A stretch of DNA of 58,206 nucleotides from Bacteroidales bacterium. GTDB lineage: Bacteria; Bacteroidota; Bacteroidia; Bacteroidales; UBA932. The notes beneath the pieces are model-generated. The model worked only from the letters and a program-made list of their open reading frames with translations, had not been told where the DNA came from and did not search any database. Positions 1 through 58,206 of this stretch are shown in pieces. Each line of letters opens with the position of its first letter. Position 1 is the stretch's first letter. Where the stretch lies: contig JAFTDJ010000016.1 of the NCBI GenBank assembly GCA_017454265.1, forward strand, positions 1-58,206, given 5' to 3'. Made by a program: the position numbers and the translations under genes.

Positions 1-497
1 GCGCCGGTCTGGGTGTAGCTTATATCCTTCAGAGGCAAATCCATAGGCGGCATCACGAAATCCTTCTGCTTGAGGCATTCCACCATATGCAGGAACAGAC
101 TGTCCACGTGCCCGGCCTCCTCCACGAGCCTGTCCGCCTTACGGGCTGTATAGAACACCAGTTTGGAATCAGGAATTGAATCGCTGCCAAAGAAAATGCT
201 GAGCGAGGACATAGGATCGTCCTGAGGTGGCTCCGCGTGGAATATGTCCTTGTAAATTATGTCGTCTTTGCGGGACAGGGTCTCCATGTCCGGACCTATT
301 TTGTCCAGCTTCGCATTCAGAATGGGGTAAAGGGCCTCGTATATCTCGTTTTCCGCCTCGAGTTCCTTTTCCTTGTCGGTACTGAACACAAGCGCCACGA
401 TAGCATAGCCCAGAACTGCCAGCGAAAGCACCGTCAGCACAAAACGGAGCACCGTCCACAACGTACGGGTAATGATTCTGTACCTATTTTCTGCCAT
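1..497 (-). CDS. Membrane-anchored envelope protein, probable M23 peptidase, C-terminus beyond the window
   Basis: Open frame from an ATG at 497 running off the left edge, 165 codons visible. A hydrophobic helix lies at about residues 14-37, followed by a charged, helical stretch. The segment LSRKDDIIYKDIF resembles IEARNNEVYRSIF in the next gene upstream, which is a clear M23 peptidase, so I infer a tandem paralogue with its catalytic domain outside the window. Its start overlaps the end of that gene by 14 bases, implying translational coupling. The visible part contains no metal-binding motif, so the peptidase call rests on resemblance and position. Confidence 0.6.
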   Translation of the reverse strand, partial: MAENRYRIITRTLWTVLRFVLTVLSLAVLGYAIVALVFSTDKEKELEAENEIYEALYPILNAKLDKIGPDMETLSRKDDIIYKDIFHAEPPQDDPMSSLSIFFGSDSIPDSKLVFYTARKADRLVEEAGHVDSLFLHMVECLKQKDFVMPPMDLPLKDISYTQTG

Positions 498-1434
498 TTG
501 TGCCTTGTTTCCTTTGCCTTTGCCCCATGGCTGCAGCCGAAGGGCGGGACGACTCGTTTTCCATACGGCGCTTTACTATCATAGCCCTGTACTCTTCTAC
601 CGGCATGCTCATGTCCATAAAGCTCATAGGGTTCACCGCGTTGTTTTTGTAGAGCACCTCATAGTGCAGATGCGGTCCGGTCGCCTTTCCGGACTTGCCC
701 ACCTCCCCTATCTTGTCTCCCCGGTGCAGGGCCTGGCCTACTCCCACGTCTATGGTGCTCAGATGGGCGTAACGGCTCTTGTAACCAAAGCCGTGGTTGA
801 TCACCACCTCATTTCCGTAACCGTTGAACTTGAAATCCACTTTCTCCACAACTCCGTCGCCTGTGGCGTAAACCGGATTCCCTGTCTTGGATGCAAAATC
901 CTGCCCCGTATGGCGCGCAAGACCTCCGTAAACAGGATCGGTACGCACACCGAAGGGACTTGAAAGATGGTATGTACCCTTTTTTGGCAGCAGCGGAGGT
1001 ACTGCCGGAATGCAGGAAACCATATCTCCGGCATTCTTTGCCACAAGGGCCACTTCGCCCATTGCAGACATCTGCCGGTCGATGCGCCCCTGGAACAAAT
1101 CCAGCCGCCTCTCCAGGGCAACCATTTCATTTAGACTGTTGTCCGCGACGGCTGACGTATCGATAATGGGGTCGAGAGCGAAGATGGAACGGTAAACCTC
1201 GTTGTTGCGTGCCTCTATGCCACTCAAAGACTCTTCGTAAATGTCTAGTTTATGACGTACTACGTCCATTTTTGCATGCCATCCGTCGTTTTTGGATTTC
1301 AGATAGGCGGTCTTGGGCGAGTCGTTTCCCAATTTTATGAACCACAACCAGCAAAAGGCGAGTATGACCGCAAGCGCACCTGCTGCGGTCAGTAAAAAAT
1401 TCACGGTTTTTCCTTTTTTATCGGAACGGCTCAT
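484..1434 (-). CDS. M23 family metallopeptidase (LytM domain), membrane anchored
   Basis: Zinc-dependent endopeptidase of the LytM/lysostaphin type, expected to cut peptidoglycan cross-links in the periplasm. 316 residues: cytoplasmic N-tail, one membrane helix at about 12-33, a helical region to about 130, then the LytM domain. Zinc ligands are visible in HTGQDF (H175, D179) and GPHLHYEV (H255, H257), so it should be active, unlike the EnvC-like protein at 6462-7667. The start fits a helix beginning at residue 12. A TACCTTTG box at 1440-1447 lies 5 bases before the ATG. It is followed by a probable paralogue. Confidence 0.9.
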   Translation of the reverse strand: MSRSDKKGKTVNFLLTAAGALAVILAFCWLWFIKLGNDSPKTAYLKSKNDGWHAKMDVVRHKLDIYEESLSGIEARNNEVYRSIFALDPIIDTSAVADNSLNEMVALERRLDLFQGRIDRQMSAMGEVALVAKNAGDMVSCIPAVPPLLPKKGTYHLSSPFGVRTDPVYGGLARHTGQDFASKTGNPVYATGDGVVEKVDFKFNGYGNEVVINHGFGYKSRYAHLSTIDVGVGQALHRGDKIGEVGKSGKATGPHLHYEVLYKNNAVNPMSFMDMSMPVEEYRAMIVKRRMENESSRPSAAAMGQRQRKQGTNGRK

Positions 1435-1439
1435 CCCGG

Positions 1440-1470
1440 CAAAGGTACTAATTTTTCGCTAATTAGCAAT
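1440..1470 (-). promoter_or_regulatory. Probable promoter of the M23 gene
   Basis: On the minus strand ATTG (1467-1470), 19 bases, TACCTTTG (1440-1447), one mismatch from the Bacteroidota consensus TTTG-N19/21-TAnnTTTG. The box ends 5 bases before the ATG, leaving no room for a normal leader. Confidence 0.5.
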
Positions 1471-2863
1471 TGTCACTTAAAGTAGCGGGGGCCGGGCTCC
1501 ATTTCCTGAGCCAGTGCCCGCTCCTGACATAGACAAGGAAGAGTATCCCGCGAACGCTCAATTCCACGCACATCGCAATCCAATATCCGGTCAGGCCGTA
1601 TCTGGGAGTCAAAATCAGTGCCAAACCTATGCGTACGAGCCACATCGTGCCGAAATTGAGTATGGTGGGGACCAGCGTCTGGCCGGCGCCTGCACACACT
1701 CCGAAGCCCACTATCGACGCCGCATACAGCGCTTCTGCGAAAGCCTCTATGCGCAGCACCCTGGCGCCCAGCGACACAACTTCCGGATCGGTGCTCATAA
1801 TCGCCATCATCTGCGGAGCGAAGGCGTACATAGCCACCGCAAGCACAGACATCATCAGCATCGCCATCCCTATGGTAGTGCGGGCGAAGCTGCGGGCGAG
1901 GTCCCTGCGGCCCGCCCCGAGGCTTTGGCCGACAAGAGTCGTAGAAGCCTCTTCCAAACCGTATCCGGGCATATAGCAGAAACTTTCTGCCGTAATTGCA
2001 AAGGCGTTCGCCGCTATACTTACCGGTCCCAGGGGTGCCACTATGAGCGTGCTGGCCACATAAGCTCCCCGCATCACGATATTCTGAAGCCACAGCGGAC
2101 CCGTGATTCCGAACGCCTTTCGAAGGGTCTCCCCGGAAGGCACCAGATTCGCCTTCACGCCGGTCTGACGCAATTCTGCAGACCGGTTGGAGGCATACCA
2201 TATTGCGAACAGCGAGGTGAGCGTCTCCGCCACGCCGGTGCCCCAGGCCGCACCTGCAACCCCCATGTCCAGCAGGTAGATAAAAACATAGTTGAACACG
2301 ACGTCCAGGGCGCACATCCCGACGTAGATGATACTTGGAACCTTCATATTCCCGCTCGCCTGCAGCATGGAACTTGCCGCCCAGCCGGCCATCCCTATCG
2401 GCAGGAAACCGGCATAAATGCGGAAGTAAGCCGATGCATCGGCGCGGATTTCCTCTGCGCCGCCCAGCCAACCGGGCAACGGGCCGCTGATGAGCATGCC
2501 GGCGAGAGTAAGAAGCATGCTGAAAGACACCACGCTGAATACGCCCTGGCGGAATAGGCCCCGCGCCTTGTCGAAATCCTTCGCCCCGCAGGCATGGGCG
2601 AGCTGTACGGAGAAGCCTGTCATGACCGCCATCGCGAATCCGTTGAAGAGCCAGGTACAGGTAGATACCAGACCTATGGAGGCCGCGGGATTGGCTCCCA
2701 GACGTCCCACCATCGCAGAATCGATGTACTGCATCAGCACGCTTGACAGCTGGGCCAGAATTGCCGGAACGGCAAGCAGCAGGGTTAGCCTGAGCTGTTC
2801 GCCTCCGGCGAGAGGATCGCCTCCTCTCAAACGTCCGAGAAGTATGTCTTTGGATGAGCTCAA
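1463..2863 (-). CDS. MATE family multidrug/sodium efflux transporter
   Basis: Inner-membrane exporter of the MATE/NorM-DinF type, expected to move organic cations or toxic metabolites outward in exchange for Na+ or H+. 466 residues with about 12 hydrophobic segments; the start of the first repeat (LTLLLAVPAILAQLSSVLMQ, then YIDSAMVGRLG) is typical of the family. Length is normal. Its ATG overlaps the stop of the acyltransferase gene by 4 bases (ATGA), indicating coupling. The substrate cannot be read from the sequence. Confidence 0.92.
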   Translation of the reverse strand: MSSSKDILLGRLRGGDPLAGGEQLRLTLLLAVPAILAQLSSVLMQYIDSAMVGRLGANPAASIGLVSTCTWLFNGFAMAVMTGFSVQLAHACGAKDFDKARGLFRQGVFSVVSFSMLLTLAGMLISGPLPGWLGGAEEIRADASAYFRIYAGFLPIGMAGWAASSMLQASGNMKVPSIIYVGMCALDVVFNYVFIYLLDMGVAGAAWGTGVAETLTSLFAIWYASNRSAELRQTGVKANLVPSGETLRKAFGITGPLWLQNIVMRGAYVASTLIVAPLGPVSIAANAFAITAESFCYMPGYGLEEASTTLVGQSLGAGRRDLARSFARTTIGMAMLMMSVLAVAMYAFAPQMMAIMSTDPEVVSLGARVLRIEAFAEALYAASIVGFGVCAGAGQTLVPTILNFGTMWLVRIGLALILTPRYGLTGYWIAMCVELSVRGILFLVYVRSGHWLRKWSPAPATLSDNC

Positions 2864-4026
2864 CCGATAATGTATTTACCGATTTTAGGAATGCGCTGCA
2901 GAAGAATGCTTGCCGCAGCCGTGCAAATGAAAGTGCAGAGCGTACTCAAAACTATTTGTACCGGCGTCGTCCATATCCCCATGACTCCGGCATCGCCGAT
3001 TCCCCAAAGGCCACGGAAGAAGGCGGAGATATAGGAGAGTATTAGCAGATGGCACAAATACATGCCATAGCTGGCCTTGGATATGGGAAGCAGTATTTTT
3101 TTGTAGAAACCTCCGTCGGAATTGATTTTGCGCAGCAGCAGAATCCAGCCCAGAGTCATGAGGAACACGCCGGCGGAATCGTTGAACCAGGGAGTCTCCC
3201 ACTGTGCTGCCATTCCCGTAGGGCCCTCTATGGGGAACACGCCTCCGCAGCTGGCGAACACCCTTTTCAGAAAACCTCCGAAGCAAAGGGCAAAACCGGC
3301 AATCCAGCTCGGCAGGGCAACGGCCAGAGTCCTTCCCCAACCGAGTTCAGCAACGAATTTTCTAAGATAAAGACCCAGCAGCATGTAGCCCAGAAAACCG
3401 CTGAGGTAATAGAACAATCCGAAGGTGTTCCAGCTGGCCTCGCCCCAAAGCGGGTATTTGGCGGGATTGGGAATGCCGGAGGGTCCGTATATCACCGGCA
3501 CGTCGCCGCCGGAAGCGAACTCACGGACATAGGGGATGAAAGTCGTAAGGAAGCACAGGAAGATATAAACCAGCAGCTCCTTGCGGCCCACCTTCTCCGC
3601 CCACGGTGACAGCAACGGCATTATGAGATACAGTCCCACAATCATATAGACGAACCACAGATGACCGGCCGCATAATTGAAATTCAGCAGCAGGTCCTTG
3701 AAGTTCTGAACCGGCTCTCCCCATGCCAGGGCATAAACCACACTCCATATCGCGAACGGTATCAGTATGCGTTTAGCACGGCGCTTGAAGAACTCCCCGG
3801 TGGAATAATGAACCGGGAACTGCAGGTAGCTCGAGGCCACCACGAAAAGCGGAACGCACGCACGCACGAAGGAGTCGAAGAACGATGCCCAGAACGCATC
3901 GCTGCGGGTAAGAATCAAGGAACCTTCACCTCCAAGGTAAAATGGCTCGGTGCAGTGCACGAGCATAACCATAAAACAGGCGGCAACTCTCATCCAGTCC
4001 ACCCAGATTTCCCTTTTTCTTTCCAT
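2860..4026 (-). CDS. Acyltransferase family 3 membrane protein (OafA-like)
   Basis: Integral membrane O-acyltransferase family, which puts acetyl or other acyl groups on surface sugars or lipids. 388 residues, about ten membrane helices. The N-terminus WVDWMRVAACFMVMLVHC carries the family's conserved His at the end of the first helix. It lies 6 bases after the LolD-type gene and overlaps the MATE gene by 4 bases, so it belongs to a PPTase-lolD-acyltransferase-MATE transcript. The acceptor molecule is unknown. Confidence 0.85.
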   Translation of the reverse strand: MERKREIWVDWMRVAACFMVMLVHCTEPFYLGGEGSLILTRSDAFWASFFDSFVRACVPLFVVASSYLQFPVHYSTGEFFKRRAKRILIPFAIWSVVYALAWGEPVQNFKDLLLNFNYAAGHLWFVYMIVGLYLIMPLLSPWAEKVGRKELLVYIFLCFLTTFIPYVREFASGGDVPVIYGPSGIPNPAKYPLWGEASWNTFGLFYYLSGFLGYMLLGLYLRKFVAELGWGRTLAVALPSWIAGFALCFGGFLKRVFASCGGVFPIEGPTGMAAQWETPWFNDSAGVFLMTLGWILLLRKINSDGGFYKKILLPISKASYGMYLCHLLILSYISAFFRGLWGIGDAGVMGIWTTPVQIVLSTLCTFICTAAASILLQRIPKIGKYIIG

Positions 4027-4032
4027 ATATGA

Positions 4033-4701
4033 TTAAATAAACAGACCGTCACGCATCTCCAGGCTCCTGTCGCACAAGGATGCGAGTTCCGGGTCGTGAG
4101 TGACTATCACCAGAGTCTGCCCCAAAGAATCCCTCAGGTTGAACAGGAGTTTGTGAATTTCCTGTTTCGTTGCAGAATCCAGATTTCCGGTGGGCTCATC
4201 GGCGAAAAGTACGGCCGGGGAATTCACCAGGGCACGGGCGATTGCGGTGCGCTGCTGCTCTCCTCCGGACATCTCCGAAGGTTTGTGGGAACTTCTGTGC
4301 GCAAGGCCTACAAGTTCCAGAAGCCGCCTGGCGTCTGAGCGCGCATCATGAGCGGGACGGCCTGCAATCAGCGCAGGAATCATCACGTTCTCTTCTGCCG
4401 TAAATTCAGGCAGCAGATGATGCGCCTGGAACACAAAACCTATACGCCTTCCGCGAAAAGCAGCCAGAGCGTCACCCCTGAGCGATCTTCCGCGGATTGA
4501 GAATACCGTAGTGCCGTCAATTTCCAGGACTCCGGAATCCGGCGAGGACAGTGTACCGAGAATCTGGAGGAGAGTGGTTTTCCCTGCTCCGGAAGCTCCT
4601 GTGACAGAAAGGATTTCACCTTTGGCAACCTGCAAATCCACCCCCTTCAGCACCTCCAGGGCGCCGAAGCTCTTGTGGATGCCGCCAGCCGATATTATCA
4701 T
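4033..4701 (-). CDS. lolD: ABC transporter ATP-binding protein, LolD/MacB type
   Basis: ATPase subunit of the family that drives lipoprotein release (LolCDE) or MacB-type export. 222 residues, usual length. Walker [10 protein letters not shown] at 35-43, signature MSGGEQQR at 144-151, Walker B VLFADEP at about 164-170, followed by [24 protein letters not shown] matches the LolD Q-loop region. No permease gene lies next to it; in many Bacteroidota lolD stands apart from lolCE. The symbol is likely, though other members of the family are possible. It follows the PPTase gene by 12 bases. Confidence 0.82.
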
Positions 4702-4713
4702 TCTGTGTGGAGC

Positions 4714-5367
4714 TTACTCTTCGCCCGTGACCCAAACGAGCACGTGCCTGTCGAAGGTGATGTATTGGAGCCTGAGTTCTTCCTCGTAACCGTCTTTATT
4801 GATGAAAGTAGCGTCCAGTTCGCCCTCGGCGCGGGGACGTACCGCCTCTATTTCAATCTGTTCTGCGAAGTCCACCTTGTACTGGGACATTTTCTTGTAC
4901 ACGGCTTCCTTGGCGCACCAGTAGATGGCAAGCTGGGTACGGCGGTCGTCGGCGTCGTCGTCGAGCTCTTCGATTTCTTCTTCCGAAAGGGCCCTCTTCT
5001 CCACGGCGCTGAAGTCACGGTCCAGGGACTCGCAGTCTATGCCCACCTCCTCAACGTCGTTGAGAATCACCGCCACGTATTTGTCGGTGTGGGTGATGCT
5101 GATATTGATGGCGTTGTTCTCGATGTAGGGCTTGCCGTTGTCGTGATGGCTGAGGTAAACCTTTTCTTCGAACATGACGTCCAAAAGCGCCCGCACGGCA
5201 AGCTTCTGCTTGCGGAGGGATTCACTTTTTATGTAAGAAATTTCTTCAAGCTCGTCCGAAGGGATGGACGAAAGGGCGCGAAGCTCAGCTTCGGTCTCTG
5301 TGATTTGCCAGACTCCTATACGCGAGTGATAGTCGTCATCAAGGTCTTTTTGTAGATATAGTGCCAT
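4714..5367 (-). CDS. 4'-phosphopantetheinyl transferase superfamily protein (Sfp type)
   Basis: Moves the phosphopantetheine arm of CoA onto a serine of carrier proteins. 217 residues, two-lobed Sfp/HetI type. Metal-binding motif VGIDCE and the second motif WCAKEAVYKK are both present. An acidic stretch (EEEIEELDDDADD) sits between the lobes. A TTG codon two positions earlier is possible, but the ATG at 5367 is the better start. A TATCTTTG box (5385-5392, minus strand) lies 17 bases upstream. It could be a general AcpS substitute or serve a special carrier such as the one at 29694-30080; that link is speculation. Confidence 0.88.
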   Translation of the reverse strand: MALYLQKDLDDDYHSRIGVWQITETEAELRALSSIPSDELEEISYIKSESLRKQKLAVRALLDVMFEEKVYLSHHDNGKPYIENNAINISITHTDKYVAVILNDVEEVGIDCESLDRDFSAVEKRALSEEEIEELDDDADDRRTQLAIYWCAKEAVYKKMSQYKVDFAEQIEIEAVRPRAEGELDATFINKDGYEEELRLQYITFDRHVLVWVTGEE

Positions 5368-5384
5368 AAACAATTATAACGTGA

Positions 5385-5392
5385 CAAAGATA
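5385..5392 (-). promoter_or_regulatory. -7 box of the PPTase operon promoter
   Basis: TATCTTTG on the minus strand matches TAnnTTTG; a CTTG at 5411-5414, 18 bases away, could be a weak -33 element. It drives the PPTase-lolD-acyltransferase-MATE group and is divergent from the mdh promoter. Confidence 0.5.
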
Positions 5393-5400
5393 GTGAATAT

Positions 5401-5430
5401 TTTGATTATGCAAGAAATTTTGTAATTTTG
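5401..5430 (+). promoter_or_regulatory. Promoter of malate dehydrogenase gene
   Basis: TTTG at 5401-5404, 18 bases, TAATTTTG at 5423-5430: a good Bacteroidota housekeeping promoter. Transcription would begin near 5437, which is why the ATG at 5463 is preferred to the in-frame ATG at 5439. Confidence 0.72.
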
Positions 5431-5462
5431 GCACGCTTTTGAACCTAGTCTCATTTATAGAT

Positions 5463-6455
5463 ATGAAGTATTTAACTAACGAAAAATTGACCATCGTGGG
5501 CGCCGGCGGCATGATCGGCTCCAATATGGCCCAGACCGCGCTTATGCTCGGCCTTACACCCAACATCTGCCTCTACGACATCTTCGAACCCGGCGTGCAC
5601 GGAGTTGCAGAGGAGATTTACCACTGCGCTTTCGAAGGCGCGAATGTCACCTGGACAGTTGATCCTGCCGTGGCTTTCAAAGATGCAAAGTACATCATTT
5701 CCTCTGGCGGAGCCCCCAGAAAGGAGGGCATGACCCGCGAAGACCTGCTCAAGGGCAACTGCCAGATTGCCGCCGAATTCGGCGACCTCATCAAGAAGTA
5801 TTGCCCCGACGTCAAGCACGTCGTAGTTATTTTCAACCCTGCAGACGTTACTGCCCTGACAGCACTCATTCACTCCGGCCTCAAGCCGAGCCAGCTCACT
5901 TCACTCGCTGCTTTGGACAGCACCCGTCTCCAGGAGGCTCTCGCAGCTGAATTCGGCGTACAGCAGTGCAAGGTTACCGGCGCCCGCACTTACGGCGGAC
6001 ACGGCGAGGCCATGGCGGTATTTGCCAGCAAGGCCCTTATCGACGGCACCCCTCTGGCAGAGAAGAAACTCTCCGCAGAGCGCTGGGAGGCCATCAAGCA
6101 TGCCACCGTGCAGGGCGGATCCAATATAATCAAGCTCCGTGGACGCAGTTCTTTCCAGAGCCCCGCATACCAGGCGGTGAAAATGATCGAGGCTGCAATG
6201 GGCGGGCCCGTATTCAACTGGCCTGCAGGATGCTACGTAAACGACGACAAGCTCGGCTACAAGAACGTAATGATGGCAATGCCCACCGTTATCGATGCCG
6301 ACGGAGTACATTACACCGCACCCGAAGGGACCGCTACGGAGATGGCAGACCTCAAGGCCTCTTACGAGCACCTTTGCAAGATGCGCGACGAGATTGTGAG
6401 CCTGGGTATTGTCCCTCCCGTGGCAGACTGGAAGAAAGAGAATCCCAATCTTTAG
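5463..6455 (+). CDS. mdh: Malate dehydrogenase
   Basis: NAD-dependent oxidation of malate to oxaloacetate in central carbon metabolism, cytoplasm. 330 residues from the ATG at 5463. The Rossmann glycine motif VGAGGMIG lies at about 10-17; SSGGAPRKEGMTRED holds substrate-binding arginines and GGHGE the catalytic His. An in-frame ATG at 5439 would add eight residues but falls at the predicted transcription start. The gene stands alone, converging on the EnvC-like gene with only 6 bases between stops. Codon use is typical of a well-expressed gene here. Confidence 0.93.
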   Translation: MKYLTNEKLTIVGAGGMIGSNMAQTALMLGLTPNICLYDIFEPGVHGVAEEIYHCAFEGANVTWTVDPAVAFKDAKYIISSGGAPRKEGMTREDLLKGNCQIAAEFGDLIKKYCPDVKHVVVIFNPADVTALTALIHSGLKPSQLTSLAALDSTRLQEALAAEFGVQQCKVTGARTYGGHGEAMAVFASKALIDGTPLAEKKLSAERWEAIKHATVQGGSNIIKLRGRSSFQSPAYQAVKMIEAAMGGPVFNWPAGCYVNDDKLGYKNVMMAMPTVIDADGVHYTAPEGTATEMADLKASYEHLCKMRDEIVSLGIVPPVADWKKENPNL

Positions 6456-6461
6456 ACACGG

Positions 6462-7667
6462 CTACTTGCGCAGCCACTTTTCCGGGTCCTGGGGCTGACG
6501 TCCCTTCCAAAGCTGGAAGTGCACCTGCGTATCGTCAAGGCCGGTGGCAACGTGACCGATGACTTGTCCGGTTTTCACCTTGTCACCGGCCTTTACTGCA
6601 ACCGAACCGAGCTTGCAGTAGAAGGTGAAATACTCGCCGTGCTGCACCAGCACGCACTGGTTGTAACCGGGCACGACTACTATTTGTTTCACCACTCCGT
6701 TGAATACAGCCAGCACCGCCGCATCCTTGCCCACGGCTATGCCGACTCCGTTGTTGAACGGCATTTCTAGCTTTGTATAAACAGGATGCGGATTGCGTCC
6801 GAAATGGCTCACCACGCGTCCTTCCGCCGGCCATGGAAGTTTGCCCATATTTGCAGAAAACTGCTCCGACAAGGCATAGTCGACCTTTGTTTTGGTTTTG
6901 CTTCCGCCCGCTTTGCCCTTAGCCTTGTTCCCTGTTCCTTCCATCTCCGCCTGAATGAGACGTTCGATTTCGCGATTCAGGGCCTCTACCTGCTTGCGCT
7001 TGGAGTTCAGCTGCGCCTGATACTGCTTCTTGTCTTTCTGCAGCTGATTCACCAGCAGACGTGACTTGTCCTCCTCTTTACGCAGTTTTGTCACCTCGTA
7101 TGCCCTTTCGTCCCTGAGCACCTTCGCTTGCGCCCGCAGGCTGTCCAGACTCTGTTTCTTCGCCTCCAGCTTTGCCCGTTCCTCTCCGATTCTGCGCCCC
7201 TGTTCGTTCATCTGGGCAGACAGCTGCCGCAGGTAGGAGTAACGGCGCAGGCCCTGGCCTATGTTCTCGCTCGCCAGGATATACATATACCACATCCGCG
7301 AATCGCGGTTTCTGTATGCATTATGCACCAGGCGCCCGTAATAGAAGGTCATGGTGTCGAGCCGCCCCTGTACCGTTTCTATCTCTTTCTTGCAACGGCG
7401 CACGCTGTCGGTGATTGCGGCAAGCTCCTTCTCGCTGTCGTTCAACAACTCCCTGCGGGCATCGGTCTGGGCCCTCAGAAGGCTGAGCTGGGTTGCGGCG
7501 CTGTTGCTTTTGGCCGTAGCCGTCTGCAGCTGCTTTTCCAGTATCCTGATGTCACGCTCCAGACGCGCTTTCTTATCCTTGCTGGACGACAGGCTCTGCG
7601 ACGCCGCCGGGAGGCAGCAGCACAGCAGAAGCACTGCGAGCGTAGTTATGGTACGGAATCTCATCAT
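6462..7667 (-). CDS. EnvC-like murein hydrolase activator (degenerate LytM domain)
   Basis: Periplasmic protein that, by analogy with EnvC/NlpD, would activate an amidase at the division site rather than cut peptidoglycan itself. 401 residues: signal peptide (residues 1-24, ending PAASQS), a long coiled coil rich in Lys, Glu, Gln and Arg to about 260, then a LytM domain. Zinc ligands are missing: NGVGIAV stands where HxxxD is expected and QVHFQLWK replaces HxH. The ATGATGA start overlaps the stop of the TPR gene; an in-frame extension upstream to 7940 would run through that gene and is not credible. Confidence 0.87.
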   Translation of the reverse strand: MMRFRTITTLAVLLLCCCLPAASQSLSSSKDKKARLERDIRILEKQLQTATAKSNSAATQLSLLRAQTDARRELLNDSEKELAAITDSVRRCKKEIETVQGRLDTMTFYYGRLVHNAYRNRDSRMWYMYILASENIGQGLRRYSYLRQLSAQMNEQGRRIGEERAKLEAKKQSLDSLRAQAKVLRDERAYEVTKLRKEEDKSRLLVNQLQKDKKQYQAQLNSKRKQVEALNREIERLIQAEMEGTGNKAKGKAGGSKTKTKVDYALSEQFSANMGKLPWPAEGRVVSHFGRNPHPVYTKLEMPFNNGVGIAVGKDAAVLAVFNGVVKQIVVVPGYNQCVLVQHGEYFTFYCKLGSVAVKAGDKVKTGQVIGHVATGLDDTQVHFQLWKGRQPQDPEKWLRK

Positions 7668-8812
7668 TTGTTCTTGGCTTCCGCAAGGTTTCTGTAATAT
7701 GACGCCAGATCCTTTTCCCCTAGTTTTTCCAGCACTTTGGAGAAGTGCATAAGGATGACGGCGCTGTCTTTGCCGCCGTAGAGCATGGCGTGCTTGAAGT
7801 AAGGTTTGGCTTCTCCCGCCTTTCCGCGCAGGTAAAGTATCCAGCCGTAAGTATCCAGATAGGTCGGGTTGTCCGGTTCCCTGGTCACGGTAATCAGGCT
7901 CATTCTCTCCGCTTTGGCCAGTTTCTTCTTTTCCGTACACAGATACCAGGCATAGTTGTTCAGTACCGGACAGTAACCGGGATCCAGGCGCAGGGCCTGG
8001 TCGTATGTCTTGTATGCCTTGCGGGTCTGCCCTGTCGCATACCAGGAATCACCGATAATGGACAGGCAGTTCACCACGTGAGCCGTGTCGTCCGGAGACA
8101 GGGATATAAGCGTCTCGCACTCTTCTATGACGCGTGGGTAGTTTTCCCTGCTGGCGGCAATCTGCATGCACAGGCTGTGGGCATGCAGGCTGCGCGGCTC
8201 CGCGTCGGCATACGCGCGCACAAGAGTATCTATGTCCGGAAGCAGTGCATTGTAGGTACGGGTGTCGAAATTGCCCAGTACGCTCATCAGGGCCTCATAT
8301 TTGGACTCGTCGTCGGAGTTGCGGTCTTTTACAAGAGACTGAAGGGTGGCAAAATAAGAAGGATAGTCCCGCTTTATCCTGTAGGAAGCTGCGAGCATGG
8401 AAGAGACGTAGAGTTCCGGAAACTTGCCTGGCTTGACAGTCTGCAGTTCCCGTAGAAGTTTTTCCGCCGCCTTGACCTCTCCCGAGTTCAAATAAAGATT
8501 GGCAAGCGTCTCCTTGTACCAGTAATTCGTGCTGTCCAGTTTTACCGCCTCGCCGAAGCGTTCGGCGGCAGCCTTGAAATCTCCGGCCGTATAACGGCAG
8601 AGGCCCTGATAATAACGTATCGCATCGTTTCCCGGGTAAACGGCGGCAAGGGAATCCAGTGCAGCTTCCGCTTCATGGATTCCGCCGCTTTCGAGCAGGG
8701 CCACAGCATCCAGGACAGCATCTTCCACTCCAGTGCTGTCACGCTTTTCCTCCTGGGCATTCAGAAGGATGCAAATCGGCAAAAGAGCGAAGCAGAGCAG
8801 CAGTTTCTTCAT
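7664..8812 (-). CDS. TPR repeat protein with signal peptide
   Basis: 382 residues from the ATG at 8812. A signal peptide (MKKLLLCFALLPICILLNAQ) is followed by tetratricopeptide-type helical pairs, for example AIRYYQGLCRYTAGDFKAAA and the region near NYAWYLCTEKKKLAKAERM. Such proteins act as assembly or docking factors in the periplasm or at the outer membrane; the partner is unknown. Coupled to the EnvC-like gene by a 4-base overlap, so a role in envelope or division complexes is likely. Upstream in-frame ATGs (to 8971) lie beyond the promoter and are rejected. Confidence 0.85.
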   Translation of the reverse strand: MKKLLLCFALLPICILLNAQEEKRDSTGVEDAVLDAVALLESGGIHEAEAALDSLAAVYPGNDAIRYYQGLCRYTAGDFKAAAERFGEAVKLDSTNYWYKETLANLYLNSGEVKAAEKLLRELQTVKPGKFPELYVSSMLAASYRIKRDYPSYFATLQSLVKDRNSDDESKYEALMSVLGNFDTRTYNALLPDIDTLVRAYADAEPRSLHAHSLCMQIAASRENYPRVIEECETLISLSPDDTAHVVNCLSIIGDSWYATGQTRKAYKTYDQALRLDPGYCPVLNNYAWYLCTEKKKLAKAERMSLITVTREPDNPTYLDTYGWILYLRGKAGEAKPYFKHAMLYGGKDSAVILMHFSKVLEKLGEKDLASYYRNLAEAKNK

Positions 8813-8820
8813 TGTAATTA

Positions 8821-8853
8821 CAAAAATATTGATTTTTTGTCTATTTTCGCAAA
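8821..8853 (-). promoter_or_regulatory. Promoter of the TPR/EnvC-like operon
   Basis: On the minus strand TTTG (8850-8853), 21 bases, TATTTTTG (8821-8828): a full match to the consensus. The -7 box ends 8 bases before the ATG at 8812, giving a nearly leaderless transcript. Confidence 0.72.
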
Positions 8854-8885
8854 ACATTTTCGGATTTGAGATTTTTTTGTGCCCG

Positions 8886-9446
8886 ATGCAACTTTTTGAG
8901 AATAAATCGCATCTTAATACTTGGACTGTGGATAAGGCCAAGGAAGGTGACCGACGCTCACAAAAAGCCATCTACGATGCCCTGGCAGACAAAATGTATG
9001 CCATTTGCCTGCGATACATGGGCGACCGCCAAACGGCGGAAGACGTACTTCAGGACGGTTTTGTGACATTGTTCTCCAAGCTCGACACCTACACGGGTGA
9101 CGGGTCGTTCGAGGGTTGGGCCAGAAAGATCTTTGTCAATACTGCATTGATGAGCCTGAGAAAGAATGACGTTCTCAAGGAGAGCGACGACGTTGACAGC
9201 GCACGGGCCGTCACGAGCGAAGCTCCGTCGGCAATCCAGAATATCGGCTACAAGGAGCTTGGCAGGATGATTGCGGAGCTTCCTGCCGGATTCAGGACCG
9301 TTTTCAACATGTACGTCGTAGAAGGGTATTCCCATCAGGAGATTGCGGAAGCGCTCGGCATTTCCGTAGTCACCTCCCGTTCGCAGCTGCTGCGGGCGAG
9401 AGCCATTTTGCAGTCGAAGATCAAAGAAAGAGAGAAGAAAAAATAG
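8886..9446 (+). CDS. ECF-type RNA polymerase sigma factor
   Basis: 186-residue sigma-70 family protein with only regions 2 and 4. Region 2 covers about residues 25-90 (AICLRYMGDRQTAEDVLQDG, then FEGWARKIFVNTALMSLRK); region 4 is near the end (GYSHQEIAEALGISVVTSRS). The ATG at 8886 is chosen because upstream in-frame ATGs would give an unusual N-terminus and cross the divergent promoter. It lies 11 bases before the inner-membrane/barrel protein, the expected cognate anti-sigma. I infer envelope-stress control; target promoters are unknown. Confidence 0.92.
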   Translation: MQLFENKSHLNTWTVDKAKEGDRRSQKAIYDALADKMYAICLRYMGDRQTAEDVLQDGFVTLFSKLDTYTGDGSFEGWARKIFVNTALMSLRKNDVLKESDDVDSARAVTSEAPSAIQNIGYKELGRMIAELPAGFRTVFNMYVVEGYSHQEIAEALGISVVTSRSQLLRARAILQSKIKEREKKK

Positions 9447-9457
9447 ATATACTTAAG

Positions 9458-10651
9458 ATGCAAGACAATTGGCAAGAATTCGACCGGCAGATAAAGTCGG
9501 TGCTGCAAGACGCCGGGGAAAAAGCTCCCGGGCGGGTGTGGCGTGCCGTGTCCGCGCGTCTTGATTCTGAGGCAGGTGCTGCTCTCTGGTGGAGATGGGC
9601 CGTACCCGCACTCGTTGCGGCAGCCGTGGTGGCGGGCTTGTTCCTCACCGGAACATTCGACCGCCATGCTGCAATGCCCGGCGAGGCGGACCTGGTGGCC
9701 GAATCCAACATTATATCTTCCGTTTCAGACCCGGCCGCGGACCTTGTCGCGTCTGCGGACCTTATTGCCCCCCAGGCCACAGAGCCTGCCCGCGAGGGAA
9801 CGCGCCGGCGATTGCGCAGCTCCTTCTCCGGGCAGGCGGACATGCGACAGAGCGGAAATGAGGCAGACGACACCCCCGTTACCGAATCCCGCGACGAGGA
9901 TGTATCAGTAGTGCCGGAAACCGACAGAAAAGACGCCGGTTACGATCCCGACGCCGCTGCAAAATGGGCCCTTATCGAACAGGAAGACCACAGCACAAAG
10001 AAGACCCGGATCAAGGCAAGCGGCCTGTATGCGCAGGGCGGCCTCGGAGGGAACGACTCCAACATTTCCTACGGAGGCAACGGCATAAGCCGCATGGCTC
10101 CCGGCGCAGGTTCGGCAAATGCAGGAATCAGCGAAAACGGACAGTCCACCTACGGCGTTCCATTTACAATCGGGCTCGGCGTGCGATTCAGTGTAACCGA
10201 CAAATTCTCCCTGGGCACCGGACTGGACTACTCCCTGCTCACGCGCTCATTCAACGGAAGCTACTCAGGTTCTGCAGCGAGCGCCTACGAAGGTATGATA
10301 TTCCACAATGTACAGTACATCGGAGTACCAGTAAACGTATATTACAACCTGCTTCAGACGCGTGACGGGCTTATGAACGTTTACGCCTGGGGCGGCGGAG
10401 AGGCTGAATACTGCATTTCCAACCGTTACCGCCTGATGAGCGCCACTCCTGTAGTCATCCCCGACAAGGCAGGCGGATTCCAGTTCTCCGCAGCACTTGG
10501 CATGGGTCTGGAATTCAGGCTCAGCAAGGCTCTGGGGCTGTATATAGATCCTTCTGTACGCTACTATTTCCACGGCAACCAGCCCAAGTCCGTGCGCACA
10601 GACAAGCCGTTCATGTTTAATTTCGACGCGGGTCTGAGATTCAACTTTTAG
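9458..10651 (+). CDS. Putative dual membrane-spanning anti-sigma factor (N-terminal TM, C-terminal outer-membrane barrel)
   Basis: 397 residues. A short cytoplasmic head (1-43, MQDNWQEFDRQIKSVLQDAG), one membrane helix (about 44-65), a long low-complexity acidic linker (about 66-190), then a beta-rich domain of about 200 residues ending in LRFNF; the terminal Phe is the usual outer-membrane barrel signal. This matches the dual membrane-spanning anti-sigma (Dma) type known from Bacteroides thetaiotaomicron, which binds a sigma factor inside and senses the outer membrane. Placed directly after its sigma gene. The sequestration role is inferred from context and architecture. Confidence 0.78.
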   Translation: MQDNWQEFDRQIKSVLQDAGEKAPGRVWRAVSARLDSEAGAALWWRWAVPALVAAAVVAGLFLTGTFDRHAAMPGEADLVAESNIISSVSDPAADLVASADLIAPQATEPAREGTRRRLRSSFSGQADMRQSGNEADDTPVTESRDEDVSVVPETDRKDAGYDPDAAAKWALIEQEDHSTKKTRIKASGLYAQGGLGGNDSNISYGGNGISRMAPGAGSANAGISENGQSTYGVPFTIGLGVRFSVTDKFSLGTGLDYSLLTRSFNGSYSGSAASAYEGMIFHNVQYIGVPVNVYYNLLQTRDGLMNVYAWGGGEAEYCISNRYRLMSATPVVIPDKAGGFQFSAALGMGLEFRLSKALGLYIDPSVRYYFHGNQPKSVRTDKPFMFNFDAGLRFNF

Positions 10652-10653
10652 AT

Positions 10654-10684
10654 TTTGCTTTTTCGCGAAAGCGTTTTAACTTTG
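10654..10684 (+). promoter_or_regulatory. Promoter of tRNA-Pro
   Basis: TTTG at 10654-10657, 19 bases, TAACTTTG at 10677-10684: perfect consensus spacing. It begins 3 bases after the stop of the barrel gene and ends 17 bases before the mature tRNA. Confidence 0.8.
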
Positions 10685-10701
10685 CGCCATGCTTCGAGAT
10701 T

Positions 10702-10775
<74 letters not shown>

Positions 10776-10786
10776 CGGGAGGCCGG

Positions 10787-11995
10787 TCAGAAAGTGAATC
10801 GGAATCCGGCCGAGAGTGCAAATGAGAGGGGATGTTCTGTATAGAACGTCTCTTCTTTGTTTTGCCCGGGTATATACCAGCTGAGACCGGGCTGCAGGAA
10901 CAAACCGCCCACACCTCCTATAAGCCACTGTACTCCCGCATTGAGGTTGAGCGACCATACCAGGTCGCTTATTCTCGTGTTGAAGCTCTCGCTTCCTACA
11001 TTGCTGTCAGAAATGTAGTTGTCGATAGTGCCCGAGCTTCTGAATCCGTATTCCAGCATAGGTCCTGCGGAAGCATATACTGCCCCGTTTCCGAATCTGA
11101 AAGGCGTGTAAACAGCATACACCGGCAAACCTACATACGAAAGCGTACGGCTGGTGACGGTTGACATATTACCGGTGGTCGAAGTTGTCCGTGTGAGCAG
11201 GTTGCTGAGCTGAAGGCCTGTTTCCACGTCCCAGTGCCTGCCCACCGGAATACTGAACATTGCTCCTGCACGAAAAGCTATGGAATGCCGGACGTCGTTC
11301 TCCGTCGGCTTGTTTCGGCTGAGCAAAGCCACCGGTGCCTTTTTCGTCGGGCTCGCCGCCGCACTCCGCACCGTGCTCATCGCGTATGAAGTATAGGTAC
11401 TGGAAGTACCTCCCCCGGGCACGCCACCCGCAATCAGCGAAATAGTAACGAGCCTCGCAGGAGCGTCGTCCCGCTCCGCAGGATACTGCATTTTCCGCAC
11501 AGGTTCTTGAACATCGGCTTGCCGTTCTTCGTCAGCAGCCGGCCGCTCAGCTTCCTTCGGGATAATGACGGGTTCCACGTTGTCCGGTTCGGAAGGTACA
11601 GGTTCTGAAGATACCGGCTCGGCATGCTCCGGCTCGGCCGGTGCCGGCTCGGCAAGCTCCGGAAGTTCAGAAGGTAACGAAGAATGTAAAACGTTGATAT
11701 TATTAACTGTTTGCGGGGTAGCGGATACCGTCGGGACTACGGCATCCTCCCTGCTATCCGGGACTGCTTCGGCTACGGCATCTGTTGCGAGCTGCGGCTC
11801 AACGGCTCCGGGCCTCCACAGCAGCAGCACGGCCAAAACCGCCGCAGCGGCGCCTGCAAGCGCCCACCACCAGGGGAAGGCGGCGGCCCTGCGTTTTTGC
11901 AAGCCCTCTTCTATCCCCTCCCACAAACCCTCCGGAGGTGTTTCTGTATACTCCGCCATTTGCCGGCGAAGCTTGTCGTTCCATTTGTCAGACAT
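10787..11995 (-). CDS. Second putative dual membrane-spanning anti-sigma factor
   Basis: 402 residues from the ATG at 11995 (another ATG two codons earlier is possible). Cytoplasmic head MSDKWNDKLRRQMAEYTETP, one membrane helix at about 41-60 after PWWWALAG, then a Pro/Glu-rich linker with repeated xEP units (PAEPEHAEPVSSEPVPSEP) suited to spanning the periplasm, and a C-terminal barrel ending GFRFTF. Same architecture as the gene at 9458-10651 but with little sequence likeness in the linker. It overlaps the end of its sigma gene by 8 bases, showing tight coupling. Anti-sigma action is inferred. Confidence 0.78.
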   Translation of the reverse strand: MSDKWNDKLRRQMAEYTETPPEGLWEGIEEGLQKRRAAAFPWWWALAGAAAAVLAVLLLWRPGAVEPQLATDAVAEAVPDSREDAVVPTVSATPQTVNNINVLHSSLPSELPELAEPAPAEPEHAEPVSSEPVPSEPDNVEPVIIPKEAERPAADEERQADVQEPVRKMQYPAERDDAPARLVTISLIAGGVPGGGTSSTYTSYAMSTVRSAAASPTKKAPVALLSRNKPTENDVRHSIAFRAGAMFSIPVGRHWDVETGLQLSNLLTRTTSTTGNMSTVTSRTLSYVGLPVYAVYTPFRFGNGAVYASAGPMLEYGFRSSGTIDNYISDSNVGSESFNTRISDLVWSLNLNAGVQWLIGGVGGLFLQPGLSWYIPGQNKEETFYTEHPLSFALSAGFRFTF

Positions 11996-12554
11996 TGGCA
12001 TTTCTTCTTCTGTATTCTTTTATCTCCCGCGCCAGCAAAGCTTTAGCCCGCAGCAGCTGGGATGCGGATGAGTTTTCTTTTATTCCAAGCAGCCCCGCAA
12101 TTTCTTTATGGGGCATCTGTTCAAAGACGTACAGGTTGAACACGGTTCTGTAACCATCCGGGAGGTGGCGTATCATTTCTTGCAGCACATCCATAGGCAC
12201 ATCGTCAACTTCCGGATCGTCGTCCGGGATAGCGTCCGGTATATCCCTGTCCACCAGCAGACTGTTATCTTTACGCAGAGCCTGCAGGGCGCAATTGGCT
12301 ACAACCCTGGACATCCAGGCACGTAGCGAGCCCTCGCCCCTGTAAGAGAAGCTGTCGAAACGCTCGAAAATACGGATGAACGCCTCCTGCAGCACATCCT
12401 TCACTGCGTCGGGATCGGCAATATAACGGGATGCCACAGCCGTAAGGTTTCCCGCATAGCGCAGATACAGCTCACGCCTGCCGCGCTCTTCGCCGCGGCC
12501 TACAAGTCTGACCAGCTCCTTCTCCGTCAGTTTATTCCCTGCTCCTGAATTCAA
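11988..12554 (-). CDS. ECF-type RNA polymerase sigma factor
   Basis: 188 residues with region 2 (VASRYIADPDAVKDVLQEAF, then LRAWMSRVVANCALQALRK) and region 4 (MPHKEIAGLLGIKENSSASQ). Clearly related to the sigma factor at 8886-9446 and of the same size. It overlaps the NigD-like gene upstream by 23 bases and the membrane partner downstream by 8 bases, so the three form one tightly packed unit. It would direct transcription of an envelope regulon when released by its partner; target promoters are not evident in the window. Confidence 0.92.
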   Translation of the reverse strand: MNSGAGNKLTEKELVRLVGRGEERGRRELYLRYAGNLTAVASRYIADPDAVKDVLQEAFIRIFERFDSFSYRGEGSLRAWMSRVVANCALQALRKDNSLLVDRDIPDAIPDDDPEVDDVPMDVLQEMIRHLPDGYRTVFNLYVFEQMPHKEIAGLLGIKENSSASQLLRAKALLAREIKEYRRRNANV

Positions 12555-13218
12555 AGTCCGCGGTACCTGCAGTACCGTCCAGTTTAATCCAATTTAATGT
12601 TATGGTTACAGTTTCTCCGCCCGTGTCCGACAGATCGTTTATATCGAAACAAATTACCCCCTCGGCAAGCTCGTCATGCCCGTCGCCGTGGCTGTCTTGC
12701 ACCAAAGTGAGGGAATAAGGGTTTCCTGCGTCCAGGCACACCAGGCTGAAATCGTGATGAAGGGGAACACTTCCCCACCAGGTTTTATAATGAAGTGTAA
12801 GGTATCCGTCGTCCACACCGGTAATCCAGCTGTTCAGCAGAATATCGAGGCCGTCCGGCGGCACCACTACGGCCTGATAGTTGAACGCACCTTTCTCGAA
12901 TACGCCCTCATCCAGAGGCTCCACCCAATAAACCGAGCACATTCTGTACTCGTCACGCATTTCTGCATTCACATACACGTTTGCCATTACGCGCTGCTGG
13001 CGCACAAAGTCCCACTCTAAATCCGCCGGCAGGAGTTTGTGTTCTCCCGCCTGGAAGAAAAGGGCTCCTTCCGCATTCTGTTTTATGGTAAACAGAGCCG
13101 TCACTTCCCCCGATAAGGGAATTTCGTTCTCATAATCTACCGATGGTCCAAAGTCCTTCATACAGCCCACGGCCATCAGGCAAACCAAAGCGGCTACAAT
13201 ATGTATTGTTCGTCTCAT
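12532..13218 (-). CDS. NigD-like outer-surface lipoprotein
   Basis: 228 residues. Signal peptide with lipobox AVGC (Cys19) followed by MKDFGPS. The rest is predicted all-beta: VMANVYVNAEMRDEYRMCSV, then TLHYKTWWGSVPLHHDFSLV, a pattern I associate with NigD-like two-domain lipoproteins of Bacteroidota. The family's function is unsettled; in Bacteroides a NigD protein controlled by a dual-membrane anti-sigma has been linked to vesicle formation. Translation start is placed at 13218 because the upstream extension lacks a signal peptide. A degenerate TTTATTTG box lies 4 bases before the ATG. Family assignment is by eye. Confidence 0.65.
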   Translation of the reverse strand: MRRTIHIVAALVCLMAVGCMKDFGPSVDYENEIPLSGEVTALFTIKQNAEGALFFQAGEHKLLPADLEWDFVRQQRVMANVYVNAEMRDEYRMCSVYWVEPLDEGVFEKGAFNYQAVVVPPDGLDILLNSWITGVDDGYLTLHYKTWWGSVPLHHDFSLVCLDAGNPYSLTLVQDSHGDGHDELAEGVICFDINDLSDTGGETVTITLNWIKLDGTAGTADFEFRSRE

Positions 13219-13333
13219 TCCACAAATAAAATCCGGGCACTCCTGAAATCTTGCACATAATGGCAAAAAAAAATCATATTTCAATGCAAGATTATTCTTT
13301 TGTCTGCATTTACTGGTCAAAACACCTGAAAAA

Positions 13334-14869
13334 ATGAAAAGACTCAGCACTTTATTAATTGTTTTGATTACAGCTTTCGCCGTCGCTTCGTGTATGCAAG
13401 ACTACGGGGCTTATATGTATGTCGATGCGAATGATATAAACGGCTTTTCGGACAATGATCCGGAGAACCAATCGGCCGGGGATAAATTCGATGAGATAGT
13501 CGAAAACAGTTTCATCAAGGTATCGGAACAGCCTGTCTCCACCTTTTCCATAGACGCCGACGGCGCCGCCTATTCTTATATGCGCCGTTGCATTTCGAAC
13601 TCTTTTCTCCCTTCGCGCAATTCCGTACGCATAGAAGAGTACCTGAACTATTTTACTTTCGACTATGCGGAGCCAAGCGGAAACGAGACTGTAGCGATCA
13701 ATGCTGAAATGGGCATTTGTCCCTGGAATACAGAGCATTACCTGCTGCGCCTCGGGCTTAAGGGCAAGTCTCTCCAAGAATCGGAGATGCCTAAAGCGAA
13801 CTTTATCCTGCTCATAGACACCTCGGGGTCCATGTACGGGGCAGACAGAATCGACCTTCTGAAGTCTGGTCTCTGCAATATGATAGACCATATGCGTCCC
13901 ACAGACCGTGTCGCCGTCATTACATATGCCGGTGAAGTGAAGCGCGTGCTGGAATCCACTCTTGTCAAAGACGCCTCCAGAATCAAAAAAGCGATTAACC
14001 GGCTGGAAGCCAGCGGCTCCACCTCAGGCGGCGCTGCAATGAAAATGGCTTACGACGAGGCGGTGGAACACTATGCCGAGGGGGGCAACAACCGTATCAT
14101 AATGTGCACCGACGGAGACTTCAACGTCGGAGTCACCTCCACCGATGCGCTGGTCGAGATGGTGGAAAGCTACCTCGACAAGGGCATATACCTGAGCATT
14201 ATGGGATTCGGCTCCGGCAACTATCAGGATTCCCGGATGGAGAGCCTCTCAAACCACGGCAACGGCACCTACACTTACATCGACAGCGAAGATGAAATGA
14301 TGAAAGTGTTTGTACACGAACGCTCACGCTTCGTATCCGTAGCCAACGATACCAAGTGCCAGGTAAAGTTCTTCGACGCAATAGACAGCTACCGCCTGAT
14401 CGGTTACGAGAATCGGGTAATGAACAATGAAGACTTCGAAAACGACAAGAAAGATGCAGGAGAAATAGGTTCCGGGCAGACAATAACCGCCCTCTACGAG
14501 CTCATTCCCTCCGATAGTATGACCCAAAACGCCACTGCAGCCAGCTTCGACGTACGCTACAAGAAAGCGCTGGGCGAGGAGAGCCGTCCCCTGCATATGG
14601 ACGTCGGCCGTTACTACGCAGGCACGACCAAGACCGGAACAGAATTCAACTTCGCAGCCGGACTCGCCGCTTACGGAATGCTTCTCAAAGACTCAGAGTA
14701 CAAGGGAGAAGCCAGCTTCGGCATGGTCAAAGAACTGCTCAAGAGTGCAGAAAAGCCTGCAAACGGGGTAGATCCCCTGGGCCTGCGCATCAGGCTTCTG
14801 GAGCTTGTAAACAAGGCCGAAACCTTGAAAGCAGCCGAAGCTATGAGAGAGACTGAGTCAGAACGATAA
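13334..14869 (+). CDS. von Willebrand factor A domain lipoprotein (YfbK-like)
   Basis: 511 residues. Signal peptide and lipobox AVASC (Cys20), an N-terminal domain to about 155 containing SFIKVSEQPVSTFSIDADGA typical of YfbK proteins, a VWA domain from about 156 to 335 with intact MIDAS (DTSGSM, 162-167; later TDGDFNVG), then a C-terminal VWA-associated domain. Binds a divalent cation and a protein ligand at the cell surface or periplasm; the ligand is unknown. Divergent from the NigD-like gene over a 115-base gap. Its end overlaps the convergent ksgA by 29 bases. Confidence 0.88.
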   Translation: MKRLSTLLIVLITAFAVASCMQDYGAYMYVDANDINGFSDNDPENQSAGDKFDEIVENSFIKVSEQPVSTFSIDADGAAYSYMRRCISNSFLPSRNSVRIEEYLNYFTFDYAEPSGNETVAINAEMGICPWNTEHYLLRLGLKGKSLQESEMPKANFILLIDTSGSMYGADRIDLLKSGLCNMIDHMRPTDRVAVITYAGEVKRVLESTLVKDASRIKKAINRLEASGSTSGGAAMKMAYDEAVEHYAEGGNNRIIMCTDGDFNVGVTSTDALVEMVESYLDKGIYLSIMGFGSGNYQDSRMESLSNHGNGTYTYIDSEDEMMKVFVHERSRFVSVANDTKCQVKFFDAIDSYRLIGYENRVMNNEDFENDKKDAGEIGSGQTITALYELIPSDSMTQNATAASFDVRYKKALGEESRPLHMDVGRYYAGTTKTGTEFNFAAGLAAYGMLLKDSEYKGEASFGMVKELLKSAEKPANGVDPLGLRIRLLELVNKAETLKAAEAMRETESER

Positions 14870-15617
14870 AATCTTCTACGCTCAAACGCTCGGCCCGCAA
14901 ATCCAAAAACGGCACCTCATCTTTGTCAGGCCGCTCCGCAAGGAGCGGCTTGAGTGCGTTGCGAAGGGTCTTGCGACGCTGGTTGAACGCGGTCTTTACA
15001 ACTTGTTTGAAGAGTTTTTCGTCGCATCCTAGCTCCGTCCGACAGTTGCGTATGAGACGGATAACCGCAGACTGCACCTTGGGCGGGGGCGCAAAAGCCC
15101 CGGGGCCAACGGTAAAGCAATATTCAATGTCGTACCAGGCCTGGAGCAGCACGCTAAGTATGCCGTAGGTCTTGCTGCCCGGCTTTTCCGCGATGCGTTC
15201 CGCCACCTCTTTCTGTATCATACACACGACCTCGGGCACGCGGTCCTTGTCGTCCAGTATCTTGAAGAAAATTTGGGACGAGATATTGTACGGGAAGTTA
15301 CCTACGATGCAGTAGCTGCCGGGGAACACCCTGTGCATATCCAGCCGCAGGTAATCGGCCTGCAGCAGGCGTCCCTGCATTCCCGGGAAGTGGGTGAGAA
15401 GGTAATCTACAGACTCCCCGTCCAGCTCAACAGCCTTGAGGTCGATATCCGGGCGTTGCAGCAGGTACTGAGTCAGCACCCCCATGCCCGGACCGATTTC
15501 AAGGACGGGGGTAAGCGAAGCGGAAGACGGTGGAGACAAAGTATTGACTATCCGGCGGGCGATGGACAAGTCGGTCAAAAAATGTTGCCCGAGGGATTTT
15601 TTTGCGCGAACTTCCAT
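14841..15617 (-). CDS. rsmA: 16S rRNA (adenine1518/1519-N6)-dimethyltransferase
   Basis: KsgA/RsmA dimethylates two adenines in the 3' hairpin of 16S rRNA with S-adenosylmethionine, late in small-subunit assembly. 258 residues. Family start KKSLGQHFLTD, SAM motif VLEIGPGMGVLTQYLL and catalytic NFPYNISSQIFFKIL are all present. Last gene of the rnhB-S46 peptidase-mrp-ksgA run, 3 bases after mrp. The 3' end overlaps the convergent VWA gene. Confidence 0.95.
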   Translation of the reverse strand: MEVRAKKSLGQHFLTDLSIARRIVNTLSPPSSASLTPVLEIGPGMGVLTQYLLQRPDIDLKAVELDGESVDYLLTHFPGMQGRLLQADYLRLDMHRVFPGSYCIVGNFPYNISSQIFFKILDDKDRVPEVVCMIQKEVAERIAEKPGSKTYGILSVLLQAWYDIEYCFTVGPGAFAPPPKVQSAVIRLIRNCRTELGCDEKLFKQVVKTAFNQRRKTLRNALKPLLAERPDKDEVPFLDLRAERLSVEDFIVLTQSLS

Positions 15618-15620
15618 AGA

Positions 15621-16664
15621 CTAGCCCAGTTTGGCGGCAAGACGGCCGGCCAGATCCAGGAAAGCCTGGGCATCGGGGCGTGTACCAAGAGCGACCGGGG
15701 CACCGGAATCGCCGCTCTCACGTATGCTCTGCACAAGGGGGATACGTCCGAGCAGCTCTATGCCCAGGGATTCCGCCATACGGGCTCCTCCGTCTTTGCC
15801 AAAAATGTAATACTTTTCGTCGGGATGCTCTTCCGGTGTAAACCACGCCATATTCTCCACCAGACCGAAGATGGGCCTGTTGATGTTCTTGTTTCTGAAC
15901 ATCGCAGCACCCTTTTCCACATCGGCGAGCGCCACTTCCTGCGGAGTCGTCACTATCAGCGCACCTTCCATGGGAATATCCTGGAGCAGGCTGATGTGAA
16001 TGTCTCCGGTTCCCGGAGGCATATCCACCAGGAGAAAGTCCAGCGTGCCCCATTTCACCTGAAGGATCATCTGCTTAAGGGCGTTGCTCGCCATCGGGCC
16101 GCGCCAGATAAGAGCCTGCCCGCGTTCGGCAAAATACCCTATACTCATCCACTTCACGCCGTATTTCTCCAGCGGCACGATGAGTTCCTTGCCGTCCGAT
16201 TCTTCCGCGTCCGGCTGCAGTCCCTCCGTACCGGTCATCAAAGGCACCGAAGGGCCGTACACGTCGGCGTCCGCCAGGCCCACCTTGTATCCCAGACGCG
16301 CAAGGGCGCAGGCAAGATTGACTGCGACGGTGGATTTTCCCACCCCGCCCTTTCCCGAGGCCACGCCTACGATGTGGCGCACGTTCCGCAGACCTTCCGT
16401 GTCGAACTCCATGCCCTTCTTTCCGGGTGCCGGAGCATCCAGCACCACCGTCTTCACTTCTGCGCCCTTGACGCCGCCGCGAATGAGAGTGGCTCGTGTT
16501 GCTCCAATCAGGTATTCGGCCAGGGGATCCCGCTTACGGGGGAATCCGAGTGTAACCACGGTTCCCTCGACAGAATGCACCATTCCGAGTTCCACTATAT
16601 TTTTATCCCCCTCACCGGGATGGCGGACCTGACGCAACAGGTCCAGAATTTCGTCTTTTGTCAT
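15621..16664 (-). CDS. mrp: Mrp/NBP35 family ATP-binding iron-sulfur carrier protein
   Basis: P-loop ATPase (ApbC/Mrp) thought to carry Fe-S clusters to apoproteins. 347 residues: N-terminal MIP18/DUF59 domain (about 1-90) fused to the ATPase. Deviant Walker A GKGGVGKST near residue 105. In the E. coli protein a CxxC pair follows ENM; here the stretch ENMAWFTPEEHPDEKYYIFG has no cysteine, as I recall for other Bacteroidota. Overlaps the S46 peptidase stop by 1 base. Confidence 0.92.
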   Translation of the reverse strand: MTKDEILDLLRQVRHPGEGDKNIVELGMVHSVEGTVVTLGFPRKRDPLAEYLIGATRATLIRGGVKGAEVKTVVLDAPAPGKKGMEFDTEGLRNVRHIVGVASGKGGVGKSTVAVNLACALARLGYKVGLADADVYGPSVPLMTGTEGLQPDAEESDGKELIVPLEKYGVKWMSIGYFAERGQALIWRGPMASNALKQMILQVKWGTLDFLLVDMPPGTGDIHISLLQDIPMEGALIVTTPQEVALADVEKGAAMFRNKNINRPIFGLVENMAWFTPEEHPDEKYYIFGKDGGARMAESLGIELLGRIPLVQSIRESGDSGAPVALGTRPDAQAFLDLAGRLAAKLG

Positions 16665-18772
16665 TACCGTACCAGATTCATTTCATCCAAAAGGTAAGCT
16701 GCGCCGCCGAACTTGTCCATCATTAGCAGCACATAGCGGATATCCACGCAGATACACCTCTGAAGCTGCGGCTCGAACATGACGTCGCTGCTCATTGCCT
16801 CCCAGTTGCCGTCGAAGGCAAGGCCGATGAGGTTGCCGTCGGCATCCATCACGGGACTGCCGGAGTTGCCACCGGTGATATCCAGATTTGTGAGGAAGCA
16901 GGTCACGAGCTCTCCGTCGGCATTTGCGTACTGACCGTAATCCCTGGCCTCATATATTTCCTTCAGGCGCGCAGGCACGCGGAATTCGTAATTATCAGGG
17001 TCTTCCTTCTCCATCACGCCCTTCAGGGTGGTGTAGTACTTGTACAGCACGCCGTCCTTGGGCTCGTAGCTTTTCACCGTACCGTAAGTGAGGCGGCAGG
17101 TCATATTGGCGTCGGGATAGGAAGGCTCCCCCTTGCGCCACTCCAGCAGGCTTGCGCCGTACGCCTTGGTGGCTTCGGCAAGCGCAGGGCGGGAATTCAA
17201 AACAGCGTCGCGCATAGGAGACATCGTTTCCATTATGGCCTCGCCCAGCTGAACGGCGGGGTCCGAGGCAATCAGCTTCTGGTTGACGGGCTTTGCCGTG
17301 AGCTTTTCTTCCGAGGTAAAGATGCTCTTCTTGAACAGGTTGTCCACAAACTTGCGGGTATCGGTGGAAAGCAGGCTCTTGCCTTTGACTTTGACTGCAT
17401 CCTCAGGATTCACGTTAGCCTTATAGAAATCAATCATTGCCACGGCCACGTCGCGGTCCACACCGGCATCGTAGTCCTTGTATTCGCGCCGGAGGGCCTC
17501 CAGGACAGTGTCAATCGCCTTCTGTTCGTCAACATCCGCATCGGGATTCTGGGCCTTGGATGCAGCGGCCATCTGCAGGCTGCGGTTCATGGCGAGCGCA
17601 AAGTTCACAAGTTCGATACGGCCTATGCTTTCTGTGAGTAAGGTGGCGGCCCGCATAGAAGCAGACGAGCCTTGCACATTCTGCCTGATTTTTTCTATAG
17701 CGCCGCCGTAGGCCTCTGTTCTGGCAGCATCTTCAGCTATCCAGGACTCGAGCTGCTGCTCTTTTTCCTTCTCGCGCGGAATAATCTGAAGCGCTTCGAA
17801 AGCCTCGCGCATTCCTATCCACTTCTTCCATCCGTTGGACGACCCGGAATATTTGCTGGCGTATTGCAGCCCCACTTTTTCGTCGGCACGCATAGCCTTC
17901 CAAAGCACTTCCTGACGCACGCCACGGGCGGCAATGCGTATATTGTTGGTTTCCAGCATCTCCTCCAGCTGAGCTGCGGTCTGGAAACGCTGGGTGCTGC
18001 CGGGATAGCCCATAATCATTGCAAAATCACCCTCCTGAATGCCCTTAAGCGACACTCCGAGGAACTGGCGCGGCACCATAGGCACGTTATCGGGCGAATA
18101 GTCTGCAGGTTCGTTGTCTGTGCCTGCATAGACGCGAAAGCAGGAGAAGTCGCAGGTATGGCGGGGCCACATCCAGTTGTCGGTGTCGCCGCCGAATTTA
18201 CCGGAAGATGCAGGAGGGGCGCCTACAAAGCGTACATCACGGTAAACTTTGGACACAATCAGATAATGCACGTTGTCGTTGTAAAAGTTTACAATACGCA
18301 CCTGGCAGTGAGGATTTGCCTCCTGGGCAGCGGCTATGAGGGCCTGGCGGCTCGCACCGGAGGCTAGCGTATCGGTGACGTCCGTCATACTCTGCAGGAA
18401 ACGCACAGTGAGGCCCGGCACAGGAAGTTCCTCCTCGCGGGATTTCGCCCAGTATCCGTCTTCGAGATAATTGTGCTCCGTACTGGACAGGGACTGGATG
18501 CTGCCGTATCCGCAGTGATGGTTGGTGAGCAGAAGGCCGGAACCGGACACGATTTCTCCGGTACAACCGCCTCCGAACTGCACTATAGCGTCTTTAATGG
18601 AGGAATTGTTGACGCTGTATATCTGCTCCGGGGTGAGCCTGGAGCCGAGATTGCGCATTGCGTCGGCATTCATTTTTTCCAGCAGCGGCAGAAGCCACAT
18701 TCCCTCGTCTGCCATGAGGGGAGAAGAGAGAAACAGCATTGCGCTGGAAAGGGTGATGAGTATTTTCTTCAT
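16664..18772 (-). CDS. S46 family dipeptidyl-peptidase, DPP7-like
   Basis: Periplasmic serine peptidase that removes dipeptides from the N-terminus of oligopeptides, feeding amino-acid catabolism. 702 residues with a signal peptide ending at about residue 21 (PLMADEGMW). The triad regions are intact: TNHHCGYGSIQ (His), FGGDTDNWMWPRH (Asp) and GGNSGSPVMDADGNLIG (Ser). The following FDGNWEAM has Gly at the position that is Arg in the acidic-specific DPP11, so preference for hydrophobic P1 residues (DPP7 type) is expected. Lies 2 bases after rnhB. Confidence 0.93.
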   Translation of the reverse strand: MKKILITLSSAMLFLSSPLMADEGMWLLPLLEKMNADAMRNLGSRLTPEQIYSVNNSSIKDAIVQFGGGCTGEIVSGSGLLLTNHHCGYGSIQSLSSTEHNYLEDGYWAKSREEELPVPGLTVRFLQSMTDVTDTLASGASRQALIAAAQEANPHCQVRIVNFYNDNVHYLIVSKVYRDVRFVGAPPASSGKFGGDTDNWMWPRHTCDFSCFRVYAGTDNEPADYSPDNVPMVPRQFLGVSLKGIQEGDFAMIMGYPGSTQRFQTAAQLEEMLETNNIRIAARGVRQEVLWKAMRADEKVGLQYASKYSGSSNGWKKWIGMREAFEALQIIPREKEKEQQLESWIAEDAARTEAYGGAIEKIRQNVQGSSASMRAATLLTESIGRIELVNFALAMNRSLQMAAASKAQNPDADVDEQKAIDTVLEALRREYKDYDAGVDRDVAVAMIDFYKANVNPEDAVKVKGKSLLSTDTRKFVDNLFKKSIFTSEEKLTAKPVNQKLIASDPAVQLGEAIMETMSPMRDAVLNSRPALAEATKAYGASLLEWRKGEPSYPDANMTCRLTYGTVKSYEPKDGVLYKYYTTLKGVMEKEDPDNYEFRVPARLKEIYEARDYGQYANADGELVTCFLTNLDITGGNSGSPVMDADGNLIGLAFDGNWEAMSSDVMFEPQLQRCICVDIRYVLLMMDKFGGAAYLLDEMNLVR

Positions 18773-18774
18773 AT

Positions 18775-19386
18775 TCAGAATAATGTTGGTTCCAATTCTT
18801 TGGGGTGAAACGACTTACGGTGCTCCGGGGTAAAGCCCAGACGCTTTATCGCTTCTATGTGCTCAGGGGTGGGGTAACCTGCGTTATGCTCCCAGCCATA
18901 TCCCGGATACTCCCTGGCAAGAGCCTCCATACGTTCGTCCCTCCAGGTCTTGGCCAGTACAGACGCTGCAGCGATGCTGGCATAAGTAGCATCCCCGTGC
19001 ACTACCGTGGAGTACGGAATGCCGTCGAAAGGGATAAAGCGGTTTCCGTCTATCAGAAGATAGTCCGGCCTGATTTTCAACGCACGGACGGCCCTTTGCA
19101 TACCGGTAATGCTTGCCTTCAGGATATTGAGGCGGTCAATTTCTTCCGCTTCCACTGCCGCTACGGCCCAGGAAAGCGCCTCCCTCTCAATGACGGGACG
19201 GAGAGCCTCTCGGGCTTTTCGGCTCATTTGCTTGGAATCGTTAAGCAAAGGATGGTGAAAATCGGGCGGAAGTATCACGGCGGCAGCATACACCGGGCCG
19301 GCGAGGGGACCGCGTCCAGCCTCGTCGCAACCGGCTTCCGTACGACCTTGCTGCATATATGGGAGCAATGATATAATCCGTTGCAT
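18775..19386 (-). CDS. rnhB: Ribonuclease HII
   Basis: Cleaves the RNA strand of RNA-DNA hybrids and removes misincorporated ribonucleotides. 203 residues. Catalytic motif [15 protein letters not shown], then [12 protein letters not shown] and [12 protein letters not shown] carry the remaining acidic site and lysine. The ATG at 19386 is chosen over an ATG three codons earlier because a TAACTTTG box ends 6 bases upstream. The preceding residues SLLPYM align with the usual N-terminus of Bacteroidota RNase HII. First gene of a four-gene operon. Confidence 0.93.
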
Positions 19387-19392
19387 ACTTCG

Positions 19393-19424
19393 CAAAGTTA
19401 ATCACAATTGCGAAAACACACAAC
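19393..19424 (-). promoter_or_regulatory. Promoter of the rnhB operon
   Basis: On the minus strand GTTG (19421-19424), 20 bases, TAACTTTG (19393-19400). One mismatch in the -33 element. The box ends 6 bases before the ATG of rnhB. Confidence 0.6.
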
Positions 19425-19437
19425 TGCAAAGGAGCCC

Positions 19438-19791
19438 TCAGCGCCTGGATTTGCCGGATTGCTCCAGAAGGAGGGCTATACGATCGCTGAGCTTGCCGAC
19501 AGCGGCGCCGAGTTCTTCCACTTTTTCTTCCAGAGAATTTATTTTGTCTTCCAGGTTGCCGCTTTGCAAATATCCGTGGGTAAGCCCCGGCTTTTCACCG
19601 AATATGATTTCTTCCTCGCTCATGCCCATCACGGAGGCGAAGCGGGAGAAACTTTTGCTGTACAGTCTGGTCTTTCCCGTTTCGAAGTTGTTGTACGTGG
19701 TCCGTTCCACGTCCATCAGGTCCGCCATCTGGTCCTGGGAGTAGCCGTTGCTGGTCCTTATCCTCCGGATGTTTTCTAGTACTTTAGACAT
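19438..19791 (-). CDS. XRE-type helix-turn-helix regulator with C-terminal coiled coil
   Basis: 117 residues from the ATG at 19791. HTH_3 domain at about 1-60: MSKVLENIRRIRTSNGYSQD, then MADLMDVERTTYNNFETGKT. Residues 75-112 form a heptad-like coiled coil (LEDKINSLEEKVEELGAAVG), probably for dimerisation. An ATG at 19866 would add 25 residues, but a TAATTTTG box at 19810-19817 lies inside that extension, so the shorter form is preferred. Regulated genes are unknown. Confidence 0.85.
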   Translation of the reverse strand: MSKVLENIRRIRTSNGYSQDQMADLMDVERTTYNNFETGKTRLYSKSFSRFASVMGMSEEEIIFGEKPGLTHGYLQSGNLEDKINSLEEKVEELGAAVGKLSDRIALLLEQSGKSRR

Positions 19792-19809
19792 ACTATCGAG
19801 TTGCGAAAA

Positions 19810-19817
19810 CAAAATTA
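19810..19817 (-). promoter_or_regulatory. -7 box of the XRE regulator gene
   Basis: TAATTTTG on the minus strand, 18 bases before the ATG at 19791; no clear -33 element at the usual spacing. It decides the start of the regulator gene. Confidence 0.45.
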
Positions 19818-19988
19818 ACGCATCATCGCGGCTTATCCCATAGTGGTTTTTTGGACATTTTTCCATAAAAATTGGACAAAAATCAAAAAAAACAACAAAA
19901 AGTGTTTTTTACCCCTGTTTTTACCCCCTGGGAAAAGTTGGAAATTCTTGAACAACTGTCCATATTTGCGGCACAAAACGACGGCATT

Positions 19989-20177
19989 ATGACAGAAAAA
20001 GTTTATTCAGAATTCGCATCCCTGCTCGAGACGGGCAGGTTCGACAGTTATGAAGCGATTTGCACGCAACTTAAAGTGTGTCCGGACGACCTGGACGAGA
20101 TGCTTATGGACGAGTTGGGATATACCGGGAGTGAAGTGTTCGATGAATATTTTGGTAATCGGTGTAAAAATTATTAG
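19989..20177 (+). CDS. Small acidic protein of unknown function
   Basis: 62 residues from the ATG at 19989, ending VCPDDLDEMLMDELGYTGSE and then VFDEYFGNR. Not recognised; mostly helical, acidic, with the look of a small regulatory or DNA-binding-like fold (FDSYEAICTQLKVCPDDLDE resembles a helix-turn-helix). The frame is open upstream to a TTG at 19872, giving 101 residues, but a promoter-like TTGG-N19-CATATTTG (19938-19968) falls inside the extension. It precedes the EF-G2 gene by 40 bases, whose promoter overlaps its 3' end. Confidence 0.55.
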   Translation: MTEKVYSEFASLLETGRFDSYEAICTQLKVCPDDLDEMLMDELGYTGSEVFDEYFGNRCKNY

Positions 20178-20182
20178 ATTTG
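20151..20182 (+). promoter_or_regulatory. Promoter of the EF-G2 gene
   Basis: TTTG at 20151-20154, 20 bases, TAGATTTG at 20175-20182, a full consensus match. It overlaps the end of the small ORF and leaves a 35-base leader before the ATG at 20218, so EF-G2 can be transcribed on its own. Confidence 0.7.
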
Positions 20183-20217
20183 CGGACTGTGACAATAATT
20201 AACAACACCTGATACAA

Positions 20218-22329
20218 ATGAAAGAATACTCCACCAAAGACGTACGCAATGTTGTCCTGCTCGGCGCAACCAAATCCGGCAAGACCACGTTGGCGGAAGC
20301 TATGCTCTATGAGGGTAAGGTTATCACCCGAATGGGCTCCATCGAAGACAAGAACACATTGTCCGACAGTAATGAACTGGAAAAAATCAACCAGCGTTCC
20401 ATTTATGCCACTCCTTTGTACACAGAGTACGGCGGATGCAAGATCAACTTCATCGACGCTCCCGGTTCCGACGACTTCATCGGCGGAGCATACTCGGCGT
20501 TCCGCGTCTGCGAGAGCGGCGTACTCGTTATCAATGCACAGCAGGGCGTGGAAGTAGGCACCGACAGCTTTATCCGCAGGGCCGAAGCCCAGAAGCTCCC
20601 TATGATAGTGGCAGTGAACCAGCTCGACGCCGACAAGGCAGACTGGGACAACGTGCAGGCGTCCATGAAGGAGACTTTCGAAGGCAAGATGGTCAACATC
20701 CAGTTCCCCACCGCTACCGGAGCCGCATTCGACGGATTCGTTGACGTGCTCACGATGAAGTACTACCGCTTCAAGGACGACAAGGGCACCCGCGAAGACC
20801 TCGAAATCCCTGCCGAGTATGCAGACCAGGCCGAGGAGTACCGCGAGGCTCTCATCGAGAAGGCCGCAGAATTCGACGACGCCCTGATGGAGAAATACTT
20901 CGAAGAGGGAACCCTCAGCGAGGAAGAGATTCACAGCGGACTCAACAAGGGTATCGTCAGCGGCGAGGTTTATCCCGTATTCTGCGTCTGCGGAAAGAAG
21001 GACATCGGCGTAAAGCGCCTGCTTGAGTTCATCAAGGACGTCGCCCCTGTGCCCGCAGTGAAGGAAGACGGCCCCGCCTCCCTGTTCATCTACAAGAACG
21101 ACGTGGAGCAGCACCTCGGAGAAGTTTCCTACTTCAAGGTAATGAGCGGCACCCTTACCACCGGCATGGACCTGGAAGATCCCGTGAGCGGCAACAAAGA
21201 CCGTTTCTCCGCCATCTACGCAGTGGCCGGTTCCAAGAAGGAGCCTGTTACCAACCTTCACGCAGGTGATTTCGGATGCGCCGTGAAACTCAAGAACAGC
21301 AAGTCCAGCACCACCCTTTCCCTGCCCGGTTCCGGCATCAACTACGACCGCATCCAATATCCTGCCCCAAAGTACCGTTGCGCCATCAAGGCCAAGGTTC
21401 AGCAGGACGACCAGAAACTCGGCGACGCCCTGAAGAAGATTGCGTCCCAGGATCCTACCGTCATCGTAGAGTATTCAAAGGAACTCCGTCAGACCATTCT
21501 CTCGGGCAACGGTGAGCAGCATATAAACATCGTAAAGTGGCGTCTGAACAACGAATTCGGCCTGGAAGTCGAACTCTTCGCCCCCAAGGTGCCTTACCGT
21601 GAGACCATCACCAAGGTCGCGAGTGCCCAGTACCGTCACAAGAAGCAGTCCGGCGGCGCCGGTCAGTTCGGTGAGGTACACCTGCTCGTATGCCCTGCAG
21701 AAGGCGACCTCAACACCAAGTTTATGATCAACGGCAAGGAGACCCAGCTGAATGTGAAGACCCAGGATATTACCGAACTCGAATGGGGCGGCAAACTGGA
21801 GTTCTACAACTGCGTTGTCGGTGGCGCCATCGACCTCGGCTTCATGCCCGCCATCCTCAAGGGTATCAAGGAAAGAATGGTAGAAGGACCTCTCACCGGC
21901 TCCTACGCCCGTGACATCCGCGTGTTTGTGTACGACGGCAAGATGCACCCGGTGGACTCCAAGGAAATCGCCTTCATCATTGCAGGCCGAAACGCCTTCC
22001 GTGAGGCTTTCCGTAACGCCGGTCCCAAGATCCTCGAGCCTATCTACAACGTAGAAGTCATGACTCCGAGCGAGTACCAGGGTTCTGTCATGTCCGACCT
22101 CCAGAACCGCCGCGGTATCCTCGGCGACATGGGTGCAGACAAGGGCTTCGCTATACTTCGCGCACGCGTGCCTCTGGCAGAGCTCTACCGCTACTCCACA
22201 ACCCTGAGCTCACTCACCGCCGGTTCCGCAACCTTCACCATGGAGTTTGCAGACTACCAGCCGGTACCCGGTGACGTCCAGACCAAACTCCTCGCAGACT
22301 ACGCTGCACAGGAGAAGGAGGAAGACTAA
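20218..22329 (+). CDS. fusA2: EF-G2, elongation factor G paralogue with altered GTPase site
   Basis: 703-residue EF-G family protein with all five domains. The G1 loop is GATKSGKT (16-23) instead of AHIDAGKT; the G3 motif is DAPGSDDF (80-87), with Ser84 where EF-G has the catalytic His of DTPGHVDF; G4 is NQLD (134-137) rather than NKMD. These changes match Bacteroides EF-G2, reported to support slow translocation without GTP hydrolysis during carbon limitation. Domain IV (EWGGKLEFYNCVVGGAIDLG) and the C-terminus are intact. A strong terminator follows. The function here is inferred from the family. Confidence 0.9.
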   Translation: MKEYSTKDVRNVVLLGATKSGKTTLAEAMLYEGKVITRMGSIEDKNTLSDSNELEKINQRSIYATPLYTEYGGCKINFIDAPGSDDFIGGAYSAFRVCESGVLVINAQQGVEVGTDSFIRRAEAQKLPMIVAVNQLDADKADWDNVQASMKETFEGKMVNIQFPTATGAAFDGFVDVLTMKYYRFKDDKGTREDLEIPAEYADQAEEYREALIEKAAEFDDALMEKYFEEGTLSEEEIHSGLNKGIVSGEVYPVFCVCGKKDIGVKRLLEFIKDVAPVPAVKEDGPASLFIYKNDVEQHLGEVSYFKVMSGTLTTGMDLEDPVSGNKDRFSAIYAVAGSKKEPVTNLHAGDFGCAVKLKNSKSSTTLSLPGSGINYDRIQYPAPKYRCAIKAKVQQDDQKLGDALKKIASQDPTVIVEYSKELRQTILSGNGEQHINIVKWRLNNEFGLEVELFAPKVPYRETITKVASAQYRHKKQSGGAGQFGEVHLLVCPAEGDLNTKFMINGKETQLNVKTQDITELEWGGKLEFYNCVVGGAIDLGFMPAILKGIKERMVEGPLTGSYARDIRVFVYDGKMHPVDSKEIAFIIAGRNAFREAFRNAGPKILEPIYNVEVMTPSEYQGSVMSDLQNRRGILGDMGADKGFAILRARVPLAELYRYSTTLSSLTAGSATFTMEFADYQPVPGDVQTKLLADYAAQEKEED

Positions 22330-22345
22330 TTCCGACACTTCCAAT

Positions 22346-22380
22346 AAAAAGCAGGCGGCCTGGACGGTCGCCTGCTTTTT
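22346..22380. terminator. Bidirectional intrinsic terminator between EF-G2 and murB
   Basis: Hairpin AAAAAGCAGGCGGCC, loop TGGAC, GGTCGCCTGCTTTTT: a 15-bp stem flanked by A and T runs, so it can end transcripts from both convergent genes. It touches the murB stop codon (22380-22382). Confidence 0.92.
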
Positions 22381-23378
22381 TATAGATGCTCAACCTCAGG
22401 GCTAAGCGTCACGCCGAAGCGCTCGTGTACGGTGGCTACTATCCGTCGCTCAAGTTCCAGTACATCGTCGGGCGCGGCATCGCCACTCGCGTTCACAATC
22501 ACCAGCGGCTGCTTTTCGTACACTGCCGCGCCTCCGGCCTTTTCGCCCTTCAGGCCGCACTGGTCTATCAGCCAGGCGGCAGGCACTTTCACCATACCCC
22601 CCGGAAGGATAAAGTGGGGGACGGTTACACCAGGAACCGAATCGCTGATCCACGCAAGGTCAATGGCACTTATCACCGGGTTCTTGAAAAACGAGCCGGC
22701 GCTTCCGGTATCTTCCGGATCAGGCAGTTTCCCACGTCGTATGGCGATTACCGCATCCCTCACCGACTGGGGGCTGGAGGCATCCACGCCGGAGAGACCC
22801 TTGTATTCCAGCCGGGGTCTTGCCTTACGGGAAACGCGCAGAAGAACGGACGTTACAACATATCTGCCGGCAGCTTCTTTGAACATAGACTCGCGATATC
22901 CATATCCGCACTCCGCGACGGTGAATTTACAGCGCCTGCGCTCCTGCAGGTCGAAGCAGCTCACGCCTGAGACAATGTCCTTGAACTCTACTCCGTAGGC
23001 TCCTATATTCTGCACGGCCGCCGCTCCCACTTCTCCCGGAATAAGGGAGAGGTTTTCTGCGCCCCAAAGGGAGTGGGAGCAAAGTTCGGCCACCAGATTG
23101 TCCCAACGCACACCCCCTCCGGCTATCACCGGCACTTCGTCCAAGCCCATATCCACATACTTGATATGGCGTATGGCCGAGTGCAGTATAGTTCCGGGGA
23201 AATCTTTGGTAAACAGCAGGTTGGAGCCTTCTCCTATATGCCTGACCGGGCGGGGCAGCGAGTCGAAATCCAGGCCGGCAAGCTCTTCCACGTTTTCATA
23301 TTCAATATAGCAGGCGCAGCGCACCTTCATTCGGAAGGTGTTATGGGCGCTCAAATCATAATCGTACATCAGCTTCAT
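22380..23378 (-). CDS. murB: UDP-N-acetylenolpyruvoylglucosamine reductase
   Basis: Reduces UDP-GlcNAc-enolpyruvate to UDP-MurNAc with NADPH, second step of peptidoglycan precursor synthesis. 332 residues. FAD-binding GEGSNLLFT, IPGEVGAAAVQNIGAYG and the catalytic serine region GSAGSFFKNPV are present, with the long C-terminal domain of type I MurB. The start is set at 23378, before YDYDLSAHNTFRMK; longer open frames upstream cross the divergent promoter. murA, the preceding pathway step, is at 28269. Confidence 0.93.
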   Translation of the reverse strand: MKLMYDYDLSAHNTFRMKVRCACYIEYENVEELAGLDFDSLPRPVRHIGEGSNLLFTKDFPGTILHSAIRHIKYVDMGLDEVPVIAGGGVRWDNLVAELCSHSLWGAENLSLIPGEVGAAAVQNIGAYGVEFKDIVSGVSCFDLQERRRCKFTVAECGYGYRESMFKEAAGRYVVTSVLLRVSRKARPRLEYKGLSGVDASSPQSVRDAVIAIRRGKLPDPEDTGSAGSFFKNPVISAIDLAWISDSVPGVTVPHFILPGGMVKVPAAWLIDQCGLKGEKAGGAAVYEKQPLVIVNASGDAAPDDVLELERRIVATVHERFGVTLSPEVEHL

Positions 23379-23383
23379 CGACA

Positions 23384-23410
23384 CAAAGATAAAAAAAATA
23401 CATATCTTTG
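23384..23410. promoter_or_regulatory. Divergent promoter pair, mirrored -7 boxes
   Basis: CAAAGATA (23384-23391, read as TATCTTTG on the minus strand for murB) and TATCTTTG (23403-23410, plus strand for the S51/ATP-grasp gene) form an inverted repeat separated by 11 A-rich bases. They end 5 and 7 bases before the respective ATGs. Neither has a clear -33 TTTG. Confidence 0.6.
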
Positions 23411-23417
23411 CGCTCCG

Positions 23418-25358
23418 ATGACGCTGATACTTACAGGCAGTCCCACCCGCTACGGGGAAGACAGGTTTACAGAAGACAACGGCTTTCTGGCTACCGTGAA
23501 AGCGGAGCTCGCCGCCGCCGTATCCCGGCGCCACCCGTCCTCCGCCCATGCGATGACACTCCTTGTCAGCGCCGCTCCCGACGACGAGAAATTCACCGAC
23601 AGCGTAATGGAAGGCATGAGCCGCTGCATCCGCAACTCCGGAATACGCCTCTCCGGCATCACCATGCTCGACCGCAGAAACTCCTCGCAGGTGCAGGCGC
23701 TTGTGCAGCAAGCCGACTGGATCATCCTTTGCGGCGGACACGTTCCTACCCAGAACAAGTTCATTAACGACATTGGCCTCAAGGATTTGCTAAAAGGCTT
23801 CGACGGGCTTGCAATGGGATGCAGCGCCGGCTCCATGAACTGCGCCGACGTAGTTTACTCTCACCCCGAGATGCCCGGAGAAGCGGCAGACCCGTCTTAC
23901 AGGCGCTGGCTCCGGGGCCTCGGCCTTACACAGATACAAATTATTCCTCACTATTATCAAGTGCGGGGCATGAAGCTGGACGGGCGCAGGCTCTTCGAGG
24001 ACGTGCTGTTCCTGGACAGCTGGAGGCACACTTTCTACACCTTCCCCGACGGTGGTTACATACTTTGCAAAGACGGCCGGCAGACACTGCACGGTACCGC
24101 CTGGGTTATTTCCAACGGCGCAATGCGCCAGATATCGTCTGAAAATAAAGTGTATACTTTTATGAACGCAGTTTTTATTTCCCCCCATTTTCCTCAGACC
24201 TACAGTCATTTCTGCGCGGGCCTGAAGGCTGACGGAGTCAACGTGCTCGGCATTGCCGACGCCCCATACGGAGAGCTTTCACAGGAGCTTCGCAGTTCGC
24301 TGACCGAGTATTATCAGGTGCGCAATCTCGAAGACTACGACGAAGTTTACCGGGCTGTGGCGTGGTTTGCCCATAAATACGGACGCATAGACTGGATTGA
24401 GTCCAACAACGAATACTGGCTGGAGCAGGACGCCCGCCTGCGCACCGACTTCAATGTCTGTTCCGGTATCAAATCCGACCGCATCTCCTCCATAAAAGAG
24501 AAGTCGGAGATGAAAAAATTCTATGCCGCAGGCAATATTCCCACTGCACGGCAGATAAAGGCCGCTGAAGGTCTCAAGGCTGTTCTCGCATTCACCAAAA
24601 AGACCGGCTATCCCATAATTGCCAAGCCGGACAACGGAGTGGGCGCCAGCGGGACTTTCAAGTTAAACTCCGACAAGGAACTTAAATCCTGGTTCGAGGA
24701 CCACGCAAACAACTACGAGGCCTTTGTTGTGGAGGAGTTCATTACCGGCCTCCTGGTGAGTTACGATGCCATCTTCAACTCTATGATGGAACCGATATTC
24801 GAGAACAACAGCGTATTCCCCACGCCGATCATGAACATAGTCAACGAGAATCTGGACAGCTGCTACTGGACTAATAAGACAGTGCCCTCAAAACTTGCGG
24901 CAATCGGACGGCGAACAGTAAAGGCGTTCGGTATCAAGAGCCGTTTCGTACATCTGGAGTTCTTCCAGCTCGACCGCGACCGCGAAGGACTTGGCAAGAA
25001 AGGCGACTACGTGGGTCTGGAGGTAAATATGCGCCCGCCGGGAGGTTTCACCCCGGACATGATGAACTTCGCCCACAGCACCGACGTCTTTCAGATCTGG
25101 GCCGATATGGTAGCTTTTGACGAGCGCCGCAAACAGGAAGGCGAACAGTTCTACTGCGCTTACGCCAGCCGGCGCGACTCCCACCGCTACAAGCGTTCCC
25201 ACCAGGAGGTGCTCGCACGCTACGCTGCCGACCTGTGCATGTGCGACCGCATGCCGGACGCACTCGCCGACGCGCTGGGAAATCAGGTTTATATAGCACG
25301 CTTCCGCACGCAGAAAGAAATCGAGCCCTTCTTCAGATTTGTCTGCGAGCAGGCTTGA
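23418..25358 (+). CDS. Fusion of S51-type peptidase and ATP-grasp ligase
   Basis: 646 residues. Residues 1-248 are a class I glutamine amidotransferase-like fold of the S51 (dipeptidase E/cyanophycinase) type: LCGGHVPTQNKFINDIG and nucleophile elbow GCSAGSMNCA (Ser136), then IIPHYY. Residues 249-646 start with MNAVFISPHFPQTYSHFC and form an ATP-grasp domain: YPIIAKPDNGVGASGT, FVVEEFITG and VGLEVNMRPPGG. ATP-grasp enzymes join carboxylates to amines; S51 enzymes cut Asp-containing peptides. One protein would therefore make and break, or make and trim, a small peptide-like compound. Substrate unknown. An internal ATG at 24162 could allow the ligase alone. Confidence 0.85.
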   Translation: MTLILTGSPTRYGEDRFTEDNGFLATVKAELAAAVSRRHPSSAHAMTLLVSAAPDDEKFTDSVMEGMSRCIRNSGIRLSGITMLDRRNSSQVQALVQQADWIILCGGHVPTQNKFINDIGLKDLLKGFDGLAMGCSAGSMNCADVVYSHPEMPGEAADPSYRRWLRGLGLTQIQIIPHYYQVRGMKLDGRRLFEDVLFLDSWRHTFYTFPDGGYILCKDGRQTLHGTAWVISNGAMRQISSENKVYTFMNAVFISPHFPQTYSHFCAGLKADGVNVLGIADAPYGELSQELRSSLTEYYQVRNLEDYDEVYRAVAWFAHKYGRIDWIESNNEYWLEQDARLRTDFNVCSGIKSDRISSIKEKSEMKKFYAAGNIPTARQIKAAEGLKAVLAFTKKTGYPIIAKPDNGVGASGTFKLNSDKELKSWFEDHANNYEAFVVEEFITGLLVSYDAIFNSMMEPIFENNSVFPTPIMNIVNENLDSCYWTNKTVPSKLAAIGRRTVKAFGIKSRFVHLEFFQLDRDREGLGKKGDYVGLEVNMRPPGGFTPDMMNFAHSTDVFQIWADMVAFDERRKQEGEQFYCAYASRRDSHRYKRSHQEVLARYAADLCMCDRMPDALADALGNQVYIARFRTQKEIEPFFRFVCEQA

Positions 25359-25392
25359 CGCCTGTGAGTGTCGGTATGTAGTATAATTTTGT

Positions 25393-25400
25393 TAAATTTG
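25393..25400 (+). promoter_or_regulatory. -7 box of aspS
   Basis: TAAATTTG, 28 bases before the ATG of aspS; no good TTTG at -33. Gives aspS its own start site after the fusion gene. Confidence 0.5.
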
Positions 25401-25428
25401 CAATCTTGAACATCAGACGCATATCCAT

Positions 25429-27195
25429 ATGTACAGAACTCACACCTGCGGGCAGCTCCGCATAGCCGACAAAGGCAAGACAGTCACCCTGGCGGGATGG
25501 GTGCAGAAATCCCGCAAACTCGGAGGAATGACATTCATCGACCTGCGCGACCGCTACGGCATCACCCAGCTTGTAGTGGAAGCAGAGGCAGCACCCGAAC
25601 TGGTAGAAACCGCCGCATCCCTTGGCCGCGAATACGTCATTCAAATTACGGGCGTGGTGCTTGAGCGCGAAAGCAAGAACAGCAAGATGCCCACCGGCGA
25701 CATAGAAATCAAGGTAGAAAGCATCAGTATCCTAAACGCCTCATCCGTTCCCCCGTTCACCATCGAGGAGAACAGCGACGGCGGCGAAGACCTGCGCGCC
25801 AAGTACCGTTATCTGGACCTCAGGCGTCCTCCGCTTCAGCGCGCGCTGGCCCTCAGGCACCGCCTGGCCCAGGAGATCCGTACATATCTTGACGGCCAGG
25901 GCTTCATGGAGATAGAGACCCCATACCTCATCAAGTCCACCCCGGAAGGAGCACGCGACTTCGTAGTCCCCTCCCGTATGAACCCCGGCACTTTCTATGC
26001 CCTGCCTCAGAGCCCCCAGACTTTCAAGCAGCTGCTAATGGTAGCCGGTTACGACCGTTACTTCCAGATTGTACGTTGTTTCCGCGACGAAGACCTGCGT
26101 GCAGACCGTCAGCCCGAGTTTACACAGATTGACTGCGAGATGAGTTTCGTGGAGCAGGAAGACGTTCTGAACACCTTCGAAGGAATGATGCGCCAGATGT
26201 TCAAGAATGCGCTCGGTGTAGATATTCCCAATCCGCTCCCCCGCATGAGCTGGTACGAGGCAATGGACAAATACGGCTCCGACAAGCCCGACATCCGCTT
26301 CGGAATGACAATAAACGACGTGACCGCCCTCGTGCAGGGCTGCGGCTTCGGCGTATTCGACGACAGCGAATACATTGGAGCAATAGCCGTTCCCGGATGC
26401 GCAGAATATACCCGCAAACAGCTGGACGAACTCACGGAATGGGTCAAACGTCCGCAGGTGGGCGCCAAGGGGCTCGTATATGTGAAGCTGAACGCCGACG
26501 GCAGCGTCAAATCCAGCGTAGACAAGTTCTACACTCCTGAGAAGCTCCAGGAAGTAGCCGTTGCATGCGGCGCAGGAAAAGGCGACCTGCTGCTCCTCCT
26601 CTGCGGCGAAAAGCGCAAGACTCAAACCCGTCTGGGCGTGCTGCGTATAGAAATGGGAGGCCGCCTTGGCCTCAGGGATCCTCATGTGTTCGCCCCGCTG
26701 TGGATCGTGGACTTCCCCCTGCTCGAGTGGAGCGAGGAGGACGGCCGATTCTACGCTATGCACCATCCCTTCACGGCACCCAAACCGGAGCACGAGAAAT
26801 GGTTCTATTCCGATAAGAAAGAAGACCTGGAGCGCGTGTGCGCCAATGCCTACGACTTCGTACTCAACGGCACCGAGCTCGGAGGCGGCTCCATCCGAAT
26901 CCACAACGCCGACATGCAGAAGCGCATGTTTGAAGTCCTGGGAATCGGTCCCGAAGAGGCTGAATACAAATTCGGCTTCATCATCAACGCATTCAAGTTC
27001 GGCGCCCCGCCCCACGGAGGCCTGGCCTTCGGATTTGACCGCGTATGCGCCCTCTTCGGCGGGCAGGAGACCATCCGGGACTACATCGCCTTCCCCAAGA
27101 ACAACCAGGGTCGCGATGTGATGATTGACTCCCCGTCAAAGATAGACGACGCGCAGATGGAGGAACTGTTCCTCGCCTCTACCGTCAAAGAATAA
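25429..27195 (+). CDS. aspS: Aspartyl-tRNA synthetase
   Basis: Class II synthetase charging tRNA-Asp. 588 residues, the bacterial type. N-terminal OB fold (about 1-105, [20 protein letters not shown]), catalytic core with [20 protein letters not shown] (motif 2 region [20 protein letters not shown]), the bacterial GAD insertion, and motif 3 AFGFDRV near the end. No oddity seen. Followed by REP-like palindromes and a transposase gene. Confidence 0.96.
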
Positions 27196-27200
27196 GCACC

Positions 27201-27232
27201 GTGCGCCTCCCTGCAAGAAATGGAGGGAGGCG
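27201..27232. repeat. REP-like palindrome 1
   Basis: CGCCTCCCT (27204-27212), 11-base loop, AGGGAGGCG (27224-27232): a perfect 9-bp stem preceded by GTG. It shares GGAGGGAGGCG with two further copies around the transposase gene at 27347-28201. No T run follows, so it is not a typical terminator, although it lies 8 bases after aspS. Confidence 0.75.
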
Positions 27233-27252
27233 ACACAAAAACCGGCAAAAAC

Positions 27253-27287
27253 GTGCGCCTTCATCCGAAGTCTGGAGGGAGGCGCAC
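27253..27287. repeat. REP-like palindrome 2
   Basis: GTGCGCCTTCATCC (27253-27266), loop GAAGTCT, GGAGGGAGGCGCAC (27274-27287): a 14-bp stem with one G-T pair and one mismatch. Together with palindrome 1 it forms a tandem pair, the arrangement typical of REP elements. Confidence 0.78.
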
Positions 27288-27346
27288 ATTTAAGATTTTT
27301 CATATATTTGCATTGTCGGCATGTTGCCGGCGCTAAATAACTTGCT

Positions 27347-28201
27347 ATGAAATTCTTTTTTATCTCCACCTCCCATCTGGAGGAAAACATCTGGTTCAAA
27401 GATGACGAAGACTTCAAAACCGGAATGAACTATGTTGCAGTGGCCTCTTTCCTCTGCGGCGTGCGTGTATTGTCTTTTATTCTAATGTCCAACCATGTAC
27501 ATTTTCTCTTGGAATGCACAGAATCCGAAGCTGGAGCATTTATCAACAAGTATAAGAAACTCTACAGCTATTATTACCGGACAAAGTACGGAACCAGGCA
27601 ATTACTAAGGCGTAACAACGCGGATATACAGGAGATAGGCCTTACGCCTGAATCCTTGGAGAAGGTCATCGCATATATACTTATGAACTGCGTTGCCGCA
27701 AGGATATGTCTGCATATTTCCGGATACAAATGGGGCACATGCAATACATTTTTTAACCTTAACAGGCCAAAGAGTATTCCGCTTTCCAGACTGTCAGTCC
27801 GAAAAAAGCGGGCAATGCTGAAGAGTCGCATCGAATTGCCTGGCAACTGGATTCTTTCGGAAGACGGCTACGTACTGCCGGAGTCTTATGTCTGCGTGGA
27901 TTTCGTCGAGACGTTGTTCGGCAGCCCGGCCAGGATGAATTATTTCCTGAATACATCCTCAAAAGCCAAGAATGCAAGACTTAGCAGCGTACCTTCTTTC
28001 AAAGACCAGAACATAAGTGCCGCTATGCTGGATATTTGCAGGAGTATCTTCCGGAAAAACGGCCCTGAGCAACTAACAAGGGAAGAGAAGTGTGAACTGC
28101 TGAGGCAGCTGAGTCGCCGGTTTGGAGCAGACCTGAACCAACTGTGCCGTGTCTCCGGAATTCCATATCCTGAGGCGGCCAAGATGCTTGATGAGTATTA
28201 A
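27347..28201 (+). CDS. REP-associated tyrosine transposase (RAYT), IS200-like
   Basis: 284 residues. The Y1-transposase domain has the HUH motif in LMSNHVHFLLE (H50, H52) and a tyrosine-rich helix (INKYKKLYSYYYRTKYG) that should supply the nucleophile. The C-terminal helical part (LLRQLSRRFGADLNQLCRV) resembles a DNA-binding helix bundle. Single-stranded DNA nicking and joining at REP hairpins is the family role. It is flanked by palindromes at 27201-27287 and a half copy at 28213-28226, so gene and repeats form a REPtron-like unit. A TATATTTG box at 27303-27310 is a possible promoter. Confidence 0.85.
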   Translation: MKFFFISTSHLEENIWFKDDEDFKTGMNYVAVASFLCGVRVLSFILMSNHVHFLLECTESEAGAFINKYKKLYSYYYRTKYGTRQLLRRNNADIQEIGLTPESLEKVIAYILMNCVAARICLHISGYKWGTCNTFFNLNRPKSIPLSRLSVRKKRAMLKSRIELPGNWILSEDGYVLPESYVCVDFVETLFGSPARMNYFLNTSSKAKNARLSSVPSFKDQNISAAMLDICRSIFRKNGPEQLTREEKCELLRQLSRRFGADLNQLCRVSGIPYPEAAKMLDEY

Positions 28202-28212
28202 GCCGATTTGCT

Positions 28213-28226
28213 GGAGGGAGGCGCGC
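28213..28226. repeat. REP-like half element downstream of the transposase
   Basis: GGAGGGAGGCGCGC differs by one base from the right arm of palindrome 2 (GGAGGGAGGCGCAC). It lies 11 bases after the transposase stop, with no left arm nearby. Confidence 0.65.
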
Positions 28227-28268
28227 GTTCTGCCAAAAATAATGCTTATATTTACGGAAAATACAGGT

Positions 28269-29576
28269 ATGAGTTCATTTATAGTGGAAGGCGGCCACAG
28301 GCTGAGTGGCAGCATCGCTCCACAGGGAGCAAAGAACGAGGCCCTGGAGGTAATCAGCGCCGTGCTGCTCACCTCGGGAACCGTAACTATAGACAACATT
28401 CCGGATATTCTGGATATCCGTAACCTCATCTCCCTCCTCGATGGTATGGGTGTAAAGGTCGAGCGCCACGACAAGGGAAAGTATTCCTTTACCGCCTCCC
28501 ACATAAATGAGTTTTATATTTCCAGCGCCGAGTTTGTAGAAAAGTGCTCCCGCCTGCGCGGTTCCGTGATGGTGGTGGGCCCTCTGCTGGCCCGATTCGG
28601 CCAGGCCTGGTTCCCCAAGCCCGGCGGAGACAAGATAGGCCGCCGCAGGGTGGACACCCACATAGACGGCTTCATCAAACTGGGCGCCGACTGTTCGTAC
28701 GACACCTTCCGTCGAGCATATAAATTAAGAGCACAGGAAGGACTGAAGGGCAATTACATGCTGCTGGACGAGGCTTCCGTCACCGGTACTGCCAATATAG
28801 TGATGGCTGCCACCCTCGCGAAAGGCACCACCACCATCTACAACGCCGCCTGCGAGCCATACGTACAGCAGCTCTGCCGCCTGCTGGTCGCCATGGGCGC
28901 CAAAATAGACGGCATAGGTTCCAACCTGCTCACCATCACCGGTGTAGAAGAGCTCCACGGGGCCGCACACGTGGTACTCCCGGACATGATTGAGGTGGGA
29001 TCGTTCATAGGGATGGCAGCAATCAACCAGAGCGAGCTTACGATTACTAACGTACACTACGGCGAGCTGGGCATCATACCGGAATGTTTCCGCCGCCTGG
29101 GGATACGCCTGGAGCAGCGCGGAGACGACATATACATTCCGGCGCAGGACAGCTACGTGATAGAATCCTTCATAGACGGCTCCATAATGACTCTTGCCGA
29201 CGCCCCCTGGCCGGGCCTCACGCCGGACCTGCTATCGGTGATGCTGGTAACGGCCGTACAATGCAGGGGCAGCGTGCTTATCCACCAGAAAATGTTCGAG
29301 AGCCGTCTGTTTTTCGTGGACAAGCTTATAGACATGGGCGCGCAGATAATCCTCTGCGACCCTCACCGGGCCGTGGTAATAGGCCACGACCACCGCATGC
29401 AGCTGCGCGCCGGGCGCATGACCTCGCCCGACATCCGTGCCGGTATAGCGATGCTCTTGGCTGCAATGTCTGCCAAGGGCACGTCGGTCATCGAAAACAT
29501 AGACCAGATAGACCGCGGCTACGAGGACATAGATTTACGCCTGAATGCTCTGGGTGCACACATTTTACGACATTAA
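28269..29576 (+). CDS. murA: UDP-N-acetylglucosamine 1-carboxyvinyltransferase, Asp variant
   Basis: First committed step of peptidoglycan synthesis: enolpyruvate transfer from PEP to UDP-GlcNAc. 435 residues from the ATG at 28269. The catalytic loop reads PGGDKIGRRRVDTH: Asp121 stands where E. coli has Cys115. The Cys-to-Asp form, known from Mycobacterium and Chlamydia, is active but insensitive to fosfomycin, which alkylates the Cys. N-terminal GGHRLSGSIAPQGAKNEAL is typical. An open frame upstream to 28149 overlaps the transposase and is not used. Confidence 0.93.
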   Translation: MSSFIVEGGHRLSGSIAPQGAKNEALEVISAVLLTSGTVTIDNIPDILDIRNLISLLDGMGVKVERHDKGKYSFTASHINEFYISSAEFVEKCSRLRGSVMVVGPLLARFGQAWFPKPGGDKIGRRRVDTHIDGFIKLGADCSYDTFRRAYKLRAQEGLKGNYMLLDEASVTGTANIVMAATLAKGTTTIYNAACEPYVQQLCRLLVAMGAKIDGIGSNLLTITGVEELHGAAHVVLPDMIEVGSFIGMAAINQSELTITNVHYGELGIIPECFRRLGIRLEQRGDDIYIPAQDSYVIESFIDGSIMTLADAPWPGLTPDLLSVMLVTAVQCRGSVLIHQKMFESRLFFVDKLIDMGAQIILCDPHRAVVIGHDHRMQLRAGRMTSPDIRAGIAMLLAAMSAKGTSVIENIDQIDRGYEDIDLRLNALGAHILRH

Positions 29577-29693
29577 TGTATTAAGTGTGATACTACTTCA
29601 CCCTTTTCCTATCTTTCTTGCATATTTTCGCTCTTATATGTAAATTGCAACCGTATTATTGAATTCGTCGTTAACAATTAATTATTCATTTTT

Positions 29694-30080
29694 ATGAAAA
29701 TTCATTATCTGCCTGTTGCAGCTCTGTTGGCTATTTCGGCACTTACAAACCAAGAATTAAAGGCCGAATCTATTCTCAATCATAATCAAATAAGAACAGA
29801 AAGCCTCAGCTATCTTTATGATAATTACGACTTAGATCAAGTGAAGGCAATCGTCAAGTATCTTCTGTCGGATATATATCACATTCCTTACTCGTATATT
29901 ACGGATGAGTCTTATTTGATGAATGATCTCGGTCTTGATTCTCTTGATATGCTGGACTTTACAAATACATGCTTCGAGTTTTTTAATATAAATACTGACC
30001 CTGATGACGTCCTTAGCACTCCCGATCAATACACTGTATATAATTTCTCTCAAATGATATTAAACCAGAATCCGTCTTAG
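29694..30080 (+). CDS. Acyl carrier protein-like domain with signal peptide
   Basis: 128 residues. The N-terminus MKIHYLPVAALLAISALTNQ looks like a signal peptide, with a possible cut after ELKA (residue 24). Residues 47-125 match an acyl carrier protein: helix I (LDQVKAIVKYLLSDIYHI), attachment motif NDLGLDSLDMLDF with Ser83 as phosphopantetheine site, and an acidic C-terminal part. Carrier proteins act in the cytoplasm, so an exported one is unusual. Codons are AT-rich compared with neighbours. The receptor gene follows after 14 bases. Function unknown; it could carry a lipid or peptide to the outer membrane. Confidence 0.75.
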   Translation: MKIHYLPVAALLAISALTNQELKAESILNHNQIRTESLSYLYDNYDLDQVKAIVKYLLSDIYHIPYSYITDESYLMNDLGLDSLDMLDFTNTCFEFFNINTDPDDVLSTPDQYTVYNFSQMILNQNPS

Positions 30081-30094
30081 AACACTTGGCTGTA

Positions 30095-32458
30095 ATGAAA
30101 CGGGGCATTTTTCTGCTGGCTGTGACCGCTACTATTTCCGCACTCCTCACCTGGAGTGCGGCTGCGCAGTCAGTCAGCACAGAAGAAGACAAGGTGCGTC
30201 TATCCGGCAAAATCATCGAGGCCGGACCTGAGACTTCGCTACCGTTATGCAAGATCACAGTATTCTCCTCTGATGGAAAGATTGTCACCAATGCCATTAC
30301 CCTTGAGGATGGTTCATTTCAGGTTTCTCTCAAAAAGGGGAAGTATGAAGTCTTAATCGAGAATTTGGGCTATAAATCCACCAAAATACCAGTTGTAATC
30401 GGCGGCTCGGATTTAACTCTGCGTGATATAGTTCTTGAAATAGGGGAAGAACTTGACGCTGCATCTGTAGATGCCACTCCTATATTAACCCGAACAGGCA
30501 CGAGAATAACATACGATGTTTCAAAAGATCCCGATGCGGCCAAAATCAGCATGACAGAAATGGCATCCAAGATTCCCAACCTTCAGCAAGAGGCCAGGCG
30601 CGGACGCCTTGAATTTGAGTTTAAGCCTATCAGCAAGATTCTAATAAACGAGGAAGAAAACGGACTTATCAATGCAAGCAGGCAATACCCAATGGAATTC
30701 ATCAAGGCCAATCACATGAAGACCATAGAAATAGTCCTTCCTGGCGACCCGGAATACAACAACTCCGAACCTATTATGCTGATAACTCTTGCCAAAAAGC
30801 TTCCATATGGTTTTGCCGGCCAGATCCAGACAAGTTCAGACTCCAAAAACAGTCACAACCCTGCCGTTGATGTAGTCGCCAACACCCCGCTTATTGGCGT
30901 AGGAGCCGGGTACAGTTATTCTTTTGCCGCCCCCCCCGCGCTGACCAACGAAACTATCCGGCAGATGGATAACATAACGGTGGAAAATTACTCCACTTCA
31001 TCTCAAAGATCAAACGGCCACATTTTCAGCACAAATGTATTCCATTCTTTTGATAATGACAAGATCAACATAAAAGCTAAATTGTCCGGAAACTTTTCAG
31101 ATGCACTCAGCTTAAGTGAATCAGGAACACATGTTCTTGATTCCGGAGGAGAACTGTTAGAAAGCAACCTTACCTCTGCCGTCGGCCATACTACCACACC
31201 TTTCCTGTTAAACGGAGCACTGTCAATGTCCGGTCAATTTGGTAAAGAGCTGCATGGATTGATTAAAAGACTGAAAAACGAATGGCGTGCTGAATATGCC
31301 TTTCTTCAAAACCAGGCTGAAACAACCACCGATTATTCCAGCAATACTTCTGACTACACAAACAATTCAAGTACAGAGCACCGGGCAAATTTTTACCTGA
31401 CTATGAGAGAACTCCTTCTCAGCCCGTTCAAAACAGATTTTAGGCTGCATGGCGGGCACTACAACAGGCATTACGCCAGTCGTTCCGAGTCCTTTTTCAG
31501 GCCCCGTGACATGGATTATAATCAGCAGGTCAGTTTTCTCGAGACCATGTTATTGAACTATTTTTTTAAAAACAAACTCTCAATTGTAATCAGGCTTAAA
31601 GGTGAATATGTCGCCAATTCCGGGTCTGTTGACTGGCATGAGTTCAATTTCATTCCTGGGGTGAGCGGTAGTTGGCGGCTTAAAAGGGGCTCTTTGGGGC
31701 TGTCTTATCACCAATCAGTCAGTCGTCCATCTATAAATCAGCTGAATCCTTACATTGACCGCAGGAATCCCTACTATCTTGTCACAGGCAACCCCGAACT
31801 TAAGGGGGCTGTAACAAACAGTGTTTCTTTGAAATACTCTGTCATGCCGGCAAACGTTAAATGGATACAAGGAATAAATGCAGGTGTTTCCTGGTCGGGC
31901 AGTAATAATTCAATTTCACACATAGTTACTGCAGACAGTGATGGAACGGCAATCAGCACTTATGCTAATATAGGGAGCAGTAACAGCCTCACAGTTAATA
32001 CCACAGCAATGCTGATGCCCGCGCGGAAACTTAGCATGATGATAATGGCTTCTTACACAAGGACATGGGTTATGCTGCCTGGAAATAAGTTAAACACATT
32101 CGACTCTCCAAAAGTCTCAGCTGGTTTTAACTGGAGTCCAGAATGGTTTCAATTGAACGGCAATTTCGTCCTGCAGCCATCCATCAGCTCAGTTCAATCG
32201 GCCAAACTTGTTTTAGAGCCACTTGGGGAAATATCCATTTCCCGATACTTTAAGAAGCCCCATATTGGCATTGCTATCATCGTAACTGATGTTTTCCACA
32301 CAGGAGGAAAGAGGGAAAGTGTATTAATTGGCGACAACTTCACCCAATTCAACTATACAGAGAGAATGGGGCGCACGTTCAGACTCAATATATACTGGCG
32401 CTTCGGACATTTCCAATCGGTAGAGCGTGTTGATGTCAATGCTTACGACATGAATTAA
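30095..32458 (+). CDS. TonB-dependent receptor-like outer-membrane barrel protein
   Basis: 787 residues from the ATG at 30095 (a TTG at 30086 is less likely). Signal peptide ending SAAAQS; carboxypeptidase-regulatory-like beta domain at about 33-115 (VRLSGKIIEAGPETSLPLCK); a plug-like segment (TRTGTRITYDVSKDPDAAKI, then MEFIKANHMKTIEIVLPGDP); then a large barrel of the OMP_b-brl_3 type. No classical TonB box is obvious. Second gene of a two-gene AT-rich unit with the exported carrier protein, so the two probably act together. Overlaps the convergent dapA by 4 bases. Confidence 0.82.
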   Translation: MKRGIFLLAVTATISALLTWSAAAQSVSTEEDKVRLSGKIIEAGPETSLPLCKITVFSSDGKIVTNAITLEDGSFQVSLKKGKYEVLIENLGYKSTKIPVVIGGSDLTLRDIVLEIGEELDAASVDATPILTRTGTRITYDVSKDPDAAKISMTEMASKIPNLQQEARRGRLEFEFKPISKILINEEENGLINASRQYPMEFIKANHMKTIEIVLPGDPEYNNSEPIMLITLAKKLPYGFAGQIQTSSDSKNSHNPAVDVVANTPLIGVGAGYSYSFAAPPALTNETIRQMDNITVENYSTSSQRSNGHIFSTNVFHSFDNDKINIKAKLSGNFSDALSLSESGTHVLDSGGELLESNLTSAVGHTTTPFLLNGALSMSGQFGKELHGLIKRLKNEWRAEYAFLQNQAETTTDYSSNTSDYTNNSSTEHRANFYLTMRELLLSPFKTDFRLHGGHYNRHYASRSESFFRPRDMDYNQQVSFLETMLLNYFFKNKLSIVIRLKGEYVANSGSVDWHEFNFIPGVSGSWRLKRGSLGLSYHQSVSRPSINQLNPYIDRRNPYYLVTGNPELKGAVTNSVSLKYSVMPANVKWIQGINAGVSWSGSNNSISHIVTADSDGTAISTYANIGSSNSLTVNTTAMLMPARKLSMMIMASYTRTWVMLPGNKLNTFDSPKVSAGFNWSPEWFQLNGNFVLQPSISSVQSAKLVLEPLGEISISRYFKKPHIGIAIIVTDVFHTGGKRESVLIGDNFTQFNYTERMGRTFRLNIYWRFGHFQSVERVDVNAYDMN

Positions 32459-33336
32459 ACCAGTCCTGCCAACACCTCCCGCATAAGCTCCTTCGTGCTG
32501 TCAGCAGCCGGGGTAAGCGGCAGGCGCATGGCGGCGGTGCAGAGGCCGAGCTCTGCGAGAGCGGCTTTTGCCGGGATTGGGTTGGACTCCACAAAGCATG
32601 CCTTATACAAAGGCTTGAGGGCTTCGTTGAGCGCCTCGGCTTCATCCATACGCCCTTCCAGGGCGGCGGCGCAGAGGGCGGAAACTTTGTCGGGCACTAT
32701 GTTGGACGCAACTGAAATTACTCCGCGTGCCCCCGCCTTCATCATATCCAGAGTGAGGTCGTCGTCGCCGCTCAGCACCACAAAATCGGAGGGCGCTTCG
32801 GCAGCAATCCGCGCAGCCTGCTCCAGCTTGCCGGAAGCCTCCTTGATCCCCATGACTCCGGGAATCTCCCGGGCTATGCGAACGGCCGTCTCCGGCAGCA
32901 TGTTCACACCGGTACGCCCCGGTACGTTGTACATTACTACGGGTTTGGAACTCTCTGCCGCTATTGTTTTGTAATACTGATACATACCCTCCTGGGTGGG
33001 TTTGTTGTAGAACGGCACCACCACCAGCCAGGCGTCGGCGGCGCTGCCTTCCAGGATCTGCATTTGCGCAAGGGTGCCGCGCACGGAATTGCTGCCGCAG
33101 CCTACAAGAAGCGGCCGTCCTGCGGCGCAATCGTGGGTGATATCCAGCAGTGCAACCCGCTCCATGGGGTCAAGGGTCGGAGTCTCCGCCGTAGTTCCCA
33201 GAGGGACCAGGAAGTCCACGCCCCCTTTCACCTGCCTTTCCACCAAGGCTCCGAAAGCTTCGTAATCAACCTCTCCGTCTTCGAAGAACGGAGTCACAAG
33301 TGCAGTACCGCAACCTTTTAACTCGGGAATTTTCAT
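32455..33336 (-). CDS. dapA: 4-hydroxy-tetrahydrodipicolinate synthase
   Basis: Condenses pyruvate with aspartate semialdehyde, first step of the lysine/diaminopimelate branch. 293 residues, TIM barrel. Substrate motif GTTAETPTL, active Tyr in VVMYNVPGRTG and Schiff-base Lys in GVMGIKEASG. Last gene of thrA-dapB-dapA, overlapping dapB by 4 bases; the end overlaps the convergent receptor gene. Confidence 0.96.
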   Translation of the reverse strand: MKIPELKGCGTALVTPFFEDGEVDYEAFGALVERQVKGGVDFLVPLGTTAETPTLDPMERVALLDITHDCAAGRPLLVGCGSNSVRGTLAQMQILEGSAADAWLVVVPFYNKPTQEGMYQYYKTIAAESSKPVVMYNVPGRTGVNMLPETAVRIAREIPGVMGIKEASGKLEQAARIAAEAPSDFVVLSGDDDLTLDMMKAGARGVISVASNIVPDKVSALCAAALEGRMDEAEALNEALKPLYKACFVESNPIPAKAALAELGLCTAAMRLPLTPAADSTKELMREVLAGLV

Positions 33337-33998
33337 TTGATAATAAGTTCTTTGAATGTGTGTACTCCGGCAAGTCCCTCCGTCATCGTGGCGGCAACCA
33401 CGGCGCCTTCGGCAAAGCCCTGGCGGGAAAATGCTTCGTGGGATATCTTAATTTTGTCCACCTCAGATTTGAACTTCACCACATGCGTACCGGGCACCTC
33501 TCCTTCGCGCACCGAGGTAATGTCGGGCTTCACGCCAAGGTGGGATTGAACAAGCCGGGCCATTTCCTTGGCCGTGCCGCTGGGCGCATCCAGCTTATGC
33601 ACGTGATGGGTTTCTTCTATATGCGGCACATAGCCGTAACCTTTAAGCACATCGCTCACCTTTTCCAATGCGGCATATACGGCATTCACACCTATAGAAT
33701 AGTTCGATGAATAAATCATCGGAGTACCTGCGGCATAGAAAGCTGCAACTACGTCCCCGAGGATGTCATCCCACCCGGTGGTTCCCACTACAACAGCCTT
33801 AAAATGCTCTGCAAGCCATTTGTAATTTGCCCGGAAGGCCGCCGGAGTGGTGAAATCTATGCATACGCACTCCCGTGCCAGACCCGGATCGGTTGCGCAT
33901 ACGTCTTCTGTGACGCCCGCGAGTTCCAGACCTTTATGGAGCACCACTCCCTCTATCATACGGCCCATACGTCCGTATCCGCTGATTAAGATTTTCAT
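33333..33998 (-). CDS. dapB: 4-hydroxy-tetrahydrodipicolinate reductase
   Basis: Reduces the DapA product with NAD(P)H on the way to meso-diaminopimelate and lysine. 221 residues, at the short end for the family (usually 230-270). N-terminal nucleotide site ISGYGRMGRM and substrate/catalytic motif ETHHVHKLDAPSGTA are complete. Overlaps both neighbours by 4 bases, so the three genes are translated as a coupled set. Confidence 0.94.
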   Translation of the reverse strand: MKILISGYGRMGRMIEGVVLHKGLELAGVTEDVCATDPGLARECVCIDFTTPAAFRANYKWLAEHFKAVVVGTTGWDDILGDVVAAFYAAGTPMIYSSNYSIGVNAVYAALEKVSDVLKGYGYVPHIEETHHVHKLDAPSGTAKEMARLVQSHLGVKPDITSVREGEVPGTHVVKFKSEVDKIKISHEAFSRQGFAEGAVVAATMTEGLAGVHTFKELIIK

Positions 33999-36079
33999 TG
34001 CAATATATTTCTTATGATTCCGCTGGCCGCCAGCCTGGCGCCTTCTCCGGAACCCTTGATTACCAATGGATAAGCGTCTCCGCTATGTATCACTGTTACA
34101 TTCTCGGTACCGCTGAGGAAATAGAACGGGCTGTCTATGCCCACAAGCTGCATACGGATAGAAGCCTTGTAGCCGCTCCCGTCCCTGCGCAGGGAAGCCA
34201 CGAAGCGCTGCCTCTTGCCCAGGGCGTCCAGCTCCTCTTCCCTCTTTACGAAGAGAGGTTCGTTCTCGTCCAGCAGCCTGTAAAAGTCTTCCACGCCGCC
34301 CTCGAAGTACTCGGGGCCGAGCATGGGCACCACCTCCACATCCTTTTCCTCCAGAGGCACGCCGGCCTCGCGAGAGAGAATCAGAAGCTTTCTCAGGGCG
34401 TCGCGTCCGCCGAGGTCGGTACGCGGGTCGTGCTCCGTAAGCCCCTCTGCCTGGGCCCGCCTGAGCAGGGTGGCAAACGACTCCCGGTGGACTCCGTCGT
34501 ATCCGGTGATAATATAGTTGAGCGTGCAGGACACTACGGCCTCGATGAGCGAAACGCCGTCTCCGCAGTTTGCGCCGTCGGAGATTGACTGCAGTATGGG
34601 GAGGGCGTTGCCGACGGTGGTGTCGTAACGGAAGAAGCAGCCGTTCTCTGCCGCCGCAGCCTTGATTGCCGCATACTCTACATAGGGAATGGCAAGCGAA
34701 CGGCGGTTGGAGCAAACGATGTTCACACCCGCCCTCAGCAGCGGCACGAACCAGCGCCATATGTCTTCGCTGTCTGTACAGTCCACGAAAACCGAACGTC
34801 TGCGGGCTACGGAAAGCACCCGCTCCGCGAACCCGTGGTCACTGGATATCTCCATGATCCTCAGACGTTTGCCGGCAGACGGGAACTTCCCTCCAACAGA
34901 CTCAACTATCGACTTAAGTGCCTGCCCCACGGCGCCGTTCCCTGCAACGTAAACATCTATCAGGGACAACGTACGCTCCTCGAAAAACTCGCGGTGAATC
35001 GCAGCCACGGCGTTCGCGGCAACGTTGGTCCGAACAGTGATGAACCAGTTCACGCCTCCTTCCGAGTTCACGTCGCCAAGCGGTTTAATGCCGGCGTCGC
35101 GCAGTGCGCTCGCTATCCTTCGTGCCGCCACTGATTTGCCGGTAGCGGGACCCTCGCCGGTGAGGCATATGCGGGTGGTGCCCTCGAGGGGGTCGTCCAG
35201 CGACGAAACGCCCTTCCACTCCCGCACGCCGGCGCAGCGGTCGGAGATGACGGTTCCGGGGTTCTGAGGGTCGAAAGTATTGCGTATGCCTATTGCGATT
35301 CCGGCATCGCGGGCCGGAGCCACGGCAGGCGCATAGAGCACCTTGGCGCCGTAGCGGGCCATGTCGAAAGCCGCCTGATAGCTGATTTCCCTGATTGTGC
35401 CGGCTGCAGGCACCACCTTGGGGTTGGCGGTCATGATGCCGGGCACGTCGGTCCATATCTGCAGGTCGGCGGCGCTTACGGCAGCGGCAAACAGGGACGC
35501 GCTGTAGTCTGAACCACCACGGCCGAGGGTAGTAACTGCACCGGAAGAATCGCGCGCAATGAAACCCGGAGCGACGAATACCCTGGTCTGTGGATGTGCC
35601 GCAACCGCCTCCCGTATCGACTTGTAGGTATAATCGATGTCCACTTCGCCTCCATTGGAACCGCTCCCGGGGGCGGTGCGCACTAGTTCACGCGAATCGA
35701 GCCACTCTGTTTCGAAGCCTTCGCAGGCTAGCTTCCTGGCCAGGATACGGGTAGAGAGAAGTTCCCCGAAAGCTTCTATAACAGGAGGTATGCAGCGTAT
35801 GTCGGAGAAAGTATTCCTGCAGTCGGCAACGGCCTCTGCGCGCTCTGCTCCGGTAAAGAGCCGCGAAATTATGGCAAGGTGACGGTCGCGCAGGGAGTTT
35901 ATGAGATTCTCCGGATCTTCGGATTTGCCTATTTGGAGGAGGGCGTCGGTACACCCGCTAATTGCGGAGCTGATTAGGATAACCCTGTCTTTCGCTGCAG
36001 CCTGTTCAACTATATCCAGGACGCGGGACATCGCCGTTGCGCTGGCCACTGACGAGCCGCCGAATTTGAGTACAATCAT
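33995..36079 (-). CDS. thrA: Bifunctional aspartate kinase/homoserine dehydrogenase, short form
   Basis: Opens the aspartate pathway (kinase, about 1-275: KFGGSSVASA, VAPGFIARDSSGAVTTLGRG) and makes homoserine (dehydrogenase, about 385-694: VAGNGAVGQ, CSNRRSLAIP, GNALPILQSI). 694 residues against about 810-820 for the usual ThrA; the middle regulatory part has space for only one ACT-like fold (about 300-380: TRICLTGEGPATGKSVAARR). Feedback control is therefore likely altered. It leads the thrA-dapB-dapA operon. A TATATTTG box (36097-36104, minus) lies 17 bases before the ATG. Confidence 0.88.
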   Translation of the reverse strand: MIVLKFGGSSVASATAMSRVLDIVEQAAAKDRVILISSAISGCTDALLQIGKSEDPENLINSLRDRHLAIISRLFTGAERAEAVADCRNTFSDIRCIPPVIEAFGELLSTRILARKLACEGFETEWLDSRELVRTAPGSGSNGGEVDIDYTYKSIREAVAAHPQTRVFVAPGFIARDSSGAVTTLGRGGSDYSASLFAAAVSAADLQIWTDVPGIMTANPKVVPAAGTIREISYQAAFDMARYGAKVLYAPAVAPARDAGIAIGIRNTFDPQNPGTVISDRCAGVREWKGVSSLDDPLEGTTRICLTGEGPATGKSVAARRIASALRDAGIKPLGDVNSEGGVNWFITVRTNVAANAVAAIHREFFEERTLSLIDVYVAGNGAVGQALKSIVESVGGKFPSAGKRLRIMEISSDHGFAERVLSVARRRSVFVDCTDSEDIWRWFVPLLRAGVNIVCSNRRSLAIPYVEYAAIKAAAAENGCFFRYDTTVGNALPILQSISDGANCGDGVSLIEAVVSCTLNYIITGYDGVHRESFATLLRRAQAEGLTEHDPRTDLGGRDALRKLLILSREAGVPLEEKDVEVVPMLGPEYFEGGVEDFYRLLDENEPLFVKREEELDALGKRQRFVASLRRDGSGYKASIRMQLVGIDSPFYFLSGTENVTVIHSGDAYPLVIKGSGEGARLAASGIIRNILQ

Positions 36080-36096
36080 ATCTGTTAAGGACTGAA

Positions 36097-36104
36097 CAAA
36101 TATA
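36097..36104 (-). promoter_or_regulatory. -7 box of the thrA-dapB-dapA operon
   Basis: TATATTTG on the minus strand, 17 bases before the thrA ATG; no convincing -33 element. Divergent from the cdaA promoter. Confidence 0.45.
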
Positions 36105-36148
36105 GTATTAATTTGTTATATTTGCCATAGAATGAGATGATAATTTGG

Positions 36149-36156
36149 TATCTTTG
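36149..36156 (+). promoter_or_regulatory. -7 box of the cdaA operon
   Basis: TATCTTTG, 8 bases before the cdaA ATG at 36165; a second candidate TATATTTG lies at 36117-36124. No strong -33 at the usual spacing. Confidence 0.5.
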
Positions 36157-36164
36157 CAGATTGT

Positions 36165-36929
36165 ATGGAGTTCTTGAATTTTTCTCTGATAGACCTGATC
36201 GATATCATTTTGGTAGCGGTGGTGATTTTCATCGTATTCCGTTGGATACGAGGCTCTTCCGCCATGAATATCTTCATCGCGATCATAATTCTGTTTCTGG
36301 TCCGCGTCCTTGCAACCGCCCTCAACATGCGGATGACCTCGGAGCTGCTCGGCGCCATTCTGGACGTAGGAGCAATTGCCATAATAGTCATATTCCAGCC
36401 GGAGATACGGCGCTTCCTCATCAACATTGGACGGTCCGCCGGGGACAACACCTTCATCCGGCGCCTGATGCGCCGCAGACAGGCTGAAGGACTGGATTCA
36501 GACTCACTTTCTGAACTGATGCTGGCCGTAAAGCAGATGGCGGAAGCCAAGACCGGCGCCCTTATCGTCATTCGCCGCAAAGACAACCTGCAAAGCATAA
36601 TAGGCACCGGAGACCTGATTGACGCGAGGGTGAGCCAGCGTCTGGTCATGAACATCTTTTTCAAGAATTCACCCCTGCACGACGGAGCCATGGTCATCAG
36701 CGGCAACCGCATAGTGGCCGCACGCTGCACGCTCCCCAACTCGGATCGTATAGACCTTCCGGCTTACTACGGAATGCGGCACAAGGCCGCAATCGGGGCC
36801 ACTGAGCAGTGCGACGCCGACGTCGTGGTGGTATCCGAAGAAACGGGCCGCGTGTCGCTGGTCCAGGAAGGAAGGATTACCCAGATAGACTCCATCAACG
36901 CCTTGAAACTTAAACTCGGACAACAATGA
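36165..36929 (+). CDS. cdaA: Diadenylate cyclase CdaA
   Basis: Makes the second messenger cyclic di-AMP from two ATP; controls osmolyte and wall homeostasis. 254 residues: three N-terminal membrane helices, then the DAC domain with the catalytic motifs PLHDGAMVI and MRHKAAIGATEQ (RHR-like, here RHK). Length is normal for CdaA. First gene of a long plus-strand run; overlaps mutS2 by 4 bases. In many Bacteroidota folP precedes this gene; here it does not. Confidence 0.94.
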   Translation: MEFLNFSLIDLIDIILVAVVIFIVFRWIRGSSAMNIFIAIIILFLVRVLATALNMRMTSELLGAILDVGAIAIIVIFQPEIRRFLINIGRSAGDNTFIRRLMRRRQAEGLDSDSLSELMLAVKQMAEAKTGALIVIRRKDNLQSIIGTGDLIDARVSQRLVMNIFFKNSPLHDGAMVISGNRIVAARCTLPNSDRIDLPAYYGMRHKAAIGATEQCDADVVVVSEETGRVSLVQEGRITQIDSINALKLKLGQQ

Positions 36930-39397
36930 CAGACGGAAGACTGGAGGCAAAACTGGGATTCGACAAAGTACGGAACATCATTTCCGACAAATGCAAGACC
37001 GACTACGCAGCAGCGCGAGTGGCATCTGAGAAGTTCTCCACTTCTGCCGGCACAATACAGAAGAGGCTGCAGATTACGGATGAAATGCGCCTCATACTGA
37101 TGTTCGAGGAGAATTTTCCCACTACAGGATACATAGACGGCCATCCCTTCCTCGAACCTTTGGGCAAGGAGGGCAGCAGCATAGACACCCTGGGCCTTGC
37201 CAAGCTGCGCACGCTTCTGGACACCACCAGACGCATCACAAATTTCTTCTCCGGCATCAAGGACGGGGTGTATCCGCGCCTCAAGGCCCTGAGCAAGCCC
37301 GTCACCACCTACCCGGAAATACTCCGCCGCATAGATGGCATATTGGACCGCTACGGCGACGTCAAGGACTCCGCTTCCGACGAGTTGTTCAACATACGCC
37401 GCAGCATAAGGGATAAGGAGGCCGCCATCTCCAGGCGTGCCGGGGCCATACTCAAACAGGCACAGGCTGCCGGAATCGCCGACGGCGAGGCGAGCGTGGC
37501 AATGCGCGACGGCAAATTCCTGATTCCCGTAAATTCCGCTTCCAAGCGCAAGCTGAGCGGCTTTGTGTACGATGAATCCGCCACCGGCAAGACCAGCTAC
37601 ATAGAACCCGCCGAGATTGTGGAACTGGAGAACGAAATCAACGAACTCCACTTCGCACAGTCACGCGAAATCGCCAGGATACTCAGGGAATTCACGGTAT
37701 TTCTACGGCCTTACCTGCCGGAAGTTACCGCAAGCGCCACCTTCATAGGTGAACTGGACTTCATAATGGCCAAGGCCCAGACGGCCCTGGACTTCATTGC
37801 CGGAATGCCGGTAATCTCAAAAGACGGCAGCGTGAATCTCCGCAAAGCGCGGCACCCGCTCCTGGAAAGGGCCCTTCAGCGTGAGGGTAAAGCAATCGTT
37901 CCCCTTACAGTCACGCTCAACCCGGGCAAGCGCATCCTGCTCATTTCCGGGCCGAATGCCGGAGGCAAGTCAGTGTGCCTCAAAACGGTGGGGCTGCTGC
38001 AGTATATGTTTCAGTGGGGCATGCTCATACCCACATCCGAAAGTTCGGAACTGCCTGTGTTTGACCGCATTGCCGTCAGCATCGGAGACGACCAGTCTCT
38101 GGAAAACGACCTCAGCACCTACAGCTCATTCCTGGCCGATATGCGGCAGATGCTGTCCGACGCCGACGATAAGACACTGGTTCTTATAGACGAATTCGGA
38201 TCCGGTACGGAACCTGCCGCCGGAGGGGCGATAGCCGAGGCGATACTTGCAGAAATCGACCGCCGCGGGGTATGGGGAGTCATCACCACCCACTACACCA
38301 ACCTCAAGCTCTATGCGTCAGGAGCAGACACTCACGTAGTAAACGGAGCGATGCTCTACGATTCTTCAAAGATTGCCCCCCTCTTCGCCCTGGAAGTCGG
38401 CCTGCCCGGAAACTCCTTCGCCTTCGAACTGGCCCGCAAGATGCGCCTGCCGGAGAGCATAGTGAAAGACGCCGAAGTGCGTGCGGGAGAGGAATTCGTG
38501 GGCATAGAGCGCAACCTGCGCAAGATTGCGCGCAACCGCAGGCAGCTGGACGAGAAGCTGCAGAAGATAAAGCATACCGACAAAGCCCTTGAAGGCATTA
38601 CGGAACGCTATCAGCAGGAGCTCGAGGACATACGCCGCCAGCGCAAGGACATCCTGGACGAGGCCCGCAAGGAAGCCGAACAGATAGTCAAGGGAGCCGG
38701 CGCCCAGGTAGAAAAGACCATACGTACGATAAAGGAATCCCAGGCCGACAAGGAGCAGACCAAGGCGGCGCGCGCCGAACTGCAGGGATTTCTTGGCGCC
38801 CTCGAAGAGAGGAAAACAAAGCAGCAGAAGGCACGCGACGAATATATAGACCGCAAGATAACCCGTCTTGAGAAACGTCGCAAGAAAGAAGAAACCGCCC
38901 CACAGCAGCCCAAGCCCAAACTCGAGCAGCTCAAGGTGGGCGAAAAGGTGCGCGTATTGAGCAACGGCCTGGTGGGAGAAGTCACCCGTGTGAGCGGAAA
39001 GACCGTAACAATAGCCGTAGGAAGCATTTCCAGCACGATGAAGTCCGACGGACTGGAGCGCATCTCGTCGAACGAATTCAGGGAACTGTCGCGCAAGGCG
39101 TTCGCTCCCTCCCTGCAACGTGTAGATGCTTCCATTTCTGCCCGCAAGCTGAATTTTTCTCCGGAACTGGACATACGCGGACAGAGGCTCAACGACGCCC
39201 TGGACATCGTGACCCATTACATAGACGACGCCATTATGCTGAACGTGGGGGAGGTTCGCATTATCCACGGCAAAGGCACTGGCGTACTGCACGAAGAAAT
39301 ACAGAAATACCTGCGGACCATTCCGGGCATCTCCCGCGTAAGCGACGAAGACGTGCGGACAGGCGGCTCCGGAGTAACCATAGTAACACTTGAATGA
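36926..39397 (+). CDS. mutS2: MutS2 endonuclease / ribosome-rescue ATPase
   Basis: 823 residues. MutS-like ATPase core with Walker A GPNAGGKSV (about residue 341) and Walker B LVLIDEFGSG, a long coiled coil (about 510-660, rich in Lys/Glu/Arg), and a C-terminal Smr domain from about 747 (LDIRGQRLNDALD, HGKGTGVL). The LDxR and HGxG nuclease motifs are kept (LDIR). Roles known for the family are suppression of recombination and splitting of collided ribosomes. Coupled to cdaA and manC by 4-base overlaps. Confidence 0.93.
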   Translation: MTDGRLEAKLGFDKVRNIISDKCKTDYAAARVASEKFSTSAGTIQKRLQITDEMRLILMFEENFPTTGYIDGHPFLEPLGKEGSSIDTLGLAKLRTLLDTTRRITNFFSGIKDGVYPRLKALSKPVTTYPEILRRIDGILDRYGDVKDSASDELFNIRRSIRDKEAAISRRAGAILKQAQAAGIADGEASVAMRDGKFLIPVNSASKRKLSGFVYDESATGKTSYIEPAEIVELENEINELHFAQSREIARILREFTVFLRPYLPEVTASATFIGELDFIMAKAQTALDFIAGMPVISKDGSVNLRKARHPLLERALQREGKAIVPLTVTLNPGKRILLISGPNAGGKSVCLKTVGLLQYMFQWGMLIPTSESSELPVFDRIAVSIGDDQSLENDLSTYSSFLADMRQMLSDADDKTLVLIDEFGSGTEPAAGGAIAEAILAEIDRRGVWGVITTHYTNLKLYASGADTHVVNGAMLYDSSKIAPLFALEVGLPGNSFAFELARKMRLPESIVKDAEVRAGEEFVGIERNLRKIARNRRQLDEKLQKIKHTDKALEGITERYQQELEDIRRQRKDILDEARKEAEQIVKGAGAQVEKTIRTIKESQADKEQTKAARAELQGFLGALEERKTKQQKARDEYIDRKITRLEKRRKKEETAPQQPKPKLEQLKVGEKVRVLSNGLVGEVTRVSGKTVTIAVGSISSTMKSDGLERISSNEFRELSRKAFAPSLQRVDASISARKLNFSPELDIRGQRLNDALDIVTHYIDDAIMLNVGEVRIIHGKGTGVLHEEIQKYLRTIPGISRVSDEDVRTGGSGVTIVTLE

Positions 39398-40482
39398 TTA
39401 ACCAACACTATTACTGTGTAATAATGGCCGGAGGCCTTGGCACGAGGTTCTGGCCGGTAAGCAGGGATTCCAAGCCGAAACAGTTCCTGCGGCTCACCAA
39501 GACGGGAAAATCGTTCCTCAGGCTGGCTTACGAACGTATAAGTGACATAATTCCTGCTCAAAACACCTTCGTTGTTTCGCTCCAACGGTACAAAGGTCTG
39601 GTGGCTTCCGAGCTCCCCGAACTCGAGCCTCGCAACATCCTGCTTGAACCGTACAACCGCAATACGGCATCTTGTATCGCATTTGCCTGCAATACGATAC
39701 TTAAGCGCGATCCGGAAGCGGTAGTTCTGGTCGCCCCTTCAGACCAGGTCATCGGAGACGGCGACCTGTTCCGCGAGACTGTCCTGCAGGGCCTCGAATA
39801 TGCATCCTGGCACGAAGTATTGTTGACTCTGGGAGTGCTTCCACGTCGTCCCGACCCCAATTTCGGATACATCCAGACAGATGGTCCGATGACAGACGGG
39901 ACTCCCATCAAAGTAAAGACTTTTACCGAAAAACCGAGCAAGGAACTTGCCCAGGTATTCATAGACAGCGGGGAGTTTCTCTGGAACTCCGGCATCTTCA
40001 TATGGAAGGCGTCCGTCATTTGCGAAGAAATACAAAGATACGCCCCCGAGGTAGCTGCTCAGTGGAACGGATGGGAGCAGTTCCTTGGTACTCCGACAGA
40101 AAAAGAGTATCTGGAACGCATATATCCTGATATGCCCCGCACTTCCATAGACTACGCCGTCATGGAAAAATCGGAGAGGGTAATGGCCATACCGGCAAAA
40201 TTCCGGTGGAACGACCTCGGCAACTGGGATTCCCTATATGAATATTTCACCACCGGAGAATCCGGAAACGCCGTAAAAACGGAAGGCATTTCCAAGGCGG
40301 AAGACATAGAAAAGACGCTGGTGCTTTCCTCCGTCAAGGGCAAGCTTGTAGCAGTCAAGGGACTTAAAGACTTCGTGGTAATAGACAGCAACGACGTGCT
40401 GGTAATATGTCCTAAGGACGAGAAAGTGCTCAAGAGCTTCATATCTGAGCTTTCCCTTCCTGAATACGAACAATTTAAATAA
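39394..40482 (+). CDS. manC: Mannose-1-phosphate guanylyltransferase
   Basis: Forms GDP-mannose from mannose-1-phosphate and GTP for surface polysaccharides and GDP-fucose. 362 residues, single-domain type without the isomerase fused in some bacteria. Signature AGGLGTRFWPVSRDSKPKQF at residues 10-29, then FTEKPSKEL and WNSGIFIWKA; C-terminal left-handed helix part (VLVICPKDEKVLKSF). Overlaps mutS2 by 4 bases. Confidence 0.93.
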   Translation: MINQHYYCVIMAGGLGTRFWPVSRDSKPKQFLRLTKTGKSFLRLAYERISDIIPAQNTFVVSLQRYKGLVASELPELEPRNILLEPYNRNTASCIAFACNTILKRDPEAVVLVAPSDQVIGDGDLFRETVLQGLEYASWHEVLLTLGVLPRRPDPNFGYIQTDGPMTDGTPIKVKTFTEKPSKELAQVFIDSGEFLWNSGIFIWKASVICEEIQRYAPEVAAQWNGWEQFLGTPTEKEYLERIYPDMPRTSIDYAVMEKSERVMAIPAKFRWNDLGNWDSLYEYFTTGESGNAVKTEGISKAEDIEKTLVLSSVKGKLVAVKGLKDFVVIDSNDVLVICPKDEKVLKSFISELSLPEYEQFK

Positions 40483-40488
40483 GCGCCT

Positions 40489-41649
40489 ATGGATATCCTG
40501 ATAAAAAACGTTCTTCTGAACAACCGCAAGGTAAATATCCTGGTACGGAACGGGCGGTTCGAATGCCTGGACGCCGCCCCCGGAACCGTTGCGGAGAAGG
40601 AACTTGACGCCGACGGCTGCGCTGTCCTGCCGGCCTTCTACAACACCCACACGCACGCCGCCATGACACTGTTGCGCGGCTACGGCGACGACAATCCCCT
40701 GAACGTATGGCTGCAGGAATATGTATGGCCATACGAAGACAAACTCACTGCCGAAGATATCCGGCGTGGTTCGGAAATGGCCTGCAGGGAAATGATATCC
40801 ACAGGAACCGTATTTTTCAACGATATGTACTTCGACATAGACGGGACTATGGACGAAGTGGACAAAGCCGGAATGCGTGCGTCTATAGGCATCACCATCA
40901 TGGACAATCATTCCAAGGCCGTGAGCGACGAGAAAGCCAGGATAATCCGCGACTGGAAGGATCGCGGCAACCTTACACTCGCAGTTGCGCCCCACGCCAT
41001 CTACACCGTAGGCAGGGAAAGGCTTATTGCATCGGCACGCCTTGCCAGGGAGAACGGGCGCAAGCTGCATATCCACCTCTCAGAAACTGCCAAGGAGGTG
41101 CAAGACTGCCTGGTACAGACCGGCACCACCCCCGTGCGCTATCTGGACAGCATCGGCTTTCTGGGCCCCGACGTGATAGCGGCACACTGCGTTCACGTCG
41201 ACAAGGAAGAGTGGGACATACTTGCAGAACGCGGCGTAACCGTGAGCCACTGCCCCTGTTCCAATATGAAACTCGGCAGCGGACGTTTCCCCTATGAGCT
41301 GGCCATCGCAAGCGGGGTCCGCGTCACCCTCGGCACAGACGGAAGCAGTTCAAACAACAACCTCGACATGCGCGAAGAGATGAAGGTCGCAGCGCTGCTT
41401 GCTAAGGTAACGGGCGACGCCTCGCTGCTGAGCGCAAACCTGGTTTTGCAATGGGCCACCCGCAACGGTGCGGAGGCTTTCGGGTACGACTCGGGCGTTA
41501 TTGCGGAAGGCAAACTGGCAGACGCCGTACTGGTGTCGCTGGACAATCCCAAGATGCAGCCTTGCCACAACCTCGTCTCCAACTGGGTCTATTCTGCAGA
41601 CTCATCTTGCATCAAACATGTAATTTGTAACGGAAAGGTTTTACTATGA
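40489..41649 (+). CDS. Amidohydrolase, adenosine/SAH/MTA deaminase-like
   Basis: 386 residues of the metal-dependent amidohydrolase superfamily, subgroup that deaminates S-adenosylhomocysteine, methylthioadenosine or adenosine. Metal ligands: HTHAAM (54-56), KLHIHLSE, VIAAHCVHVD and GTDGSSSNNN. GTVFFNDMYFD and SHCPCSNMKLGSG are typical of the MtaD/SahD group. Exact substrate is not decided by sequence. Six bases after manC and overlapping the M24 peptidase by 4. Confidence 0.85.
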   Translation: MDILIKNVLLNNRKVNILVRNGRFECLDAAPGTVAEKELDADGCAVLPAFYNTHTHAAMTLLRGYGDDNPLNVWLQEYVWPYEDKLTAEDIRRGSEMACREMISTGTVFFNDMYFDIDGTMDEVDKAGMRASIGITIMDNHSKAVSDEKARIIRDWKDRGNLTLAVAPHAIYTVGRERLIASARLARENGRKLHIHLSETAKEVQDCLVQTGTTPVRYLDSIGFLGPDVIAAHCVHVDKEEWDILAERGVTVSHCPCSNMKLGSGRFPYELAIASGVRVTLGTDGSSSNNNLDMREEMKVAALLAKVTGDASLLSANLVLQWATRNGAEAFGYDSGVIAEGKLADAVLVSLDNPKMQPCHNLVSNWVYSADSSCIKHVICNGKVLL

Positions 41650-43058
41650 ACAGATTTCTCGAAAGAAGGAACCGGCTGCGCTCCCTGATGAGCGGCGAAA
41701 AGGGTATTGTCATTTTCCTGGGCAACATAGATTCCGCCGCCCAGTACAGAGACAATGCATACAAGTGGCGCCAAGACAGCAACTGGCTGTATTACTTCGG
41801 TATAGACGAGCCCCGCTTTGCAGCTGTGCTGGACCTTGAAAGCGGCGCGGAAACCATATACGCAGACGACTTCGGTCTGGACGACATCATCTGGATGGGG
41901 CCTATGCCCTCGGTGGCTTCGCTCGCCGCCGGAGCAGGAGTTTCCCTGAGCGCTCCTTACGCCCGGTTCGACACCGATGTTGTAGCGGCACTTGCCGCCG
42001 GACGCCGGGTGCACTGGCTGCCGGTATCCCGCTGGTACAACGCCGTCAAGATAGGCAGCCTTGTGGGAATCGCTCCAGAAGACTGCTTCAGCGCAGGCAA
42101 AAAGGGCTGCGCCTTTGCCTCCGAAGCACTCGTACGCGCAGTTGTAAAGATGCGTCTGGTGAAGGACGAAGGCGAAATTGCGCTGCTCGACAGCGCTGCC
42201 GAAATTGGTTATGCCATGCACACCTGCGCGCGTAAAGGCATACGTCCGGGACGAATCGAGCAGGAAATCGTAGGTGATATGGAAGGTGTTACCTTGTCTT
42301 ACGGCTGGGGCACTTCCTTCGCGACGATTCTCACGCAGCACGGGGAAATCTTCCACTGCCACTCCCATGAAAACCCTCTGGAGCCCGGTAAATTACTGCT
42401 GGTGGATGCCGGCGCCGAGAGCAATCAGCACTACGCATCGGACCACACCCGCACCTATCCGGTGAGCGGCCGCTTCAGCCCCGTGCAACGAGACATCTAC
42501 CAGGTAGTTTACGAGTGCAACGAGCTGGCTTTCAACCTTACTCGCCCCGGTATCGCTTACCGCGACGTGCACATCGCTGCCGCCCGTCATATGCTGGACT
42601 GCCTCGGTCAGCTGGGCATTGTCCGCGGAGACGTGGATGAAATGGTCGCCGACGGCATCGCCGGACTGTTTATGCCTCACGGGCTCGGACACAACATGGG
42701 ACTCGACGTGCATGATATGGAGGACCTCGGGGAGAACCTTGTGGGCTACGACAGCAATCAAATGCGCTCGCCGCAGCTGGGGCTGGGCAGCCTGCGTATG
42801 GCGCGCCGGCTGGAGCCCGGAAACGTAATTACCGATGAACCCGGCATATACTTCATTCCGGACCTCATCGCCCAATGGAAGGCTGACGGTACGGATGGAG
42901 GTCGTGTATGTTACGACAAGCTTGAGCGGTACCTCGACTTTGGCGGCATACGCCTGGAGGACGATGTACTGGTAACGCCCGACGGCGCCCGCAGGCTAGG
43001 CAGCAAACGGCTCCCTATAGCTCCGGATGAAGTGGAACAGGCAATGGCGGAGGACTAG
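41646..43058 (+). CDS. M24B family aminopeptidase P
   Basis: Cleaves the N-terminal residue before proline. 470 residues: an N-terminal creatinase-like domain (about 1-170) and a pita-bread catalytic domain. Metal ligands are seen in LLVDAGAESNQHYASDHTRT (both Asp), MPHGLGHNMG (His), TDEPGIYF (Glu) and GGIRLEDDVLV (Glu). Length is that of Bacteroidota PepP enzymes. Three bases before fabG, in the same run. Confidence 0.9.
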   Translation: MNRFLERRNRLRSLMSGEKGIVIFLGNIDSAAQYRDNAYKWRQDSNWLYYFGIDEPRFAAVLDLESGAETIYADDFGLDDIIWMGPMPSVASLAAGAGVSLSAPYARFDTDVVAALAAGRRVHWLPVSRWYNAVKIGSLVGIAPEDCFSAGKKGCAFASEALVRAVVKMRLVKDEGEIALLDSAAEIGYAMHTCARKGIRPGRIEQEIVGDMEGVTLSYGWGTSFATILTQHGEIFHCHSHENPLEPGKLLLVDAGAESNQHYASDHTRTYPVSGRFSPVQRDIYQVVYECNELAFNLTRPGIAYRDVHIAAARHMLDCLGQLGIVRGDVDEMVADGIAGLFMPHGLGHNMGLDVHDMEDLGENLVGYDSNQMRSPQLGLGSLRMARRLEPGNVITDEPGIYFIPDLIAQWKADGTDGGRVCYDKLERYLDFGGIRLEDDVLVTPDGARRLGSKRLPIAPDEVEQAMAED

Positions 43059-43061
43059 GCA

Positions 43062-43796
43062 ATGGGACTTTTGGAAGGAAAGACCGCGCTGGTAACCGGA
43101 GGGTCCCGAGGCATAGGGCTCACGATTGTTCGGCGCTTCCTGCTGGAAGGCGCAACTGTGGCCTTTACCTGCAGACATCTTCCGGACGGGCTTATGGAAG
43201 AGCTTTCCGGGCTGGGTACCGTGAGGGCATTCGAATCAGACGCCGCAGATTTTGAGTCGGCCCACAAAGTGGTGGAGCGGGTGATGGAGGAATTCGGGCA
43301 CATAGACGTTCTCGTGAACAATGCCGGCATAAACCGTGACACTCTGTTGCTCCGGATGAGCGAGGATACATGGGACGAGGTGATTTCCGTGAATCTGAAG
43401 TCCGCCTTCAACTATACGCACGCAGTGAGCGGCATTATGGCTCGTCAGCGCAGCGGGAGCATTATTTACATGGGCTCTTCCGCCGGACTGCACGGAAATA
43501 TCGGGCAGACGAATTATGCAGCTGCCAAGGGCGGCCTGGTGGGATTGGCCAAAGCCACGGCCAAAGAGCTGGGTAACCGGGGGGTGAGGGCCAACGTTCT
43601 CTCCCCGGGCTTTATAGACGCAGGCCTTTTGGATTCTCTCAGCCAGAAGGTCAAGGATTACTGGCTCAACTACATTCCCCTGCACAGGTGGGGTACAAAA
43701 GACGAAGTGGCCGGAGTGGCCATTTTCCTGGCCAGCGAACTTTCGACTTATGTAACGGGACAAGTGATTGACTGCTGCGGCGGTCTTACCAGTTAG
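43062..43796 (+). CDS. fabG: 3-oxoacyl-[acyl-carrier-protein] reductase-like SDR
   Basis: NAD(P)H-dependent short-chain dehydrogenase, 244 residues. Nucleotide site TGGSRGIGL, NNAG, and the Ser-Tyr-Lys set in YMGSSAGLHGNIGQTNYAAAKGG. Closest in look to FabG, which reduces beta-ketoacyl-ACP in fatty-acid elongation, but the gene is not near other fab genes, so another reductase role remains open. Confidence 0.85.
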   Translation: MGLLEGKTALVTGGSRGIGLTIVRRFLLEGATVAFTCRHLPDGLMEELSGLGTVRAFESDAADFESAHKVVERVMEEFGHIDVLVNNAGINRDTLLLRMSEDTWDEVISVNLKSAFNYTHAVSGIMARQRSGSIIYMGSSAGLHGNIGQTNYAAAKGGLVGLAKATAKELGNRGVRANVLSPGFIDAGLLDSLSQKVKDYWLNYIPLHRWGTKDEVAGVAIFLASELSTYVTGQVIDCCGGLTS

Positions 43797-43803
43797 ACTT
43801 CTT

Positions 43804-44583
43804 ATGGACCCTAGACTTAAACGACTTAACTTGAAATCTTTGGCACTCTCGCTCACCGACCTGGTGATGCCGAGGGTGTGTTTGTGTTGCGGGCGGGGGC
43901 TGCTGCCGTGCGAGCGTCACCTGTGCAGTGTCTGTATGGCCGATCTGCCCTTGACGCATTTCGAAGGCGCCAGGGTGAACCCTATGGCAGACAAGCTGAA
44001 TTCTCTGGTGAATGCAGAGTCGTATCTGCAAGCGTCGGCGCTGTTTTATTATACCGGTGAATACAAGAAAATCACTCAGGCCCTGAAATACGGACGGAAC
44101 TTCGGGGCGGGGCATTTTATTGCGGGGATGCTGGGACGCCGGCTGGCTTCTTCATCCTTTTGGGCCGGGGCTGATGTAGTGTGCCCGGTGCCACTGCATT
44201 GGACCAGGCGCCTTAAGAGAGGGTATAATCAGGCGGAGGTGATAGCGCAGGATATTGCCCGGGAGCTGGGTGCTGAATACGTGCCAGGGTTGCTTCGCAG
44301 GATCCGCCGCACCGGGACGCAGACGCGGCTTGCGAGCGATGCCCGGGCGCAGAACGTTGCCGCCGCGTTCGAGGCCAGGCCCGTATGGCCACGGGCGACC
44401 ACGAACAGTCGCTCGCTGTGGGAGAGGGGCGATTTTTCGGACGGAGCAGCAAAAATACGGATCCTGCTGGTGGACGATGTGTGCACGACGGGGGCGACGC
44501 TTGCGGCGTGCTGCCGGGCACTGATGGATGAATTTGGAAATAGCGTAGAAATTGCGGTTGCAACACTGGCGTACGTGGACTGA
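43804..44583 (+). CDS. comF: ComF family phosphoribosyltransferase-like protein
   Basis: 259 residues from the ATG at 43804, 7 bases after fabG. N-terminal zinc-binding part (CLCCGRGLLPCERHLCSVCM, two C-x2-C pairs) and C-terminal PRTase domain with PVPLHWTRRLKRGYNQAE and the PRPP loop ILLVDDVCTTGAT. A family linked to DNA uptake and recombination; its biochemical reaction is unsettled. A short Arg/Ser/Trp-rich insert (RPVWPRATTNSRSLW) precedes the PRPP loop. A frame upstream within fabG to 43768 uses TTG and is not favoured. Confidence 0.88.
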   Translation: MDPRLKRLNLKSLALSLTDLVMPRVCLCCGRGLLPCERHLCSVCMADLPLTHFEGARVNPMADKLNSLVNAESYLQASALFYYTGEYKKITQALKYGRNFGAGHFIAGMLGRRLASSSFWAGADVVCPVPLHWTRRLKRGYNQAEVIAQDIARELGAEYVPGLLRRIRRTGTQTRLASDARAQNVAAAFEARPVWPRATTNSRSLWERGDFSDGAAKIRILLVDDVCTTGATLAACCRALMDEFGNSVEIAVATLAYVD

Positions 44584-44650
44584 TTTTCGTTTATTGAAGG
44601 CGCTTTTCCGGCCAATGGCCGCCAGACTCCGGTGAATAGTCCAAGAATTT

Positions 44651-44681
44651 TTTGCAGATTCTGCGAAAAGCCTTATATTTG
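44651..44681 (+). promoter_or_regulatory. Promoter of tRNA-Ser
   Basis: TTTG at 44651-44654, 19 bases, TATATTTG at 44674-44681: perfect consensus, 30 bases before the mature tRNA. Confidence 0.8.
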
Positions 44682-44711
44682 CAGTCCCGTTTGACAAAGC
44701 GTGGTGAGATT

Positions 44712-44800
44712 GGAGAGGTGGGTGAGTGGCTGAAACCACCGGTTTGCTAAACCGACGTACGGGTCATTCCGTACCACGAGTTCGAATCTCGTCCTCTCCG
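44712..44800 (+). tRNA. tRNA-Ser (anticodon GCT)
   Basis: 89 bases, type II with a long variable arm (GTACGGGTCATTCCGTAC). Acceptor GGAGAGG/CCTCTCC, anticodon loop TTGCTAA with GCT, T arm ACGAG-TTCGAAT-CTCGT. CCA is not encoded. It marks the boundary between core genes and the accessory region, a usual place for integration. Confidence 0.95.
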
Positions 44801-44801
44801 C

Positions 44802-44846
44802 AAACATCCTCATAATCGATTGATTATGAGGATGTTTTTCTTTTTG
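44802..44846 (+). terminator. Intrinsic terminator of tRNA-Ser
   Basis: AAACATCCTCATAATC, loop GATT, GATTATGAGGATGTTT: a perfect 16-bp stem followed by TTCTTTTT. It starts 1 base after the tRNA. Confidence 0.9.
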
Positions 44847-44984
44847 ACATACAATACTACATACAAATCGAGGTCTATCAAAGACCGTTTTAATGCAAAG
44901 ACCGGCGTTATGATAAAAAGGAAATACTCGTTGCCTCCCCCGGACGGAAGGAAGATTTAAAGAGTCGCTCTTCTTTGCAGAACG
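44847..44984. other. Non-coding stretch after tRNA-Ser with a short direct repeat
   Basis: No convincing gene. CAAAGACCG occurs twice (44879-44887 and 44896-44904), 8 bases apart, and GGTCT/AGACC (44872-44886) can form a small hairpin. Such repeats next to a tRNA could be recombinase arm sites, but nothing here proves it. A 42-codon open frame at 44832-44960 is not supported. Confidence 0.4.
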
Positions 44985-46325
44985 TCAATCCTTATAGCAC
45001 GTGTATGTTGCCTTTGCTTCTTTGTAGTTCGTCGTGGCGGCACTGGTGATGCGCACGGTAACTGAGCTTTTCCCGATGGCTTGTCCAGATATTAGTTTTA
45101 CAGAAACAGTGTTTCCACTTATGCTCACATCCATGTTAGCCGTATCTCTGGTATCACCACTCAAACTATAGGACAGTCCGCCTCCATGGTGATTCACTGT
45201 GAAAGAAACTTTCTTCCCGACAGTTCCCCATCCGTTCGAACTGCTTGACGAAAGCTCGCACCATCCGTTGGCCTTTGCAATGCTGACACTGCCCAGCGAG
45301 GTGGATTCCCTGCCGCCTGTGTAACCCGCATCAGGCACCACCTTGTAGTGTACGGTATAACTCCCGGCATTGGTGGCGGAGGGAATGGAGGCGCTCCAAC
45401 TGCTGCCGCCGTCGGTAGAATAGTATATCGTGGCGTTACTCGCCGATCCGGCGTTCACAAGGTTCTGCGGCGAGCCGGCCACATTGCTACTATTGCCATT
45501 GAACGTCAAGCCAGTACGTTTGGTGGGTGCGGCGTAAGTGCAATGAGGGGTCATCTTCAGCGCGCTCTGGTAGTAATAGCCGGCCGAAAAGGTTACACCG
45601 CCCTTGGAGCAGGAGTAGGTCTTGCTGTCACTGCCCGTGGCAGAGAAGCTGACGGTCTGGCTGCTGACGGCTGGCAGGGCGGCATAGAGTACGCTCGTGG
45701 CCGAACCCGGGGTAATGACATAATTCTGCGCTCCGATGGTTACGGTGAGGGGCTTCACGTCAATAATGGCATCACCTGCCGCATTCTTAACGGTGAACTT
45801 GAAGATAGCGAACTGCGCAGCGGGTTGTGTGGTAACGGTGAGGCCCGGCGTAGAGATCTGAATCTTACCGGCACCTACACGGACATCCAGCTTGGCACCC
45901 AGCGTGCCGTCCTGCGCTGCCAACAGCGTAGCGGCATTCTTTACACCGGTATGGTCATCCTTGGCTGCAGAGAGGGGATAAACTATCTGGCAGTCGGTGT
46001 TGTCAGCCGTGCCAGCCTCTACAGTGAACGATATGGTGGCCGATCCACTGCCATCCACTGCAATAATCTCGGCATCGGCCGCATACTTGGATTCGCTTAC
46101 CTCATAGAGGATAGCCAAGTGCTCACCAGTCTCCCAAGTGGAAATGATGGTGCCCGTACCCACGCTTACCGCTTTGGTTCCAGCCGCCTTAGGCGCCAGG
46201 GTGGCGGTTATGGTGATTCTTTCGGCCTTTTCTGACGGCTGCTCGTCGGAGTGAATATCAAATTCATTCTTGTTGCAGGCTGCCAATGCAAGAGCAAGTG
46301 CAATGATTCCAAAAGCTTTTTTCAT
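44985..46325 (-). CDS. Fimbrillin-like surface lipoprotein with Ig-like repeats
   Basis: 446 residues from the ATG at 46325, which has GGAGGAGG 8 bases upstream. Signal peptide with lipobox ALAAC (Cys17), then NKNEFDIHSDEQPSEKAERI and a fimbrillin-like beta domain (about 30-260: GEHLAILYEV, QIVYPLSAAKDDHTG), followed by an MBG/Ig-like domain (ATIYYSTDGGSSWSASIPS, GSYTVHYKVVPDAGYTGG) and another beta domain. Predicted surface exposure; could be a fimbrial or adhesin subunit. An ATG at 46343 overlaps the stop of the 46-residue peptide gene (TAATG). Last gene of the regulator-controlled unit. Confidence 0.75.
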   Translation of the reverse strand: MKKAFGIIALALALAACNKNEFDIHSDEQPSEKAERITITATLAPKAAGTKAVSVGTGTIISTWETGEHLAILYEVSESKYAADAEIIAVDGSGSATISFTVEAGTADNTDCQIVYPLSAAKDDHTGVKNAATLLAAQDGTLGAKLDVRVGAGKIQISTPGLTVTTQPAAQFAIFKFTVKNAAGDAIIDVKPLTVTIGAQNYVITPGSATSVLYAALPAVSSQTVSFSATGSDSKTYSCSKGGVTFSAGYYYQSALKMTPHCTYAAPTKRTGLTFNGNSSNVAGSPQNLVNAGSASNATIYYSTDGGSSWSASIPSATNAGSYTVHYKVVPDAGYTGGRESTSLGSVSIAKANGWCELSSSSSNGWGTVGKKVSFTVNHHGGGLSYSLSGDTRDTANMDVSISGNTVSVKLISGQAIGKSSVTVRITSAATTNYKEAKATYTCYKD

Positions 46326-46342
46326 AATCCTGTCCTCCTCCA

Positions 46343-46483
46343 TTAAAAATCAAACGGGTCTCCGCCGTTGTTATAATCAGCAGGGTCATCCAGTCCGCCG
46401 CTCAGGCAGATGACACCCTCGAATTTCACATCCACGATAGTAGTTGTGGGGGCTTCATACATTATTTTGTCTTTTCTTTCCAT
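46343..46483 (-). CDS. 46-residue peptide of unknown function
   Basis: ATG at 46483 to TAA at 46343. The sequence begins MERKDKIMYEAPTTTIVDVK, continues FEGVICLSGG and ends in an acidic, Asn/Gly/Asp/Phe-rich tail. No signal peptide. It lies 19 bases after the M13 peptidase and its stop overlaps the ATG at 46343, so it is placed like a real gene. I recall short ORFs of this style (YExP...V...EGVxC) beside lipoprotein and fimbrillin genes in Bacteroidales, without known function. A single Cys followed by SGG is notable. Confidence 0.65.
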   Translation of the reverse strand: MERKDKIMYEAPTTTIVDVKFEGVICLSGGLDDPADYNNGGDPFDF

Positions 46484-46502
46484 AATATACTACCGCTTGT
46501 TA

Positions 46503-48317
46503 TTACCAGATATATGCACGTCTTTCCTTAGGCAAGTACAGGATATCGTTAGAATCAACGTCGTAGAGTTCGTACCAAAGGTCTGTATTCATAACCACAC
46601 CGTTTACGCGCAGGCGGCAGTGGGAATGGATATCCATCTGGACGATGGAAACCAGTTTCTCCGCACTGTACTTCATGCAGTAGATACTCGCGTAGGATTC
46701 ATAGAATTTCTTGAGCTGCTGCGTGTAGTTTTCTCCGGTAAAGCCCTGCTCCTCCAGACGCTTGGAGTATGCGTCAAGCGCCATAAGAAAACCTCCCAGG
46801 TCGGCGATGTTCTCGGTAAGGGTGCGTGCACCGTCGGTATACTGCCCCGGATGGCCCGCAGGATCATACTCCAGCGTACTGAAACACTGGATAAGCTTTG
46901 CCTGTTCATCATCAAAGGCCATTTTGTCGGCCACCGTCCACCAATTCCGCACGCGTCCCATGGCATCATACTTGGCGCCTTCGGAATCAAAACCGTGGGT
47001 GATTTCGTGGGCTATAGGGACAATGCTCGCATACTGGTAGGCCTCGGAACAGTCAGTCCTGATGAGTGGCGGCAGCATAAATGCAGGCAGAATCACAATG
47101 CAGTTACAGGTCCTGTTATAGTATGAGTTTACCAGGGTAAGGTCCTGGACCAACAGCTCCCCGACAGCATTTTTACCATATAACGTCAGGGTGCTGGACA
47201 AGGAATCATCTGTGCCGATGAGGTGCTTATAAAGCAGTGTCCTGGCAACCATCAGCTTATGCACGGCTTCCAGGATGGATTTGCACCCAGAAAGATCAGG
47301 CAGGCAGTCATCGTACCATTTGTCCGGGGAACCTACATAGAACTTCATCTTCTCCAGTTTTTCCAAAGCGCTGGCCTTGGTGGTTTCGCTCATCCAATCC
47401 AGGTTTTGGATGCGCCCGCGGAAAGCGTCACGCAACCGAGACATCATATCCTGGAATTGTAGCTTCAACTCGGGAGTTATATACTTAACGGCAAACCGGT
47501 TGGATATTAAATAGTTCAGATTAGTTCGCGCCATCTGTCGCACATAATCGGCCGACCATGCTTTTTCACCCAGGCTGGCATTGAGTTCTGCGCTCACATA
47601 CGGATAGAGGCCCGACCAGCAAGCTTGCACGGCAGTGTACAAATAATCCAAAGACATTGACGCCATCGCAGACAGCATTGCCAATGTCTGGTCATTGTAA
47701 TAGAGCGTTTGCGGATTCATCCCCATACCTTCTACAAGGAGCCCTAAGTCGGCTTTTACAGCCTCGGGAATCTGTTCATACGTGTATTGGTAGGTGGCAC
47801 CGACATTCGGGAATGTCAGCAGTCCTATCATCTTTCCATCCTTGTAGTCATTGAGCAGCGTGAGATTGATGGGCGATATCCCATCCATAATCATTCTGCC
47901 GAACATGCGCAGGCACTCCTCCCGTGTCGAGGGTTTGGGATACTTTGCCTGAAGCTCTTGCAGATAGGTAGAAGCTGCTTCCGAGTGGGCATACAATTCG
48001 TCGCTGAGCAGGTAGAACCGCCTCAGGGAAGGATCTTCGGCAACCAGCGCCGTTATCATATCCTCCATTACCGGTTCCTGGTCATACACCCCTCCAATCG
48101 CTTTCTTCTCCGGAGCGGGTGTCTCAGCATCCCAAGCCCCGTTGCAATACTGCCAGAAATCGTCTCCGGGCTGGACAGTAAGGTCTTTGTTTGACTCTGC
48201 GGAGGACGGGAGAGGAAGAGGATCCGTAGCAGAGGGCTCCGGTGTGAAAGGCTCTTTCTCACAGGAAACCGTCGCTATCAGAAGTGCCGACAGGAATAAT
48301 AGACTCAGTTTTTTCAT
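46503..48317 (-). CDS. M13 family metallopeptidase lipoprotein (neprilysin-like)
   Basis: Zinc endopeptidase of the neprilysin/PepO type, expected to cut oligopeptides at the cell surface or in the periplasm. 604 residues, somewhat short for M13 (usually 650-700). Lipobox IATVSC (Cys19). N-terminal domain starts with LTVQPGDDFWQYCNGAWDAE; zinc site HEITHGFDSEGAKYD and third ligand in ENIADLGG are intact. The usual C-terminal CxxW is replaced by a short tail (YLPKERRAYIW). Placed between two lipoprotein genes and the 46-residue peptide gene, so that peptide or a lipoprotein could be its substrate. Confidence 0.9.
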   Translation of the reverse strand: MKKLSLLFLSALLIATVSCEKEPFTPEPSATDPLPLPSSAESNKDLTVQPGDDFWQYCNGAWDAETPAPEKKAIGGVYDQEPVMEDMITALVAEDPSLRRFYLLSDELYAHSEAASTYLQELQAKYPKPSTREECLRMFGRMIMDGISPINLTLLNDYKDGKMIGLLTFPNVGATYQYTYEQIPEAVKADLGLLVEGMGMNPQTLYYNDQTLAMLSAMASMSLDYLYTAVQACWSGLYPYVSAELNASLGEKAWSADYVRQMARTNLNYLISNRFAVKYITPELKLQFQDMMSRLRDAFRGRIQNLDWMSETTKASALEKLEKMKFYVGSPDKWYDDCLPDLSGCKSILEAVHKLMVARTLLYKHLIGTDDSLSSTLTLYGKNAVGELLVQDLTLVNSYYNRTCNCIVILPAFMLPPLIRTDCSEAYQYASIVPIAHEITHGFDSEGAKYDAMGRVRNWWTVADKMAFDDEQAKLIQCFSTLEYDPAGHPGQYTDGARTLTENIADLGGFLMALDAYSKRLEEQGFTGENYTQQLKKFYESYASIYCMKYSAEKLVSIVQMDIHSHCRLRVNGVVMNTDLWYELYDVDSNDILYLPKERRAYIW

Positions 48318-48320
48318 ATC

Positions 48321-48863
48321 TTACTCCCAACTGCGGCTGGTTGCCTGGCCTCCTTCTGCGAAATCAAATGCAAACTTGACGAGGCCGTCGGTATGCCTCT
48401 CCAGCCATTCAGGAACCTCGTCTCCTTTCATATCAAGGCTGCTTTCAGTGCCTTTGGCTACGATATTGCCCACAACCAGGTCGGAGGCGCTCACTGCATA
48501 ACCGTTATAGTTATAGCCATAGGCGGCTGTAAACTTTTCCCAGGTGCTTACATCCACGCCATCTTTCAGTTGGGCCTTCAAACGGGCACCAAGCGTAACG
48601 GGTAGTTTGGCCTTTACCTTTTTCGTCCATGTTTTCTGTGTCATCTGTTCAGTCTTAACTTTCCCGTCCGAATCGTAGTACTCAATGGTCAGGTTGAGGG
48701 CCGACAGCATATTATCTCCTACAGTCAGAGTGTATTCCATTACGGCCGATACGGGCTTGGTGTCATCCGCCTCAGGTGAGTCATTGCCATTGTCTTTATT
48801 GCAGGCATTGAAAAGTACAGAGCAGCAAAGGACGGCTGCAAGCGTCATCAGATTCTTTTTCAT
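48321..48863 (-). CDS. Lipoprotein of unknown function
   Basis: 180 residues from ATG 48863 (a second ATG at 48872 overlaps the preceding stop). Signal peptide with lipobox LFNAC followed by NKDNGNDSPEADDTKP, an acidic linker, then about 150 residues predicted as beta-rich (MEYTLTVGDNMLSALNLTIE) with helical parts. Not recognised. Third gene of the unit, 3 bases before the M13 peptidase. Shares the NKD/NKN-after-Cys style with the fimbrillin-like lipoprotein. Confidence 0.75.
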   Translation of the reverse strand: MKKNLMTLAAVLCCSVLFNACNKDNGNDSPEADDTKPVSAVMEYTLTVGDNMLSALNLTIEYYDSDGKVKTEQMTQKTWTKKVKAKLPVTLGARLKAQLKDGVDVSTWEKFTAAYGYNYNGYAVSASDLVVGNIVAKGTESSLDMKGDEVPEWLERHTDGLVKFAFDFAEGGQATSRSWE

Positions 48864-48871
48864 GGTTTTCA

Positions 48872-49339
48872 TTATTTTGTGGGGGTGGGGGTTATTTGTA
48901 TCAGTTCCATCTTGATCCATTCTTCAAAGCACACAATTTGTTCTGCACTTGCCCTGTCAAACGTGACCGCACTGCCGCCGGAATCAATCGACAACTTGCC
49001 ATCAGCCATCGTAATTGTACCGTCCCACGTACTGTCTTCCATCACGAAGGTCATGATGTTGCCGTTGACCGTGAAGGTGAAAGGTTGGCGTTCGATGGCC
49101 TTGGGCTGGTCACCTGCGATGAAGAAAACATCGCAAACGCCTGTACTGTCTGCCTGAAATGTCCATACGTTCAACGCAGGGCCGTCGTTCCACTGGAGAT
49201 GTGTCTTTCCAGTGAGATCGGTGTACCAAGTACCCTCGAGAGCGCTGACGTCTATCTCGTTTTTACTGGTGCATGATGCCAATGTCGGCATCATCAGGGT
49301 TATGGCCAATAAGGCCATCAGAAAGTGTCTTTTATTCAT
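48872..49339 (-). CDS. Small lipoprotein, lipocalin-like
   Basis: 155 residues, lipobox TLASC (Cys23). The mature part ALEGTWYTDLTG...NVWTFQADSTG...FTVNGNIMTFVMEDS has the GxWY start and alternating strands of lipocalin-like lipoproteins of Bacteroidota, which may bind a small hydrophobic ligand. Two bases after the small membrane protein gene. The assignment is from pattern only. Confidence 0.7.
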   Translation of the reverse strand: MNKRHFLMALLAITLMMPTLASCTSKNEIDVSALEGTWYTDLTGKTHLQWNDGPALNVWTFQADSTGVCDVFFIAGDQPKAIERQPFTFTVNGNIMTFVMEDSTWDGTITMADGKLSIDSGGSAVTFDRASAEQIVCFEEWIKMELIQITPTPTK

Positions 49340-49341
49340 AC

Positions 49342-49521
49342 CTATTTGTTATTTTTACTTAGTTCGTCAGTGAGTTTGATGTTCTCGCGGATAAATCTGC
49401 CCAGGGCGGCGTTTTTTTCGCCGATGCGCCACTGCTGGAAAACGATGACGGCCACCAGCACCAGCACGATGACGATGATGGCGGCAGCGAGGGCTGTGGT
49501 AATGATGAGGGTGAAATCCAT
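49342..49521 (-). CDS. 59-residue single-pass membrane protein
   Basis: ATG at 49521. One membrane helix (about 5-32, ALAAAIIVIVLVLVAVIVF) followed by QQWRIGEKNAALGRFIRENI and a Lys/Asn end. The juxtamembrane part resembles the corresponding segment of the TPR-AraC regulator upstream (YNKKLEAKNRSLYLEIQQRE): both show KNxxLxxxI. It looks like a membrane/coil piece without a DNA-binding domain. First gene of the leftward unit, directly behind the TGTGCCA repeats. A longer frame to 49596 crosses those repeats and is rejected. Confidence 0.65.
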   Translation of the reverse strand: MDFTLIITTALAAAIIVIVLVLVAVIVFQQWRIGEKNAALGRFIRENIKLTDELSKNNK

Positions 49522-49567
49522 ACGCCTTGAACTTTTTTGCAAGTTTACGGCGATACCGGGCGAGCGT

Positions 49568-49644
49568 TGTGCCACCCGTTCAAATCTTTGTGCCAATTTT
49601 ACAAAAAAGGCATTACGCTGTGCCAGAAGTGTGTCACAGCGTAA
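49568..49644. promoter_or_regulatory. Operator-like region: three TGTGCC repeats and a palindrome
   Basis: TGTGCC followed by A occurs at 49568, 49589 and 49619, spaced 21 and 30 bases, that is two and three helical turns. A perfect inverted repeat TTACGCTGTG (49613-49622), 12 bases, CACAGCGTAA (49635-49644) includes the third copy. It lies between the regulator's stop and the first gene of the unit. Phased direct repeats suit an AraC-type protein. The palindrome could also act as a weak terminator for the regulator gene, with TTTTTT 4 bases downstream on the minus strand. Confidence 0.55.
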
Positions 49645-49668
49645 AAAAACGACGAAAAAGGTGTGTTT

Positions 49669-51360
49669 TTACTTACTTGCTGCTTTCCGGTAGTCCGAAG
49701 GCGACATGGCGTAGGCCTCGTCGAACAGGCGGTAGAAGGTGCGGCGGGAAAGGCCGCAGAGTTCGGCAATGAGGGCTACGGAATCGCTGCTGGTGGCCAG
49801 GAGGCGGGCTGCATAGCGGAGACGGTAACCGTTGATGAAGTCGGTGGGCGTTACTCCGGCGCACTCGCGCAGGGCGTCATAAATATAGGTGCGGTTTGTG
49901 CCGGCGAGACTGGCCAGCGTGTCCTGGTTGGTGTCAGGATTGGTGAAGACATCGGGACTGCTCATCAGTTCGCACAGGCGGCGGTAGAGCAGCTGACTCT
50001 GCGAGAGTGTCTCGGCCGGCTTCTCCTGCAAGGCCTCGCGTTCTTCGGCTTCTGCCTTCTCACGCTGTTGGATTTCCAGGTAAAGGCTACGGTTCTTTGC
50101 CTCCAATTTCTTATTATAAATGTACGCACGTACAAGAAGGCATCCGATGAGAAGGATAACAAGGATGGCGGCAAAAAGGATGATGCGGTGAATGGCGATG
50201 GACTGGCGACGGCGGGCAATCTCGGTCTCTTTCTGACGGATGACCTGCTGCTGCTCCACGTCAATTTTCCGTTCCTGCACGTGGATGGAGTCGGTCAGAT
50301 GGCGCATGCGGTCGGAAAGAGCCAGAACCTCGTCCTTGCGCCCGGCCTTCTGCAACGTCTCATACTCGCTCATCATGTTGTTCTTGATGTAGGCGGTGGT
50401 GATGGCGCGGCCCTGGGCCAGATAAAGAGAGTCAGACCTGCGGAACATACGGATAGCCTCGTCGTAGCGGTCGGTCATTGCCAAATAGCGTGCTTCGGCA
50501 ACGAGGTCGTATACCGCCAGTCCATCCGCTAGACGGTGCCTCTGGTAGAGTGCTTCGGCCTTATCACGCTGACCGTTGGCGGCATATATCAAAGCCTGAC
50601 TGATGGTCGTGTTGTTGTGGCGCAAGTGGTGAACGTACTCGGGAACGTTGGGGCAACGGTCCAGACGGGCCAGGGCAGTATCGCCTTTCGCTATAAGGGG
50701 AAGGGCCTTTTCCGGTCTGTCCACTTCCAGGTAGAATTCCGTCGCCTCTAAAACGGCCACGAACAGAGCATCTATCACCCAGTAATCGTCGGAATGCTTC
50801 ACGCCGTCCATCATCAGGTCGATGCCCTCCAGGTAATAGCGCTCTGCCTCATCGGGGTGTCCCAGATTCTTCTCGCAATCTCCCTTGGAGGTTAGCGCGC
50901 GGCTCTTTACGCGCAAGGCCACCGGCTCGCTGACTCCATTCTCAACATCGGCGAAAATCTCATCAGATAGACTGAGTGCCTTTCCATATTCACCATTTCT
51001 CTCCAGCAGTCCGTTCAGCAGGAGAAGGGCCGAATAATAGGTATCGCCTTCCTTCTTCAATTCGGGGACGTTCAATATCTGTTCGCCGTAGAATAGAGCC
51101 AACCGCATCTGTCCCATGCTTCCGTACAGGTTGGTTCTGATGAGGTTGGCCGTTGGCGTAGAGAATAGCCCCACAAGCTCGGCACTGTCTACTTGGGCCA
51201 ATGCCCTCTCGGGATCTTTATATAGCAGTTCCTGAAGCTCTTGTTTCAGCTGATTCGCCTCCTCGCTGCGGTCGAGCTTGGAACAGCCTGCCATCAAGGC
51301 AAACACGGATAAGAGAATTGTCAGAATTAGCCTATAAGCGGCCGGGCGGAAACGTGTCAT
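49669..51360 (-). CDS. Membrane-bound TPR sensor with cytoplasmic AraC-type DNA-binding domain
   Basis: 563 residues. Signal/anchor with possible lipobox LMAGC (Cys26), periplasmic TPR region to about 385, membrane helix at 392-412, a coil (KLEAKNRSLYLEIQQREKAE) and an AraC-type double HTH at about 460-560 (LASLAGTNRTYIYDALRECA, LIAELCGLSRRTFYRLFDEA). A known one-piece sensor-regulator layout in Bacteroidota that reads a periplasmic signal. Located directly upstream of the lipoprotein unit, in the same direction, and so most likely its regulator. Two bases after the AAA/PD-(D/E)XK gene. Confidence 0.88.
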   Translation of the reverse strand: MTRFRPAAYRLILTILLSVFALMAGCSKLDRSEEANQLKQELQELLYKDPERALAQVDSAELVGLFSTPTANLIRTNLYGSMGQMRLALFYGEQILNVPELKKEGDTYYSALLLLNGLLERNGEYGKALSLSDEIFADVENGVSEPVALRVKSRALTSKGDCEKNLGHPDEAERYYLEGIDLMMDGVKHSDDYWVIDALFVAVLEATEFYLEVDRPEKALPLIAKGDTALARLDRCPNVPEYVHHLRHNNTTISQALIYAANGQRDKAEALYQRHRLADGLAVYDLVAEARYLAMTDRYDEAIRMFRRSDSLYLAQGRAITTAYIKNNMMSEYETLQKAGRKDEVLALSDRMRHLTDSIHVQERKIDVEQQQVIRQKETEIARRRQSIAIHRIILFAAILVILLIGCLLVRAYIYNKKLEAKNRSLYLEIQQREKAEAEEREALQEKPAETLSQSQLLYRRLCELMSSPDVFTNPDTNQDTLASLAGTNRTYIYDALRECAGVTPTDFINGYRLRYAARLLATSSDSVALIAELCGLSRRTFYRLFDEAYAMSPSDYRKAASK

Positions 51361-51362
51361 GG

Positions 51363-52907
51363 CTAATCGGCGAGTTTCCAGGAATCCAGACGACGGTTCT
51401 TGGTGGTGAAGTTAGCGCCGATCTTGAAGATCTTCTTTCCCTTGGCAAGGAACGGTTTGTCGTAACCCATTTCCTCTATCTGCTGCAGGGCTTCTTCGGG
51501 AGTCTTGTCCCGCTTGAGTTCTATTATATAGACGAAGGATGCGCTCTCCAAGACAACATCGATGCGACCATTGCTGGTGTGTAGCTCCGCTCCAACCTGC
51601 TGTCCCATCAGGCGGAACAGCGTCACGAAAGTGTTCTGGAAGGCGGCTTCCAGGTTGCCCTTAATCTGATAATCGGAAGAAGCGAAAAGCGCTGTCAGGC
51701 GATTCATCAGACTGTTCACATCTCCGGACTCGATATCCTTGATGAAGCGGTAAACGGAGAATTCGCCGCGGACTTCCATAATAGGCAAATAGTACTGGCT
51801 CAGAGAGTGGAGGAAGCCGCTTTCTACTTCATTGTTGGGATAATCCAGGAAGTAGAGGCCGTAACGCTCATCGTAATCCTTAATAGTCAGGTAACCGGAC
51901 TGGTATAACAATGTAATGACATCCGGTTTCTCGTAGTTGGAGCCGGTAAGCTTTGAGGCCGGGACTCCGTTGGAGGTGATGTCTTCCAGAAGATAGTCTC
52001 CCTGCTGGATAAAACGAACCAGAAAAGTTGGTGTGCCGGTCTCGAACCAGTATTCGCCGAATTCCTTCTTCCGGAGTGCCACAAGCAGGCTGAACGGGTT
52101 ATATACACCGGGGGCTCCGGGATGGAAGTGATATCCGTCGTACATCTTTGCCAGACGGGTAAAGCATGCCTCCACCGACAAAGACCTTGCTGCCGCCATT
52201 TCAGCCACGCTGTCACTGAAACAGGCCCGCAGTTCGTTTTCCGTAATACCGCATATATCGCCATTCTCCTGGTCTATGGAGATATCCGTCAAGTTGTTGA
52301 GGGCACTGAACACGCTCAACTTGCCGAGTTTGGTGACGCCGGTCAGGAAGGCAAACTTAAGGAAGTCGTTCTTGGATTTGATGACGCCGTAGAAGCCCTG
52401 AAGAGTGCTGCGCAATGATTCTGCTATATCGTCGCTGTGCAGATTGTCAAGGATTGGCTTGTCATACTCGTCGATGAGGAGGACTATGGGGAGGCCGGTC
52501 TTATGGTAGATGGCCTCGATAAGAGTCTCAAAGCGTACACTGGGTACTGTTCCGCCCGCGACAATATCAAACTGCTGCTCATATTTGGCCAGAAAAGCAG
52601 ACAACTTTTCTGATAATACCTGTAAAGATGAGTAGGTTGCTCCGCTCAAGTCCAGCCTAAGCACAGGGTACTTGATCCACTCTTTCTCCAGGTCGGCAAT
52701 CTTCAATCCTTCAAAAAGGTCTTTTTTGCCGCTGAAATAGGCTTCCATTGTGGAAATCAGGAGGCTCTTTCCGAAACGGCGCGGACGGCTGAGGAAGTAG
52801 TATTGACCCGTGGTGGCCAGGCGCCAGATATGGTCGGTTTTGTCTATATAGACATATCCATTCTTGCGGATGGTTTCGAAACTCTGTATGCCAATCGGGT
52901 ATAACAT
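51363..52907 (-). CDS. AAA-ATPase-like / PD-(D/E)XK nuclease family protein
   Basis: 514 residues from the ATG at 52907. N-terminal AAA_ATPase_like domain (PF09820 type) with Walker A RPRRFGKSLL (41-50) and Walker B VLLIDEYDKP; C-terminal PD-(D/E)XK domain (DUF1703/PDDEXK_9 type) with GRIDVVLES and IIELKRDK. Common in many copies in Bacteroidota; function not established. A longer frame to 53102 is rejected because the TAAATTTG box (52934-52941) lies within it. It ends 2 bases before the regulator gene, so the two may be co-transcribed. Confidence 0.88.
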   Translation of the reverse strand: MLYPIGIQSFETIRKNGYVYIDKTDHIWRLATTGQYYFLSRPRRFGKSLLISTMEAYFSGKKDLFEGLKIADLEKEWIKYPVLRLDLSGATYSSLQVLSEKLSAFLAKYEQQFDIVAGGTVPSVRFETLIEAIYHKTGLPIVLLIDEYDKPILDNLHSDDIAESLRSTLQGFYGVIKSKNDFLKFAFLTGVTKLGKLSVFSALNNLTDISIDQENGDICGITENELRACFSDSVAEMAAARSLSVEACFTRLAKMYDGYHFHPGAPGVYNPFSLLVALRKKEFGEYWFETGTPTFLVRFIQQGDYLLEDITSNGVPASKLTGSNYEKPDVITLLYQSGYLTIKDYDERYGLYFLDYPNNEVESGFLHSLSQYYLPIMEVRGEFSVYRFIKDIESGDVNSLMNRLTALFASSDYQIKGNLEAAFQNTFVTLFRLMGQQVGAELHTSNGRIDVVLESASFVYIIELKRDKTPEEALQQIEEMGYDKPFLAKGKKIFKIGANFTTKNRRLDSWKLAD

Positions 52908-52933
52908 ATCTTCCGGTTTTGCCTGATAACTGA

Positions 52934-52941
52934 CAAATTTA
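52934..52941 (-). promoter_or_regulatory. -7 box of the AAA/PD-(D/E)XK gene
   Basis: TAAATTTG on the minus strand, 26 bases before the ATG at 52907. The rest of 52908-53102 shows no gene. Confidence 0.5.
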
Positions 52942-53102
52942 AGGTTTTTTTTCTGAAACGGGCATAGAATTGTTGGATTTGTTCTGATTTCACGTAACTG
53001 ATGTTTTAAGGAGATGAGAAAAAAAGAGATGTCTTCGGTACTTGTAGTAGCAGCCAACCTTGGATTTGCTGAGACCGGTTTTACCGAGAACATGCTAATC
53101 AT

Positions 53103-53504
53103 CTATTTTTCTTTCTCATCTCCTGTCATCGGCGATAGCCGATCACCTCTCCGCAGGCGCAGGAGGCGCTGCTCGTTTTCGCGGATGTAAGCCTTCATCA
53201 TTTGTTTGCTTTCCTTGTTTTTCCCGAACATGTTAACCACATCGGCAATCCTGATTTCGAGCGATTCTGTGTCCGGCAAGTCGCACTTGGTGCTCGATAC
53301 CATCTTCTCCATCGGCTTGGTAATCGCTGCGATGAAAGAGGAAACGGCTTTCTCGCCCAGCGTTACCGGACGTTCCAGTGCGTCACTGACATTTTGTTGA
53401 ATGCTGACGTAATCCTTGCTTTTTTTGTCAATTTGCGGAGTCAGTACTTCAACGAAATACTGCTCGGCCGTCGTTTCGGTAATAATGTTTCTTTCTTCTG
53501 CCAT
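53103..53504 (-). CDS. Conserved-looking hypothetical protein
   Basis: 133 residues, ATG at 53504. Charged and probably all-helical (TAEQYFVEVLTPQIDKKSKD, then IRIADVVNMFGKNKESKQMM). No signal peptide, membrane helix or recognised motif. Five bases after the next small gene, which suggests a two-gene unit. Not recognised; could be a mobile-element accessory gene given the recombinase nearby. Confidence 0.55.
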   Translation of the reverse strand: MAEERNIITETTAEQYFVEVLTPQIDKKSKDYVSIQQNVSDALERPVTLGEKAVSSFIAAITKPMEKMVSSTKCDLPDTESLEIRIADVVNMFGKNKESKQMMKAYIRENEQRLLRLRRGDRLSPMTGDEKEK

Positions 53505-53509
53505 AATCG

Positions 53510-53794
53510 TTACAGTCTTGGGCCTCGGATTCGGGGCTGTTGTTCTTGAATATCATTGTCTTCGGCGGGCGTAATGTGCCGATATGCCCTACTTCCGCCT
53601 TGCGGCATCCTTTGCCCGGGTGATTCCTGGGGAGACGGAGGCCGCATAGCTTTCTTCTCATGGTATTTCAGTTGGGGGTGGACCGCCTCCCCGTCCCGGG
53701 AAGGTATTTGTGAGTCAACGATTAAGCGAACCATGCTCTCAAACTCCTCAATCCTTAACTCTCCAACAGTCCGATAGTCGTTGTGATAACTCAT
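53510..53794 (-). CDS. Hypothetical protein, Pro/Gln-rich C-terminus
   Basis: 94 residues, ATG at 53794. N-terminal 30 residues (TVGELRIEEFESMVRLIVDS) look helical and resemble short N-terminal helices of antitoxin-like proteins; the rest is Pro, Gln and Arg-rich and probably disordered (EKKAMRPPSPQESPGQRMPQ). May be a damaged gene whose true C-terminus is lost. Not recognised. Confidence 0.4.
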   Translation of the reverse strand: MSYHNDYRTVGELRIEEFESMVRLIVDSQIPSRDGEAVHPQLKYHEKKAMRPPSPQESPGQRMPQGGSRAYRHITPAEDNDIQEQQPRIRGPRL

Positions 53795-53931
53795 AACGGA
53801 TAGTATTTAGTGTTGCGTCAAACACCCACGGCATCCCGGACCTTCCGAAATGCGCTATTGTTATGAGAATTCCAAATAATCTCCGGAATCCTGCCCGGAA
53901 CCGGAGGAGAAACAACGTGTTTCTTGACAGG

Positions 53932-54625
53932 CTAAAGCTTGGAAATCAATTCATTAGGGTCTTGATCCTCCATCTCAAGTATGGCAAACCACTTCTTACC
54001 CAAATCCTTTATGGATGCGCCCACATGGTAAACCCGATTATCAATGATTAGGAACCGGTCGTGGGATTTGGTAAACACCTTGACATCTATGGCCGGATAT
54101 TGGGCGTCATGTTTTGCCATGTCCAGCGAAAGCTGCTGGGATATCTTTTGGGTATAGATAGTGGCAACCACTCCAGGATTCCGCTTGTCAAGTATGGTGA
54201 GAACGCTTTCGTCCACATAGTTGTCTATCAGAACGATTCTTGACGAGGCGCTCTTGATTAACTTGCATATGAGTTCATACGCGTCGTATACCTGACCGTC
54301 GAAGAAGATGCCCTGTTGGGGCTTTAATGATTTTTCCTCAAGTTTAGAATAAATATACTCAAATTTCTGATCAGATTCCAGCAGTTTATACTCTATTGTC
54401 TCCAAGCGTTGAAACACCTGCGCGTTGGCTGACAGAAACCGCCTCATTGCAACAAACGCCTCAACAACCTTCACGCTGGCCCTGTCTGCAATTTCGCTCT
54501 TCAGAATTGCGGCCGCCATGATGACACCATGTTCTGTGAAGACGAGAGGTAGCGATCTCCGTTTGTTCAAATTTGTGGCCGCATTTTGCGACCACAACCT
54601 CACCGGTATTCTTCTTTCTTGCCAT
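53932..54625 (-). pseudogene. Broken ORF6N-domain gene (internal deletion and frameshift)
   Basis: Starts at ATG 54625 with MARKKNTGEVVVAKCG, the usual beginning of Bacteroidota ORF6N proteins, but this frame soon leaves the family. The family resumes in another frame with LWSQNAATNLNKRRSLPLVF, then FTEHGVIMAAAILKSEIA, and runs intact to a C-terminal phospholipase D-like part (IVLIDNYVDESVLTILDKRN, KSHDRFLIIDNRVYHVGASI). Roughly the central DNA-binding part of the ORF6N domain is missing. The C-terminal frame alone is open from a TTG at 54666. A TACTTTTG box (54654-54661, minus) fits the ATG at 54625. Confidence 0.7.
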
Positions 54626-54681
54626 ACTCCAGCCAATCTAATATTCACTTTTACAAAAGTAATCAAAGGTGTGCTTACTTC

Positions 54682-55695
54682 CTACACCTCATCGAACTTT
54701 TTCATGGACTCTTTCTTTACCTTGTCGGCAATCGCCATATAAGGCTTCATCGCTTTCAGCGACGAGTGACCTGTCCACTGAGTAATGGTGTAGGGACTGA
54801 GCCCGCTGGAAAGGCCTGTTACCACGAAGGTCTTTCTGCCAACGTGCGTGGAAATCCGTTCATATAAAGGCTTCGTGACATCCCGCCTCTCGCTGCCCAC
54901 AAAATAGGTCTTGGTTATCGGCTTGTCCAGGCCGGCCATCTTGAAGAGGACCTTCAGGGCATCGTTCATCTTCTGGTTGGAAACAACTGGCAGCGCGGCG
55001 TCGTTTGGCAGTACAACATCTTGGTATTTCTCTAGGATGGCTCTTGTATATTTATTCAGTTCGATGGTCACGGTCTTTGCGGTTTTCTGCTGGGTGATGC
55101 AGATGCAGTCATTCACGATGTTGGACTTCTTGAGGTTATGGACATCGGACCACCGCAGCGAGGAAAAGCAGCAGAAGATAAAGATATCCCGGCACGTGTT
55201 AAGGTGCTCCTTGCCTTTTGGTGCGGTGAAATCCAACAGGGCATGTATCTCTTCTCCGGTAATGAAGATGGGGTCGTTATCCGCCGTCTTCAGTACAGGG
55301 TGATAAGTCCGGTAGGCCATATTCGTGTTGTATCCCTTATCCGTTGCCCAGTTCATAAACCACCGAAGGTAGCCCAACTGCTTGTCTATCGTGCTGTTTT
55401 TCATGCCGATTGTTCCATCCGGCATCGGCAGTGTACGCAGATACTCCAGCCACCGGTTCAGCGTCTTCTCATTCATATCCTCAAAGGAAATGTTGGACTT
55501 GAAAGACAGCAGATGATTCAAACAGGCAGCAAACTTCTGATAGGTGGACTTGGTCCAGCCGCGCTCAATGCCCCGGTCATGGGAGAATTCTGCCCAGACA
55601 TCGCGGAACTTCTTCGCCGGCTTATCCTCCGGCTTAATCTTCTCTCCGGAGAGCCGGTTATTGAAATCTTCACGGACCATGCTCACGGACGGCAT
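54682..55695 (-). CDS. Tyrosine recombinase/integrase, N-terminally shortened
   Basis: 337 residues from ATG 55695 (GTG at 55698 also possible). Core-binding domain at about 30-130 (FRDVWAEFSHDRGIERGWTK, then STYQKFAACLNHLLSF), catalytic domain with Arg in CFSSLRWSDV, STHVGRKTF (His and second Arg), TGHSSLK and Tyr in MKPYMAI. All catalytic residues are present. Bacteroidota integrases usually have about 70-100 more N-terminal residues (arm-binding domain), absent here. The frame continues upstream only to the stop of the phosphoesterase gene at 55720. Confidence 0.85.
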   Translation of the reverse strand: MPSVSMVREDFNNRLSGEKIKPEDKPAKKFRDVWAEFSHDRGIERGWTKSTYQKFAACLNHLLSFKSNISFEDMNEKTLNRWLEYLRTLPMPDGTIGMKNSTIDKQLGYLRWFMNWATDKGYNTNMAYRTYHPVLKTADNDPIFITGEEIHALLDFTAPKGKEHLNTCRDIFIFCCFSSLRWSDVHNLKKSNIVNDCICITQQKTAKTVTIELNKYTRAILEKYQDVVLPNDAALPVVSNQKMNDALKVLFKMAGLDKPITKTYFVGSERRDVTKPLYERISTHVGRKTFVVTGLSSGLSPYTITQWTGHSSLKAMKPYMAIADKVKKESMKKFDEV

Positions 55696-55719
55696 CACCT
55701 CATCCTTTCTTACGCATAA

Positions 55720-56904
55720 TCAATAACGTAGCGATGTCACATACGGATTCCTCCATCGGGTGTCGCCGAAGGTGCCGATGAGGGAATCAGCGGGATTCAC
55801 GGTGAAGCGCTCGATGCGCATGCGGTCGTAGCGGCCGTCGCCACGGGTGTCGGTAAATGTGACAATGGAGCCGTAGCCCAGTTTGAGATAGCCGTCGTTC
55901 ACGTAGGTGAAGTTAATCACATCCCCCACGGAAACGGAGTCCACCGGGCTCTGCACATAGATGCTGTCGCCGGGAACCAGCAGGTAATTGCTCCGCTCGA
56001 TGTGGGCATTCTCGCTGCTTTCCTCTCCGGGTCGGCCTTGCTCCACCGTGTGGTTGTGCGCCCAAAGGACGATGACGTCGTGACGCCTGGCAGCCCGTTT
56101 CAAGGCTTTGAGCCACACCGATGCGCCCAGGTTGTCTTTCCGGTGGGCGTGGAGCGGCATATGGGACATCACCACGATGGGCGCGTTGTCGGATAGAGAT
56201 CCCACCCACTGGGAAAAGTTCTTTGTGGCCGATTCGGCCGAAAGGCCCCGCCGGTCCAGAGTATCCAGGCCGCTGTAGCCTTTGCCTCCTGGAGGAGGGC
56301 CGGGAGAGCCGTCCTGGCCTCCGTCGGATGGCGGTTCTCCTCCACCGTCCGGGGGCCCGTCATGGCCTTCGTCGGAGTCATCGGCGTTCCGACCGGCTTC
56401 AATGGCCGCCACCGCTGCCGAATCAGTAGCGAATGACATCTGTGCGAAGGAGATACCGTAGACATAATAACCGTCACATCGTCGCGGACCGCTGAGGAAA
56501 GCCTCGTAACCGTCGGTACAGCCTGTGTCATGTGAACCATAGCCCAGGATTACGTCAACGGTGTTGGTGTTCAACACCGAGTCGATTTCTTGGTAGATAT
56601 CTGAAACAGTAAAATCCGGATGGGGTGTGCGCCCGCCGCCCACGTGGTCTCCGTTCAGGATAACCACGCCGGGCATGACAGCCGAGCTCTTTACCGCTGT
56701 ATCCAGCAGCGCCCTCAGATTGTTCCCTTGTCCGTTCTCATGCCGGTCCGACGCCATGAAGAAGGATGTGCTGCGCCCCCGACTATGGCCGGAGTGCCCT
56801 CCGGGCGGACGGCCTGGACCATAAGGATACACGGGTACATACCGTGTGCAAGCCACGGTGGAAAGAAATAAGAGAATAAGGGATACGATGCTTCTTTTGT
56901 TCAT
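55720..56904 (-). CDS. Metallophosphoesterase lipoprotein with Gly/Pro/Asp-rich insert
   Basis: 394 residues. Lipobox LSTVAC (Cys19), then a Gly/Pro/His-rich linker (YPYGPGRPPGGHSGHSRGRS). Calcineurin-like motifs: FFMASDRHENGQ, LNGDHVGGG, GYGSHDTGC, VMSHMPLHAH and LWAHNHT. A low-complexity insert of about 35 residues rich in Gly, Pro and Asp (EGHDGPPDGGGEPPSDGGQD) interrupts the domain after about residue 175. Expected to act outside the cytoplasmic membrane on a phosphate ester of unknown nature. Ends 22 bases before the recombinase, in the same frame. Confidence 0.8.
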   Translation of the reverse strand: MNKRSIVSLILLFLSTVACTRYVPVYPYGPGRPPGGHSGHSRGRSTSFFMASDRHENGQGNNLRALLDTAVKSSAVMPGVVILNGDHVGGGRTPHPDFTVSDIYQEIDSVLNTNTVDVILGYGSHDTGCTDGYEAFLSGPRRCDGYYVYGISFAQMSFATDSAAVAAIEAGRNADDSDEGHDGPPDGGGEPPSDGGQDGSPGPPPGGKGYSGLDTLDRRGLSAESATKNFSQWVGSLSDNAPIVVMSHMPLHAHRKDNLGASVWLKALKRAARRHDVIVLWAHNHTVEQGRPGEESSENAHIERSNYLLVPGDSIYVQSPVDSVSVGDVINFTYVNDGYLKLGYGSIVTFTDTRGDGRYDRMRIERFTVNPADSLIGTFGDTRWRNPYVTSLRY

Positions 56905-57011
56905 TATTTGCCTGTATTGCTTCCCAGTTCTGCGGTATATTCCCTCACGGTTTTGCCGGTGAGGGCAAAGCTGTTCCGGCGGATGTGTTAGTTCGTGGCT
57001 TCATCTAATAA

Positions 57012-57959
57012 TCAACACTTCCGGTAGGCTTTCCCGGGGAAGAACTTTTGCACAGACTTGCAGTAAAGGGCATACTCGGGATACTTGCCGCCGCTGATCT
57101 CTTCTGCCAGCGACGAGCTGCCGAGGAACAGGACCACAAGCAGCAGGGCTCCGATGATACTCCAGTTGAATATGCCGATGCCGGCCGCCACGGAGAAAAT
57201 GTAGAAGGCTATCCATGTTCCCTGTTCCGCAAAGTAGTTCGGGTGGCGGCTGTGGTTCCACAGTCCGTTTGTGTTGAAGCCTTTGTTGTAGGGTGCGGGT
57301 AGGTCTTCGAGCTTCCGGCCTTCACCTATCATCTTCCACTTGGCGGTCTGAAAAGCCCACTGCTGCTCGTCGGCCACGGTTTCATAAGCAATGAAACCGA
57401 GCATAAGTACGGCCGCCGTAATGTCGAGCCAGCCAAAGGGGACGGAAGAGTTCATGCTCACCAGCGCCGGGAAGGTAATCATGAGCACCAGGGCATTTTG
57501 GTAGATGCTTATGAACAGCAGGTCAAAAAGTGCCCAGGCCCATTTATGCTTGAAATAGGGGCTGCTGCGCACTACACTCCAGCGGTAGTCTTCGGTGCCT
57601 TCCCAAAACTTGAGCTTGTAGGCTCCTTTGCGAGCGAAGTTGAATGTGAGACGGGCTCCCCAAGCAGTGGCCAGAACGGCCATCACGACAAGGCGGGCGC
57701 CCATGCCGCCACTTGCGGCAATAATCCAAGTATATGCAATGGGAAGCAGGCTCCAGAGCTTGTCCATCTGGCTGTTGTTGCCGGTAATCTCACCTATTAC
57801 GAAGCACCATGCGGCGCTGCACGCGGTAATGATGCCGAGAGTCTTCAGTACAGACAGCTGCCTGGCGTCCAGCACAGGTCCTACGTAGATATACAAAAGG
57901 GGACAGACGATAAGCGACAGCCCAAGCAGTGTGGCCATCAGGGGGATATTCATTTTCAT
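57012..57959 (-). CDS. DUF1295 family integral membrane protein
   Basis: 315 residues, about eight membrane helices. Family features: GARLTFNFARKG and LWNHSRHPNYFAEQ, the latter shared with isoprenylcysteine methyltransferase and steroid 5-alpha-reductase-like membrane enzymes. The reaction is unknown; reduction or methylation of a lipid is a family-level guess. A TATATTTG box (57964-57971, minus) ends 4 bases before the ATG at 57959. Another ATG lies at 57953. The 107 bases between this gene and the phosphoesterase hold a hairpin without a T run (56943-56966). Confidence 0.85.
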   Translation of the reverse strand: MKMNIPLMATLLGLSLIVCPLLYIYVGPVLDARQLSVLKTLGIITACSAAWCFVIGEITGNNSQMDKLWSLLPIAYTWIIAASGGMGARLVVMAVLATAWGARLTFNFARKGAYKLKFWEGTEDYRWSVVRSSPYFKHKWAWALFDLLFISIYQNALVLMITFPALVSMNSSVPFGWLDITAAVLMLGFIAYETVADEQQWAFQTAKWKMIGEGRKLEDLPAPYNKGFNTNGLWNHSRHPNYFAEQGTWIAFYIFSVAAGIGIFNWSIIGALLLVVLFLGSSSLAEEISGGKYPEYALYCKSVQKFFPGKAYRKC

Positions 57960-57963
57960 GCGC

Positions 57964-57971
57964 CAAATATA
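57964..57971 (-). promoter_or_regulatory. -7 box of the DUF1295 gene
   Basis: TATATTTG on the minus strand, 4 bases before the ATG at 57959; no TTTG at the usual distance upstream. Confidence 0.45.
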
Positions 57972-58080
57972 ACATAATTCGGGCTAATCTGCTCCAGTTG
58001 GACCACAAAAAAGGCTATTCGGGAGCGGGAGAGCCGTAGTTGTTCTAAAAACAGTGGTTTAACGTACGAGTCAGGGCTGT

Positions 58081-58206
58081 TTAATACAGGAAGCCAAAAA
58101 GCCAGAGAGGTATTTTATTTCCACGGCCGAACTCTACGTCGTCTATGGCGAGGAAACTGTTTTCGATGTCCTTGATTTGGTCAAAGCTCTTTCCGGCTCC
58201 TCCCAC
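58081..58206 (-). CDS. C-terminal end of an unidentified gene
   Basis: 41 codons read in from the right edge and stop at TAA 58081. The end, IENSFLAIDDVEFGRGNKIP followed by LWLFGFLY, resembles the C-terminus of a family of Bacteroidales ATP-binding proteins as I remember it, but too little is visible for a firm name. The 58081-57960 gap between it and the DUF1295 gene holds only that gene's -7 box. Confidence 0.5.
   Translation of the reverse strand: MGGAGKSFDQIKDIENSFLAIDDVEFGRGNKIPLWLFGFLY

What the first reader, a model, noticed from the sequence alone, without database searches (positions are those of the whole stretch)
29694..32458. Exported acyl-carrier-like protein paired with an outer-membrane receptor
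The 128-residue protein has both a signal peptide and a full carrier domain with the attachment serine (NDLGLDSLDMLDF, Ser83). Carrier proteins and their phosphopantetheinyl transferases are cytoplasmic, so an exported carrier has no standard role. It sits 14 bases before a large TonB-receptor-like barrel, and the pair is AT-richer than the flanking murA and dapA, suggesting a transferred two-gene module. It may carry a thioester-linked or pantetheine-linked ligand to the receptor, or be a carrier fold reused as a periplasmic adaptor.
Basis: partly seen in the sequence, partly recalled or inferred. Interest (0 to 1): 0.82.

Follow-up and report, generated by a model that had tools for sequence, protein, structure and literature searches.

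The report
Exported carrier protein beside outer-membrane barrel
A gut-type bacterium has a gene for an acyl-carrier-type protein that appears to be sent out of the cytoplasm, just ahead of an outer-membrane barrel gene, which is unexpected because such carriers are known as cytoplasmic parts of fatty-acid and polyketide synthesis.

Summary
The 128-residue protein at 29694-30080 is a divergent acyl-carrier homologue (five-row profile against solved ACPs, best E 5.5e-12) that keeps the attachment serine. It begins with a Sec-type signal sequence (judged by features) and lies 14 bases before a PF14905 outer-membrane barrel gene. It is not a one-off: the same genome holds a second intact pair (carrier 36%, barrel 51% identical) and two wrecked copies. 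Other genomes of the genus (inferred Candidatus Cryptobacteroides) hold further pairs, including a 416-aa lipoprotein-like protein with two carrier domains before a barrel that hardly aligns to this one. The five carriers measured are 33-38% GC. Ser83 is the only Ser/Thr invariant in four standalone carriers. None was seen outside the genus in an order sample (list cut). Recent transfer is not supported: another species has the module among the same neighbours. How it works is unproven. My best guess: phosphopantetheine is added before Sec export (shown possible for ACP fusions in E. coli) and the carrier presents a ligand to the barrel. The main rival is an unmodified adaptor. The exported D-S-L site also fits the Bacteroidota O-glycosylation motif.

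The parts
29694..30080 (+). carrier gene, 128 aa: signal sequence (residues 1-24), linker, acyl-carrier domain (about 46-122)
29694..29765 (+). signal-sequence codons, cleavage proposed after Ala24 (LKA|ES); feature-based, no predictor run
29925..29963 (+). residues 78-90, DLGLDSLDMLDFT, with attachment-type Ser83 (codon 29940-29942)
30095..32458 (+). outer-membrane barrel gene (ATG start), signal peptide ending AAA|Q by eye, CarboxypepD_reg-like stretch (below its cut-off), PF14905 barrel
27347..28201 (+). RAYT-type (Y1_Tnp, weak match) transposase gene near the module; a relative lies directly upstream of the module in G218. A neighbour, not shown to belong to the module
4714..5373 (-). phosphopantetheinyl transferase (PF01648), the only one found in the 76%-complete genome; the enzyme that would have to modify the carrier

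Best explanation
The pair is an operon for an exported acyl-carrier-type protein and a dedicated outer-membrane barrel. Shown by homology and conservation: the carrier is ACP-derived, keeps an export-type N-terminus and the attachment serine, and recurs directly before PF14905 barrels. Inferred: it is made as a Sec precursor, receives phosphopantetheine on Ser83 from the cell's PPTase before or during export, and acts in the periplasm. There its thiol arm holds a ligand (acyl or other thioester or disulfide partner) and passes it to, or takes it from, the periplasmic face of the barrel. The partnership is well supported by gene order, export by sequence features only. The modified-arm step is a guess, favoured over an unmodified adaptor because Ser83 is the only Ser/Thr that never changes in the standalone carriers.
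For: Profile match to solved ACPs. Signal-type N-terminus in 4 of 85 distinct carriers in the loci then held, all four directly before PF14905 barrels. Second intact pair in the same genome, another in G324 and a 416-aa two-domain form in G347 before a barrel that hardly aligns to the window's. Eight of 88 mature columns are invariant in four standalone carriers (window, C54, G324, and G218 with X at its stops), among them D78 L79 G80 D82 S83; Ser83 is the only one of 16 window Ser/Thr columns that is invariant. Identity to the window copy falls in the same order for both genes in three cases: G218 (carrier 53%, barrel 60%), paralogue (36, 51), G324 (22, 34). NG86 dN 0.36, dS 1.39 for window against G218 carrier, stop codons left out (dS saturated for the paralogue). 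Holo-ACP can pass Sec in E. coli (PMC3418276). A PPTase gene is present.
Against: No modification, location or ligand was measured. The carrier is often broken while the barrel frame stays open: G218 (two stops), C60 minus strand, G336 and G184 (only the last 30-40 residues left), so the barrel can outlive it; 12 of 17 testable barrels have no carrier seen before them. In G347 the first domain has Glu in place of Ser, and its first domain is 33% identical to the window carrier while its barrel hardly aligns, so the pair does not always evolve as a unit. PF00550 alone is borderline for the window protein. Export and pantetheinylation compete: in E. coli only a fraction was modified without extra AcpS (PMC3418276). 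No loading or unloading enzyme is in the pair.
Confidence: 0.38

Rival explanations
1. Carrier fold reused as an unmodified periplasmic adaptor: the small helical protein binds the barrel's periplasmic face (as a lid, gate or assembly partner) with no prosthetic arm. Ser83 stays as the N-cap of helix II.
For: In E. coli only a fraction of exported ACP fusions was modified without extra AcpS (PMC3418276), so an exported carrier may leave unmodified. Ser is Glu in G347 domain 1, while that protein keeps its place before a barrel. In window against paralogue the motif and signal are conserved and the rest is near 26%.
Against: Ser83 is the one invariant Ser/Thr of 16, and the G347 protein keeps an intact DS site in its last domain.
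Confidence: 0.28
2. The exported carrier is O-glycosylated at Ser83: D-S-L, D-S-V and D-S-M fit the Bacteroidota sequon (D)(S/T)(A/I/L/V/M/T), so after export the old pantetheine site becomes a glycan site on a periplasmic partner of the barrel.
For: Sequon seen in the start of the abstract of PMC8550257; passages of PMC12871550 say that about half of noncytoplasmic proteins hold it and that it is generally nearly fully substituted. The four standalone carriers fit it at Ser83.
Against: Ordinary ACPs have D-S-L by descent (14 of 14 ordinary rows of A5 have D-S), so the match is no evidence by itself. The glycosylation genes were not looked for in this genome.
Confidence: 0.12
3. The carrier-type protein is cargo: the barrel, with a CarboxypepD_reg-like N-terminus as in Oar, exports it to the cell surface or medium.
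For: A TonB-dependent transporter (Oar) is needed to secrete the protease PopC in Myxococcus, and Oar-like architecture dominates in Bacteroidetes (PMC6434023, start of abstract, passages). Small secreted protein and barrel side by side; divergent, sporadic, AT-rich carriers.
Against: Barrel kept where the carrier is lost. The G347 form looks like a lipoprotein, which would tether it. No plug or TonB box shown.
Confidence: 0.12
4. A relic or selfish, fast-turning gene pair with no current carrier role; carriers are decaying passengers of a barrel family.
For: Two wrecked copies in the same genome and broken carriers in G218, G336 and G184, perhaps in RUG619 (L111). Low GC.
Against: Two intact carriers in one genome at 36% identity with conserved motif and signal; dN 0.36 against dS 1.39, window against G218.
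Confidence: 0.1

Closest known systems
Acyl carrier protein family (PF00550; AcpP and relatives)
   Same: Profile match to solved ACPs over positions 47-120, DLGxDS motif with attachment serine, acidic residues after it mostly kept (by eye)
   Different: N-terminal export-type signal, no fatty-acid or polyketide genes directly beside it, directly before an outer-membrane barrel; window carrier 19-32% identical to the 14 ordinary ACP rows of A5
Outer-membrane barrel family PF14905 with CarboxypepD_reg-like N-terminus (Oar-like or TonB-dependent-like proteins of Bacteroidota)
   Same: PF14905 E 2e-30, over its cut-off; CarboxypepD_reg-like E 6e-7, 30.2 bits, below its cut-off of 32.3
   Different: Plug domain not detected in the window protein; no relative among solved structures; partnered with a carrier
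SusC-SusD and BtuB-BtuG pairs (barrel plus exported partner)
   Same: Exported partner protein encoded next to its barrel; the G347 form looks like a lipoprotein
   Different: Partner is of the ACP family; the window form has no lipobox Cys. Comparison recalled; for BtuB-BtuG only an abstract start was seen (PMC10404256)
IacP, a dedicated ACP associated with the Salmonella SPI-1 type III secretion system
   Same: A dedicated carrier genetically associated with an export system
   Different: IacP serves acylation of the translocon (title) and is not described as exported (recalled); only title and start of abstract seen (PMC5279801)

Membership tests
Acyl carrier protein (PF00550) | sequence match to the family over the whole domain | tested here: met
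   borderline alone (20.4 of 20.8 bits); clear for relatives and for the five-row profile against solved ACPs (5.5e-12)
Acyl carrier protein (PF00550) | attachment serine in a D-S motif | tested here: met
   Ser83 in 4 of 4 standalone carriers, one of them broken; Glu in G347 domain 1, Ser in its last domain
Acyl carrier protein (PF00550) | four-helix fold | not testable with these tools
   structure prediction switched off; supported only by sequence profile
Acyl carrier protein (PF00550) | phosphopantetheine on that serine | not testable with these tools
   needs mass spectrometry
Acyl carrier protein (PF00550) | cytoplasmic, with fatty-acid or polyketide partners | tested here: not met
   export-type N-terminus by features and neighbours murA, barrel, dapA; location itself not measured
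PF14905 outer-membrane barrel | profile match over the curated cut-off | tested here: met
   106.5 bits against 27
TonB-dependent receptor | plug domain in the barrel | tested here: inconclusive
   no PF07715 hit in residues about 101-302 of the window barrel even at E 10; weak 0.11 hit in the G347 barrel. A diverged plug is not excluded
TonB-dependent receptor | TonB box and TonB dependence | not testable with these tools
   experiment needed
SusD/BtuG-type barrel partner | surface lipoprotein with lipobox Cys | tested here: not met
   no Cys in the first 29 residues of the window or C54 carrier (C54 has one at 30, after the proposed cut); TASC in G347
Bacteroidota O-glycoprotein | D(S/T)(A/I/L/V/M/T) site on an exported protein | tested here: met
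   DSL, DSV, DSL, DSM at Ser83; present in ordinary ACPs by descent, so weak; glycan not testable here

The most novel reading that the evidence does not exclude
Acyl-carrier chemistry outside the cytoplasm: a holo carrier exported through Sec works in the periplasm as a swinging-arm shuttle that loads or unloads an outer-membrane barrel, and the pair has duplicated and diversified in Candidatus Cryptobacteroides.
Probability: 0.3. Interest if true: 0.92.

Novelty: new variant of a known kind. Interest (0 to 1): 0.74.

Why it matters
Carrier proteins are known as cytoplasmic parts (established knowledge, recalled). A family that is exported, keeps its attachment serine and is tied to outer-membrane barrels would mean either that thioester or pantetheine chemistry is used in the periplasm, or that the ACP fold was recruited as a barrel partner. 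Both are testable by one mass spectrum and one point mutant. Searches of the held papers found no natural exported carrier: 0 papers for six phrases, and none by title and abstract start among the listed 20 of 127, 15 of 20 and 1 of 1. The library lacks most subscription journals.

Tried and rejected
Recent horizontal transfer: low GC confirmed, but G218 has the module among the same neighbours. A plasmid search for the barrel (E 1e-10) gave 1 weak hit in 72,556 records. Viral contigs gave none for carrier or barrel.

Ordinary ACP with a misread start: rejected, because a similar N-terminus is seen in six copies or relatives and is kept with synonymous changes, and no Met lies between residues 2 and 75 of the window protein.

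Five of the nine N-terminal segments flagged as hydrophobic were dropped as not signal peptides: four are helix I of ordinary ACPs (L129, L042, L015, L121) and one (L159) reads through the leader of an ordinary ACP that starts at MSDVAAK (by eye). That leaves 4 of 85.

Wider search: 393 genomes of the order (332 match, those looked at being ordinary ACPs) showed no carrier of this kind outside the own genome in the part of the list that was printed; best outside hit 2.4e-14, positions 29-120. The 29 loci newly fetched for it (L121-L149) showed no signal-type N-terminus. The 416-aa protein was found whole in 1 of 400 genus genomes (74 more had partial, ACP-type matches). Match lists were cut and genus and order were sampled, so members may be missed.

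Carrier before barrels: one search lists 20 places in 17 of 400 genomes (own genome included; E cut 1e-40, two candidates scored a genome, so the C60 and G324:C79 barrels are not among them). Three had too little upstream DNA (G147, G002, G155). Of the other 17, a carrier or a piece of one stands before 5 (C54, C63, G218, G336, G184) and none was seen before 12 within 800 bases. The barrel profile misses the G347 barrel, so 'no barrel' for the other carriers holds only for barrels like the window's within about 1,500 bases.

Solved relatives of the barrel: none at E 0.01, only chance-level hits up to E 10. Sigma-70 and terminator scan: 10 and 4 sites against 6.2 and 2.7 in shuffles, not used. 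RAYT as mover of the module: 8 matches in the genome, one on a contig with a module; not pursued. The window-C54 and window-G324 carrier comparisons are too far apart for a useful dN/dS.

Full report
What is there. The window is contig C63 of a 1.94-Mb, 76%-complete genome. The carrier ORF (29694-30080, 128 aa) and the barrel ORF (ATG 30095 to 32458) lie 14 bases apart on the + strand, after murA and facing dapA, dapB and thrA on the other strand. Gene names not backed by a family search (aspS, dapB, thrA, gpmI, dapF, rpsT) are by eye.

Is it a carrier? PF00550 scores 20.4 bits alone, just under its cut-off. Two related carriers score 24.5 and 46.3 bits, and the 416-aa form 33.9. A profile from five relatives matches 118 distinct PDB sequences at E up to 0.01; the 60 shown are nearly all acyl carrier proteins, best 5.5e-12 over positions 47-120.

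Is it exported? No signal-peptide predictor was available. The N-terminus has the usual parts: basic start, about 12 hydrophobic residues, polar region, Ala before the proposed cut (LKA|ES, IKA|ET). The short hydrophobic stretch fits a cleaved signal better than a membrane anchor (inference). The Bacteroidota Q-rule (Gln after the cut; PMC5837995, abstract and passages seen) is met by the barrel (AAA|QSV) and not by the carriers, which is a small point against standard cleavage. In window against paralogue, residues 1-25 are 14 of 25 identical, the motif 77-89 is 8 of 13, and the rest is 21 of 80. Nine of 13 degenerate conserved codons in the signal differ between the two, so the signal is kept as protein, not by recent copying. 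Among 85 distinct carriers in the loci then held, 4 have such an N-terminus: window, C54, G324, G347 (five flagged cases dropped, reasons in Tried and rejected).

Is the pair real? The own genome holds a second intact pair on C54, carrier 121 aa and barrel 802 aa, between gpmI and dapF. On C60 lie two wrecks. On the minus strand is an open barrel frame with only the last 35 or so residues of a carrier before it. On the plus strand a carrier start runs into a barrel 3' end, as a deletion would leave it. tRNA-Pro, rpsT and tRNA-Glu lie between them. G218 has a carrier with two in-frame stops before an open barrel frame. G324 has barrel, carrier (120 aa), barrel. G347 has a 416-aa protein whose start resembles a lipoprotein signal (ISTASC), with a carrier domain at 48-116 (Glu for Ser), a weak remnant near 300 and a carrier domain at about 342-396 with Ser, 15 bases before a 921-aa PF14905 barrel that hardly aligns to the window's. 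Pieces of carrier C-termini stand before barrels in G336 and G184 and perhaps in RUG619 (L111, weak). The barrel is commoner than the carrier: 17 of 400 genus genomes at E 1e-40, own included, and a carrier or piece before 5 of 17 testable places.

Spread and history. In 393 genomes of the order no such carrier was seen outside the own genome (list cut). In 400 genus genomes, G000, G218, G324 and G347 gave the only listed matches that begin at the carrier's first residue (list cut). G218 carries the module with the same neighbours in another order (aspS, RAYT, dapA-dapB-thrA, murA, S51/ATP-grasp), so the locus is probably inherited from their common ancestor. The five carriers measured are AT-rich (33.3-38.0% GC) whatever their neighbours; the G347 barrel is 56.1%. 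The cause is unknown. Identity of carrier and barrel to the window falls in the same order over G218, C54 and G324, as expected if the two genes evolve as a unit. G347 breaks that order: its first carrier domain is 33% identical but its barrel hardly aligns, so a carrier of this kind has been joined to more than one sort of barrel.

The serine. In four standalone carriers (one, G218, broken) 8 of 88 mature columns are invariant: E36, L58, D78, L79, G80, D82, S83, F89. Of 16 window Ser/Thr columns only S83 is invariant. This favours a use for the serine; it does not say which. Two modifications are possible. Phosphopantetheine before export has a direct precedent: ACP fused to YebF or MBP was modified in the E. 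coli cytosol and exported, a fraction of it as holo-ACP (PMC3418276, abstract and passages seen). The window itself holds the only PPTase found in the genome (4714-5373). O-glycosylation after export is the other: D-S-(L/V/M) fits the Bacteroidota sequon (PMC8550257, start of abstract; PMC12871550, passages). The match is inherited from ACPs and therefore weak evidence.

Mechanism. Shown: ACP-family sequence, conserved signal-type N-terminus, conserved serine, operon-like tie to PF14905 barrels in several unlike forms. Inferred: Sec export, cleavage, partnership with the barrel at the protein level. Guessed: a pantetheine arm that carries a ligand. Against the guess stand the recurrent loss of carriers beside surviving barrels and the Ser-to-Glu domain in G347. 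I put the holo-shuttle at 0.38, adaptor without arm at 0.28, glycosylated partner at 0.12, cargo of an Oar-like exporter at 0.12, relic at 0.10.

Comparison. It is a member of the ACP family by sequence and fails the family's usual cellular setting. The barrel is a PF14905 member; TonB dependence is unproven (no plug found). It works like SusC-SusD or BtuB-BtuG pairs in that an exported partner is encoded beside a barrel (recalled), and is not a member of either. I found no report of a natural exported carrier in the held papers, which lack most subscription journals.

Noticed in passing
L044 2413-3109 (+) and 1590-1710 (-) (G000:C60): Two broken module copies in opposite orientation flank tRNA-Pro, rpsT and tRNA-Glu. 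One keeps the carrier start, the other the carrier end, as a rearrangement through the carrier might leave.
   Followed up: partly
L082, L089, L096, L111 (upstream of barrels): Carrier remnants before open barrel frames begin at nearly the same point (after the motif, near FGI/FGL) and keep roughly 100-130 bases before the barrel, as if that stretch held something the barrel needs (promoter or leader). L111 is weak.
   Followed up: partly
window 27347-28201; L120 5954-6811: RAYT-type Y1 transposase gene near the module in both species; 8 matches in the own genome, itself included.
   Followed up: partly
L044 1703-1734: Hairpin with perfect 8-base arms CCGCCAAA...TTTGGCGG next to the truncated carrier; no exact copy elsewhere in the 178 loci then held and none in the window with up to 3 mismatches.
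   Followed up: partly
L043 12274-17733 (-): Two serpin-like genes interleaved with streptopain-like secreted protease genes (named by eye) next to the second module.
   Followed up: no
L043 within 6806-7804: The dapF-like frame (named by eye) holds a tandem run translating as VIPTPSVIPTPS..., possibly REP-like repeats inside a coding frame.
   Followed up: no
window 23073-25358: One frame with a peptidase S51 match and weak ATP-grasp matches; a similar gene, by eye, lies beside the module in G218 (L120 10019-12019).
   Followed up: no
window 29694-30080 and the carriers in L043, L112, L113, L120: The five carrier genes measured are 33-38% GC, even beside a 56% GC barrel gene (G347). Unexplained.
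   Followed up: partly
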